Virus record (IMG/VR): IMGVR_UViG_3300042558_001443
Span: 1 to 42,574 of that record
Strand: one strand, 5' to 3'
Length of the DNA stretch: 42,574 bases
DNA from: a virus
A model generated the notes under the pieces. It was not told the origin of the DNA. It made no database searches and saw nothing but the letters and a program-made list of their open reading frames with translations. The position numbers were made by a program, and so were the translations under genes. Shown piece by piece: positions 1 through 42,574 of this stretch (positions are counted from its first letter, which is position 1; the number at the start of each line of letters is the position of its first letter).

Positions 1-205
1 ATGGTCTACATTTTGGGTACCCCTTTCTTCCTTTTTCACCATTCGCATCACTACGTCCACATGGTGGATGTTTACCATCTATTTTTCTACTAACATCTAC
101 CCATTTTTCTTTAAACCATCTACCCAAATCTTCTTGTAGTACCTCACCATTATTGATGGATAGTTTAATGTATTGTAGGTCTTCTTCGTTTATGTGTATT
201 TTCAT
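1..205 (-). CDS. Small Cys-containing conserved phage protein (3' end outside window)
   Basis: An ATG at 205-203 opens a frame that stays open to the left edge, giving 68 residues with the C-terminus missing. The visible part has an acidic start (MKIHINEEDL) and then a basic block with WFKEKWVDVSRK, PPCGRSD and GYPKCRP. That Trp/Cys/Gly pattern recurs in small proteins of unknown function from large phages and algal viruses; I recall it from the DUF5872 group but cannot verify this. It lies 3 nt after the stop of the 151-residue gene, so both are probably co-transcribed from the late-type promoter at 669-675. Function is unknown; a small virion-associated protein is an inference from the late context. 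Confidence 0.7.
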   Translation of the reverse strand, partial: MKIHINEEDLQYIKLSINNGEVLQEDLGRWFKEKWVDVSRKIDGKHPPCGRSDANGEKGRKGYPKCRP

Positions 206-208
206 AAT

Positions 209-664
209 TTATTTTTTACCACCGCAATACGAACCTGAGCAGTGTCTTTTACCATCTAATCCTTTTATTTTACCCTTACAAACTTGTACAGCATAACCAT
301 TGGCATATGCGGATGGGTAAACTTTAAATTTAGATTTTGCCGCAGAAACACCTCTTGAACAAAGCTTATTACTTTTTTTTTCTGCTTCGGATAAATTCTT
401 TTGTTCAAAATAACCCTCAATAAAATTCGCCACTTCTTCAATATCATCCTTTGATGTTGTTATATGGTCACCCGCCCATGCGTGTTCACCTGTAACTAAT
501 TTTGGAAAATCGGATTGATGTTTATAAGATAATATCTTTTCGATATCATTTTTCATTTGAACTAAGTTGGTTAAAACCATATAAGTTCCGTCTTCAGATA
601 TGTGTGATTCTTGTTCCTTTACCACCTTATTTAAATGTTTCTTAATTAATTCAGTTATATTCAT
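209..664 (-). CDS. Small protein with YPSAYANGYA / Cys-rich C-terminal module
   Basis: A 151-residue protein. The N-terminal half is predicted helical, with Glu/Lys-rich segments. The C-terminal ~40 residues carry KFKVYPSAYANGYAVQVCKG followed by a Cys/Gly/Lys-rich end (HCSGSYCGGKK). The YPSAYANxYA block is a recurrent module at the end of otherwise unrelated proteins in T4-like and other large phages; its role is not known to me. It starts 4 nt after a TATTTAT element and has no Shine-Dalgarno. With the partial gene downstream it forms a two-gene late-type unit, so a minor virion protein is the likeliest role, by inference only. Overlapping frames here are shadows. Confidence 0.75.
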   Translation of the reverse strand: MNITELIKKHLNKVVKEQESHISEDGTYMVLTNLVQMKNDIEKILSYKHQSDFPKLVTGEHAWAGDHITTSKDDIEEVANFIEGYFEQKNLSEAEKKSNKLCSRGVSAAKSKFKVYPSAYANGYAVQVCKGKIKGLDGKRHCSGSYCGGKK

Positions 665-668
665 AGTA

Positions 669-675
669 ATAAATA
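669..675 (-). promoter_or_regulatory. Late-type promoter element TATTTAT, 4 nt before ATG
   Basis: On the minus strand AACTATTTATT lies 4 nt upstream of the ATG at 664. It is one of fourteen copies of [C/A]TATTTAT[T/A] found upstream of structural-type genes in this window. If it is the -10 element, transcription would begin at or next to the ATG. Confidence 0.6.
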
Positions 676-678
676 GTT

Positions 679-2052
679 TTATTTTTCTGATACTATCTCA
701 AATTTTATTGTTTCGTTATAGAATATCTCCTCAGTATGGGTCTTTCCTTTTATTTCAATCATATATTCTCTCGGTATCATAAATGAGGTATCAAATACAA
801 ATGAATTTTCATTTGTAACGTCAAGTTGTGTCCAATCGTAAATGACAACATCAGTTCTTCCTTCTTTAATGAAAATTCTATAGAACACTTCATCAAATAA
901 TACTGATTTTGGTTCGTTTATTGACCTAAATGTGACAACCACTTTTCTTTTTTCACCTCTTAATATTTTCTCATTTTGTTTTAAACCAAAAAATTGAATG
1001 GCGTATCTTTGTAATTCTGTTTGATTTTCACCAATTGTGAATCCCGCGGTATATGGTTTCGGTATGAATTTTTGTTTAACATCACTTATTGATACTCCAT
1101 TAAGGGATAACCCTTTCCATTTATCAATATAGAACCTTTTTCCGTCACATAAGACACCTTCTAAACCAAATGTAACCTTGTATACTCCCTTTCTTATTTT
1201 AGTCGTTTGTAGGTTATTTAATGGTACCACCAAATTGTTATTTGAATCGGTAATATCAACTGTCGGTAATGAATCTAAATCATAATAATTGGTTCCTTTT
1301 GTGACATGTAAGTATAAATTCTGTATTTGTTTTTCAATAAAATTATGTCGATTATCTTCTATTCTATCTTGAAACACAGATTCAACAAATGGTTCAAAGA
1401 ACGTTTGTGTGTATTTTGTAAAAAATGCCACAGATTGGTCTATCTCAGGTGTGATATCCTGATATATTACCTCAAACGCAATTCCTAATCCGTGGTTGGT
1501 ATCTCCCGATAAGATTATACCATTTATGTAATTAGTGATATCAACGTCTAAATTTTCATTACCATTGTCAAAATGTGCGATGGTAACAATAGTAGGATTA
1601 TTACTATAAACACCTTGGGTTGACCATTGATTTAATGTTGTTTTATTAAACCAGTTAGATGGTCTTTCGTCAAATGTATTGTTACCTGCAGTAAAATCAT
1701 ACTCACTATCTTGGTAATCAAAACCTAAACCCTCATCCCAAAACTCACTTATTTTAAAAACTATTAGATTGAATGAAGTTGCACGATTTCTACCCGTGGT
1801 TCTATTCTGACCTTTTAACCCTTCATCACCAAATATGGTATTGGTCATTTTAAGATGGTGTCTTGTATTTTGGTCAATAACCAAATCACCATTATTTATT
1901 CTACCTTGTAAATCTGCAAGGTCAACTTTAAATATGAATTTAGAAAATCCTGAACCATAGAAAATCTCGGTAGTTGGGTTTTTAGCCGTGTTTACCTGAG
2001 AATTCTTGATTATCGTATTGTTCTTTTCAAAATATGAACGGAAATATGACAT
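679..2052 (-). CDS. Beta-rich virion or tail-associated structural protein
   Basis: A 457-residue protein with no recognisable enzymatic motif. The sequence is rich in alternating hydrophobic/polar beta-strand segments, Asn and aromatic residues. Residues ~90-210 (FNLIVFKISEFWDEG, then WFNKTTLNQW and ITNYINGIILSG) recall the DNRLRE/carbohydrate-binding-module type beta-sandwich of secreted and fibre proteins. The C-terminal half looks like repeated Ig-like strands. It sits downstream of the gp5-like spike and has its own TATTTAT element 12 nt upstream. A baseplate-peripheral or fibre protein is plausible. Identity is unassigned; expression as a structural protein is the better-supported part. 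Confidence 0.65.
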   Translation of the reverse strand: MSYFRSYFEKNNTIIKNSQVNTAKNPTTEIFYGSGFSKFIFKVDLADLQGRINNGDLVIDQNTRHHLKMTNTIFGDEGLKGQNRTTGRNRATSFNLIVFKISEFWDEGLGFDYQDSEYDFTAGNNTFDERPSNWFNKTTLNQWSTQGVYSNNPTIVTIAHFDNGNENLDVDITNYINGIILSGDTNHGLGIAFEVIYQDITPEIDQSVAFFTKYTQTFFEPFVESVFQDRIEDNRHNFIEKQIQNLYLHVTKGTNYYDLDSLPTVDITDSNNNLVVPLNNLQTTKIRKGVYKVTFGLEGVLCDGKRFYIDKWKGLSLNGVSISDVKQKFIPKPYTAGFTIGENQTELQRYAIQFFGLKQNEKILRGEKRKVVVTFRSINEPKSVLFDEVFYRIFIKEGRTDVVIYDWTQLDVTNENSFVFDTSFMIPREYMIEIKGKTHTEEIFYNETIKFEIVSEK

Positions 2053-2064
2053 CTTTTTTTATTA

Positions 2065-2071
2065 ATAAATA
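2065..2071 (-). promoter_or_regulatory. Late-type promoter element TATTTAT, 12 nt before ATG
   Basis: GATATTTATTA on the minus strand, 12 nt upstream of the 457-residue gene, in the short gap after the spike gene. Matches the window-wide late motif. Confidence 0.5.
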
Positions 2072-2076
2072 TCAAA

Positions 2077-3636
2077 TTAGTTGATTCTAATTGAATTATT
2101 TAAAATATCCTGTTTCATTGTTTCCATTAACTTCATTAATTTAATATAATTCGGGTCACTTGGTACCGGAGGCCCAACTAAATTGTGTTGGTGACTGAAT
2201 ATTAAATTGATTATGGACTCAATAAGTGTAATAAGTGTCTCACCCCTAACTGATGAATATGTATGACGTAAAATATCAGTCATGTAATTGTCCTGACTTA
2301 ATTCATATTTTTCTAATTTAGAAAAATCTATCCCAATTTGTTTTTCTGGAGGATTGGACTCTGGTGATAACAAAAATATTTTATCTGATTTTAAAGATGA
2401 AAAAGTTTGTTCAGAGCTCGGGGTATCCCTTAATTTTGTAACAGTTTTAGTTATCGGTCTAGTCGTAGGAGACATTTTTGTTTTATCATAAACTAAACCA
2501 CTTTTAGGCCCAATCCCTTGACCTAATGTCACATTATTAAATATTGTAACTCTATTGTTAATTTCATTTTGAGTCGTCAATGTAGCATTAACACAAGATA
2601 AGGTGGGTCTAAAATAAAATGGATGTAAATCAACACTTGAAAATGGTAGTGCCGGATCTATATGGAAAAGACTTGTTTTATTATGTATTTTCTTTAAGGT
2701 ATGTCTAATTTTTTTATAGATACCATTTACACCGTTAGATAAAATATCCGAAACGGGTACGGTGAATGTTGGTTCTGTTGTTCCTGTTGTTATTAATTGA
2801 GTGTTACCGGTAATGATTGGTGAATTTTCTAATTTTGGATTACTCGTATTATATATGTTGCCGTAAGTTGTTTGTTTGGCATTATCAAAATCTTTAATAA
2901 GATATACGTAAAAACTAATAATTGCGTTACTACCATCAAATTTATCAATACTATATTCTATTATTGATTTTAAATTTTTAGATTCGGTAATAAGTTCAGT
3001 TGTGGTATCTTCATAATATTCTAATTTATTACTATATTTTTTAAGGTGTAGTGTCGCCATTTTATTTGACATGTATGGCTTATTAAACGTGTTTTGTGAT
3101 TGTGCAACCATCGTTTTTGGCACAAACTTACCTCCTCTTAAAGATAGACCATTTTCCGTGAATAAAACGTCCGAACCATTTTTACCATATACTGCGTAGT
3201 CATCATATTTCGCTATTGACGATTTTACAAAACTATCAATAATTTGACCATCGTTTTTATTAACAATTTTTGGTAGTTCCGAATCGGCTCCTCCGTATGT
3301 TGTATTTTTAACTTGTGATGAGTATACTTGTGTATTAAAATCGTGTGTTGTTGTAAATGGTCCAGAAATATATTCTCTATTTACCGTGTCTTTAACTGGA
3401 TTGTAATTAATGAGTTTAACCGATTGACCAATTAAGGGTATGTAGTTTATATTTGCAGGTAAAAATGGAATCGCAATAAATGGATCTTTGTCATCCCACG
3501 GCTCATATTTTAAGGCACCCGCAGAGGGACCGGCCCCATCACCAAATGTTTGAATACGTATTCTACCTAAACCTAACGGGTCTCTATTATCTGTACATGA
3601 ACCCAGTTCAATTATTCTAGTGCTCACATCACTCAT
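2077..3636 (-). CDS. Baseplate central spike / hub protein, gp5-like OB-fold
   Basis: A 519-residue protein. Residues ~10-100 contain the hallmark of gp5/VgrG N-terminal OB-fold domains: CTDNRDPLGLGRIRIQ, then PFLPANINYIPLIGQSVKLI. The central part is low in recognisable motifs. Near residues 470-500 is GETLITLIESIINL followed by SHQHNLVGPPVP, a segment typical of phage spike/baseplate proteins where His-rich turns precede a trimeric tip. No lysozyme catalytic motif is visible, so it appears to lack the muramidase domain of T4 gp5. It overlaps the upstream 66-residue gene by ATGA and belongs to the unit that starts at 6137. Role: pierces the outer envelope as the central needle of the baseplate. 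Confidence 0.75.
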   Translation of the reverse strand: MSDVSTRIIELGSCTDNRDPLGLGRIRIQTFGDGAGPSAGALKYEPWDDKDPFIAIPFLPANINYIPLIGQSVKLINYNPVKDTVNREYISGPFTTTHDFNTQVYSSQVKNTTYGGADSELPKIVNKNDGQIIDSFVKSSIAKYDDYAVYGKNGSDVLFTENGLSLRGGKFVPKTMVAQSQNTFNKPYMSNKMATLHLKKYSNKLEYYEDTTTELITESKNLKSIIEYSIDKFDGSNAIISFYVYLIKDFDNAKQTTYGNIYNTSNPKLENSPIITGNTQLITTGTTEPTFTVPVSDILSNGVNGIYKKIRHTLKKIHNKTSLFHIDPALPFSSVDLHPFYFRPTLSCVNATLTTQNEINNRVTIFNNVTLGQGIGPKSGLVYDKTKMSPTTRPITKTVTKLRDTPSSEQTFSSLKSDKIFLLSPESNPPEKQIGIDFSKLEKYELSQDNYMTDILRHTYSSVRGETLITLIESIINLIFSHQHNLVGPPVPSDPNYIKLMKLMETMKQDILNNSIRIN

Positions 3637-3833
3637 TTCTTAATTCTTTTTTCTATCTCATCGTTTATTTCATTGAACAACGCCTCAACACTATCTAAAT
3701 GTCTTGTTAAATCAATAATTAATGCTTTTGTTTTTTCAAACTCGTCATTCAATTCATTAATTGCAAGAAATAAATCTTTATTTGATTTATTTTTAACATC
3801 ATTAACAACATCAATAATTTTTTCTTTATCCAT
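3633..3833 (-). CDS. Short coiled-coil protein between spike and membrane-segment protein
   Basis: A 66-residue, almost entirely helical, charged protein (KIIDVVNDVKNKSNKDLFL and LDSVEALFNEINDEIEKRI) with heptad-like spacing of Leu/Ile/Val. It overlaps the spike gene by 4 nt (ATGA) and follows the 640-residue gene after one base, so translation is probably coupled. A chaperone or small assembly factor for the spike would fit its position. Not assigned to a family. Confidence 0.65.
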   Translation of the reverse strand: MDKEKIIDVVNDVKNKSNKDLFLAINELNDEFEKTKALIIDLTRHLDSVEALFNEINDEIEKRIKK

Positions 3834-3834
3834 A

Positions 3835-5757
3835 TTAAAATGTACCTCCCCCTACTGTTAATAATCCTGGTGGTATAAATACTGAACCGACAAATGGACT
3901 TGGGTGTGGGATAATTACCGAAGTATTACTTGCCGCAATAAATCCATTTGTATCTTGTTCTTCTACATGACCACTAATGACTGATTTTACTAAATCGATT
4001 ATTTTATTATCCTCACCAAATATGGGTGAGGTTGAAACACCAGCTTCTTCTAATTTTTCAATTGCACGAATGACCGCACCATCTTCACTATAACCAGGTT
4101 TTTGTAAGAAAAATGGTAATAAAAAGGTACTAATTCCCGCAGTTACGAATCCACCACCAAAACCTGACAAAGCTAAATCAATTGCTTTATTTATTAAACC
4201 ATATAAGTCTTTACAGGTATCAAAACCATTTTCAAGTATTTTTGTTAATATTGCAATTAATGACAATAAAATTAATCGATATCTTCTACCTTTCTTTTTT
4301 AATATTGATGCGGCTATGTCGGTCAAAAATACTAATAAATCTTTTTTAACTCTTCTCCAAAACTCATTTATAAATTTCCACAATAATTTTGTAATAATTT
4401 CATTAAATAATTTATATAAAATTTTCATCATTTGTTTGGCGGTTTTTATGACCCCACCAACACCAACAACTAAAACTTTATAAACTATTATAAATGGTAA
4501 GAAATATTTTGGACTTAATAACGAACCAATAAGTGCTCTTGGTAAACTAAGTATAAAAGTATTTAAAATGGATAAATGAAAATTATCGGGAGGTATCGAA
4601 CCTTCGGATTGGTTATGCGCATCGGACGCCGCATTAAATAAGGCATCATTTACTGAATCATTTAAATTACCATCATCATAAACAAAATCTTCAAAATGTG
4701 TTGGATTTATGGGTATTTTAAAATTATTACAATCTCTAAACTTTAATACCTTATCTAACCTATCTTTTTCATCGTCCAAGTCAACTCCCTCAACGTCGTC
4801 AAAATCAAAATAAGATTGGACATCTTCGTCATTCTCATTAAATTCTGTGGTTGCGTTAGGAATTTTACCATTTTTAGGATTTCCGCACATCGCACATAGT
4901 TTGGCCAATAATCTATTTAAATCGTTAAAACCTTTATCAAATAAAGGAGGTTCACTACCATCTCCATGTAATGTCATATATATTGCGGTTTTAGTGACAC
5001 CACTAAAATCTACTTGTTCAATACTTGAATAATAATCAGTAAAAAATGTTTTTATATTTTTACCTTGTAAACCACTTACATTATATCTTTGATTTGATTC
5101 GTCCCATGACAATGAGAATAAAGAATTTCCATTTGTTGCCCTATATAACTCAGGGGTGTTAGGTGCACCGAATAGACTATGTAATTTTCTATTCATTTTA
5201 ATTAATCCATTATCTGGTGATTCCTTCTCGTAAACAATTTTACCAACATTTGATGTTGGGTCAACAGTTAATACATTCATGAAATCAAATTCTTGTGGTT
5301 TTAATGTTGCACTATCAGTTGAACCAAATGTTTGATTTGCACCACATATACCATCACCAGCAAATAATATTTTTTGAACGGATTCTAAAATGATTTGTTG
5401 TGATGACCTTAAAGTTTCAATGGCCGATTCATTTGTAAGTTGTCTTAATCTTTGTTTTGAAAATAACTTATCCGAAGATTCGACCTTTATGTTTTTGGCG
5501 CTTACAAATTTTTCTACAGTTTCCAATAAATCAGAAAAAACATCACTAGCACGATTTATCCCACCTTCTAACTTTTTTAGTTTTTTGGCGGAAAAATCTG
5601 ATAGAGTTTTTGATAAATCATCTGCACCTTTTAGTGCTTTGTTCTCATAACCATCAATAAATTTGTTGGACTTTTCTTTGGCGTTATCTTTTGCTCTTTT
5701 AATAGCATCGATTTTTTGCCTAATCTTTTTTCTCGTTTCTTTTATTTTATTGGACAT
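3835..5757 (-). CDS. Large virion-type protein with membrane-like hydrophobic segments
   Basis: A 640-residue protein. Residues ~1-110 are very Lys/Glu-rich and helical (coiled coil likely). Residues ~110-380 are mixed, with an acidic stretch (FNENDEDVQSYFDFDDVEGV). Residues ~400-440, ~490-505 and ~535-555 are hydrophobic enough to be membrane segments: YFLPFIIVYKVLVVGVGG, RLILLSLIAILTKIL and GGGFVTAGISTFLLPFF. The C-terminus is Pro/Gly-rich (IIPHPSPFVGSVFIPP). Its start codon overlaps the previous stop (TAATG) and the spike genes follow, so it is produced with the baseplate hub. A membrane-interacting protein delivered with the spike is an inference. I do not recognise the family. Confidence 0.65.
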   Translation of the reverse strand: MSNKIKETRKKIRQKIDAIKRAKDNAKEKSNKFIDGYENKALKGADDLSKTLSDFSAKKLKKLEGGINRASDVFSDLLETVEKFVSAKNIKVESSDKLFSKQRLRQLTNESAIETLRSSQQIILESVQKILFAGDGICGANQTFGSTDSATLKPQEFDFMNVLTVDPTSNVGKIVYEKESPDNGLIKMNRKLHSLFGAPNTPELYRATNGNSLFSLSWDESNQRYNVSGLQGKNIKTFFTDYYSSIEQVDFSGVTKTAIYMTLHGDGSEPPLFDKGFNDLNRLLAKLCAMCGNPKNGKIPNATTEFNENDEDVQSYFDFDDVEGVDLDDEKDRLDKVLKFRDCNNFKIPINPTHFEDFVYDDGNLNDSVNDALFNAASDAHNQSEGSIPPDNFHLSILNTFILSLPRALIGSLLSPKYFLPFIIVYKVLVVGVGGVIKTAKQMMKILYKLFNEIITKLLWKFINEFWRRVKKDLLVFLTDIAASILKKKGRRYRLILLSLIAILTKILENGFDTCKDLYGLINKAIDLALSGFGGGFVTAGISTFLLPFFLQKPGYSEDGAVIRAIEKLEEAGVSTSPIFGEDNKIIDLVKSVISGHVEEQDTNGFIAASNTSVIIPHPSPFVGSVFIPPGLLTVGGGTF

Positions 5758-6137
5758 TATAATGTGTAGTTTGATTTACTTTTATTATCAGAACCACTCT
5801 CCATTAATTTATCCAATATTTCTCTATCTTCATCGGATAAGGTTAACTTACCCATAGGTCCACCAGCCTTACCTGCAGATTGTGTTTGTTTTAATAAAAC
5901 ACCTTGTAGTTTAACTAAGGAGATTTTTTTCTCGGTGCAATCGTTTAGGATTTTTTGTTGTTCTTTAATAACAGGACCGATTACACTCATATCCTCAGCA
6001 TCTTTCATAAATGTTAACATTTTCTTTGTTATCATTGATGCTGTATTCTTTTGTTCCACAATGTCATTGTAGATTTCCTGCATTAAAGCTAATGCAGAAT
6101 CAACCTCTAAGGAGATTAAATTTCTTTGTGTTCTCAT
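5757..6137 (-). CDS. Small coiled-coil protein, first gene of the spike operon
   Basis: A 126-residue helical protein (residues ~10-100 with regular Leu/Ile/Met spacing) and a disordered C-terminus containing GKAGGPMGKLTLSDEDREIL. It starts 4 nt after a TATTTAT element and its stop overlaps the next start (TAATG). It heads a four-gene unit with the 640-residue protein, the 66-residue protein and the spike, suggesting an assembly or structural partner of the baseplate hub. No family recognised. Confidence 0.65.
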   Translation of the reverse strand: MRTQRNLISLEVDSALALMQEIYNDIVEQKNTASMITKKMLTFMKDAEDMSVIGPVIKEQQKILNDCTEKKISLVKLQGVLLKQTQSAGKAGGPMGKLTLSDEDREILDKLMESGSDNKSKSNYTL

Positions 6138-6141
6138 ACCA

Positions 6142-6148
6142 ATAAATA
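6142..6148 (-). promoter_or_regulatory. Late-type promoter element TATTTAT, 4 nt before ATG
   Basis: ACCTATTTATTGGT precedes the ATG at 6137 on the minus strand; the gap between TATTTAT and ATG is exactly 4 nt. It would drive the 126-aa/640-aa/66-aa/spike unit and lies immediately after the sigma-factor gene, so it separates an early-type operon from a late one. Confidence 0.6.
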
Positions 6149-6151
6149 GGT

Positions 6152-6850
6152 TTATTCTAAAAACCCACCTAAAATTCCATCATACAACTTTTTAAATCTT
6201 TTGAGGGATATTCTAATTTCTTTGGTTGACAATGAAGTCATCTCTCTTAAAGAGAGTAAGATAAGGTTTTTATTAAATTTGTTACCATCCCCAACTTGGA
6301 ATATCTTATCAAAATTGTTAAAAATCTCAAGTAAAGCGTACCCTAATTTTTGTTCATTTTCGGTTAAATCCTCATTTTCAACAAAAAGTTCTAACTCTAT
6401 ACTCATTTTTATAATGATATCCCTGTAGTCCACAACGTATTCATCTATTACATATGATAGGTCCGATCTACCCTCAATGTCTGATGATATATCATCATAG
6501 GATACTTGTCTATTTTGTTCCTTTGTATCCTTCTGTATTGCTCCCATAAGGTAGTTCTTACAGATGGTCCCAAAATATGAATAGGCTTTGTGGTTTTTTG
6601 TATGGTCAAATTTATTAATCTTAGTAATTAAAAAGGACATAGTATCTGTATGAATTTCTTCAAATTCTAAGTCTTTTCTGTATAGTTTATAACGTCGAAT
6701 AATTGATTCGACCATTATAATTAGGGGTTCACGTAAATATTCATTGAATATCTTATTTCTTTCTGCTTCGTCTGTACTTTCTAAGTAACTAACTACCGCC
6801 TTCTCTTGATCCTCCCCAAAATAAATTTTTTGGGTTCTTGGTCTTGGCAT
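6152..6850 (-). CDS. Late-transcription sigma factor, T4 gp55-like
   Basis: A 232-residue protein resembling phage late sigma factors. Residues ~35-75 (IFNEYLREPLIIMVESIIRR, then DLEFEEIHTDTMSFL) and ~76-115 (KFDHTKNHKAYSYFGTICKN and YLMGAIQKDTKEQNRQ) match the core-binding/promoter-melting region 2-like part of the gp55 family, where an aromatic AYSYFxTI block precedes a basic helix. Residues ~185-225 could be a helix-turn-helix-like second domain. The C-terminus ends GGFLE, reminiscent of the short hydrophobic-acidic tail by which T4 gp55 contacts the sliding clamp (inference). T4 gp55 is shorter (185 aa). It is the last gene of the operon starting at 9560, which has a host-like promoter, as expected for a regulator made before late genes. 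Confidence 0.8.
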   Translation of the reverse strand: MPRPRTQKIYFGEDQEKAVVSYLESTDEAERNKIFNEYLREPLIIMVESIIRRYKLYRKDLEFEEIHTDTMSFLITKINKFDHTKNHKAYSYFGTICKNYLMGAIQKDTKEQNRQVSYDDISSDIEGRSDLSYVIDEYVVDYRDIIIKMSIELELFVENEDLTENEQKLGYALLEIFNNFDKIFQVGDGNKFNKNLILLSLREMTSLSTKEIRISLKRFKKLYDGILGGFLE

Positions 6851-7629
6851 TAAGCTTCGGTATAATTTACATCTCGTTTATTTTTAAAGAAAAATTCTTT
6901 TTTTGCTGAATCTAACCAAAACTTAACTTCTTTTTCGGATAATAAACTATTCTCGTCATTTTTGTATAACCAGAATAATGAATCCTCTCTAAGATTAACG
7001 TGTTGGTAACCAACTCTCGGTACTGTCATTACTCTTACTCCATTGTGAGTTAATCTTAGTAAAAATTCGTATCCAAAAGTCAATTTGATATTTTCTTTTA
7101 ATGAACCATTATCTTTAATTTTTTGTGTACGATAAAGTCCACCACTAATTTGGTAGTTTTGATATTCTAATAGTACCTCATTGTCAATGAATCCTTGCAT
7201 GTCGGTAAATCCGTAAGCCCAAGCAGATTCGTTGGTAAAGCTAACAAAGGTTCCCTCTGAGTTGATGTCTTTTACAATTGGTAAGAATACATCAACATCA
7301 CTATAAATTTTTCTATAGTCGTTAATCGATTTTAACCAAATTGATTTAAATTGGTCATCAACCTCTAAAATAGTGAACCATTCCGTATCACATTTTTCGA
7401 TACCTAAATTCACTTGAGAGCAAAAGTCTGTTTCACCTTTATTAACCACAAAATTAATTTCTAATTTATCGGATAAGTTAGTTAACTCCTTTTTTACTTC
7501 CGCAGGACATACCAAAGATACTTTAACATCGTTGTGAAAATCTTCAACAGATTCTAAAGCTTTATTTAACATTTCCTTATAATCTTCATTAATTTTGTGA
7601 ATGGGTATTAATACTGTTATATTTTTCAT
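6850..7629 (-). CDS. Glycosyltransferase, family 2-like (GT-A)
   Basis: A 259-residue protein starting NITVLIPIHKINEDY, a typical GT2 first strand, with an ALESVE motif around residues 24-30. TEWFTILEVDDQF near residues ~82-95 supplies the acidic metal/nucleotide-sugar site (EVDD in place of DxD). Downstream, the sequence around GFEYxF (TFGYEFLLRLTHNG) matches the acceptor-side helix. The stop codon overlaps the sigma-factor start (TAATG). It is paired with a GT-B enzyme immediately upstream. Possible targets are phage DNA bases, virion proteins or host surface glycans; the sequence does not decide. Confidence 0.75.
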   Translation of the reverse strand: MKNITVLIPIHKINEDYKEMLNKALESVEDFHNDVKVSLVCPAEVKKELTNLSDKLEINFVVNKGETDFCSQVNLGIEKCDTEWFTILEVDDQFKSIWLKSINDYRKIYSDVDVFLPIVKDINSEGTFVSFTNESAWAYGFTDMQGFIDNEVLLEYQNYQISGGLYRTQKIKDNGSLKENIKLTFGYEFLLRLTHNGVRVMTVPRVGYQHVNLREDSLFWLYKNDENSLLSEKEVKFWLDSAKKEFFFKNKRDVNYTEA

Positions 7630-7634
7630 ATTGA

Positions 7635-8696
7635 TTATTCTTGTTCTTGTTTTAATTTTTCTAATGCATTCTCGATAGATTCGATTCTTTTATTAATTAA
7701 TGACCCAAAAATTGAATTGATACTATTTTGAGTAATTGATGTTTCATATGGTAATAAAGTCTCTTTCATTTTAGTGGTTACTTCCTCTTCTAATTCAACC
7801 CCTTCTATCCAAGCTAAAATATATGAACCTAAAATTTCAACAACTTTATTTGTGTCGTAGGTCCACATCCCATTTTCACCTAACCAATCAGGTTCTGTTT
7901 CGGGAATCTTACCGATAACTGGAACCCCACACTTCATAGACTCTAAAGGGAACGTACCAAATGTCGATTCGTTATCAACCCAAACAGAAACCATACATTC
8001 TTTTAAATTAGTTGCAAATTCATCATAACTCATCTGAACCATGTCTTTAAAAGTAATCCAACGTAACTGAGGAAACTTTAGATAGAATTGTGAAATTAAT
8101 CTTCTATGTACAACTCTATCTCTACAACTAATTGCCACATATGGTTTTAACGGTAGTTCAATAGGTTTAAAATTATCACCAATAATTGGTGGAATAACGA
8201 AAACTAAACTTTCTGGAAAAATGTCTGAAATGTATTTTTTTGTATTTTCGGTTGTGGTGATAACTCTATCAAATCCATAATCCGACCATCTACTACCAAT
8301 TGATAGTGTTTCAAACATAAAATCTTTTTGTTGTACTAACATCACTTTAATACACTTGATATTAGATAATTGCTCAAGAGCATTTGAAAAATATTCAGGG
8401 ACAACTAAAACATCATCAATTTTTAATTCAATCTTATCTTCTTTGATTGACACGACAGGTAATTCTTTGTACGTATCTCCCAACCAAGATTCAACTCCTG
8501 TGTATGTTTTATCCTCCACTAAAATATTTGATTTGTGACCATTTTGTTTTAAAGTCAATGCCAAATCATAAATGTGTTTTATGGATGCTCTTGCGTTACT
8601 TCTTGTGTCATAAGTTAGAAAATAAATGTTATTTTCTTTTGAATGTAACCTACCTAATGCTTCTTCTAATTTTTCTATGTTTTCTTGTTTACTCAT
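7635..8696 (-). CDS. Glycosyltransferase, GT-B fold (group 1/4-like)
   Basis: A 353-residue protein with the two-domain layout of GT-B enzymes. The N-terminal half has NIYFLTYDTRSNARASIKHI and a hydrophobic strand set. The C-terminal half has the diagnostic FGTFPLESMKCGVPVIGKIP (residues ~245-265), equivalent to the E-x7-E donor-binding region. The last ~40 residues are helical, with a Gln/Glu/Lys-rich end. It overlaps the 98-residue gene upstream by 8 nt and is followed after 5 nt by the GT2 gene. Donor and acceptor cannot be read from the sequence. Confidence 0.75.
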   Translation of the reverse strand: MSKQENIEKLEEALGRLHSKENNIYFLTYDTRSNARASIKHIYDLALTLKQNGHKSNILVEDKTYTGVESWLGDTYKELPVVSIKEDKIELKIDDVLVVPEYFSNALEQLSNIKCIKVMLVQQKDFMFETLSIGSRWSDYGFDRVITTTENTKKYISDIFPESLVFVIPPIIGDNFKPIELPLKPYVAISCRDRVVHRRLISQFYLKFPQLRWITFKDMVQMSYDEFATNLKECMVSVWVDNESTFGTFPLESMKCGVPVIGKIPETEPDWLGENGMWTYDTNKVVEILGSYILAWIEGVELEEEVTTKMKETLLPYETSITQNSINSIFGSLINKRIESIENALEKLKQEQE

Positions 8697-8985
8697 CGTC
8701 TTCGTTTAATTCTTCAATTAAGATTTTATATTTTATTAGTGTATTAAATGCAATTTTAAAAGATGTTGTAGTGGTATTTTTTGCGAACACTCCCATTTCT
8801 TCGTCCACATCGTCAATTTCACCTAACACTCTTTCTAAACACATTTTTATTATTTCGTATTTGAAAATGTTGATTTCGGTTGCCCCCTCATCTTCATCAT
8901 CTTCTTCTACTGTTTTGTTTGTTCTACATTTGTCTGTGATTCCATCGATATCAATGTAGTAGTTTTTTCCGAATAGTTCAACCAT
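8689..8985 (-). CDS. Small acidic conserved protein in the sigma operon
   Basis: A 98-residue, strongly acidic protein (KTVEEDDEDEGATEINIFKY, ending EELNEDDE). The pattern NYYIDIDGITDKCR, then INIFKYEIIKMCLERVL, then SFKIAFNTLIKYKIL looks like one compact conserved domain, so the N-terminus is probably real even though its first 79 nt overlap the 3' end of the HAD-like gene in another frame. It also overlaps the downstream glycosyltransferase by 8 nt. Because it is small, acidic and in the same operon as the gp55-like sigma, a transcription accessory role like T4 gp33 is conceivable but unsupported by any motif. Function unknown. Confidence 0.65.
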   Translation of the reverse strand: MVELFGKNYYIDIDGITDKCRTNKTVEEDDEDEGATEINIFKYEIIKMCLERVLGEIDDVDEEMGVFAKNTTTTSFKIAFNTLIKYKILIEELNEDDE

Positions 8986-9560
8986 GGTTCTTGTATTTCA
9001 GTTAATTTAGATATTTCTTTTTTATAAGTAAAGTGTGCATTATATTTGGTATTAAATTTGATGGCAACCTTATCTTCTGGACATTCATCTAACACAAGTT
9101 TTTTATCGGTAATCCAAACATCACATTTCTTCCACAACTCTTTAATGTTATCACTTTTATCAAATTTAATATTATTACCTAAAAATCCATTTTTTGATAA
9201 AAAGAATAATGTTGCTGGTTTTGATTTACCTAATTCATCTAATCCAATCAAAGTAAAATTATGTTCTTGATTATCATAAATCATTTTATGTAAATCTGTA
9301 AATGTTGTTGAATAACTTAATCCCGCATGACCAAATATTTCAATTGGATATTCCATAAACGTAAAAAACTCATACTCTTCCTTTGACTGGAATCTGTATG
9401 AGTTCATTAAATTATCGTTTTCTATTGGCTCGGTCACACCATAGTCAAATGTATTATCTTCAATTACAACATCATCCACTAAAAATGCTTCGTTGTAATG
9501 ATATTCGAATTTTTGTATTGTGTTTCTTAAAACACCATCGATACTAATGTATACTTCCAT
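8907..9560 (-). CDS. HAD-like protein with altered nucleophile motif
   Basis: A 217-residue protein that begins MEVYISIDGVLRNT. This is the position and shape of HAD motif I (normally hhDxDGV/T), but the first Asp, the catalytic nucleophile, is Ser6 here. The rest fits a HAD-type nucleotidase: NFTLIGLDELGKSKPATLFF (motif II plus Lys region, residues ~102-121) and CDVWITDKKLVLDECPEDK, then NTKYN (motif III/IV-like, ~148-175). The enzyme may be inactive or use different chemistry. Its last 26 codons overlap the 98-residue gene. It is the promoter-proximal gene of the operon that ends with the sigma factor. Family placement is by motif only. Confidence 0.65.
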   Translation of the reverse strand: MEVYISIDGVLRNTIQKFEYHYNEAFLVDDVVIEDNTFDYGVTEPIENDNLMNSYRFQSKEEYEFFTFMEYPIEIFGHAGLSYSTTFTDLHKMIYDNQEHNFTLIGLDELGKSKPATLFFLSKNGFLGNNIKFDKSDNIKELWKKCDVWITDKKLVLDECPEDKVAIKFNTKYNAHFTYKKEISKLTEIQEPWLNYSEKTTTLISMESQTNVEQTKQ

Positions 9561-9564
9561 TGAG

Positions 9565-9595
9565 TAAATATACCATCAAATATGTTATAAGTAAA
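9565..9595 (-). promoter_or_regulatory. Host-like (Bacteroidota) promoter of the HAD-to-sigma operon
   Basis: On the minus strand: TTTA (9595-9592), a 19-nt spacer, TATATTTA (9572-9565), then 4 nt to the ATG at 9560. This resembles the Bacteroidota form TTTG-N19/20-TAnnTTTG with one mismatch in each box. It would place the sigma factor under host RNA polymerase and give a nearly leaderless mRNA. Confidence 0.5.
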
Positions 9596-9596
9596 T

Positions 9597-9636
9597 AATA
9601 AACCCACACCATTATGATAAACGATGTGGGTTTATT
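9597..9636. terminator. Hairpin terminator downstream of phoH
   Basis: A perfect 12-bp inverted repeat (AATAAACCCACA at 9597-9608 with TGTGGGTTTATT at 9625-9636) encloses a 16-nt loop. Read on the minus strand it follows the phoH stop by 21 nt and ends in a T-rich tract, so it should end the phoH transcript just before the promoter of the HAD-to-sigma operon. Confidence 0.75.
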
Positions 9637-9656
9637 GTGCAAAATTAACTTTATTG

Positions 9657-10385
9657 TTAATCGTATCTATTAAGAATTTCTGATATGATTGGGTTTCTTA
9701 CAATATCTTCCATACCAAATTCAAAAACACCAATTCCTTTGACATCACCTAATCTTTTCTTTGCATCGTATAAACCGGATTTAGTTTTGTCTTTGAATTT
9801 ATCTGATTGTTCTAAATCCCCCGATAGAAAAAATTTAGAATTATAACCAATACGGGTTAGTAATAATTTTATCTGTGCAGGAGTTGCATTTTGTGCTTCT
9901 TCAAAAACTAATATTGTGTTATCCACGTTCCATCCTCTCATATATGCAAGTGCAGCAACTTCAATATATCCTTCATCTTTTAATTGCTCTCTAGCTTCTT
10001 TACCTATAATTTTATTTAATAGATAATAAGATGGATAAATGTATGGGTCTAACTTTTCTTCCAAACCGCCAGGCAATGAACCTAACTTTTCCTCAGCTTC
10101 AACTGCTGGTCTAACAATAATAATTTTTTCATATTTGTTAGAATCATCATGTAATAAATCCACTGCTCTTTTCATTGCAATGTATGATTTACCAACACCT
10201 GCAGGACCAAAACAAAGGGTAATTTGATTATCCCCCAATATATTCCAATATGTTTCTTGATTTTTAGTTAAGAACTTTTCTTTTGGTTTTTTTATGATTT
10301 GTCTAATTCTATCCTTATGTGTGATTTTTCTATCTTCCACTAATACAGGTGGTTGGGTTCTACTAGTTCTAGGTTTTACTGCCAA
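9657..10385 (-). CDS. phoH: PhoH-like P-loop ATPase
   Basis: A 242-residue protein with the complete PhoH ATPase core: GPAGVGKS Walker A at residues 60-67, IIVRPAVEAEEKLGSLPGG, then ILVFEEAQNA as Walker B (~154-163), then FLSGDLEQSD (sensor-like) and a final VRNPIISEIL. PhoH-like proteins are frequent in large phages; they are ATPases linked to RNA helicase/nuclease activity, with uncertain phage role. The reading frame has no ATG at its start; the best start is TTG at 10385, with a stop codon closing the frame further upstream. A TATTTAT element lies 31 nt upstream, and dUTPase ends 41 nt upstream. A strong hairpin terminator follows. Confidence 0.9.
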   Translation of the reverse strand: MAVKPRTSRTQPPVLVEDRKITHKDRIRQIIKKPKEKFLTKNQETYWNILGDNQITLCFGPAGVGKSYIAMKRAVDLLHDDSNKYEKIIIVRPAVEAEEKLGSLPGGLEEKLDPYIYPSYYLLNKIIGKEAREQLKDEGYIEVAALAYMRGWNVDNTILVFEEAQNATPAQIKLLLTRIGYNSKFFLSGDLEQSDKFKDKTKSGLYDAKKRLGDVKGIGVFEFGMEDIVRNPIISEILNRYD

Positions 10386-10416
10386 AATATATGTTTTTAA
10401 TTGTTCTTTATTTTTA

Positions 10417-10423
10417 ATAAATA
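10417..10423 (-). promoter_or_regulatory. Possible late-type element TATTTAT upstream of phoH
   Basis: AGATATTTATTA on the minus strand, 31 nt before the TTG start of phoH and just after the dUTPase stop. It fits the motif, but both the spacing and the gene class differ from most copies, so chance occurrence is more likely here than elsewhere. Confidence 0.35.
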
Positions 10424-10426
10424 TCT

Positions 10427-11026
10427 CTATTTACCCGTACTCCCGAATCCACCATTACCTCTTTCGGTGTTGGATAATTCGTCACTTTCAACTATTGTTA
10501 CTTTAGGAAAAGGAATGATTATGATTTGTGCACCTCTTTCACCTACCTTATATTTTATAGAGTCTAAACCATTTGTTTTGACAAAAGTGGCTTGTATTTC
10601 TCCTCTATAACCACTATCGATAACACCAACAGAGTTTGATAATAATAACTCTTGATTGCGAATGGATGAACGAGGAAACACCAAACCAACGTATCCTTTT
10701 GGTATTTCAAATGCAAGTCCGAAACCATATGATACGCTTGAGGTAGTATTCTCAATTTCTCTTGTTATTGTTAAATCCATTCCCGCGTCACCATCTTTTG
10801 AGTATGATGGTATCACCGCATTCTCATGTAGTTTTTTTACCTTTACGGGAATTTCAAATGAAGATGGATTTGGTACGATTTTATCTTTCGATACATCGTC
10901 CATTAAATTACCTAAAACTTTATTTATTTGGGTAAAAAATTCATCATCAACTTCGTCATCTGAACTTAAATCAGATTCAAATTCTTTTAATTTTTTTAAA
11001 TATTCTTCAAGACTATCTTTATCCAT
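10427..11026 (-). CDS. dut: dUTP pyrophosphatase (dUTPase) with N-terminal extension
   Basis: A 199-residue protein. All five motifs of trimeric dUTPases are present in order: DGDAGMDL (78-85), PRSS (118-121), GVIDSGYRGEI (134-144), ERGAQIII (163-170), and RGNGGFGSTGK (189-199), which is the last thing in the protein. It hydrolyses dUTP to dUMP and PPi, keeping uracil out of DNA and feeding dTMP synthesis. Residues 1-~57 form an acidic helical extension (SSDDEVDDEFFTQINKVL) absent from minimal ~140-residue dUTPases; its role is unknown. It overlaps the 73-residue gene upstream by 8 nt, in the operon driven from 12732. Confidence 0.95.
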   Translation of the reverse strand: MDKDSLEEYLKKLKEFESDLSSDDEVDDEFFTQINKVLGNLMDDVSKDKIVPNPSSFEIPVKVKKLHENAVIPSYSKDGDAGMDLTITREIENTTSSVSYGFGLAFEIPKGYVGLVFPRSSIRNQELLLSNSVGVIDSGYRGEIQATFVKTNGLDSIKYKVGERGAQIIIIPFPKVTIVESDELSNTERGNGGFGSTGK

Positions 11027-11240
11027 TTTTTTCTTTTTTGTCTGTGATCCATTTATCTAACTTCCTAACTCTTTCCTTTAAGTCGTTATCCTGAGGTCGT
11101 AAACAACACTCAACAAACACATCCGTTACCCTTTGTAGTTCTTCAAATGTAACTTGAACACCAACTGAATTGAGGTATTCTAAAGCCATTTTACTTTGCG
11201 ATTGACGCATAATTTGTATATCTCTTCCGTAGAAATCCAT
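11019..11240 (-). CDS. Small helical hypothetical protein upstream of dut
   Basis: A 73-residue protein (MDFYGRDIQIMRQSQSKMAL, then VTFEELQRVTDVFVECCLRP and a Lys/Asp-rich C-terminus). It is mainly helical, with an adjacent Cys pair (ECC). It overlaps dut by 8 nt, suggesting translational coupling. No family recognised. Confidence 0.65.
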   Translation of the reverse strand: MDFYGRDIQIMRQSQSKMALEYLNSVGVQVTFEELQRVTDVFVECCLRPQDNDLKERVRKLDKWITDKKEKNG

Positions 11241-11262
11241 TTCAGTTGGTGTTTAATTGTTA

Positions 11263-11493
11263 TTATCTATAATACTCAGGTGTGTTCTTTTCGTCAATGA
11301 CACAATCGATTTTTAATTTCTTAACATCGATAATTTGACTTGGACGAATGTCTCCAGCTAAAAATTTAGAAGCGGTGATATTTGCCTCTGCGTTTGATTC
11401 AGCTTGAACAATGATGTTTGATTTTGTTAAACGTGGGTTACCCTCTCTGTCTAATTGTTCGGATTCATATCCTACTGTTACTGTGTAATGCAT
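11263..11493 (-). CDS. Small beta-strand-rich hypothetical protein
   Basis: A 76-residue protein beginning HYTVTVGYESEQLDREGNPR, then SNIIVQAESNAEANITASKF and IIDVKKLKIDCVID. The strand-helix-strand layout with an 'A-ES-AEA' turn recalls small Bacteroidota proteins that reshape a sensory or nucleic-acid-binding strand set, but no family can be named. It lies 12 nt after the glycosyltransferase stop and 22 nt before the next gene, so it is part of the same operon. Confidence 0.65.
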   Translation of the reverse strand: MHYTVTVGYESEQLDREGNPRLTKSNIIVQAESNAEANITASKFLAGDIRPSQIIDVKKLKIDCVIDEKNTPEYYR

Positions 11494-11505
11494 AATTGTT
11501 TTTTT

Positions 11506-12732
11506 TTATTTGTTTATAATTGATTTGAAAAACTCTACTCTATCTTTACATACTTTTTTTAATGAGTACGTATCTTTTACTGTTTCATATAAACGATTAC
11601 CTAAATCCTCAATTAAATTCGGGTTTTCAACTAATCTTTTCATATGTTTAGCCCAATCTTTATGGTTTCTTTTAGGGTTCACTAATAAAGCATTTCCTTT
11701 ATTGTTTACAACACCATTATCAACCGCTGAAATTAAATCTAACGTATATGGGTTAGTTTCACTCGCTATTAATGCTTTTTTATGGAATCCCGCCTCAATA
11801 ACTTTTAATTGTGATTTATTCGCGTTAAATACCGACTCAACCAATGGTGCCAAAGATACATCAAAAGTATTATAATTCAAAGCATACTTTGAAACGTCTT
11901 GTGTCCACCTTCTTCTATATGGTTCATTAATGTCGTTATAATCACCTTGGACAAAGGTACCTAAGAATGATTTATATTCAGGACTTAACACTTTAAAATT
12001 ATCCGTGAATATTTTTTCGTACTTATACCAAACTGTTTCCATAGGTTGAATAGGTCTTTCTCTTTTTGCACCTGTTTTCATATCGACCTCAGTAACATTA
12101 CCTCTTAAGTCAAATCCACACAATACAAATTGTACCTTATCTTTAAATGAATTAAATGTTGTTGATATACCATTAGTTAGTAATTCTAAATCATATAAAT
12201 GAGAGGATCCGCCTAACCAACCAAACCTAACTTTATCTGATTTATCAGAATTTGATTGAAATTGTATTTCTTCATCATTAACTGCATTTGGAAATATTTC
12301 AATGTTTTTTACTTTTAATCTTTCTTTAATTGTATTTGCAAAAATAGGAGTGGTTGTTGAAACGTAATCAACTAATTTTAACATTTCAATTTTCATTTCA
12401 CCCATACCACTTTGTTTAATTTGGTAATACATTGGGTGTCGTTGGTCAACAAACCACATATCGTCAATGTCCATAATGACCTTAACTCCTTTTGATTTTA
12501 ACCAATTAATACGATCTATGTTTTCTTTATGTGTTGTTTGATGTATGAATGAATGGAAAATAACGATATCGTACCCTTCAAATAATTCGTCTCTATTTTC
12601 TAAACTGAAAACTAAATCGACGTGAACATCTTCTGAATGGTTATCCCCAATATATTTAAACGGGTCTAACATTCTAAATTTACCGACCCCATATCTATCG
12701 GGAGGTATTGCTAAAATTTTGATTTTTGACAT
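11506..12732 (-). CDS. Glycosyltransferase, GT-B fold (group 1-like)
   Basis: A 408-residue protein. The N-terminus IKILAIPPDRYGVGKFRMLD is the first Rossmann strand and Gly loop of GT-B glycosyltransferases. IMDIDDMWFVDQRHPMYY (~residues 90-107) and FPNAVN (~150) are typical of phage and bacterial group 1 enzymes. RFGWLGGSSHLYDLELL starts the second Rossmann domain, and LKVIEAGFHKKALIASETNP is the donor-sugar E-x7 region. This is the third glycosyltransferase within 6 kb. It heads an operon including two small proteins, dut and possibly phoH, and has a Bacteroidota-like promoter. Target unknown (DNA base, virion or cell surface). Confidence 0.8.
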   Translation of the reverse strand: MSKIKILAIPPDRYGVGKFRMLDPFKYIGDNHSEDVHVDLVFSLENRDELFEGYDIVIFHSFIHQTTHKENIDRINWLKSKGVKVIMDIDDMWFVDQRHPMYYQIKQSGMGEMKIEMLKLVDYVSTTTPIFANTIKERLKVKNIEIFPNAVNDEEIQFQSNSDKSDKVRFGWLGGSSHLYDLELLTNGISTTFNSFKDKVQFVLCGFDLRGNVTEVDMKTGAKRERPIQPMETVWYKYEKIFTDNFKVLSPEYKSFLGTFVQGDYNDINEPYRRRWTQDVSKYALNYNTFDVSLAPLVESVFNANKSQLKVIEAGFHKKALIASETNPYTLDLISAVDNGVVNNKGNALLVNPKRNHKDWAKHMKRLVENPNLIEDLGNRLYETVKDTYSLKKVCKDRVEFFKSIINK

Positions 12733-12751
12733 TATATTACTTTATATGTCT

Positions 12752-12782
12752 AAAATATACGAAAAAAAAATGAAAAAACAAA
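12752..12782 (-). promoter_or_regulatory. Host-like (Bacteroidota) promoter of the GT-dut operon
   Basis: On the minus strand: TTTG (12782-12779), exactly 19 nt, then TATATTTT (12759-12752), one base from TAnnTTTG. The ATG follows after 19 nt. This is one of the two cases with a perfect -33 TTTG. The TTTG abuts the stop of the upstream structural gene. Confidence 0.55.
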
Positions 12783-13358
12783 TTACTTAGCCTTATTTAC
12801 GCCAGTAATTTTTCCTTTGAATATTGAATCTCCAACCTTTAGGACTAAATTTTCATTGATGGATGAGGTTTGTGATGCAGTTAAAATTTGATTTAATTTT
12901 TCATCCATAACTTTACGAACGGTATTTTCAATAAGAACCGCAATGGCGTTCATATCAATATTACTCCCGATGTTAGTGTTCGTTTGTTTTGATTGTGAAG
13001 GTTTTGTACTAACACCCTCTTGTTCCATCAAACGTTTTGCACCTTTAACAAAGTCCATATCCAATGTATCATTTAAAGATATTTGAGGAATTGGGTTTTC
13101 AATCATAGCTCTTTTAATTGCTTCAGGTAATTTAGAATTTTGAATTTGATTAACATTCGGAGTACCCACCGGTCTTTGCGATGACGGGTTCGATTGCATT
13201 TGTGTATTGTTCATCACGTCTTCGGGTGCGGATCTTAAGATACTTTCATCTACTTGACCTCTCTGATAGTTACCACCATCTACTTTGTTCATAACTTTCT
13301 TAGCTTGAACCAATTTATGCATCAAATCGTTTTGTGATATTACTCCTTGTTGTGACAT
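12783..13358 (-). CDS. Conserved virion-type protein, unassigned
   Basis: A 191-residue protein. The N-terminal half is Gln/Asn/Pro-rich and probably disordered (MNNTQMQSNPSSQRPVGTPN). The middle has a helix (PQISLNDTLDMDFVKGAKRL), and residues ~130-190 form a compact end with AVLIENTVRKVMDEKLNQIL and VLKVGDSIFKGKITGV. It starts 4 nt after a TATTTAT element, so late structural expression is likely. Scaffold or head-associated roles fit this composition, but no motif proves it. Confidence 0.6.
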   Translation of the reverse strand: MSQQGVISQNDLMHKLVQAKKVMNKVDGGNYQRGQVDESILRSAPEDVMNNTQMQSNPSSQRPVGTPNVNQIQNSKLPEAIKRAMIENPIPQISLNDTLDMDFVKGAKRLMEQEGVSTKPSQSKQTNTNIGSNIDMNAIAVLIENTVRKVMDEKLNQILTASQTSSINENLVLKVGDSIFKGKITGVNKAK

Positions 13359-13362
13359 ACTA

Positions 13363-13369
13363 ATAAATA
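13363..13369 (-). promoter_or_regulatory. Late-type promoter element TATTTAT, 4 nt before ATG
   Basis: AAATATTTATTAGT precedes the ATG at 13358 on the minus strand with a 4-nt gap, same arrangement as at 6142 and 669. Confidence 0.6.
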
Positions 13370-13396
13370 TTTTTATATTTTAAATAATAACCTTTT

Positions 13397-14242
13397 TTAA
13401 TAAAACATTAAACGTTTAATTCTTTTTAAACTTTCCTGTAGATTTTTTCCTTCAATATCTTCTTCAGGATTAACGTCTGGTTTTTTTTCTGTTTCCGGTT
13501 GTGGTAATTCCTTCTCTACTTCTTTTTTAAACCTTTCTCTCGTACCCTGACCTGGTTTTATATTACCACCAATCTCTTTTTGTTTATTAATCCAATCGGT
13601 CTGTTTAGTTTTATATAATTCCTTTTGTTTAACTTCATAATCTTGATTATCACCATTTTGTGGTAATGCACTTGGTTTTTCCTGAGGTTTTGGTTGAGGT
13701 AATTCTTCAGGTTTAGTGGGTTCAGTTGGTGCAACTTTGGTTGGTTCGTCTGTAACTTTACTAACCGGAGGTTTTGTTGGTTCGGGTTTGGTAACCGTCG
13801 GTGTTGGCTTTTCCACTTTTTTAGTATCTGACGTTGTACCCCAATTTGTTGTAACGTATGTTGTTGTCATTGAATTATCAGAACCTTCCTTATATTGTGG
13901 TCTTTTCCCGTTAAAAATTTCATCAGTAACTTCAACATTACTCATTCTACCAACAATAAAAGTTCTCCACCCGTGTTTTGCAAATCCCTTTTTAGAAACT
14001 GATGGGGGTTGAACCCAAGCTCTAACAATTAAATTACCCTTTTTAGAAAGACCTAAAGCAACTGCCTCCGCCCTTACTCTATAACCATTTTTTACACTAT
14101 CTTTTTTAGGTTTTTGAGGACCCGAATAATAAAATGTAATCATATTCCTATTTTTGATGGCATCAACTATAGGTTTGGTTTTTGTTGTCTTTAATATGTT
14201 TTGTTCTTCAATTACGTTGAAGAATATTTTATTTATATTCAT
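13397..14242 (-). CDS. WYL-like domain protein with Pro-rich linker
   Basis: A 281-residue protein. Residues ~20-125 resemble a WYL-type small beta-barrel: PIVDAIKNRNMITFYYSG, then NGYRVRAEAVALGLSKKGNL, VRAWVQ and WRTFIVGRMSNVEVTDEIF, the order seen in WYL domains (ligand- or nucleic-acid-sensing folds in defence regulators). Residues ~145-200 are Pro/Thr/Lys/Glu repeats and likely extended. The C-terminus (NLQESLKRIKRLMFY) is a basic amphipathic helix similar in layout to the end of the 165-residue protein nearby. It lies in the unit starting at 15867 and has no own promoter motif. No DNA-binding domain is visible, so a transcription factor is not supported; it may be packaged in the virion. 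Confidence 0.6.
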   Translation of the reverse strand: MNINKIFFNVIEEQNILKTTKTKPIVDAIKNRNMITFYYSGPQKPKKDSVKNGYRVRAEAVALGLSKKGNLIVRAWVQPPSVSKKGFAKHGWRTFIVGRMSNVEVTDEIFNGKRPQYKEGSDNSMTTTYVTTNWGTTSDTKKVEKPTPTVTKPEPTKPPVSKVTDEPTKVAPTEPTKPEELPQPKPQEKPSALPQNGDNQDYEVKQKELYKTKQTDWINKQKEIGGNIKPGQGTRERFKKEVEKELPQPETEKKPDVNPEEDIEGKNLQESLKRIKRLMFY

Positions 14243-14245
14243 AAA

Positions 14246-14623
14246 TTAAAAATCAGGATACCTTTTTGATGAGTTGTATTTGTTTCTTGCAACAACATCA
14301 GTTCTTGATTTAATATCGGTTAATGATCCAACTTTACCATCTAATTCACCCTTACCCTTTTCGTCACCATCAGATAGAGCATCTTTATTTATCGAAGAGT
14401 AATTATTTTCTTTGTTAAATCTGTTTCTTCCAACATTATCGATTCTATTTTGGACATCAACAGACGAACCTATTGAATTATCTAGTTCACCCTTACCTCT
14501 AACGTCACCATCAGATAGAGCGTTTTTATTTGTGGAAGAATAGAATTTTTCTTCGTTATAGATGTTTGGTCCTAAAATTTCGGTTCTAAACTTCTGTGCT
14601 AAGATTTCTAATTGTGTTGCCAT
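14246..14623 (-). CDS. Tandem-repeat small protein (two 47-residue units plus partial)
   Basis: A 125-residue protein made almost wholly of repeats. Unit 1 is residues 16-62 and unit 2 residues 63-109, both with YSSxNKxALSDGDxxGKGELD; a third partial unit (110-125) ends YPDF. The Asp/Gly-rich SDGDxxGKG could be a metal or turn motif, unproven. It lies 3 nt upstream of the WYL-like gene and 1 nt after the 165-residue gene, within the late-type unit from 15867. Repetition with conserved acidic-Gly turns suggests a structural or binding role, such as one domain per virion subunit. Confidence 0.65.
   Translation of the reverse strand: MATQLEILAQKFRTEILGPNIYNEEKFYSSTNKNALSDGDVRGKGELDNSIGSSVDVQNRIDNVGRNRFNKENNYSSINKDALSDGDEKGKGELDGKVGSLTDIKSRTDVVARNKYNSSKRYPDF
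14297..14578 (-). repeat. 141-bp tandem duplication within the 125-residue gene
   Basis: Two in-frame copies of 141 bp (14438-14578 and 14297-14437) encode the 47-residue repeats. The stretch encoding ALSDGDxxGKGELD is also close at the DNA level, so the duplication appears fairly recent or is conserved by selection. Confidence 0.7.
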
Positions 14624-14624
14624 A

Positions 14625-15122
14625 TTAATAACGTATTAATTTTTTAAATTTTTCAATTTGTTCAAATAACCCCAAAGATACTATTGGGCTTATTGTATTT
14701 TTATGTGAATTATTTTTCATCATATTCAACGATGGGAATGTACTTGATTTTTTTGAGTGTGTTTTAAGGTGACTATTTGAACGCTCACCGCTAATTGCAC
14801 CAATCTCGTCGGCTCTTTTTCTTGAATCTTGATTATTACTCACCATGTCTCTTTCACCTTGTAAATATGTTTTTGACCATTCTTTCATCAAATCTCCACC
14901 AGCCAATTCATATTTTAATTTATCTTTAACTTTATCCATATATGTTAATTCATGGATAATTTTCTTTAATTGACCATATTTTACTGTTCCATCTTTAAGT
15001 AACTTTTCCGCCCTATCCTTCCCGTCAACATATTCTCCATTTAAGTGCATAACTCTTTGACTGATTTTATGCAGTATATTTTGTGGAATGTTAAAAACCC
15101 TATCTTTTAAATGATTATTCAT
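14625..15122 (-). CDS. Virion-type protein with basic C-terminal tail, unassigned
   Basis: A 165-residue protein. Residues 1-~70 are helical (LKDRVFNIPQNILHKISQRV, then DGTVKYGQLKKIIHEL). Residues ~95-140 are Ser/Asn/Lys-rich and probably flexible. The end, LFEQIEKFKKLIRY, is an amphipathic basic helix comparable with the end of the WYL-like protein. It overlaps the 250-residue gene by 8 nt. Role unknown; late head-associated protein by context. Confidence 0.6.
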   Translation of the reverse strand: MNNHLKDRVFNIPQNILHKISQRVMHLNGEYVDGKDRAEKLLKDGTVKYGQLKKIIHELTYMDKVKDKLKYELAGGDLMKEWSKTYLQGERDMVSNNQDSRKRADEIGAISGERSNSHLKTHSKKSSTFPSLNMMKNNSHKNTISPIVSLGLFEQIEKFKKLIRY

Positions 15123-15867
15123 TGTCTTTCAAGTGTTTCATAATATCACTAACAGATAAATTATGACTTTTTAAACTATTTTTAAGAGATTTTAATTGTT
15201 TTGCAACAATTGGATTTATTTCTTTTTCTTCCATTTGGTCACCTTCGTTAGAAACAATCTCACTATCTTTAGATTTTTTAGCTAAAATACTTTCAATATA
15301 TTCCTCCATGAATTTTTTAGGGTTCTCCACTAATCTAACTTTATCGGTATTTTTTAGTTTCTCATCGTATCCCATTTTAGCTAACCTTTCTTCAGCTTCA
15401 TCGTCAGTTAAACCTAAATCATCTTCAAAATGATCCTTTGCATCATCATAATTGGCGTCTTGACCTAAAGTGTCGTCATATCCCAATGATTTACTCATAT
15501 CGGATTCTGCCCAATATCTTCTATACCCAAAACCTAAACTTGGCGACAACGATGTTTGACCGCTAGCACTTTTAACAACTTCATCGGTTGTTTTATTTTG
15601 TGTGATTCCTTTTGCATTAAAATTTGTCGGTTTCTTACCCCTTGCAATGTTACCACTTTTATCTACAATCTCATCCACTTCTTTCTCTTCAACCTTATCA
15701 GGTATCTCATTGTAATTTGTTTTATCTGAAAATTCACCCGCCCATTTCTTCCATTTCTTCTTTTCCTTCTTAGGTGCACCCTTTTCATTAGCCTTTGCAT
15801 AAAAGAACCTTTGCTGTGCTTTTGATGCAAATTTCTCCTCAATTACCTGTTTTATAAAATTATTCAT
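15115..15867 (-). CDS. Charged late protein with SKAQQRFF N-terminal module
   Basis: A 250-residue, very charged protein. The N-terminus MNNFIKQVIEEKFASKAQQR, then FFYAK, KKWKKWAGEFSD and EIPDKV, is a small module recurring in phage proteins (similar to the SKAQQRFF segment of DUF3008-type proteins). The middle (~residues 105-175) is acidic (DDAKDHFEDDLGLTDDEAEE), and the C-terminus has a short helical bundle. It is the first gene of the minus-strand unit and begins 16 nt after a TATTTAT element. A scaffold or internal head protein is plausible from composition; no enzyme motif is present. Confidence 0.6.
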   Translation of the reverse strand: MNNFIKQVIEEKFASKAQQRFFYAKANEKGAPKKEKKKWKKWAGEFSDKTNYNEIPDKVEEKEVDEIVDKSGNIARGKKPTNFNAKGITQNKTTDEVVKSASGQTSLSPSLGFGYRRYWAESDMSKSLGYDDTLGQDANYDDAKDHFEDDLGLTDDEAEERLAKMGYDEKLKNTDKVRLVENPKKFMEEYIESILAKKSKDSEIVSNEGDQMEEKEINPIVAKQLKSLKNSLKSHNLSVSDIMKHLKDNE

Positions 15868-15883
15868 CTAAATCGGTTTTATT

Positions 15884-15890
15884 ATAAATA
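15884..15890 (-). promoter_or_regulatory. Late-type promoter element TATTTAT (minus), 16 nt before ATG
   Basis: TGATATTTATAA on the minus strand, 16 nt before the ATG at 15867. Together with the plus-strand copy at 15908 it forms a divergent pair separating the accessory-virion unit from the fibre genes. Confidence 0.55.
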
Positions 15891-15907
15891 TCAAATCTTA
15901 TGAAAGA

Positions 15908-15914
15908 TATTTAT
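15908..15914 (+). promoter_or_regulatory. Late-type promoter element TATTTAT (plus), 6 nt before ATG
   Basis: AGATATTTATATAAAC leads into the ATG at 15921 with a 6-nt gap. This decides the start of the following gene: the ATG at 15900 lies upstream of the element. Confidence 0.55.
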
Positions 15915-15920
15915 ATAAAC

Positions 15921-17360
15921 ATGAATAGACAGAATATTTTAAATTTTTATGGGTCAAGATTGGAATTAAAATTAGATTCTTCCGAATTATATGATTACGA
16001 AATATCCAAAACTCAGGGTGACTATGATGATAAGGCGATAGATTTGAACACTCCTATAGTTTATTCTACATTGGTAATTGACACTAATTTAACTGATTTT
16101 GATTGTGATCGGACAACAATTACATTAACGGAGTATGATAATAGAGTAAATGACTCAAATTATCCGTACTCGGCGTTAACGACCACCATATCTTATACTG
16201 GTCTTACTAACTTTATATCTCATTATTATAAAAAGATAATATTGAATAATGACGTTTTTATATTTGAGGGGATTACGGGGGAGATTCATTACATGAGAAT
16301 AACGGGATATAATAATCCATTATCTTTTAACCCTAATATGGGTAACTCGAGTGAGGAAATTGTCAATAAGTTCAGTAATGAATATTATAAATGTACATCT
16401 AAATTAAGTGTCTTAGGGTCAAGAGCTTGTTGTCCAATAACCCAAAAGTTATCAAGTAAACCTTGGGCATACCAATTTATTCAGCCAGGAACTAATTGTA
16501 CTTCACCGATAATAAAACAAAGAACAGAAAAGGGGTGGACTTTGGATTTTGTCTTTAATAGGGAGAGTATACCTTGGTCAGATGGTAATATATTCTATTA
16601 TTATGGGGTAAGGGGTAGTACAAGTATTACAGAAACCGCTGACAATAGTTTATTATTTAAATTTACAAACGACGGTAGGATAGAATACAATGCGGTTCAT
16701 TATAGTGGAAATTGTAACCCATCAAGTGGATATTCTGAAAATTATTACACCGAAGTCGGAGTAACCCCAAGATTATGTACAACAGGTTTAACCGATGATT
16801 TTAACGTTACAATTGTTTTTGATAGATACAAACACTATCAAGATTGTGAACTTGAGAATGAAGGTGGGGTAAATGACTTAATTCCAGAATTTAGAGTGTA
16901 CGAATATGTAGATTTAGATTCTAAATCAACATCAACACAAATTGCAATACATAATGAAGATCCAATTTTAAATAAAAAATGGGAAGAAGAGTCACAAAAA
17001 AGATTAGGTGTTTTAAAAATATACTTAAATGGTAATTTAATTTATAAAAAAGAAAACTTTGAGGAGATAATTGCTTCAAATAGGGGTATACAACCATTTA
17101 TACAATCTTGGGGTGGGGTAAGTAATGAACCTGATGGGTCTTGTTGTTTTAATATAAAATCAATAAAATATTTTGAGGAGCCATTAAATTTCCCAAGAGT
17201 GAGACATCATTACTTAACTGAGATAAAACCAAATTTTGAAATTGTTGAGTGTGGGGTTAAATGTGAGGATGATTTAACGGAATTTATCACAAATGGTCTT
17301 TTAGACGAAAATGGAGATTACATAATAAACGAATATGACTCGAAAATCATTGCATTTTAA
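15921..17360 (+). CDS. Tail fibre / adhesin-like protein, Cys-rich
   Basis: A 479-residue protein from the ATG at 15921; an in-frame ATG at 15900 would add seven residues but lies before the promoter element. It is rich in Tyr, Asn, Ser and beta strands. Residues ~185-330 contain GWTLDFVFNRESIPWSDGNI and LLFKFTNDGRIEYNAVHY, then VTIVFDRY, then LGVLKIYLNGNLIYKKENFE; the series 'FxF, grieY, ltivfdr, kiYlNGnliy' is the strand order of LamG/concanavalin-like jelly rolls. About a dozen Cys are spread through it (RACCPI, GSCCFN, CGVKC), unusual for a cytoplasmically assembled fibre. It is followed by two more fibre-type genes. Likely binds host surface glycans. Confidence 0.65.
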   Translation: MNRQNILNFYGSRLELKLDSSELYDYEISKTQGDYDDKAIDLNTPIVYSTLVIDTNLTDFDCDRTTITLTEYDNRVNDSNYPYSALTTTISYTGLTNFISHYYKKIILNNDVFIFEGITGEIHYMRITGYNNPLSFNPNMGNSSEEIVNKFSNEYYKCTSKLSVLGSRACCPITQKLSSKPWAYQFIQPGTNCTSPIIKQRTEKGWTLDFVFNRESIPWSDGNIFYYYGVRGSTSITETADNSLLFKFTNDGRIEYNAVHYSGNCNPSSGYSENYYTEVGVTPRLCTTGLTDDFNVTIVFDRYKHYQDCELENEGGVNDLIPEFRVYEYVDLDSKSTSTQIAIHNEDPILNKKWEEESQKRLGVLKIYLNGNLIYKKENFEEIIASNRGIQPFIQSWGGVSNEPDGSCCFNIKSIKYFEEPLNFPRVRHHYLTEIKPNFEIVECGVKCEDDLTEFITNGLLDENGDYIINEYDSKIIAF

Positions 17361-17362
17361 AC

Positions 17363-17369
17363 TATTTAT
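17363..17369 (+). promoter_or_regulatory. Late-type promoter element TATTTAT, 4 nt before ATG
   Basis: AACTATTTATTTAA precedes the ATG at 17374 with a 4-nt gap, directly after the stop of the fibre gene. Confidence 0.6.
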
Positions 17370-17373
17370 TTAA

Positions 17374-18177
17374 ATGGCAGGTAAAAAAATATCAGAACTA
17401 TCAAGTTCACTCTCTTTATCACTATCAGGAGTAACTCCTGTGGTACTTAATGGTACAACATTTAAATCAACATTATCAACACTTAGACAAACGTTAGTTG
17501 ATAGTGGTTCACACAGATTTACTGGTAGTCAATTCATTAGCGGTAGTTTATCATTAACAGGGTCAATGCCTAATTTAACCGTGGGTAGTGGAACATATCA
17601 TGTGGATAATCCTGAGATATTACACGTACAAAATAGCGGTAGTTACAATATTGCCCATTTTGAGGGGAATCACGTGGCATATGCCCAAATAAATTTAAAG
17701 AACACAAATGCAGGTAATAACGCAAGTACTGATTTAGTTGTAACGGCAGACAATGGAACCGAAGGGGTACATTATATCGATTTAGGTATAAACTCATCAA
17801 CATATACAGGAGGTTTAGTTGGGTTAGCAAATGATTCGTATCTTTTAAATGTCGGTAAGGATATGTACATTGGTACTGTGGGTGGTAGTGAACATCCTGC
17901 AAATTTAAAATTATTTGCACAAAATTTATGGGATAATCCACAAATATCAATTAGTGGTTCTCGTCAAATAAGTTTTAATACAGGTTCAGTATCAAGTGGT
18001 TACACATATGAATTTAGTGGTAGTGTTAAATTAAAAAATAATTTAAAAACGGACGGATTTACAATATTAACAAATGTAACCTCAAGTTTTACGAATGATG
18101 TGGACGCGGCAGCTGGTGGAGTACCATTACAAGGACTATATAGAAGTGGTAGTTACGTTTTAATTAGATTAACATAA
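17374..18177 (+). CDS. Tail fibre-like protein, Ser/Gly-rich repeat type
   Basis: A 267-residue protein. The N-terminus MAGKKISELSSSLSLSLSGV, then TPVVLNGTTFK, is the typical attachment segment of phage fibre proteins ('KISEL..., TPVVxxGxTxK'). Next come repeated sheet/turn units, HRFTGSQFISGSLSLTGS and SISGSRQISFNTGSVSSGY, consistent with a beta-helical or beta-prism shaft. The last part (VPLQGLYRSGSYVLIRLT) closes the fold and may be the distal tip. It is followed after 1 nt by the BppU-like gene, so both probably belong to one distal tail organelle. Confidence 0.7.
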   Translation: MAGKKISELSSSLSLSLSGVTPVVLNGTTFKSTLSTLRQTLVDSGSHRFTGSQFISGSLSLTGSMPNLTVGSGTYHVDNPEILHVQNSGSYNIAHFEGNHVAYAQINLKNTNAGNNASTDLVVTADNGTEGVHYIDLGINSSTYTGGLVGLANDSYLLNVGKDMYIGTVGGSEHPANLKLFAQNLWDNPQISISGSRQISFNTGSVSSGYTYEFSGSVKLKNNLKTDGFTILTNVTSSFTNDVDAAAGGVPLQGLYRSGSYVLIRLT

Positions 18178-18178
18178 T

Positions 18179-18547
18179 ATGGAATTTTTTATCAGACAGG
18201 GTGCAAGTGACCCAATATTAAAAATGAGAATGATTGACGACGGTAAAAACGATAAGTCATCATTTAACGATTTATTGGAAAACGCTGACATAACATTTGA
18301 AATGTCAGATGTGAAAACAGATGCACCTGTTATCTTAGATTCACCATGTTATATCACAACAAGAACCAAATTATATAATCAAACCACAGACGAATATTAT
18401 ATAACACATAGATTTACAGAAGAACATACTTTAAATTCAGGTAAATTCGAAGGAAAGGTTATTATTCAATTCAAGGATACCAACGGAAATCCAACAAACA
18501 AACTTATTTTACCGGTAAAAGAGAAATTATTTATTAATATTTCGTAA
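18179..18547 (+). CDS. BppU-like baseplate adaptor domain protein
   Basis: A 122-residue protein matching the layout of the N-terminal domain of phage baseplate upper proteins (BppU family): FFIRQGASDPILKMRMIDDG, then ADITFEMSD, ILDSPCYITT, and a C-terminal KFEGKVIIQFKDTNGNPT, then LILPVKEKLFINI. In BppU-type proteins this domain attaches receptor-binding fibres to the tail. Here it stands alone without the C-terminal stalk, so it would act as a connector. It follows the fibre-like gene after 1 nt. Assignment is by strand pattern; sequence similarity cannot be scored here. Confidence 0.55.
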   Translation: MEFFIRQGASDPILKMRMIDDGKNDKSSFNDLLENADITFEMSDVKTDAPVILDSPCYITTRTKLYNQTTDEYYITHRFTEEHTLNSGKFEGKVIIQFKDTNGNPTNKLILPVKEKLFINIS

Positions 18548-18571
18548 ATTACAACTTTTTGTTTATATTTG
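18540..18571 (+). promoter_or_regulatory. Host-like (Bacteroidota) promoter of the DNA polymerase gene
   Basis: TATATTTG (18564-18571) is a perfect match to TAnnTTTG. About 20 nt upstream is TTTC (18540-18543) in place of TTTG. It predicts a leader of about 60 nt before the ATG at 18635, long compared with other units here. Confidence 0.5.
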
Positions 18572-18587
18572 TAATGTTAAGACAAAC

Positions 18588-18602
18588 TACCATTTAATGG
18601 TA
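18588..18602 (+). promoter_or_regulatory. Perfect 7+1+7 dyad in the polymerase leader
   Basis: TACCATT-T-AATGGTA, a perfect 15-bp dyad, lies between the predicted promoter and the polymerase ATG. It could be a protein operator or a small RNA hairpin. T4 gp43 represses its own translation through a leader hairpin, but T4's lies at the ribosome-binding site, whereas this one ends 32 nt before the ATG. Confidence 0.4.
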
Positions 18603-18634
18603 AGCTAATACGTCACATTTAAAAAATATAAAAC

Positions 18635-21532
18635 ATGAAAGAAGTTATCTCTCAGGAAGTTATCGAAAACTTTCTAAATGGGGGTGACGATGAGAAATAC
18701 ATCGTAGGTGTCGAATATGACTATCCCTCCAACTCAATCTCCAAAATTATTCAGGACCCAATAAAGGGTAAAATCGTTAAAACAGATTCGTTCGTACCAT
18801 TTTTATGGGTCGGTGACTTATCTAATCTAAACTTTTATGGTAATTCCAAATCAACCCAAAAACAAATGATGGGTAAGTATGGGATCATCATTGAGAAGTT
18901 AGAAACACATGGTAATAAACGATTGGAGAATGGTATGAAATTCTTAGTTAAAAGTATTAAGAGTTATACCGATTTAATCAATTTTTTTAAGACAGGTGGG
19001 CTTGACCCGTGGGGTGAAGACGTAAGGAAACATTTTACTATTTTATCTCCTGTTGAACAATATCTTGTTCAAACAAGAAAACGATTGTTTAAAGGAATTG
19101 AAGATTATGGTGATGTTTATCGATTTGTATTCGATATTGAGACCACGGGTTTAGATCCCGAAACTTGTAAAATCATTTTAATTGGAGTTAAGGATAATCG
19201 TGGTCTGCAGGAAACAATTCCCGCTTTTGGTGAGGATGGTGAAAAGAAATGTATTGAGAGATTTTTACAATATATTAAAGATTTAAAACCAACAATCGTT
19301 GCGGGATATAACTCAGCGTTCTTTGACTGGCCGTTTATTTTAAAACGAGCACAAATACTTGGGGTGGATGTTAATGGATTAACACAAATATTCACATCGA
19401 CGGGAATCAAAGAAAAAAAGGGAATGTTAAAACTTGCCAATGAAATTGAGGATTATACTCAACATGTAATTTGGGGTTTTAATATTATTGATATTGCCCA
19501 CTCAGTTCGTAGAGCTCAAGCAATTAACTCTGAGATTAAATCGTGGGGTTTGAAATATATCACAACATACTTGGAAAAGGAAAAACCAAATCGTGTGTAT
19601 GTTGAAGGTAATCAAATATCTAAAATTTATTTAGATAATGAAAGTTATTATGTAAATCCTAAGACCGGTGGTTACAAAAAGATTGGTGAACCCGGTACCG
19701 AAAGATTGATGGATAGATTCCCTGGTAAGTTTGAGATATGGCCGGGTAGAAAAATTGTAGAACAATATCTTGATGATGACTTGTACGAGACAATGGTCGT
19801 TGATGATTCATTCTCTCAATCAACATTCTTACTTTCTAAATTGGTACCTACCACATATGAAAGAATTGCAACAATGGGTACCGCAACATTGTGGAAGATT
19901 ATCATGTTAGCGTGGTCATACGAACACAATTTAGCGATTCCAGAAAAAGATGAAAAGAGACCATTTACTGGTGGTTTATCTCGTTTATTAAATGTGGGAT
20001 ATGCAAAGAATATTGTTAAGTTTGACTATTCATCACTTTATCCATCTATTCAACTTGTATATGATGTGTTTCCTGATTGTGATGTTATGGGTGTGCAAAA
20101 ATCAATGTTAAAATATTTTCGTAACATTCGTATCAAATATAAACATCTCGCTGGTGAATTAAAGGATAGTGATCCTGTTGCCGCAGAAATGTATGACCGA
20201 AAACAATTACCAATTAAGATTTTTATTAACGCTTACTTTGGTTCATTATCTGCACCACACGTATTCCCTTGGGGTGAAATGGATTCGGGTGAAACTATCA
20301 CATGTATTGGTCGTCAATGTTTACGTATGATGATTATGTTCTACATGCAAAAAGGTTACAAACCTCTTGTAATGGATACGGATGGTGTAAACTTTGAAAC
20401 ACCTGATAGTGCATTAGATGCTGTGTATGTAGGTAAGGGTCTTAATGAACTTGTTAAAGAAGGTAAAGAATATAAAGGTATCGAAGCTCACACTGCAGAG
20501 TTTAATGATATTTTCATGAGAAATGAAATGGGTCTTGATATTGATTATACCGCACCTGCTTGTATTAACGTGTCACGTAAAAACTACATTATCAAGTTAA
20601 TTAAGAAAGGTAAGGAAAAAATTAAATTGACTGGTAATACAATTAAGTCTAAAAAATTACAAACATATGTTGTTGAATTCTTAGATGAAGGTTTAAAGTA
20701 TTTGTTAAATGGTGATGGACATTCTTTTGTGGAATTATATTACAATTATGTAGAGAAGATTTATAATAAAGAAATTCCTTTAGCTAAAATTGCAAACAAA
20801 GCTCGTGTAAAACAATCTGTTAGTGATTATAAAAAACACATTCAAAAGACTACGAAGGCGGGTTCATTAATGTCTAGACAGGCACATATGGAATTAATCT
20901 TACAGAATGATTATCCTGCGGGTTTAGGTGATACAATTTTCTATGTTAATAATGGAATTAAAAAATCATCGGGTGATGTACAGAAGGTAACAAAACCAAC
21001 AAAAAAACAACAAGAAGAGTTTACCGCTAAAAATGGGTATCCGATGCCTGATGGTTATATTGAAGTGAATTGTTATATGATTCCTGAAAAAGAAATTACC
21101 GAGAATCCTGACTTATTGGGTGATTATAATGTGGCTCGTTATCTTAATAACTTTAATAAACGAGTAGAACCATTGTTAGTTGCATTTAAACCCGAAATTA
21201 GAGAAGATATTTTAATTGAGGACCCTAAAGATAGACAATACTTTACAAAGACCCAATGTGAATTGGTTAATGGTTATCCATTAAAAGAAAGTGGTCAAGA
21301 TAAGTTTGATGAAGTTATGACATTATCTGATAGTGAAGTCGTGTTTTGGAATAAGGTCGGTCGTGACCCATTCTTTATGTATGTTGAAGATAGTCTTGAA
21401 TTAGCTGACCAATATTGGGTTGACCATAATAGAAAGGTGTTACAATTACAAGCTGCGAGTACTGTGAGTAATGAAGATGAGATTATCGGTAACGATAATG
21501 GTGATTTAATTCTACATGTATCAGAAGGTTAA
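18635..21532 (+). CDS. DNA polymerase, family B (T4 gp43-like)
   Basis: A 965-residue replicative polymerase. The 3'-5' exonuclease has Exo I FDIETTGLD (~residues 165-173), Exo II VAGYNSAFFDWPF (~222-234) and Exo III-like EQYLDDDLYET (~375-385). The polymerase palm has motif A FDYSSLYPSIQ (~463-473), motif B KIFINAYFGS (~528-537) and motif C VMDTDGVNFE (~579-588), with Gly in place of the usual Ser after DTD. It is longer than T4 gp43 (898 aa). It replicates the phage genome, normally with clamp and loader, which are not in this window. The ATG at 18635 fits the N-terminal length. It converges with the neck gene, sharing 4 nt at the stops. Confidence 0.95.
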   Translation: MKEVISQEVIENFLNGGDDEKYIVGVEYDYPSNSISKIIQDPIKGKIVKTDSFVPFLWVGDLSNLNFYGNSKSTQKQMMGKYGIIIEKLETHGNKRLENGMKFLVKSIKSYTDLINFFKTGGLDPWGEDVRKHFTILSPVEQYLVQTRKRLFKGIEDYGDVYRFVFDIETTGLDPETCKIILIGVKDNRGLQETIPAFGEDGEKKCIERFLQYIKDLKPTIVAGYNSAFFDWPFILKRAQILGVDVNGLTQIFTSTGIKEKKGMLKLANEIEDYTQHVIWGFNIIDIAHSVRRAQAINSEIKSWGLKYITTYLEKEKPNRVYVEGNQISKIYLDNESYYVNPKTGGYKKIGEPGTERLMDRFPGKFEIWPGRKIVEQYLDDDLYETMVVDDSFSQSTFLLSKLVPTTYERIATMGTATLWKIIMLAWSYEHNLAIPEKDEKRPFTGGLSRLLNVGYAKNIVKFDYSSLYPSIQLVYDVFPDCDVMGVQKSMLKYFRNIRIKYKHLAGELKDSDPVAAEMYDRKQLPIKIFINAYFGSLSAPHVFPWGEMDSGETITCIGRQCLRMMIMFYMQKGYKPLVMDTDGVNFETPDSALDAVYVGKGLNELVKEGKEYKGIEAHTAEFNDIFMRNEMGLDIDYTAPACINVSRKNYIIKLIKKGKEKIKLTGNTIKSKKLQTYVVEFLDEGLKYLLNGDGHSFVELYYNYVEKIYNKEIPLAKIANKARVKQSVSDYKKHIQKTTKAGSLMSRQAHMELILQNDYPAGLGDTIFYVNNGIKKSSGDVQKVTKPTKKQQEEFTAKNGYPMPDGYIEVNCYMIPEKEITENPDLLGDYNVARYLNNFNKRVEPLLVAFKPEIREDILIEDPKDRQYFTKTQCELVNGYPLKESGQDKFDEVMTLSDSEVVFWNKVGRDPFFMYVEDSLELADQYWVDHNRKVLQLQAASTVSNEDEIIGNDNGDLILHVSEG

Positions 21533-22647
21533 ATAATATTGTATGGAGACTGCATTGGTCTAAACTTAAGCGCTTTATTTAAGTTCTCAGCTTCCGCACC
21601 TTTTCTCTCAAGAATTTTTTCAGGACGAAGTCTTTCTAATCTAGCCATTAATTCTTCAACCAATTTTAATCTTTCATCTTTACCTTCAGTAAGTAAAGAA
21701 CTATAATCTAATTTTACTGAACTATCTGGAACTTGTAAGTCTCCCGAAAACTTACCCCATATTCTACCTAAACCTTCTTTGGAATAACCGATTAGATATT
21801 TTCTAACCCAATTCTGAGAAGGTTTATTTAGTTTATCCCATGTTAATTCTTCGGTCATAACATCTGAAGGTAATTTGATGACATCTTTGTTTTTCTCTAA
21901 ACATGTATCTCTATCCATGGTATCGTAATACCAATACCAAACTTGGTAGTTGTTTTTATAAACCGCACCAAAATCGAATCTACCACCAGGAACATTATAA
22001 AGGTGAATATATTTTTTTCCCTCAGGACCTGCGGTTATTCTATATGTTAAATCCCCACCAATTAATCTATTTTTAAGACTTCTATCTTGCATTCTTAATA
22101 ACAAGTCAAAAGCTGGCATCATAAAATATGAACCACCCGATGCTCCCATTTGTGCAAAACCACCAAATCCACCAAAACCTACACCACCCAATCCACCAAA
22201 ACCCGCAGAAAATGGGTCAACAATTGTGTCGGTCATTTCTGATCTTGTAAACCATAATAGTTCATTTATTTCACGTCCCGCAGGTACTTCATACATCTGT
22301 GTACCACCTGTTAATGTTATGAAATCTTTTTTAAGTTCACTATTACCGCCCGCCTGTAAACCTACAATTTTAGAATATGAGTGACTATATTGGGTTTCGT
22401 AATCTAAACTTCTAGTTGTAAAGGCGTTTGTTAAAGATTGTGTATCTACATCTAATCCTGCTAATGCGGACCATTGTGATTCAATTAACCAATCGGAGAC
22501 ATATTGTTCATATTCCGATAATGAAAGTTCAAGGAACGTGTCCATTTGTTCTTCAGTAAGTTCAATACCACGAACGGGCATACCTAATAGGTGAAACACC
22601 TGAGTGTATAATTTGTCCTTTTCGGATTGTGAAATAATAGTCGCCAT
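21529..22647 (-). CDS. Neck / head-completion protein, gp13-like
   Basis: A 372-residue protein resembling the T4 gp13-type neck proteins of large phages. The N-terminal helix LYTQVFHLLGMPVRGIELTE, then TFLELSLSEYEQYVSDWL, is the usual opening. The C-terminal third has WVRKYLIGYSKEGLGRIWGK, then DSSVKLDYSSLLTEGKDERL, the conserved 'WVRxYAxAxSKExLGRxRGKF, l-dgs-LlxeG' block of this family. A Gly/Phe-rich insert (residues ~145-170, GFGGLGGVGFGGFGGFAQMG) is unusual for a neck protein. It plugs the portal and prepares the head for tail joining. It is on the minus strand while other connector and tail genes are on plus, with its own TATTTAT element 16 nt upstream. Confidence 0.75.
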   Translation of the reverse strand: MATIISQSEKDKLYTQVFHLLGMPVRGIELTEEQMDTFLELSLSEYEQYVSDWLIESQWSALAGLDVDTQSLTNAFTTRSLDYETQYSHSYSKIVGLQAGGNSELKKDFITLTGGTQMYEVPAGREINELLWFTRSEMTDTIVDPFSAGFGGLGGVGFGGFGGFAQMGASGGSYFMMPAFDLLLRMQDRSLKNRLIGGDLTYRITAGPEGKKYIHLYNVPGGRFDFGAVYKNNYQVWYWYYDTMDRDTCLEKNKDVIKLPSDVMTEELTWDKLNKPSQNWVRKYLIGYSKEGLGRIWGKFSGDLQVPDSSVKLDYSSLLTEGKDERLKLVEELMARLERLRPEKILERKGAEAENLNKALKFRPMQSPYNII

Positions 22648-22649
22648 AT

Positions 22650-22681
22650 TTTGATTTATTCTTATAAATAGTTTATATTTA
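22650..22681 (+). promoter_or_regulatory. Host-like (Bacteroidota) promoter overlapping a divergent late element
   Basis: TTTG (22650-22653), 20 nt, TATATTTA (22674-22681), then 4 nt to the ATG at 22686. The minus-strand late element at 22664-22670 lies inside the 20-nt spacer, so polymerases cannot occupy both. Confidence 0.5.
22664..22670 (-). promoter_or_regulatory. Late-type promoter element TATTTAT of the neck gene, 16 nt before ATG
   Basis: AACTATTTATAA on the minus strand ends 16 nt before the ATG at 22647; same spacing as at 15867 and 33273. Confidence 0.55.
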
Positions 22682-22685
22682 AGTT

Positions 22686-22892
22686 ATGAACGATAAATTA
22701 AACGAACTATTTAGAATTTGTGGTATTAATGATTTCATATTCACATACCAAAAAGAAGGTGATAAAAATTATATTGACTATTCAGTAGAACCTGAAAAAA
22801 AGATTGTGGTTAACCTTCCTGACGTGGAAGATAAAGAACTTGATGAATTACTAACCTCAAAAATTGAGGAGTTAAAGGAGTTGTTTAAGTAA
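22686..22892 (+). CDS. Small acidic hypothetical protein
   Basis: A 68-residue protein (MNDKLNELFRICGINDFIFT, then YSVEPEKKIVVNLPDVEDKE and a charged Leu-rich C-terminal helix). It has a host-like promoter whose -7 box ends 4 nt before the ATG, so it is probably expressed early. Its last 21 nt overlap the 3' end of the helicase gene on the opposite strand. No family recognised; a small early host-interaction or replication accessory protein is a guess. Confidence 0.6.
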   Translation: MNDKLNELFRICGINDFIFTYQKEGDKNYIDYSVEPEKKIVVNLPDVEDKELDELLTSKIEELKELFK

Positions 22893-24623
22893 ATCTTTAC
22901 TAAAGGATTCTGAATATTCGCCATCACCCATAACTTGGTCGATTACTCCTTTTTTCTTTTGTAGAATATTGTAGATGATTTTTTCAACGGTATTCTCAAA
23001 TACGGGATAATAAACGAGGACACTATTTTTTTGTCCATATCTATATGCTCGGTCTTCACCTTGTGAATGGTCGGCAGGTACAAATGATAAGTCGTTCATA
23101 ATAACAACTTCAGCAGCTGTTAAAGTAATCCCAACACCCGCAGCTTTAATGTTACCAATGAATACCTTTATCTTATCTTCGTTTTGAAATCTGTCAACAT
23201 TTTCTTGTCTTCTATCTTTTGCCATACGACCATCTAACGTTACAGAATTCTTTTTATATTTTTCATGTAACATATCAAGCGTCATTGTAAAATTTGTCAA
23301 CACAATAACCTTCTTACCTTGTTCTAAACATCTATCAATAATCTCACATGTGTATGGAATTTTTTCGTAAGCAATAAGTTGTCTAATTCTCATCAAACGA
23401 TTTAATGTAACGGTTATTGTTTCATCATCTTTTTTATCATTACTAATACGTGTGAATTCTTCCAATTCCTCATCGTACATTTTACTACTTAACTCAACAA
23501 ACACAGGAGTAACAATTTTTTCAGGTAAATCAAGAATATCTGTTTTCATTCTACGTAACACAATGTTCTTTGTTCTTTCACGAAGTTCATCTAAATTACT
23601 TGCACCACTTGTATTCCACACTTTACGATTACCAACTCTAAATTGATATCCCGCACAATATCTGCGAACATATGATTGCCAATTTAATGTTAAGGGAGAT
23701 TCAACAATCTTCAATAAATTGAAATAGTTAATTGGTCTTGATGTCATTGGTGTTCCGGTTAATAACCAAACCTTTGGAATCTGTTCAAGTACATCATTTA
23801 ATAGACGGGTTCTGTTTGCTGTGGCATTTGAAATATAATGTGCTTCATCAACAATTGCCAAATCAAAACCTGCGTTAACTAATAATTTATAATCATCACT
23901 ATCTTCTGATTTATCGGTTGAGTGATAATTTTTTATAATATCGTAATTTATAATATAATAATCAAATGTGGACCCCCATTTACGTCCCTCAACAATTAAT
24001 ACTTTTCTATTAGAATAGTTTTTAATTTCCCTATCCCAATTTATTTTTAAAGATGCGGGACAAACAATAAGAACTTTTTTAGCCCCACTTTCCATAGACG
24101 CAATAACCGCTGACGTTGTTTTTCCGAGACCCATATCATCTGCAAGTATAAACTTATCATTCGCTAATAATTTCTCAATGGCAACCTTCTGGTGGTCCAT
24201 AGGGGGTCTCGTATCATACTTACTATAATCAATTACTCGATTAAGTTTTTTCTCCTCTTGCATTACCGCAGCTTTGGGTAACCACATAGCACTTAATTGG
24301 TCACTATCCAAAACTTTACCCCAAACGTGAAACGCTTTATCCGAATCACACAATAATTTTTCGCACCATATTTTTTCGGGTGGTTTGGGTAATAATCTCT
24401 CCTCCATTATTTTTTCTCCAAAAGAACCAACAATGTTAATATATTTTCTTGCAACCTTTGGAGTTACTTGATGGTATTTTTGTACATACTCGGCCTGAGG
24501 TCTTGTTAATTTAAAATTCTTAACTTCTAAAAATTTTCTTTTCCAATCTAACAATTGATTGTTTGAACCTTCGTATGTCGATAAAATGTTTCTAGCCTCT
24601 ATTTCGGGAATCTTAGTTTCCAT
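22872..24623 (-). CDS. SNF2-family DNA helicase/translocase
   Basis: A protein of about 583 residues from the ATG at 24623 (METKIPEIEARN...). An in-frame ATG 30 nt upstream lies inside the promoter spacer and is less likely. Motifs: I DDMGLGKTTSA, II VDEAH, III LLTGTP, the Arg-rich LRRMKTDILDLP, IV VIVLTNFTMTLDMLHEKY, V GVGITLTAA, VI QGEDRAYRYGQ. This is the complete two-RecA SNF2 set of SMARCAL1/HARP-like translocases, which anneal or remodel replication forks; T4 uses UvsW for a related role. Roughly 140 N-terminal residues have no clear motif. It has a host-like promoter and diverges from the late tail module. Confidence 0.9.
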   Translation of the reverse strand: METKIPEIEARNILSTYEGSNNQLLDWKRKFLEVKNFKLTRPQAEYVQKYHQVTPKVARKYINIVGSFGEKIMEERLLPKPPEKIWCEKLLCDSDKAFHVWGKVLDSDQLSAMWLPKAAVMQEEKKLNRVIDYSKYDTRPPMDHQKVAIEKLLANDKFILADDMGLGKTTSAVIASMESGAKKVLIVCPASLKINWDREIKNYSNRKVLIVEGRKWGSTFDYYIINYDIIKNYHSTDKSEDSDDYKLLVNAGFDLAIVDEAHYISNATANRTRLLNDVLEQIPKVWLLTGTPMTSRPINYFNLLKIVESPLTLNWQSYVRRYCAGYQFRVGNRKVWNTSGASNLDELRERTKNIVLRRMKTDILDLPEKIVTPVFVELSSKMYDEELEEFTRISNDKKDDETITVTLNRLMRIRQLIAYEKIPYTCEIIDRCLEQGKKVIVLTNFTMTLDMLHEKYKKNSVTLDGRMAKDRRQENVDRFQNEDKIKVFIGNIKAAGVGITLTAAEVVIMNDLSFVPADHSQGEDRAYRYGQKNSVLVYYPVFENTVEKIIYNILQKKKGVIDQVMGDGEYSESFSKDLLKQLL

Positions 24624-24626
24624 ATT

Positions 24627-24657
24627 AAAATATAAGTAAATAGAATGTAACATTAAA
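24627..24657 (-). promoter_or_regulatory. Host-like (Bacteroidota) promoter of the helicase gene
   Basis: On the minus strand: TTTA (24657-24654), 19 nt, TATATTTT (24634-24627), then 3 nt to the ATG at 24623. It matches TTTG-N19-TAnnTTTG with one mismatch per box and indicates that the more upstream ATG at 24653 is not used. Confidence 0.5.
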
Positions 24658-24658
24658 C

Positions 24659-24665
24659 TATTTAT
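24659..24665 (+). promoter_or_regulatory. Late-type promoter element TATTTAT opening the tail module
   Basis: AACTATTTATTAGGAT leads to the ATG at 24672 with a 6-nt gap. It is directly adjacent to, and divergent from, the helicase promoter. Confidence 0.55.
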
Positions 24666-24671
24666 TAGGAT

Positions 24672-25184
24672 ATGGAAAATAAGTTACCTATTACCAGATT
24701 ATCTAAATTCTTATCACAAGATGATTTTGACCTCAATATTCAAATGGGTCAAGAATATCTTCACGGGGATTTAAATATGAAATTGGTTCTATATAGGGTA
24801 GATAGAGAAAAGACTCAAATTGATGATGTGTATGTGGAGGTTGGTATTGACCAAACTAAGTTCTTTCCTCCCGTTGAATTTAATGCGTTGGTTAAAATTG
24901 AGGAACCAAAAAATAGTTCATATAAAAATGGAACTTTGAGACACCTTGAGCCGGGAAACATGATTTTATCTGTTTATATTAAACATTTAGAAGAAATGAA
25001 AATAGATATAAGATATGGTGACTATATTGGTTATCCCGAATCCGAATCAAAAGTTAGATTTTATCAGGTGGTAAATGATGGTAAGGTGACTTCAGATAAT
25101 AAACATAATATGTTTGGGTTTAAACCATATTATAAGTCAATAACTTGTGCACCTGTACAAGATGGTCAATTTAGAGGAGTATAA
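24672..25184 (+). CDS. Neck/connector-type structural protein, unassigned
   Basis: A 170-residue beta-rich protein (DVYVEVGIDQTKFFPPVEFN, then MILSVYIKHLEEMKIDIRYG, DYIGYPESESKVRFYQVVND and KSITCAPVQDGQFRGV). It lies immediately before the gp15-like terminator gene and starts a late unit, the place where T4-like phages keep head-tail connector proteins such as gp14. The fold pattern (two long strands, one helix, a Gly/Tyr-rich turn) is compatible, but I cannot recognise a diagnostic gp14 motif. Its stop is followed after one base by the next ATG. Confidence 0.6.
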   Translation: MENKLPITRLSKFLSQDDFDLNIQMGQEYLHGDLNMKLVLYRVDREKTQIDDVYVEVGIDQTKFFPPVEFNALVKIEEPKNSSYKNGTLRHLEPGNMILSVYIKHLEEMKIDIRYGDYIGYPESESKVRFYQVVNDGKVTSDNKHNMFGFKPYYKSITCAPVQDGQFRGV

Positions 25185-25185
25185 A

Positions 25186-26421
25186 ATGGGAATACCTAAA
25201 AGAAAAAACAACATATCTGTTTACACAGAAAAAGAACTAACTGAAAGAAGACAGGAATTGTTAGATAGAATCACCAAATCTGACACATATCTCCCTGACT
25301 CCATATTACACGACGATTTAGATAAAGGTTTTTTAGATTATGTAACTAAAAATTTTCAAATTGTTTCCGATGGTAATAAGATACCAATTATTGATAAAAT
25401 TTTAACCGTTCAGAGATGGGGTGAATTTACACAAACGTGGACATTTACAAATGACGACGGAAATATTGAATTACCTTTTGTTGCAATTGTAAGAAAACCG
25501 GACGTTCAGCCAGGTACGAACCCATCAGTTCAAAGAACGATACCTGATAGACATCAATTTTATTATGCTTCTGTGCCAACTTGGAACGGAACGACTATGG
25601 GTGCTGATATCTATAAAATACCACAACCCGTACCTGTTGATATAACATACGACGTTACGATTGTTTGTAACAAGTTCAGAGATATTAACAAATTTAGTAA
25701 AATAGTTTTACAAAATTTCTCGTCGAGACAAGATTATACAACTGTTAAAGGACACTATATTCCACTTATATTAGATAAAATTGAAGACAATACCCCGATG
25801 GATACGTTGGAGGGTAGGAGATTTTATATTCAAAACTACACATTTACTATGTTGGGATTCCTTATTGATTCTGAAGAATTTGAGGTTAAACCCGCAATTA
25901 ATCGTTTCTTTTTAATGAACGAATTTGCAAAAGAGGGTGTAGGTAGGAAAAAGTATGTTAGTAAAGTTATCGACATAACCGTAATGTCATTCACGGGAGA
26001 TGGGATGCAAACTCAATTTAGTGTCGGTGAAAGTATTGGTACATTGTTTAGTGTCACAATAAATGGTCTATTACAAGAGAAAGATGTTGACTTTTACCAT
26101 ATATCATATACATCTAAAATAACATTTGTTCAACCACCTTTTGAGGGTAGTACAATCGTAATCTCATACTATAAGGGTCGAAACAATGTTATTATTGACA
26201 ATTATGGTAAATTAATACAAGTGACTACAGAATATTTCCAATATGATGGTAGTACTTTAACATTTAACACATACAACCATATTAGTAGTATTGTTAGTTT
26301 AGATATAAATGGTCTACAAGAAGAGGAGGGTTCGGGATTCGATGTTTCGGGTTCACAACAGATTGTATTATTAGGTGCTCCTGTTGTTGGGTCTAGAATT
26401 GGTGTAACTTATTTGTATTAA
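25186..26421 (+). CDS. Tail terminator / sheath-stabiliser gp15-like protein with duplicated C-terminal domain
   Basis: A 411-residue protein from the ATG at 25186, one base after the previous stop. An upstream ATG at 25147 in the same frame adds 13 residues within the previous gene and lacks support, whereas AGAGGAG lies close before 25186. Residues ~45-270 resemble gp15-type tail completion proteins: VPVDITYDVTIVCNKFRDIN, then KIVLQNFSSRQDY, and RRFYIQNYTFTMLGFLID. Residues ~275-345 and ~346-411 are two related beta domains ('...INGLLQEKDVDFY...PPFEGSTIVISYY' and '...INGLQEEEGSGFD...APVVGSRIGVTYLY'), which T4 gp15 lacks. It caps the tail tube and holds the last sheath ring, connecting to the neck. 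Confidence 0.65.
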   Translation: MGIPKRKNNISVYTEKELTERRQELLDRITKSDTYLPDSILHDDLDKGFLDYVTKNFQIVSDGNKIPIIDKILTVQRWGEFTQTWTFTNDDGNIELPFVAIVRKPDVQPGTNPSVQRTIPDRHQFYYASVPTWNGTTMGADIYKIPQPVPVDITYDVTIVCNKFRDINKFSKIVLQNFSSRQDYTTVKGHYIPLILDKIEDNTPMDTLEGRRFYIQNYTFTMLGFLIDSEEFEVKPAINRFFLMNEFAKEGVGRKKYVSKVIDITVMSFTGDGMQTQFSVGESIGTLFSVTINGLLQEKDVDFYHISYTSKITFVQPPFEGSTIVISYYKGRNNVIIDNYGKLIQVTTEYFQYDGSTLTFNTYNHISSIVSLDINGLQEEEGSGFDVSGSQQIVLLGAPVVGSRIGVTYLY

Positions 26422-26576
26422 TCGTCACCATAGATATCCTTCTTTTTTGGTTTACAGAGGTCTTCAATGTATTTTTCTAAAACCTTATAAATTTTTAGTC
26501 CGTTTTTTTCACAATGGTTTTTTAACATCTCGTGGTGTTTTTCACTAATTTTTACGTTTTTCTGTTTGTTTTCCAT
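26418..26576 (-). CDS. Small ribbon-helix-helix-like protein (52 aa)
   Basis: A minus-strand frame of 53 codons from the ATG at 26576 to the stop at 26418, overlapping the end of the gp15-like gene by 4 nt. The protein has a short polar strand (QKNVKIS), a helix (EKHHEMLKNHCEKNG) and a second helix (LKIYKVLEKYIEDLCK), the layout of ribbon-helix-helix repressors of the Arc/CopG type. It ends in a basic then acidic tail (KPKKKDIYGDD). A direct repeat with 20-bp spacing lies just upstream, as expected of an autoregulatory operator. It is the only minus-strand gene inside the tail module and is probably a small DNA-binding regulator. Confidence 0.65.
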   Translation of the reverse strand: MENKQKNVKISEKHHEMLKNHCEKNGLKIYKVLEKYIEDLCKPKKKDIYGDD

Positions 26577-26583
26577 TATGAAA

Positions 26584-26612
26584 GATAATTTAAGATAGAA
26601 AAGGATAATTTA
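26584..26612. repeat. Direct repeat GATAATTTA x2, 20-bp spacing (operator candidate)
   Basis: GATAATTTA occurs at 26584-26592 and 26604-26612, i.e. two helical turns apart on the same face of DNA, 8 nt upstream of the RHH-like gene and 47 nt before the late element of the sheath gene. AAGATAG/CTATCTT also forms a weak hairpin here. Confidence 0.5.
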
Positions 26613-26658
26613 CTATCTTTTTAAACAAAAGTACGGAAATCTTTGGTAAAAACAAAGA

Positions 26659-26665
26659 TATTTAT
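26659..26665 (+). promoter_or_regulatory. Late-type promoter element TATTTAT of the sheath gene, 38 nt before ATG
   Basis: AGATATTTATAGAA, followed by a 38-nt A-rich stretch (including AACCAAACAACAA) to the ATG at 26704. The spacing is identical to that of the tube gene. Confidence 0.6.
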
Positions 26666-26703
26666 AGAATAACTAATAAAAATAATTAACCAAACAACAA
26701 TCG

Positions 26704-29556
26704 ATGGCAAATTCAAACAGAGTATTCGTTTCTCCGGGTGTGTACACATCTGAGAAGGATCTAACATTCGTAGCACAAAGTGTTGGGGTAACAACTTTAG
26801 GTTTAGTGGGTGAGGCTTTAAAAGGTCCCGCTTTTGAACCTATCTTAGTTGGGGACTTCGACGAATTTAAAACGTATTTTGGACCAACTTCACCTGAGAA
26901 AGACGGTGCAAACAATCCTAAATACGAATTAGCATATATGGCTAAATCATACTTACAAGAGTCTAATCAATTATTCGTAACAAGAATACTTGGTAAAACG
27001 GGGTATAAACCAGGAAGAACCTATAGTATTAAAACTTTAGGTGGAGTTAATCTTGGATCTTTAAGTGGTTCAACAACAGGAATAACATTATCGGCAACAA
27101 CTGCAACTATCACAGGTTCAACAATTTATGGTGAACTTTCGGGTAAAACTGCAACTAATGGTTCAACAGTGACTGATTATATCATTAATAAAATCGGTAA
27201 GAGTAGTGCAGCTTACGCAAATAACGATTGGTTCGTTATTGGTAATGTACCTGCTTCGGACACTTCAAGTTTAACGGGAGTAAAACTTTTATCACCAATT
27301 GGTGAAAATGCTAACAAAAACTGGTATAATGCGTTCTTTACAAAAACAGGAGTAACTGACTCAACAATTGATGGTGTTTACTCTTATCTTTTTGTTTATT
27401 CTACAAGTTCATCTTCATTTAATGTAACAAGATACAAATACAACGCGTCTCTTAACACAGACTATAGTGACGTTATTGTTGCTTCTTTAAGATCGAGAGG
27501 TGAATATAACGCCACACAAAGTTTAGTACTACAAGTAACAGGAACAACCGCAGTAACATTAACCGACGTTAGTGGAATCACAATTAACCCGATGGCGGAA
27601 TTTGCAATAAATGTTACAGACATTACGGGTGGAACAAAAACATTTAATTGTTCATTAGATATCTCATCAACAAAATATATAAATAAAGTATTAGGTACTG
27701 AAGTTTTTGATAAAGTAAAAGAAGATTATCCGTTATTCGTTAACGAGGTATATTCTAACTTATTATTATCGGCTTATAGACATGGACACGTAAGAGGTTT
27801 AAGTTTAGATGTTGTATCAAATAGTGAAAGTGATAATTTTGCTCAATCATGGGATACTCCATCATCACCAACAATTGTATCTGAAGTTCGTGGTGGTAAT
27901 GTTGCGGATTTATTCTCAGTATTAACCATATCTGATGGAGATGCTGCAAATACTGAAGTTAAGGTTACAATTCAAAACATTAATTTAGATACTGCTGAAT
28001 TTGACATCATAGTTCGTGATTTTAACGATACTGACGAAAATCAAGTTATATTGGAGAAATTTTCAAGATGTTCAATGAATCCTGACGTTCCAGGTTATGT
28101 TGCAAGAAAAGTTGGTACATCTGATGGTGAATATGAGTTACGTTCAAAATTCATTATGTTAAACATGGCAAGTAACGCTCCAATGGATGCGTTTCCCGCA
28201 GGTTTCAAAGGATTCACGTCTTCACTTATTTCAAGTAATAAATTGGGTAGTGTTCTTTATAAAACGGAATTTTTTGATGGTGGAGATGTAGTTTATTACG
28301 AATCGGATGGTTCACAAGTTCTATCTAATGGAGATAAAGTTAAGAAAGTTTCTTTAGGTTTATCCTCTCAAAATGGTTTCAAATTTGATAGTGATTTGTT
28401 CAAATATAAAGGAAACACAGCGTCTAGTAGTACATTTGGTTTCCACTTGTCAACAAACGCTTCATCAATCACAGGAACAACATATCAAACAACATCATAT
28501 GATTTAGAAGGTCAATCTGGTAATGACAATAAATTAACTAACATAAACTTCCGTAAATTTACATTAGCGGTTTGTGGTGGTTTTGATGGTTGGGACATAT
28601 ACAGAGAGACAAGAACTCTTGGTGACCAATTTATTTATGGTAAAACAACATACAATTTAGGTAATACCGATAACAATGGTGTATTCAGTAAAGATTTTGG
28701 AAACTCTGATTACTACTCATATTTAGAAGGAATTCAAACATATGCAAATCCTGAGGCAATTGACATTAACGTATTTGCTACCGCGGGTATCAACTTCTTC
28801 GATCACTCATCATTGACAAGTCAAGCAATTGATATTATTGAAAACGAAAGAGCGGATTCACTTTACATCATATCAGCACCAAATGTTGATGATGCTGCAA
28901 CCGTTACAGGTCACCTTGATGATTTGGGAATCGACTCTAACTATTCAGCAACATACTGGCCTTGGATTCAAGTAAGAGACACAGATAATGCGACTCAACT
29001 TTACATCCCACCAACAGGTGAAGTATTGAAGAACATCGCGTTAACTGATAACGTATCTTATCCTTGGTTCGCAGTTGCGGGTTATTCAAGAGGTTTGGTA
29101 AATGCAATTAAAGCTAAAAAGAAGTTAACTCTTGACGAGAGAGATGAACTTTACAAAAATAGAATTAATCCAATCGCAACATTCTCTGATACAGGTACAA
29201 TTATTTGGGGTAACAAAACGTTACAAGTTAGAGAATCAGCACTTGATAGAATCAACGTAAGAAGATTGTTATTGAGAGCAAGAAAATTAATTTCTGCAGT
29301 TGCGGTAAGATTATTGTTCGAACAAAATGACGAACAAGTAAGACAAGAGTTCTTAAGATTGGTTAACCCAATTTTAGAATCAATTAAGAAAGAAAGAGGT
29401 CTTTATGAATTTAAAGTAAGTGTTTCAAGTGATGTCGAAGACATTGACGCAAACACTTTGAGAGGTAAAATTTACGTTAAACCTACTCGTTCTCTTGAAT
29501 TTATTGATTTGGAATTCGTAATTACTCCAACAGGAGCTTCATTCGAGAATATCTAA
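26704..29556 (+). CDS. Tail sheath protein, gp18-like
   Basis: A 950-residue contractile sheath subunit, larger than T4 gp18 (659). The N-terminus VFVSPGVYTSEKDLTFVAQS, then GLVGEALKGPAFEPILVGDF and FKTYFG, is the classic sheath start. The C-terminal domain (residues ~770-950) has SYPWFAVAGYSRGLVNAIKA, then DRINVRRLLLRARKLI, then EFKVSVSSDVEDIDANTLRG, with IYVKPTRSLEFIDLEFVITP as the handshake/core region. Residues ~110-480 form the Ser/Thr/Gly-rich, surface-exposed insertion that accounts for the length. It polymerises around the tube and contracts on infection. Its own TATTTAT element 38 nt upstream and a strong terminator after it indicate a monocistronic, highly expressed late gene. Confidence 0.95.
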   Translation: MANSNRVFVSPGVYTSEKDLTFVAQSVGVTTLGLVGEALKGPAFEPILVGDFDEFKTYFGPTSPEKDGANNPKYELAYMAKSYLQESNQLFVTRILGKTGYKPGRTYSIKTLGGVNLGSLSGSTTGITLSATTATITGSTIYGELSGKTATNGSTVTDYIINKIGKSSAAYANNDWFVIGNVPASDTSSLTGVKLLSPIGENANKNWYNAFFTKTGVTDSTIDGVYSYLFVYSTSSSSFNVTRYKYNASLNTDYSDVIVASLRSRGEYNATQSLVLQVTGTTAVTLTDVSGITINPMAEFAINVTDITGGTKTFNCSLDISSTKYINKVLGTEVFDKVKEDYPLFVNEVYSNLLLSAYRHGHVRGLSLDVVSNSESDNFAQSWDTPSSPTIVSEVRGGNVADLFSVLTISDGDAANTEVKVTIQNINLDTAEFDIIVRDFNDTDENQVILEKFSRCSMNPDVPGYVARKVGTSDGEYELRSKFIMLNMASNAPMDAFPAGFKGFTSSLISSNKLGSVLYKTEFFDGGDVVYYESDGSQVLSNGDKVKKVSLGLSSQNGFKFDSDLFKYKGNTASSSTFGFHLSTNASSITGTTYQTTSYDLEGQSGNDNKLTNINFRKFTLAVCGGFDGWDIYRETRTLGDQFIYGKTTYNLGNTDNNGVFSKDFGNSDYYSYLEGIQTYANPEAIDINVFATAGINFFDHSSLTSQAIDIIENERADSLYIISAPNVDDAATVTGHLDDLGIDSNYSATYWPWIQVRDTDNATQLYIPPTGEVLKNIALTDNVSYPWFAVAGYSRGLVNAIKAKKKLTLDERDELYKNRINPIATFSDTGTIIWGNKTLQVRESALDRINVRRLLLRARKLISAVAVRLLFEQNDEQVRQEFLRLVNPILESIKKERGLYEFKVSVSSDVEDIDANTLRGKIYVKPTRSLEFIDLEFVITPTGASFENI

Positions 29557-29578
29557 TCTAAAAGGAGGATATAAAAAT

Positions 29579-29610
29579 AAAAAAGGGAGGCCGAAAAGCT
29601 TCCCTTTTTT
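29579..29610 (+). terminator. Intrinsic terminator after the sheath gene
   Basis: AAAAAAGGGAGGC (29579-29591) pairs with GCTTCCCTTTTTT (29598-29610), 13 bp with one G-U, 6-nt loop, and a T run. It lies 22 nt after the sheath stop. A second inverted repeat (ATTGTTCCAC/GTGGAAACAAT, 29611-29631) follows, again with T5, so two terminators may act in tandem. Confidence 0.8.
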
Positions 29611-29879
29611 ATTGTTCCACGTGGAAACAATTTTTATAAAATTTATATTGTTTTATTTTACCCAGTATAATCTGGAACTAGTAATACTAGTATTTATATG
29701 TTATATTATTAATCTAGAAATTTATTAATTATTTATACTGGGTCTAGAATACTGGAGGATTTGTAAAAAACTACGAAAAAAAATCCACAAAATCAAGATC
29801 GATCCTAAAAATAAATTTATTTCTAATTAACATATATTTATAAGAGTATAAAATAACAAAAAAACTTAACAAATACAAC
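29611..29879 (+). other. Structured non-coding interval between sheath and tube
   Basis: No supported coding frame. It holds an inverted repeat with a 12-bp perfect core (29615-29626), an 11-bp perfect stem between 29660-29670 and 29733-29743 enclosing 62 nt, an alternative partner ATACTGG at 29749-29755 for the same left arm, two TCTAGA hexamers, a 14-bp palindrome AAATAAATTTATTT (29809-29822), and three plus-strand TATTTAT copies (29691, 29730, 29835). It looks like a regulatory or small-RNA region, or the remnant of an inserted element. Confidence 0.5.
29835..29841 (+). promoter_or_regulatory. Late-type promoter element TATTTAT of the tube gene, 38 nt before ATG
   Basis: ATATATTTATAAGA followed by a 38-nt A-rich SD-less leader (ending CTTAACAAATACAAC) to the ATG at 29880; same spacing and leader style as the sheath gene. 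Confidence 0.6.
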
Positions 29880-30368
29880 ATGGCAGATTTACTAATGAAA
29901 ATGCCGGTTCCTTACGAACCGAAAAGACAGAACCGATTTATTGTAAGATTCCCATCTTCTTTGGGTATCAATGAATGGTATGTAACATCAGCGGCTAGAC
30001 CATCCGCAAAAATCAACGCGACTGAAATTCCTTTTTTAAATACTTCAACATATGTTGCGGGTAAATTTAGTTGGGATACCATGAGGGTAACATTTAAAGA
30101 CCCAATTGGACCATCAGCGTCACAAGCGTTAATGGAATGGTTCCGTTTACACGCTGAGTCAGTTACTGGTCGTATGGGATATGCTGCCGGTTATAAAAAA
30201 GACATCGAACTTGAAATGTTAGACCCAACAGGTGTTGTTGTTGAAAAATGGATTCTTCAAGGAACATTTATTCAAGACATTAACTTTGGTGAATTGGACT
30301 ATTCAAGAGATGAAATTGCAACTATCCAATGTACTTTACGTATGGATAGATGTATACTTGTATTCTAA
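29880..30368 (+). CDS. Tail tube protein, gp19-like
   Basis: A 162-residue protein, the usual size for gp19-type tubes (T4 gp19 163 aa). It contains EPKRQNRFIVRFPSSLGINE, then AARPSAKINATEIPFLNTST, YVAGKFSWDTMRVTFKDPIG and FIQDINFGELDYSRDEIATI, the conserved strand/turn order of contractile-tail tube subunits ('f.i.....IP..n...yvag.....i.vt..D'). Hexamers stack into the rigid inner tube around the tape measure. It has its own late promoter element and a terminator after it, mirroring the sheath gene and matching the high copy number needed. Confidence 0.92.
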   Translation: MADLLMKMPVPYEPKRQNRFIVRFPSSLGINEWYVTSAARPSAKINATEIPFLNTSTYVAGKFSWDTMRVTFKDPIGPSASQALMEWFRLHAESVTGRMGYAAGYKKDIELEMLDPTGVVVEKWILQGTFIQDINFGELDYSRDEIATIQCTLRMDRCILVF

Positions 30369-30389
30369 TATTACATTTTTTCATATATT

Positions 30390-30420
30390 AAACCGATATA
30401 CCAGAAATGGGTATCGGTTT
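30390..30420 (+). terminator. Intrinsic terminator after the tube gene
   Basis: AAACCGATA (30390-30398) pairs perfectly with TATCGGTTT (30412-30420), with a few further pairs inside, followed by a T4-A-T tract. It lies 21 nt after the tube stop and before the chaperone gene. Confidence 0.75.
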
Positions 30421-30469
30421 TTTTATGTTTAAAACTTTACTTTAAGATAGTTATTGATTAAATTGTACC

Positions 30470-31219
30470 ATGGAAGAATTAAGAATTGACCCTAGAATCG
30501 CATATGATGTTGTGGAATTACCAAGTAGAGGTATCCACTATTCAAATGGTAAGAAATCAGTAAGAGTTGCTTACCTAACTGCCGCGGATGAAAATATATT
30601 AGCGTCCCCAAATTTAATACAAACAAATGCAATAGTTAATGAACTATTAAAAAGAAAGGTATTGGATAAGGATATCCAAACTGAAGATTTAGTTGAGGAG
30701 GATAAAGAGGCAATCTTAATATTTTTAAGAAATACCGCATTTGGTTCAGAATATAAAGTTACATTAACTGACCCAAAAACAAACGAAGACTTTGAAGTTG
30801 AAATTGATTTAAGTAGTTTAGATTTTAAACCATTTACATTAGTAGCAGATTCTAACGGAGAGTATTCGTATTTTATGAATAAATCCAAAGTAGATGTGAC
30901 ATTTAAGTTTTTAACACAAAAACAAGAAAATGACATAAAAGAAATTGCAAAGAGTTGGAATGGTAATGGAATTGCTCCAATTATCACAAAACAACTTGAA
31001 GGTATGATTAAATCCGTGGCTGGAGTTAATGACCCAATGAATACAAGAAATTTCATTGAGAACATGCCAATTAAGGATTCACAAGATTTTAGAAAATATG
31101 TATCCGATAATAAGCCAGGAATTGACCTAACACAAACAGCAAAAACCCCATCAGGAGAAGAGATCCAATTTAGAATTGGGTTTGGGGTTGACTTTTTTCG
31201 CCCTTTCTACGGAGTATAA
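30470..31219 (+). CDS. Tail-assembly / baseplate chaperone, gp26-like (unshifted product)
   Basis: A 249-residue protein. The N-terminus (RIAYDVVELPSRGIHYSNGK, then VRVAYLTAADENILASPNL) fits the T4_baseplate/gp26 type ('lPSkG..y.....v.vr.Lt..dE..l'), the group acting between tube and tape-measure genes in T4-like and other contractile phages. Residues ~75-190 are helical, with IKSVAGVNDP. It ends FFRPFYGV. Directly at this end, a C(T)6 run plus a CGC codon overlaps a second frame that continues for 49 codons, so the gene probably yields two products like other tail chaperones (compare G/GT of lambda). No TATTTAT element is visible upstream. Confidence 0.8.
   Translation: MEELRIDPRIAYDVVELPSRGIHYSNGKKSVRVAYLTAADENILASPNLIQTNAIVNELLKRKVLDKDIQTEDLVEEDKEAILIFLRNTAFGSEYKVTLTDPKTNEDFEVEIDLSSLDFKPFTLVADSNGEYSYFMNKSKVDVTFKFLTQKQENDIKEIAKSWNGNGIAPIITKQLEGMIKSVAGVNDPMNTRNFIENMPIKDSQDFRKYVSDNKPGIDLTQTAKTPSGEEIQFRIGFGVDFFRPFYGV
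31193..31202 (+). promoter_or_regulatory. Probable +1 ribosomal frameshift site in the chaperone gene
   Basis: Frame 0 reads GAC TTT TTT CGC. After a +1 slip the Phe tRNA on the second TTT (31196-31198) re-pairs with TTC (31197-31199), a better codon match, and the next codon is GCC (31200-31202). The A-site codon CGC is a rarely used Arg codon in this A+T-rich genome, as in other +1 sites where a slow codon follows a slippery one. Confidence 0.6.
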
Positions 31220-31349
31220 GAAAAATCAATTATCGGAAATTCACTACCTAATCAGGAAAGGTTTCTCATATGGAGACATTTTAACTATGCCTGTCTATAT
31301 TAGACGATACTATATTGGTTATATAATGGAGTTGGAAAACACACAATAA
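31200..31349 (+). CDS. Frameshifted C-terminal extension of the chaperone (49 codons)
   Basis: In the +1 frame, 49 codons from 31200 end in TAA at 31347-31349. The predicted shifted protein is 243 unshifted residues plus 49, i.e. 292. The extension begins ALSTEYKKNQLSEIHYLI and continues RKGFSYGDILTMPVYIRRYY, ending MELENTQ. 'DILxMPVYIRRxYI' is typical of the T-like downstream domain of phage tail chaperones, and it lies exactly between chaperone and tape measure. It has no ATG of its own until the middle (ATGCCTG at MPVYIRR), so expression as a separate protein is less likely. Confidence 0.7.
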   Translation, partial: ALSTEYKKNQLSEIHYLIRKGFSYGDILTMPVYIRRYYIGYIMELENTQ

Positions 31350-31351
31350 TC

Positions 31352-31358
31352 TATTTAT
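31352..31358 (+). promoter_or_regulatory. Late-type promoter element TATTTAT, 4 nt before ATG
   Basis: ATCTATTTATATGT precedes the ATG at 31363 with a 4-nt gap, directly after the stop of the frameshifted frame. Confidence 0.6.
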
Positions 31359-31362
31359 ATGT

Positions 31363-33237
31363 ATGGGACAAATAAGATATCAAACTTTAGCTAGTCAATC
31401 AAAAGACAGAGCCGCATACGAAAGAGCCGTAAAAGATTCTGCAAAAAGTTACAATGAACAAATTGATTTAACTGAATATGAAAGGGCTTGGAAAGAGAAA
31501 GAAAACTATAACTCAAACAAACCAACTACATCAGGTTCTAAAACATTTATTGAGGCGGCTACAGGTATTTTAAAAGGACAAGAAAGTGGAGGTTATTACA
31601 AAGATATTAGTCAGTCCGTTAATTCAACAAGTGCCATGTCAATGGCAACAGGTGCTGATGGGAAATTATTAGGACCCGACCAAATAGCTCAAAATGTATT
31701 CAAGGCAGGTTTAAGTCAAATGACGGATGAATATAATAACCAAAGAAAGTTATTAGAAGACATCAATACTAAAACCGGTTTAACTGGTAAACTATCAAAA
31801 GATTTTAGAGAAGAGATTTCAAATGCGGGACCAAGATTAGCTCAATTAGGTGTCTCATTTGAAACATTAGCTGACGTTGCTCAGGGATTAGTTGATAAAT
31901 CAGGAAGATTCAATTTAATTAATCAACAATCATTTGAAAAGGCTGCAGAAGTTGGGGAAGCTTATTTAGGTTCAATGGAGAGTCTTACGAACATGTTACC
32001 TGATTTTGAAAAAGTTGGTATAGGTGCTCAAGGTACATTTGACGCGGTAGAAAAGGCAGGAAAAAGTTCATTAACATTAGGTCTAAACTCACAAAGAGTT
32101 GCAAAAGATTTACAAACAAATATAGGTAAGTTAAACGAATACGGATTCCAAAAAGGAGTTGAGGGTTTAACTAGAATGGTCCAAAAATCTATTGAATTTA
32201 GATTAAGTATGGATGCAGTTTCACAAGTGGCCGAAAAGGTATTCAGTCCTGAAAGTGCATTAGAGTTATCTGCTAACTTACAAGTATTAGGTGGCGCAAT
32301 TGGAGATTTCAATGACCCACTTAAATTAATGTATATGGCGACAAATAATGTTGAGGGATTACAAGATTCAATTATTAATGCCGCAAGTAGTTTAGCAACA
32401 TACAACCAAGAACAAGGAAGATTTGAAGTTACGGGTGTTAACCTAAGAAAAGTGAGAGAGATGGCTGCGTCTTTAGGTATGGACTATAAGGAACTTACAA
32501 AGACCGCAATTGCGGCACAAGAAAGATTGAGTGCTAAAGAAATGTTAACTGGTTTAAGAATTGAAGATGCCGATAAGGAATTCTTAACTAACATGTCTCA
32601 GATGAAAAATGGTAAAATGACCATTGAATTACAATCTGAAGAATTGAAAAAACGTTTTGGGGCAAATGAAGTTGCATTAGAGGATTTAGATAAGAACCAA
32701 GCTGAATTATTATTACAATATAGAGACGAATTTAAAAAATTAACATCTGATGAAATAGTTAGAAACCAAGCTAGTGACGTTGAAAATATTAGACGTGATG
32801 TATCCTTTTTAGTTAAATCAGTTGCATTAACTGGAACAAGAGAAGTTCAAGAGATGGCCAAAAAATTGGGTATTGATTTTAAAAATTTCGCAGATGTAAC
32901 AAAAGAAACATTACCAAAAGCGGCAACTTTAATCAATAATGAAATAAAAGGTATAGTTACACCTGATAAAAAACAAACAGGTAAAGTTGAAACACCAAAA
33001 GCTGCGGTAACCCAAGAAGATGCTAAAAAAATGGCGGAAGAAGAAGCTAAAAAACAAAAAGAAGCGTCTACTCAAATGGATAAAAATGTCAAAGTAACAA
33101 ACGAATATGTATTCAAAGGTGGAGACACTTTAGTTGATGGTTGGATGAGAGAAGTAGGTAAGAACGCAAGTATCTATAACGATTTCCATACCGTAGATAC
33201 CCAATCGTATACTACACCATCAACCGCTAAAAGATAA
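31363..33237 (+). CDS. Tail tape measure protein
   Basis: A 624-residue, largely helical protein directly after the frameshifted chaperone, the diagnostic position of the tape measure. Long heptad-like helices run through residues ~120-560 (LLEDINTKTGLTGKLSKDFR, then ALELSANLQVLGGAIGDFND and KLMYMATNNVEGLQD, as in phage tape measures with an ALELSANLQ...GG repeat). A Lys/Glu-rich low-complexity segment near ~540-575 (EDAKKMAEEEAKKQKEAS) precedes the end. No lysozyme or peptidase motif is seen. By the usual ~0.15 nm per residue it would give a tail near 95 nm, similar to T4 (gp29 590 aa). Confidence 0.8.
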   Translation: MGQIRYQTLASQSKDRAAYERAVKDSAKSYNEQIDLTEYERAWKEKENYNSNKPTTSGSKTFIEAATGILKGQESGGYYKDISQSVNSTSAMSMATGADGKLLGPDQIAQNVFKAGLSQMTDEYNNQRKLLEDINTKTGLTGKLSKDFREEISNAGPRLAQLGVSFETLADVAQGLVDKSGRFNLINQQSFEKAAEVGEAYLGSMESLTNMLPDFEKVGIGAQGTFDAVEKAGKSSLTLGLNSQRVAKDLQTNIGKLNEYGFQKGVEGLTRMVQKSIEFRLSMDAVSQVAEKVFSPESALELSANLQVLGGAIGDFNDPLKLMYMATNNVEGLQDSIINAASSLATYNQEQGRFEVTGVNLRKVREMAASLGMDYKELTKTAIAAQERLSAKEMLTGLRIEDADKEFLTNMSQMKNGKMTIELQSEELKKRFGANEVALEDLDKNQAELLLQYRDEFKKLTSDEIVRNQASDVENIRRDVSFLVKSVALTGTREVQEMAKKLGIDFKNFADVTKETLPKAATLINNEIKGIVTPDKKQTGKVETPKAAVTQEDAKKMAEEEAKKQKEASTQMDKNVKVTNEYVFKGGDTLVDGWMREVGKNASIYNDFHTVDTQSYTTPSTAKR

Positions 33238-33249
33238 TCTAAATAAATC

Positions 33250-33256
33250 TATTTAT
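33250..33256 (+). promoter_or_regulatory. Late-type promoter element TATTTAT, 16 nt before ATG
   Basis: ATCTATTTATAA, then 16 nt of A-rich leader to the ATG at 33273. Confidence 0.55.
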
Positions 33257-33272
33257 AATATAAAAGAAAATA

Positions 33273-36200
33273 ATGCCAAGTTACTTAAATTTTGACTCAA
33301 CCAAACAATTTAGGGATTTTATCATAGCTAAAACGTTAAACAAACCAAATGGTCCACAAACGTTTACTAAAGATAACTATGACTATCAAAAATTAAGTAA
33401 TCTATCAAATGTGGATCCGGGTTCAGTTGATAAAAATAGAAAAGATGATTTAATTAAAATTTCTAATTCAAACGTATACAAACCAACTAATTTTTTTATA
33501 AAAGAAAATATTGATACGTTACCAAGAACACGTAACCTATCATTATATTTTAATGGTGGTTCCCCATATTTTACTGCGGAAAAACATAATTTAATCAGTA
33601 TCATGGCAACAAAAACGTATGATACCGAATCTGAATTATTTAAATTTGCCGCAAAATACATAAGAGAAGATAAAGGGGGACCTGTATTAACAAGGATAGC
33701 ATATAATACAGATAGAGCGATTAATGGTAAGGTAAGATTGTTAGATGCGTTAAATGGTAACACAGCGACCGCGTTAAACATATTAACAGGTAGAGAACCA
33801 TTGGTTGAAATGAATAATAAGATTACTGTTGCAAGTACTCTTATTGGTAAAGGTATTGATTTTTTACAAACAGTTTCAGGAACACAATTACCATTTAGTG
33901 AAATACCGGGTGATTATTTATCAGACCCAAGAAACCCAATAAATTATAGACCCGAAGCAAAAACTGAATTAGGTAAAATTGCACAAGATGTTACGGGAGT
34001 GTTAGGTTCATTAATTGGAATTGAAAGAAGACCGAAGTTATCGAGAAAACCTTCAGATTTATTAATACAATATATGGGACAAGGACCTAAACAGGCTTTG
34101 TTTGATTCATTAACATTTAATAGATACGCACCGAACTACACAACAAGTGCAAGGTCACAACAATCATCAAAGTTGTTTAGTTTTGTAGATAAAGCTGCTC
34201 AGGGTATAAAAAATATATTAGGGGTTGAAGCACCTGCAGGACAAGCCTACATTGGTGACGATAGATCAAACGATGTAAGATTTGCCATGGGTGATTTTAA
34301 TGACAATCAAGTAAGAAGTACTTACTATCTTTCATTGATGTTCGATGAAATTTCTGCTCAGTTATTTCATAAAAGTAAAAATGTAACTGAGGGTGGACAA
34401 ATTAGCGGTAAACTAACTTGGTATAGTAAAAATTCTAAAAATAAATTAGGAGAACATAACAAGGAATATAGTGGTAGGGAACAAACTAACTTACAAGATA
34501 GTCTATCAACAAAATATGTTTTTAGAGAAGATTCAATTTTAGGAAAAACACAACAATTATTAAACACATTACCAACTAATGGTTCTGAAATGCGTTCTCA
34601 TGTGGCAAACGTAATTGACCAAACAAGTAGAGTTTTTAAAGATGGTGAGGTAATGATGTCAAGAGGTTCCGCAGTAAAATACACAAACAAATTTTCTGGT
34701 GAAGAAAGTGGTGTTGAATATTGTAGAGTATGGACAAAAGATAGACCATACTTTAACTATACAGATACCATGAAAAAAACAAACATGGTAAGAAAGTTTG
34801 ATGGAAGTGTAATGGGTGGAGGCAGTAGAGTATGGAACTTAAACTATGCTCCAATGTCAAATGGTAGAAAATCATTTGAAAATTCAACAAATATAAAAGA
34901 CGGACAAGCAAAAAAATATATGTTTTCAATTGAAAACTTGGCTTGGAAATCATCCACACAAAAAGGGTTCACCGTACAAGATTTACCAATTTGTGAAAGA
35001 GGTTCAAATGGCGGTAGAGTGATGTGGTTCCCACCATATGATTTAAAAGTATCAGAACAAAATAGTGCTAAATGGGAAGAGAATAGCTTTTTAGGTAGAC
35101 CCGAACCAATATACACTTATCAAAATACATCAAGAAGTGGTACAATATCATTTAAAGTTGTTGTTGACCACCCAAGTATTTTAAATCTATTAGTAAGAGA
35201 ACATTTCAAAGGTATGTCAGATGAAGAGGCTGATAACTACATTAACGCATTCTTTGCTGGATGTGAGGAAATTGACTTTTATGATTTAGTAAGAAAATAC
35301 ACTAACTTAGATACTGATGATATAAAAAGAATTAATGAATATCTTAATGCGGGGAAAGAAATGTCCACCATTATGAAATACAAATATTCATCAGAAGAAG
35401 TTGAGGAAGTTGTACCAGAAACGGGAGAGACACCAACAAAAGCACCAGAACCTTTTTCATTAGCGTTATTTTTCCCAAATGATATTCCATCTAAAAATGG
35501 AAAGGACACAACAAAAGGAGAAATATATAGTACAATACAACCTTCATATTATGCTCAAAAAGCCTCTTTAAATGCGGACGCTTTAGCTGATTTTACAAGA
35601 TTAAGTGGAGACACAAGTTCAGATGCAATTCAAGATATAAAGACAATTTTTAAATTAGAAAAATCAAAAATAACAGATTTCACCAAAGCTATTAATTTAC
35701 AACTTGATAAGTTAAACACGGGATTTGAAAAATTAAATACAAACTATACAGAATTTACCACAAAAATTGATAACCTTAAAAAGGCGGTAAGTGGAAACAC
35801 AATTGAACTTGCTGAATTTAAAATACTATCAAGTGCGTCCGAAGTTGCGAATGATGATTATAATTTCTTATTAGGAATGAGACGAGCTCACTCTTTAGTA
35901 TTAGATATTCTTACTAGATTAAAAGGTGACACGGATAAAATACCTGACTTTAACTGGCCATCAGAAGAGGAAGTTAAAAAGAATGCTAAAGATGGTTTAA
36001 ATGACCAAAAGTTAACATTTACTTTTGAAAAGTTAGGTTATAAAAATAACGTAGGTAAATTAATTATAAATTTTTCTACAGAAGGTGAAAATGCAAAAGG
36101 ATTAACAAATGTTGATCCTGATGGTAGATTAGATTGTAAGACCGTCATTAATACAAAATATGGTTTAAAGATAACAACACCAAATGCGTTTTATTGTAGA

Positions 36201-37976
36201 CAAACAAGTGTTAAGTTTTCGGCTAAAACACTTAGTGTACAAAAACCACCATCAACACAAAAAATTAAAATACCAAAAATTACAAAGGAGCCAGGTGAAC
36301 CGGAAAAAACATATACACCAAAGCCACCTATTGATGTAATGAAAAGAATCATTACCAAAACACTATCTGAATGTTACTACTTTAAAAAATTAGAAGAAGA
36401 TTCACCATTAGCGTTTACATCACTAAAAGAGAAGTTAAAATATTTTCATCCGGCTTTCCACTCAACAACACCCGAAGGTTTGAACTCAAGATTAACGTTC
36501 TTACTACAATGTGTGAGACCTGGTAATACAATACCTATAAAAGGAATTGCGGATGTTAATGATTTAAATGCACGAAATACTTCTTTCGGACCACCACCGA
36601 TATGTGTAATAAGAATTGGTGATTTTTATCATTCTAAAATTGTGATAAGAGACATCAACATAACGTATGACGACTCGACTTGGGATTTAAATCCTGAAGG
36701 TATTGGTGTACAACCAATGATTGCTAGTGTAACGTTACAAGTTAGTTTCATAGGTGGTCAAGGATTGGAAAGACCGGTTGAAAAATTACAAAATGCATTA
36801 TCATCAAATTTCTTTGCAAATACTGAGATATACGATGAAAGAGCACAATCAACCGCAACATTAATTGATGGTAAACCTGCGGATAAATTTACTAAAGAAT
36901 TTATTGCAGAATTACAAAAGAAACCAGAATTTCAGTTAGAAGGTGATAAAGACAATAGACCAAAAGTAACACAAGGAGTGTACATTGGTTCATTAAATGA
37001 TAGTAAAATTGAATATAATGCACTTATTGATGCAATTTATAGTACTACTGATTCATATATTAACTTATACCAATCATCATATAACGAAGTTATAAAAAAA
37101 TATGGAGACAAAATATCAAGTTTATTCTTCCATAACAGATATAAAAGTGTAACAGGATTAACAATTAATACAAGTACAACAACAACTGACATAATACCTT
37201 TATTAGGTGCAACTAACAATGTTGCGGATATAAATTTTTATAGTGAAAAACTTAAAATAGATTTAGAAAGTTATATCAATAATAATGATGTTACCACCTT
37301 ATTGGGTTTTAATAAAGCAGTAACAAGTGAAGGAATGGATTGGTCTAACGAAAAATTAAGAGAAACGTTAAAATCAATCATTAACGAAAAAATAGGGGAA
37401 ATGCCTGAAAGTAGTTCACTAAAGAAATTAGAAGATTCTAGAAATAAAGTAATTAAATTATTTGAAAAAGCTAATTTTTTAGTTAAAAATGAATTTGATG
37501 GTAAAATTAATGGAACTGAATTCAGCTCAACAACATTGTCAGGATTTACAAGTACAGCGTTCTACAATCATTATTCAAGTATTGTTGATTATCTTAAAAA
37601 TAAACATGGAGAATTTAATGAAGATTTAGATATTAGTTTTGATTTTGTTAACGACACATTAAACGACGATATTTTCGTAGAGATAATTTCAATATTATTA
37701 CAAGGAAAGAAAGAGACTATAACTAAACTTTATGAGGAAATTTCGACAAAAGAAATATCCGATAAAATTGGTGAGATTGTGGACAAATTAATAGAGACCC
37801 CAAAAGAAAAGAAATTTAGAATGGGTAAATTCCCTATTAAAAAGGGTAATGGTAAAATAGAATATAATATTAATGTTACCGATTACATTGTTATTGATGA
37901 AATAAAACAAAGTTTAATGAACGTCTTCAATGAAGGGGAAGTTAAATATGGTACAGAAACCTTTAAATTAACATAA
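33273..37976 (+). CDS. Very large baseplate protein with tube-initiator-like region
   Basis: A 1567-residue protein. Around residues 575-640 is RVMWFPPYDLKVSEQNSAKW, then LGRPEPIYTYQNTSRSGTIS and FKVVVDHPS; 'F.P.........W....GR.EPi..Y..t...isF' recalls the tube-initiator/LysM-type baseplate proteins of contractile tails (XkdM/gp48-gp54 area). Residues ~1085-1175 (FHPAFHSTTPEGLNSRLTFL, then FGPPPICVIRIGDFYHSKIV and IRDINITYDDSTW) look like a second baseplate-type domain, where FYHSKIVI may bind the tube end. The middle (~765-860) is helical and coiled-coil-like, and the last 300 residues are acidic/helical. It is far larger than T4 baseplate genes other than gp7 (1032 aa); probably a fused or enlarged wedge/hub component. 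Confidence 0.6.
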   Translation: MPSYLNFDSTKQFRDFIIAKTLNKPNGPQTFTKDNYDYQKLSNLSNVDPGSVDKNRKDDLIKISNSNVYKPTNFFIKENIDTLPRTRNLSLYFNGGSPYFTAEKHNLISIMATKTYDTESELFKFAAKYIREDKGGPVLTRIAYNTDRAINGKVRLLDALNGNTATALNILTGREPLVEMNNKITVASTLIGKGIDFLQTVSGTQLPFSEIPGDYLSDPRNPINYRPEAKTELGKIAQDVTGVLGSLIGIERRPKLSRKPSDLLIQYMGQGPKQALFDSLTFNRYAPNYTTSARSQQSSKLFSFVDKAAQGIKNILGVEAPAGQAYIGDDRSNDVRFAMGDFNDNQVRSTYYLSLMFDEISAQLFHKSKNVTEGGQISGKLTWYSKNSKNKLGEHNKEYSGREQTNLQDSLSTKYVFREDSILGKTQQLLNTLPTNGSEMRSHVANVIDQTSRVFKDGEVMMSRGSAVKYTNKFSGEESGVEYCRVWTKDRPYFNYTDTMKKTNMVRKFDGSVMGGGSRVWNLNYAPMSNGRKSFENSTNIKDGQAKKYMFSIENLAWKSSTQKGFTVQDLPICERGSNGGRVMWFPPYDLKVSEQNSAKWEENSFLGRPEPIYTYQNTSRSGTISFKVVVDHPSILNLLVREHFKGMSDEEADNYINAFFAGCEEIDFYDLVRKYTNLDTDDIKRINEYLNAGKEMSTIMKYKYSSEEVEEVVPETGETPTKAPEPFSLALFFPNDIPSKNGKDTTKGEIYSTIQPSYYAQKASLNADALADFTRLSGDTSSDAIQDIKTIFKLEKSKITDFTKAINLQLDKLNTGFEKLNTNYTEFTTKIDNLKKAVSGNTIELAEFKILSSASEVANDDYNFLLGMRRAHSLVLDILTRLKGDTDKIPDFNWPSEEEVKKNAKDGLNDQKLTFTFEKLGYKNNVGKLIINFSTEGENAKGLTNVDPDGRLDCKTVINTKYGLKITTPNAFYCRQTSVKFSAKTLSVQKPPSTQKIKIPKITKEPGEPEKTYTPKPPIDVMKRIITKTLSECYYFKKLEEDSPLAFTSLKEKLKYFHPAFHSTTPEGLNSRLTFLLQCVRPGNTIPIKGIADVNDLNARNTSFGPPPICVIRIGDFYHSKIVIRDINITYDDSTWDLNPEGIGVQPMIASVTLQVSFIGGQGLERPVEKLQNALSSNFFANTEIYDERAQSTATLIDGKPADKFTKEFIAELQKKPEFQLEGDKDNRPKVTQGVYIGSLNDSKIEYNALIDAIYSTTDSYINLYQSSYNEVIKKYGDKISSLFFHNRYKSVTGLTINTSTTTTDIIPLLGATNNVADINFYSEKLKIDLESYINNNDVTTLLGFNKAVTSEGMDWSNEKLRETLKSIINEKIGEMPESSSLKKLEDSRNKVIKLFEKANFLVKNEFDGKINGTEFSSTTLSGFTSTAFYNHYSSIVDYLKNKHGEFNEDLDISFDFVNDTLNDDIFVEIISILLQGKKETITKLYEEISTKEISDKIGEIVDKLIETPKEKKFRMGKFPIKKGNGKIEYNINVTDYIVIDEIKQSLMNVFNEGEVKYGTETFKLT

Positions 37977-37978
37977 AC

Positions 37979-38302
37979 ATGAGTAGAGAATATTTTAATA
38001 GGTACCAATTTTATATAAATGATGGGGAATTTAGAGTTGTTCCGGGAATCGAAATACCAATAAAAGGAACGGACAAGTACCAACAATATAAAAAAGGTAA
38101 GGATAGATTAGATAAACTATCACAAGAATATTATAATTCACCACTATATGGTTGGTTGATTTTATTGGCAAACCCTGCTGCAGGTAGTATAGAATTTGAA
38201 ATACCTAACAATTATTATATAAGGATACCATATCCTCTAATCGACTCTTTACAAGATTATAAAAGTGGTGTAGAATTGTATAACTTATATTATGGGGAAT
38301 AA
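37979..38302 (+). CDS. Baseplate wedge protein, gp53-like / LysM-type
   Basis: A 107-residue protein. YKKGKDRLDKLSQEYYNSPL, then YGWLILLANPAAGSIEFEIP and NNYYIRIPYPLI, is the pattern 'GDRLDxLSxxYYxxPLYWWLILxANPxxG.......G..lRIP' of gp53-type wedge proteins, a LysM-like fold in T4-like baseplates. It follows the large baseplate gene after 2 nt and overlaps the next by 11 nt, so translation is coupled. In T4, gp53 links wedges during baseplate ring formation. Confidence 0.65.
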   Translation: MSREYFNRYQFYINDGEFRVVPGIEIPIKGTDKYQQYKKGKDRLDKLSQEYYNSPLYGWLILLANPAAGSIEFEIPNNYYIRIPYPLIDSLQDYKSGVELYNLYYGE

Positions 38303-41300
38303 CAAAATTAATCAGAGTGAAAATATTTTAGTAAAAGTTGATGTAAACAACTTAGTTTTTGTTGACCCAAATAGTGTTCAGAATGGTGACCAAGTTGAAC
38401 CAAGAGGAATAAAACAAGAAAACTTAGTTATGTTTGTTAATCTTGAGGCTGATTTAGTTCCACGAAGTGTATTAACCGCATCTGGTGACAGCACATCAAA
38501 AGGGACATTATCATCTATTGCAAAAGGAACTTTAAGTTTTACACAAAATAAAGGTAAAAATGGTAAAGACTTTGATACCGCATGGACAGAAGAATTTGTA
38601 AACGTAAAAGAAGGAATAACCAATGATGGAACTAAATATAATTACCAAAATGACTCAACTGCACAATCTTTTGGTATCGATAGTATTAACATTAATATTA
38701 AGGGTGCAAGCTTTATACCACAAATTAACATTAACTTTATTGATGTTAGAGGTAAGACTCTCTTTGAATCACCCCAAAATTCACCATATGGTGCGTTCTT
38801 TCATTTACCTTGGCCGATCTTTTATTTAACAATAAAAGGATATTATGGTAAGGCAATTAGATACAGACTACATTTAACCAAGTTCAGTTCAAAATACAAT
38901 GAATCAAATGGTAATTTTGAAATTGCCACAACATTTGTTGGATCAACTTATGCGTTTTTAAATGACATACCACTTGATGGTATATTAAATGCACCATATA
39001 TGTACATGGTTGAATCAGATGATTTACCTGCAAAATTTAACGAAAGAAAGGGAACAAAAGAAAAACAGATTAAAAAATCTTCAAAAGGTTATGTAATGTT
39101 AAAATCTGTTTATGATGAATATAAACAAAAAGGTTTAATTGATAAAAACTTCCCAACAAAAACGTTAAGAGAATTAATCGTTATTGCTAGAAGTTTAGAT
39201 AAGATATTAGAAAAAGAAATATTCGGTGGATTGGTTGATATGAAACTATTCGTCGGTGTTAAAGATTTTGAAAAAAAACTAACAGAGTTTGAATCTGCGG
39301 TTCAAAATTGGAGTAAAAGAAACCTAAGTGCGGAAACAGTAGAAGTCGATGGTGCCATTTATAATAGAATGGCGGACAGAACTATCACAGATGTTAAAAT
39401 AAAAGGAAGTAAAGTTAATGGTACGTTAGAAAGTATTATAACAAATTATCCTTTAGATTTAAAAGAGACTAAAATATTCACCGAAACGTTTTTAAAACAA
39501 TCGGCGAATGATTTTAAGAAAGAAACATTTAGTTATTCAAACAAAATAAAACCAATTGATTCTTATGTAAAACTAATTGCAAGTGGGTATGTGGTTTCTA
39601 TTCAGGGTGTTTTAAAAGACATCTATGATATGCAACAATTATTCGTTCAACAAAGAAATAAATTACAAGACCTTGTTGAAAGAAAAATGAATGAAATTGT
39701 TAAAGATAAAGATAAGGGAATTGGGTTTGACCCAACAATACGTAATATATTTGCGGTTATTTTAGCAAATGCTGAGGTTTACATTAGATTACTAAAAGAA
39801 GTACATAGTAAATCATTTGAGGTTTCAACAATAAGGAGACAAATATTAAAAGGTTTTAGTGACGAGTCAAAAAATAATGACGCAATTTATCCTTGGCCTG
39901 AAGTAAAGAAACAAACCTCAAACAAACAAAAAGTAATTGCGTATCCTGGTGATCCAGATTTACAACAAAAATTAAGGTCATACGATAAGTTTCTGTGGCC
40001 TGAAATTGACTTCTTAGAAAACTATCAAGCGGTAGGCACAAAAAGACAAGACTCATTAACAGGTAATGAGGGTTCCGCAAGTAAAATTGATTTTATATTT
40101 GATAATTCAAATACAGATGGCGATTTACACAAAATAGCCACATTATTTCAGTTAACAATCGGTACCCCATATATTAATAAATCGATATCCTCAATCATAT
40201 ATGAAATTTATGAGAGAGGTAGATATGCGACATTATCCGAGGACTTTTCATTAAACACAATTAATGAATTGGCAGATAGAGAATTTGATAATATACAAAA
40301 AATGTTTAGTGAAGACCCTGACGTTGTTGGGTTGTTAAAAACAATGTCAAACATTACAACATTAACAGAAAATCTATTATCGTTTTCACCATTCGATAGA
40401 TATCCATATTTTGAAGATAAGTTACCAACAACACCATACTTAAAAACAATTGAAAATAAATCATTTTCAATTGAAACAAGTTACAGCGGTAATAAGAATT
40501 TTGACAATAATGGTGTTTTTAATAAACTAAAAGAAAATTTAAAGAATTATACATACGATTCTGAAACTTATAGGTTAAACATTTATCCATTTAATTCAGA
40601 CACTTACTTAAACTATTTGAATCAAACATCATTTAATTTAGCCGATTTAGAGTTAAAACAATTATTTGAAGTTAATACAAAAGAAGGACTAATATCCACA
40701 CCATCATCGCCAACATATTGGGTCCCACCGAGTAAGTATTCTAACTTATTTGATGAAAAAATAAAAATTGGAACGAATAGTTCGGCAAGTATTTTAAATA
40801 CGCCATATTTTCACAAACAATTAGAATCCGATTTTGGTAATCAATCATACGGAAAGTATGCTGGTTCAGCGTATCTTTTATTAAACTCATTACCATTTAT
40901 AGATTTACAAGATGAATTCTATGGTAAAACAAAACTATCAACAGTATTCAGAGAGGTAAGCGCATCTCATTATGTACCTTATCATTTAATAATCAAATGG
41001 GGGTCAATTTATCATAGATATAAAAAGAAAATATTAGAAAATAAAGATATATTATCTGGATTTTTAAGTGGAACAACCACAACATCAATTAGTGGAAAAA
41101 CATTTTTTGATGATGGTAATAATTTAACATTTAATGTTGGAGAAAACGTAAATTACACATTACAAAATGTAATAGGTCTACATCCATTATATGATTCCGT
41201 ATTCCATCAAATTGTAAATGGGTATTCACATTTCCTATTTTCAACCGGTAGTACCACATCATTTAATAATGCATACACGGCTAAAACAATAAATGTAGTT

Positions 41301-42574
41301 AGAGAACCCGTTGGTGATAATGGTTTATATTTCACAAGTTTTGTAGACAACTCAAAAATAGTATCTTCAGACAAATATTTTACATTGTTACCTTCAGTAG
41401 GTGGATCTAAGAATGGTTTTACTAATGGACTTACCGCTAGTGGTAATGAACAGAAAAATTTTAAAGTTTTATGGTGTTATGATAATGAATCAGTAACGGA
41501 TTATTATGATGGTAAAAAATTCTTTGATTATGATGAATATAACAAATCATATGATTTTGGAACGTTATTTTTTGATATGGTTGATTATTCTGGTAGTTAC
41601 TTCACCGACTTAAATAAAGACGAAGATGACAAATATTCATTAGTAACTTCTGAAAAAAGAAAGATATACGATTTAATTGCAACATTTAGTCCACAAATTT
41701 TAGATAAATTTGAAGAGTATTTTTTAGATTTTGCAACAGAAAAATTGGAAGAGGAAATACCATATAAAGCATTTCCGGACTATAACGTAACAGGAATTGT
41801 TAGCGGTGAAACCAAAACAATTGAAAGTCATTCTGTAAAATATGATAAATTCCAAGATTTATTAAAGGCTTTAGTTACCATCGATAAAGATGATAATAAC
41901 GATAATACAGATGTAAATGCAATTGTAACAACACTAAAAGAAAAACAATTAAAAAAATTAGAATCAGTAACCCAACAAATATTAGGAACTGATAATTTAT
42001 TAAAACTAACAATTGGTAATCCAAAAGAAATAGTACCAAATGTGTGGAATGGTTTTGCGGAAATAGATAACGTAAATAGATTTGAATACAATGAGTACAA
42101 CTCATCACAATATAGTTCTAATAAAATGTACATTGATTTGTATGTAGGTAGAGAACCATCAACAGATTGTTATAAAAATTTCTTTGTAACTAATAACATT
42201 GAATTAAGTGAAGAAAATGTATTAACATTTAGACCATTGATTTTAATATTTGCAGGGTGGGTTAAAAGTAAAGGTGGTTCATACACACCAACAAAAAGAG
42301 ATTTCCAAGATTACATAAAAACAAAAATACTGAGGGGACATGAATTAAGATTAGGACAATATTTTACACAACTATTACCTAAATTAGCCACATTATCAGT
42401 TAAAGATAGTAAAAATGAGGTTACAATAGTAAATGGATATAATGACATTCCATTAAAATTAGAATTATATAATTACTTTAAATCATTTAACGATAAATGG
42501 GTTGCGGGTAATTCATTAGGACAAAGGACTTTAATGGAAGAATTTCTATTCTTAGATAAAGCAAATAAAGATAT
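38292..42574 (+). CDS. Very large baseplate/tail structural protein (3' end outside window)
   Basis: The frame opens with ATG at 38292, inside the end of the previous gene, and stays open to the right edge: at least 1427 residues, C-terminus missing. Residues ~100-230 have NININIKGASFIPQININFI, then DVRGKTLFESPQNSPYGAFF and LPWPIFYLTIKGYYGKAIRY, then GSTYAFLNDIPLDGILNAPY, an ordered beta domain. Residues ~250-500 are helical and charged. Residues ~580-1200 are Asn/Tyr/Ser-rich beta with sparse hydrophobics. I do not recognise the family. Position after the wedge protein and co-transcription with the 1567-residue gene make it a major baseplate or tail-fibre-hub component. Confidence 0.7.
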   Translation, partial: MGNNKINQSENILVKVDVNNLVFVDPNSVQNGDQVEPRGIKQENLVMFVNLEADLVPRSVLTASGDSTSKGTLSSIAKGTLSFTQNKGKNGKDFDTAWTEEFVNVKEGITNDGTKYNYQNDSTAQSFGIDSININIKGASFIPQININFIDVRGKTLFESPQNSPYGAFFHLPWPIFYLTIKGYYGKAIRYRLHLTKFSSKYNESNGNFEIATTFVGSTYAFLNDIPLDGILNAPYMYMVESDDLPAKFNERKGTKEKQIKKSSKGYVMLKSVYDEYKQKGLIDKNFPTKTLRELIVIARSLDKILEKEIFGGLVDMKLFVGVKDFEKKLTEFESAVQNWSKRNLSAETVEVDGAIYNRMADRTITDVKIKGSKVNGTLESIITNYPLDLKETKIFTETFLKQSANDFKKETFSYSNKIKPIDSYVKLIASGYVVSIQGVLKDIYDMQQLFVQQRNKLQDLVERKMNEIVKDKDKGIGFDPTIRNIFAVILANAEVYIRLLKEVHSKSFEVSTIRRQILKGFSDESKNNDAIYPWPEVKKQTSNKQKVIAYPGDPDLQQKLRSYDKFLWPEIDFLENYQAVGTKRQDSLTGNEGSASKIDFIFDNSNTDGDLHKIATLFQLTIGTPYINKSISSIIYEIYERGRYATLSEDFSLNTINELADREFDNIQKMFSEDPDVVGLLKTMSNITTLTENLLSFSPFDRYPYFEDKLPTTPYLKTIENKSFSIETSYSGNKNFDNNGVFNKLKENLKNYTYDSETYRLNIYPFNSDTYLNYLNQTSFNLADLELKQLFEVNTKEGLISTPSSPTYWVPPSKYSNLFDEKIKIGTNSSASILNTPYFHKQLESDFGNQSYGKYAGSAYLLLNSLPFIDLQDEFYGKTKLSTVFREVSASHYVPYHLIIKWGSIYHRYKKKILENKDILSGFLSGTTTTSISGKTFFDDGNNLTFNVGENVNYTLQNVIGLHPLYDSVFHQIVNGYSHFLFSTGSTTSFNNAYTAKTINVVREPVGDNGLYFTSFVDNSKIVSSDKYFTLLPSVGGSKNGFTNGLTASGNEQKNFKVLWCYDNESVTDYYDGKKFFDYDEYNKSYDFGTLFFDMVDYSGSYFTDLNKDEDDKYSLVTSEKRKIYDLIATFSPQILDKFEEYFLDFATEKLEEEIPYKAFPDYNVTGIVSGETKTIESHSVKYDKFQDLLKALVTIDKDDNNDNTDVNAIVTTLKEKQLKKLESVTQQILGTDNLLKLTIGNPKEIVPNVWNGFAEIDNVNRFEYNEYNSSQYSSNKMYIDLYVGREPSTDCYKNFFVTNNIELSEENVLTFRPLILIFAGWVKSKGGSYTPTKRDFQDYIKTKILRGHELRLGQYFTQLLPKLATLSVKDSKNEVTIVNGYNDIPLKLELYNYFKSFNDKWVAGNSLGQRTLMEEFLFLDKANKD

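Follow-up and report, generated by a model that had tools for sequence, protein, structure and literature searches.

Tail assembly chaperone (TAC) genes of T4-like phages were reportedly identified by Vladimirov, Gautam and Davidson in 2022 (Virology 566:9-15), who are said to have found frameshifting conserved in several T4-like groups and T4 itself to use genes 26 and 51. These two T4 genes are divergently oriented and need no frameshift, and both gp26 and gp51 match PF12322, as does the ORF examined here. The Adele paper, in the portion that treats these signals, cites Vladimirov et al. 2022 on the poly-T signals for -1 shifting in TAC-N genes of T4-like phages (PMC12846349). In its passages on tailed phages, the Atkins review gives -1, -2 or +1 as the shifts in use, with a very likely +1 shift in the halovirus HSTV-2 (PMC5009743). 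Going by the description there, our locus resembles lambda gpG/gpGT and HSTV-2 in that a short and an extended chaperone arise by frameshifting in a direction that varies, the lambda shift being -1, whereas that of the clade described here appears to be +1 (PMC5009743). The slip site itself has a likeness in influenza A virus PA-X, where UCC_UUU_CGU has the same P-site UUU_C, A-site CGN and +1 direction. Firth et al. 2012, in the text that concerns this site, report that the shift was shown by a mass spectrometry peptide and predict a class of UUU_C sites preferring CGN in the A-site (PMC3498833). The E-sites differ, being UCC in PA-X, a case from viruses of eukaryotes, and UUU (70) or UUC (4) in the 74 clusters of our clade, which also has an upstream stem, whereas PA-X is described in the relevant part of the review as without evident stimulatory signals (PMC5009743). 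TAC frameshifting in T4-like phages and +1 TACs elsewhere are already known; no paper describing the +1 TAC group reported here was found in the literature searched, in which subscription journals were sparsely covered and few papers were examined closely.

The DNA analyzed here, hereafter the window, is a viral stretch of 42,574 nucleotides (IMG/VR record IMGVR_UViG_3300042558_001443, positions 1 to 42,574), and all features described below lie on its + strand. The gene at 30470..31219 encodes a protein of 249 aa that is, by predicted function, a T4 gp26-type tail assembly chaperone in its short form (TAC-N). The ORF belongs to PF12322 in the family profile search (37.1 bits, cut-off 24.5, E 3.5e-9) and matches phrog_150 (E 8.4e-12); an earlier note, made from the sequence alone, had called it a tail assembly chaperone gene, and these matches uphold that identity; structural matches to the HK97 chaperone and YqbN are of moderate Z. 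AlphaFold2 modeling of the joined protein described below gave a mean pLDDT of 88 with 38 relatives (61-82 in the blocks holding the extension) and a poor fold from the single sequence (mean pLDDT 38). Only two structures reached Z ≥5 among 991 aligned chains, a set preselected with Foldseek: the HK97 tail assembly chaperone 2ob9 (Z 5.5, 95 residues, 4.5 Å) and YqbN 3klu (Z 5.0, 83 residues), both with moderate scores, the next best having Z 2.6. YqbN is presumably a relative of the phage chaperones. In the PDB, Foldseek found nothing with an E of 0.001 or below (2ob9, E 1.6), and the best predicted viral structures included an SP-15 'baseplate hub subunit'.

The chaperone ORF lies downstream of a tail sheath gene (26704..29556; phrog_23, E 3.3e-62; PF04984) and a gp19-like tail tube gene (29880..30368), the latter assigned by phrog_4542 (E 1.1e-28), with PF06841 at 26.0 bits below its cut-off of 28.2. 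It is followed by a presumed tape measure gene (31363..33237, 624 aa), so called by position, which had no useful family match in PF and phrog profile searches and a weak BLASTP match (E 0.010) to part of the annotated tape measure protein of phage immuto. Farther on, after the tape measure candidate, an ORF of 1567 aa (33273-37976) likewise had no useful family match in profile searches.

Near its end, frame 0 of the chaperone gene reads TTT TTT CGC CCT TTC TAC GGA GTA TAA, with the stop TAA at 31217-31219. The proposed shift site, TTT TTT CGC, occupies 31193..31201, with the P-site at 31196-31198 and CGC in the A-site at 31199-31201. From there the +1 frame continues as an extension (TAC-C; 31200..31349) of 49 codons (31200-31346) and a TAA (31347-31349), and the joined translation of frame 0 and the +1 frame is 292 aa long. 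The -1 frame of the window is open for only about 19 codons at the site. The codons, the 49-codon continuation and the uselessness of the -1 frame were all as the earlier note had read them. We put at roughly nine in ten the probability that a +1 frameshift produces an extended chaperone from this gene. The two frames, their conservation, the selection on the extension, the codon constraints and the conserved stem are visible in the sequences of the window and its relatives, and from them two chaperone products appear to come from one gene.

Because searching the phage collection at the nucleotide level with the window stretch gave no matches, relatives were collected by protein searches, from IMG/VR (35 loci; the best 80 of at least 543; the best 80 of at least 600; the best 80 of 276; and 1) and from named phages. 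Shifted frames were read in 287 loci in which a gp26-like ORF and its stop were found, with near-copies and the window itself counted. The best match was the protein of the window, of immuto or of Microcystis phage Mel-JY01 in 203/287 loci, and in 197 of these the +1 frame runs on for 40 or more codons beyond the stop of frame 0; five of the remaining six reach contig ends, and one, from a 595-kb phage (L043, see below), does not fit. The other 84/287 loci matched S-PM2 best, and in all 84 the -1 frame is open for at least 50 codons and the +1 frame for fewer than 30. The -1 frame is open for fewer than 30 codons in 118/118 window-group loci. It is open for 30 or more in 18/69 mel-group and 7/16 immuto-group loci, so that frame openness alone is no argument in those two groups. 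Clustering at 85% nucleotide identity gave 76 window-group, 55 mel/immuto and 37 cyanophage-type clusters; two window-group clusters (L108 and L117, TTT-TTT-TGG) were removed, leaving 74, and L036, L040, L041, L043 and L299 were dropped from the mel/immuto clusters.

Among the relatives of the window, the +1 frame of the extension is under purifying selection, judging from substitution ratios. Over 72 complete extensions and 234 pairs differing by 5-35%, pN/pS was 0.34 in the +1 frame and 1.04 and 1.32 in the other two, and pN was below pS in all 234 pairs; the pairs are non-independent, which does not account for the contrast between frames. The extension is, moreover, homologous to known TAC-C in profile comparisons (hhalign): window clade against mel clade, 99.4% and 2e-21; mel clade against the -1 cyanophage clade, 94.9% and 4.5e-8; window clade against the -1 clade, 85.6% and 5.6e-6. 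The continuation that had merely looked conserved in one sequence is thus conserved among homologues, a point on which the earlier note had made its reading depend.

Codon choice at the proposed site is strongly constrained. With slip-site columns anchored on FFR, all 74 clusters have TTT as the second Phe codon (P-site) and a CGN codon in the A-site (CGT 30, CGG 21, CGC 20, CGA 3), against a background in these genes of about 10% CGN among Arg codons and 1% for CGC and CGG together. At the first Phe codon, 70 clusters use TTT and 4 use TTC, and other Phe columns are mixed, except for the post-site CCT-TTC column (TTC in 72/73). Every cluster (74/74) has a P-site UUU followed by C, an A-site CGN and a +1 extension, as expected of the UUU_CGN +1 class. 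Of the isolated phages covered, Streptococcus phage GXN1, a distant one, is alone in having TTT_CGN. Six long window ORFs contain 148 Arg codons between them, of which just the one at the slip site is CGC, in agreement with the earlier description of CGC as rare. When 65 conserved codon columns were ranked by how far codon choice deviates, the top four all fell in this cassette (Arg 4.50, Gly GGG 3.19, Phe TTC 2.04 and Pro CCT 1.62 bits; median 0.06 bits). The CGN, CCT and TTC biases are partly forced by dual coding downstream of the slip codon; one extension residue, for example, is determined by the third CGN base. GGG_G was tried as the slip codon and is excluded where the +1 frame would read TAG (11/74) or TAA (1).

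Synonymous +1 re-pairing from TTT to TTC, proposed in the earlier note, is possible at the P-site in 74/74 clusters; a synonymous +1 move is also possible one codon earlier in 70/74 and four codons earlier in 59/74, neither being universal. Schwartz and Curran reportedly found in 1997 that UUU-pyrimidine sites slip in E. coli. If the ribosome slipped by -2, or RNA polymerase slipped along the T run, the +1 frame could also be reached; the T6 or T7 present in 70/74 clusters would favor this, and -2 re-pairing is possible in 70/74, but four clusters carry TTC-TTT, with a T run of 3 on which a -2 P-site move would meet TCT, and immuto carries TTTCTTTGG. Since the +1 re-pairing is available even in the clusters with T3 runs, movement of tRNA-Phe from UUU to UUC fits the data, and we regard -2 and polymerase slippage as highly improbable. 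Hence, what is kept among homologues is TTT_CGN (74/74) rather than the T6-CGC whose conservation was to be checked, and of the two shifts originally considered workable, +1 stands throughout and -2 in only 70/74. In Flavobacterium phage immuto (L038, 3001-3711), the site reads TTT-CTT-TGG, with either CTT before T or the first TTT before C as the P-site; in the bacterial prfB shift, CTT precedes T at the P-site.

The extension could instead be a small separate gene with its own start, on the pattern of T4 genes 26 and 51. The absence of a start codon before mid-extension, claimed in the earlier note, holds for ATG and GTG in the window but not for TTG, which occurs three times upstream in the +1 frame (31176, 31182 and 31188), the last preceded by GGGG. 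Some ATG, GTG or TTG lies upstream in the +1 frame in 61/74 clusters, and two full genes exist in T4 and likewise in the annotation of Mel-JY01. Against a separate gene, a +1-frame stop lies within three codons upstream of the slip codon in 12/74 window-clade clusters (TAG 11, TAA 1) and 10/55 mel/immuto clusters, and no ATG, GTG or TTG at all is found upstream in 13/74 and 21/55, respectively (no ATG or GTG in 51/74 and 28/55). An upstream start is excluded in the 12 clusters because the +1 frame is closed just upstream, and the check for homologues with self-started genes, which would have counted against a frameshift, did not refute it. On these reading frames, a weak TTG start would be possible for the window alone and is ruled out for the family, and a separate gene seems to us very unlikely.

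Under the favored +1 shift, most ribosomes would stop at 31217 and release the 249-aa TAC-N. A minority would pause at UUU (31196-31198) with tRNA-Phe in place, the A-site holding the rare Arg codon CGC, for which no decoder has yet arrived, and the tRNA-Phe would find a better partner, UUC, one base forward, so entering the +1 frame.

Upstream of the site lies a conserved RNA stem, with a 5' arm ACCCCA at 31145..31150 (-51 to -46 from the P-site) and a 3' arm TGGGGT at 31183..31188 (-13 to -8) that holds the GGG codon. These arms pair in 96.4% of cells, as against 27-65% when slid, and RNAalifold retains the CCCC/GGGG stem alone. GGG is used in 70/74 clusters against a background of 7.8%, and dual coding does not explain this bias because the codon precedes the two-frame region. 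In the 5' arm, amino acids dictate three of the four C, and the third codon bases are the informative ones: -49, at the third position of a codon for Ala or Thr, is C in 69/74 (GCC 46, ACC 23; background 10% and 14%), and it pairs with -10, where the GGG codon ends. This pair of third bases reads CG in 69, AT in 3 and TA in 1, with 1 unpaired; the TA row is GXN1, which is unpaired in the MAFFT register. The covariation score of the stem (0.221) was above 500/500 shuffles (mean 0.178), two of five shuffle measures were unexceptional (pairs changed on both sides as high in 143/500, pair types in 485/500), and the end pair -46/-13 had no significant covariation (Fisher p 0.10). The distance between the stem and the slip site is fixed in nearly all 74 slices.

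Folding energies were compared with shuffled sequences in 37/74 window-group, 36/55 mel/immuto and 36/37 cyanophage-type clusters. In the window group, the 60 nt before the P-site are more stable than shuffles (mean z -1.67 +/- 0.15), the overlapping segment -36..24 gave -1.37, and six further segments gave -0.69 to +0.51. The window RNA itself had z -1.87 for 31137-31196 and, over the longer stretch 31130-31216, z 0.04, no better than shuffles. In a held-out test, IMG/VR was scanned with the cassette DNA minus the 5' arm, which returned at least 120 matches; those listed comprised 62 contexts already used, 5 repeats and 53 distinct new contexts. Among the matches listed, CCCC stands at -50..-47 in 53/53 new contexts (GCC 43, ACC 10), the +1 extension is 48-59 aa long in 50/53 (contig ends cut it short in the other 3), the -1 frame spans no more than 20 codons in 51 of 53, and 39/52 full-length new contexts have less than 85% identity to any earlier sequence. 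The held-out loci are still relatives, and hence this result indicates constraint, not independent origin.

We consider that the stem probably stimulates the forward slip. It is presumably located about where the mRNA leaves the ribosome, and the CCCC/GGGG helix could refold behind the passing ribosome, hindering backward and favoring forward movement. The mel/immuto +1 clade, with its extension at TTT_TGG, has an upstream z of -0.10 and -1.11 for 30-90 nt downstream (36/55 clusters), and the stem is thus dispensable for +1 shifting in general, since that clade lacks upstream structure. The same absence would suit a stem that serves some other purpose (RNA stability, translation coupling or RNA processing) or merely reflects a codon constraint, as would the near-invariance that limits covariation and the lack of extra stability over the longer window stretch. 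Such a non-stimulatory role accords less well with the third-base constraints in both arms (GGG 70/74; GCC/ACC 69/74, and 53/53 of the held-out contexts listed), the paired replacements at -49/-10 and the near-constant distance to the slip site across the 74 slices, and we regard it as possible, if rather doubtful.

Other elements around the stem were also considered. The SD-like TCAGGAGA in the upstream-stem loop is near-invariant at 31151..31158 and in relatives, with biased codons (GGA 71/73, TCA 58/73). Pairing of this loop with or past the shift site was rejected: by length, a helix scan placed 7 pairs between purines and the T run (95.4% of cells) first, above the CCCC/GGGG stem, and RNAalifold retains only that stem. 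An inner hairpin at 31162..31182 belongs to the predicted fold of the window and is absent from the consensus structure. The prfB site has a short spacing between its SD sequence and the shift site; an SD-like role for GGGG, which lies 8 nt from the P-site, unlike the prfB spacing, is not proposed.

The T4-like TAC genes with -1 extensions, from marine cyanophages and other phages (S-PM2, P-SSM2, HTVC008M, Cr30 and phiM12), have TAC-N and TAC-C homologous to those of the window clade, share the junction FF and likewise reach the extension near the 3' end of gp26. They differ in having T_TTT_TTC or T_TTT_TTT and a downstream structure, where the window clade has TTT_CGN, an upstream stem and +1. 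Among the 37 cyanophage-type clusters, 35 carry T_TTT_TTC and 2 T_TTT_TTT, and strong structure lies just downstream (z -2.41 +/- 0.27; upstream +0.20; 36 clusters). The window clade, with a +1 extension and z -0.69 downstream of the site, falls outside this combination of heptamer, downstream structure and -1 extension. Extensions in the -1 frame were also found in HTVC008M, phiW-14, pf16, P19, ACP17, VH7D, OLIVR6, RHph_I1_9, VP-1, Kevin and K474; in VP-1, K474 and RHph_I1_9, an annotated gene begins at the stop, and two coupled genes are possible there. A 2010 description, in the part that concerns gp51, gives the cyanophage protein as only about 20% of the length of other gp51 (PMC3037559). 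Most simply, cyanophage gp51 (L131, L132, L219-L298) would be the -1 extension of gp26 and not a shortened gene. The -1 clade TAC-C finds a match in the C-terminus of T4 gp51 (82.5%, E 9.8e-6), and the direct match of the window-clade extension to T4 gp51 is not significant (hhalign, 0.6%, E 0.089).

The N-domains of the +1 and -1 clades are homologous in profile comparison (92.3%, E 5.4e-7). In a tree of 72 rows, a branch with 100/100 support separates the two directions with one exception, L043: one side holds 24 rows with -1 extensions plus T4 gp26 and gp51, and the other 45 rows with +1 extensions (44 distinct, as GXN1, L042, was entered twice) plus L043. We tentatively suggest that one orthologous chaperone gene uses opposite frameshifts in two ancient phage lineages, the side on which the RNA structure lies having changed along with the direction: 3' in the cyanophages, together with a -1 heptamer, and in the window clade a 5' stem pushing forward on UUU_CGN. 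If so, homologous genes that seemingly need the same two products but take opposite shifts would amount to a natural experiment on frameshift direction, and the window clade would give bacterial viruses their own equivalent of the PA-X class, with a naturally occurring 'push' stimulator. UUU_CGN +1 sites, known from viruses of eukaryotes, would be extended to phages, and the upstream RNA element would be a candidate +1 stimulator.

L043 (LR756511, the 595-kb phage) reads GGT TTT TTC at 3180-3500, with a TAC-C-like stretch in the -1 frame, and lies weakly within the +1 clade (SH-aLRT 44); a second change of direction is possible there. In Stenotrophomonas phage IME-SM1 (L303), the annotated gp26 ORF (1471-2313) is longer and stops within what appears to be the TAC-C motif of the extension, for which reason this phage was left out of the tree; either a fused gene or a sequence error may account for it.

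The +1 reading would correct the annotation of phages, isolated as well as environmental, whose TAC-C has been overlooked or entered as a small hypothetical protein. Small hypothetical proteins annotated at L037 3728-3964, L038 3827-3937 and L041 3312-3431 overlap or follow the start of the +1 extension and look like pieces of TAC-C for which a start was picked inside or before it.
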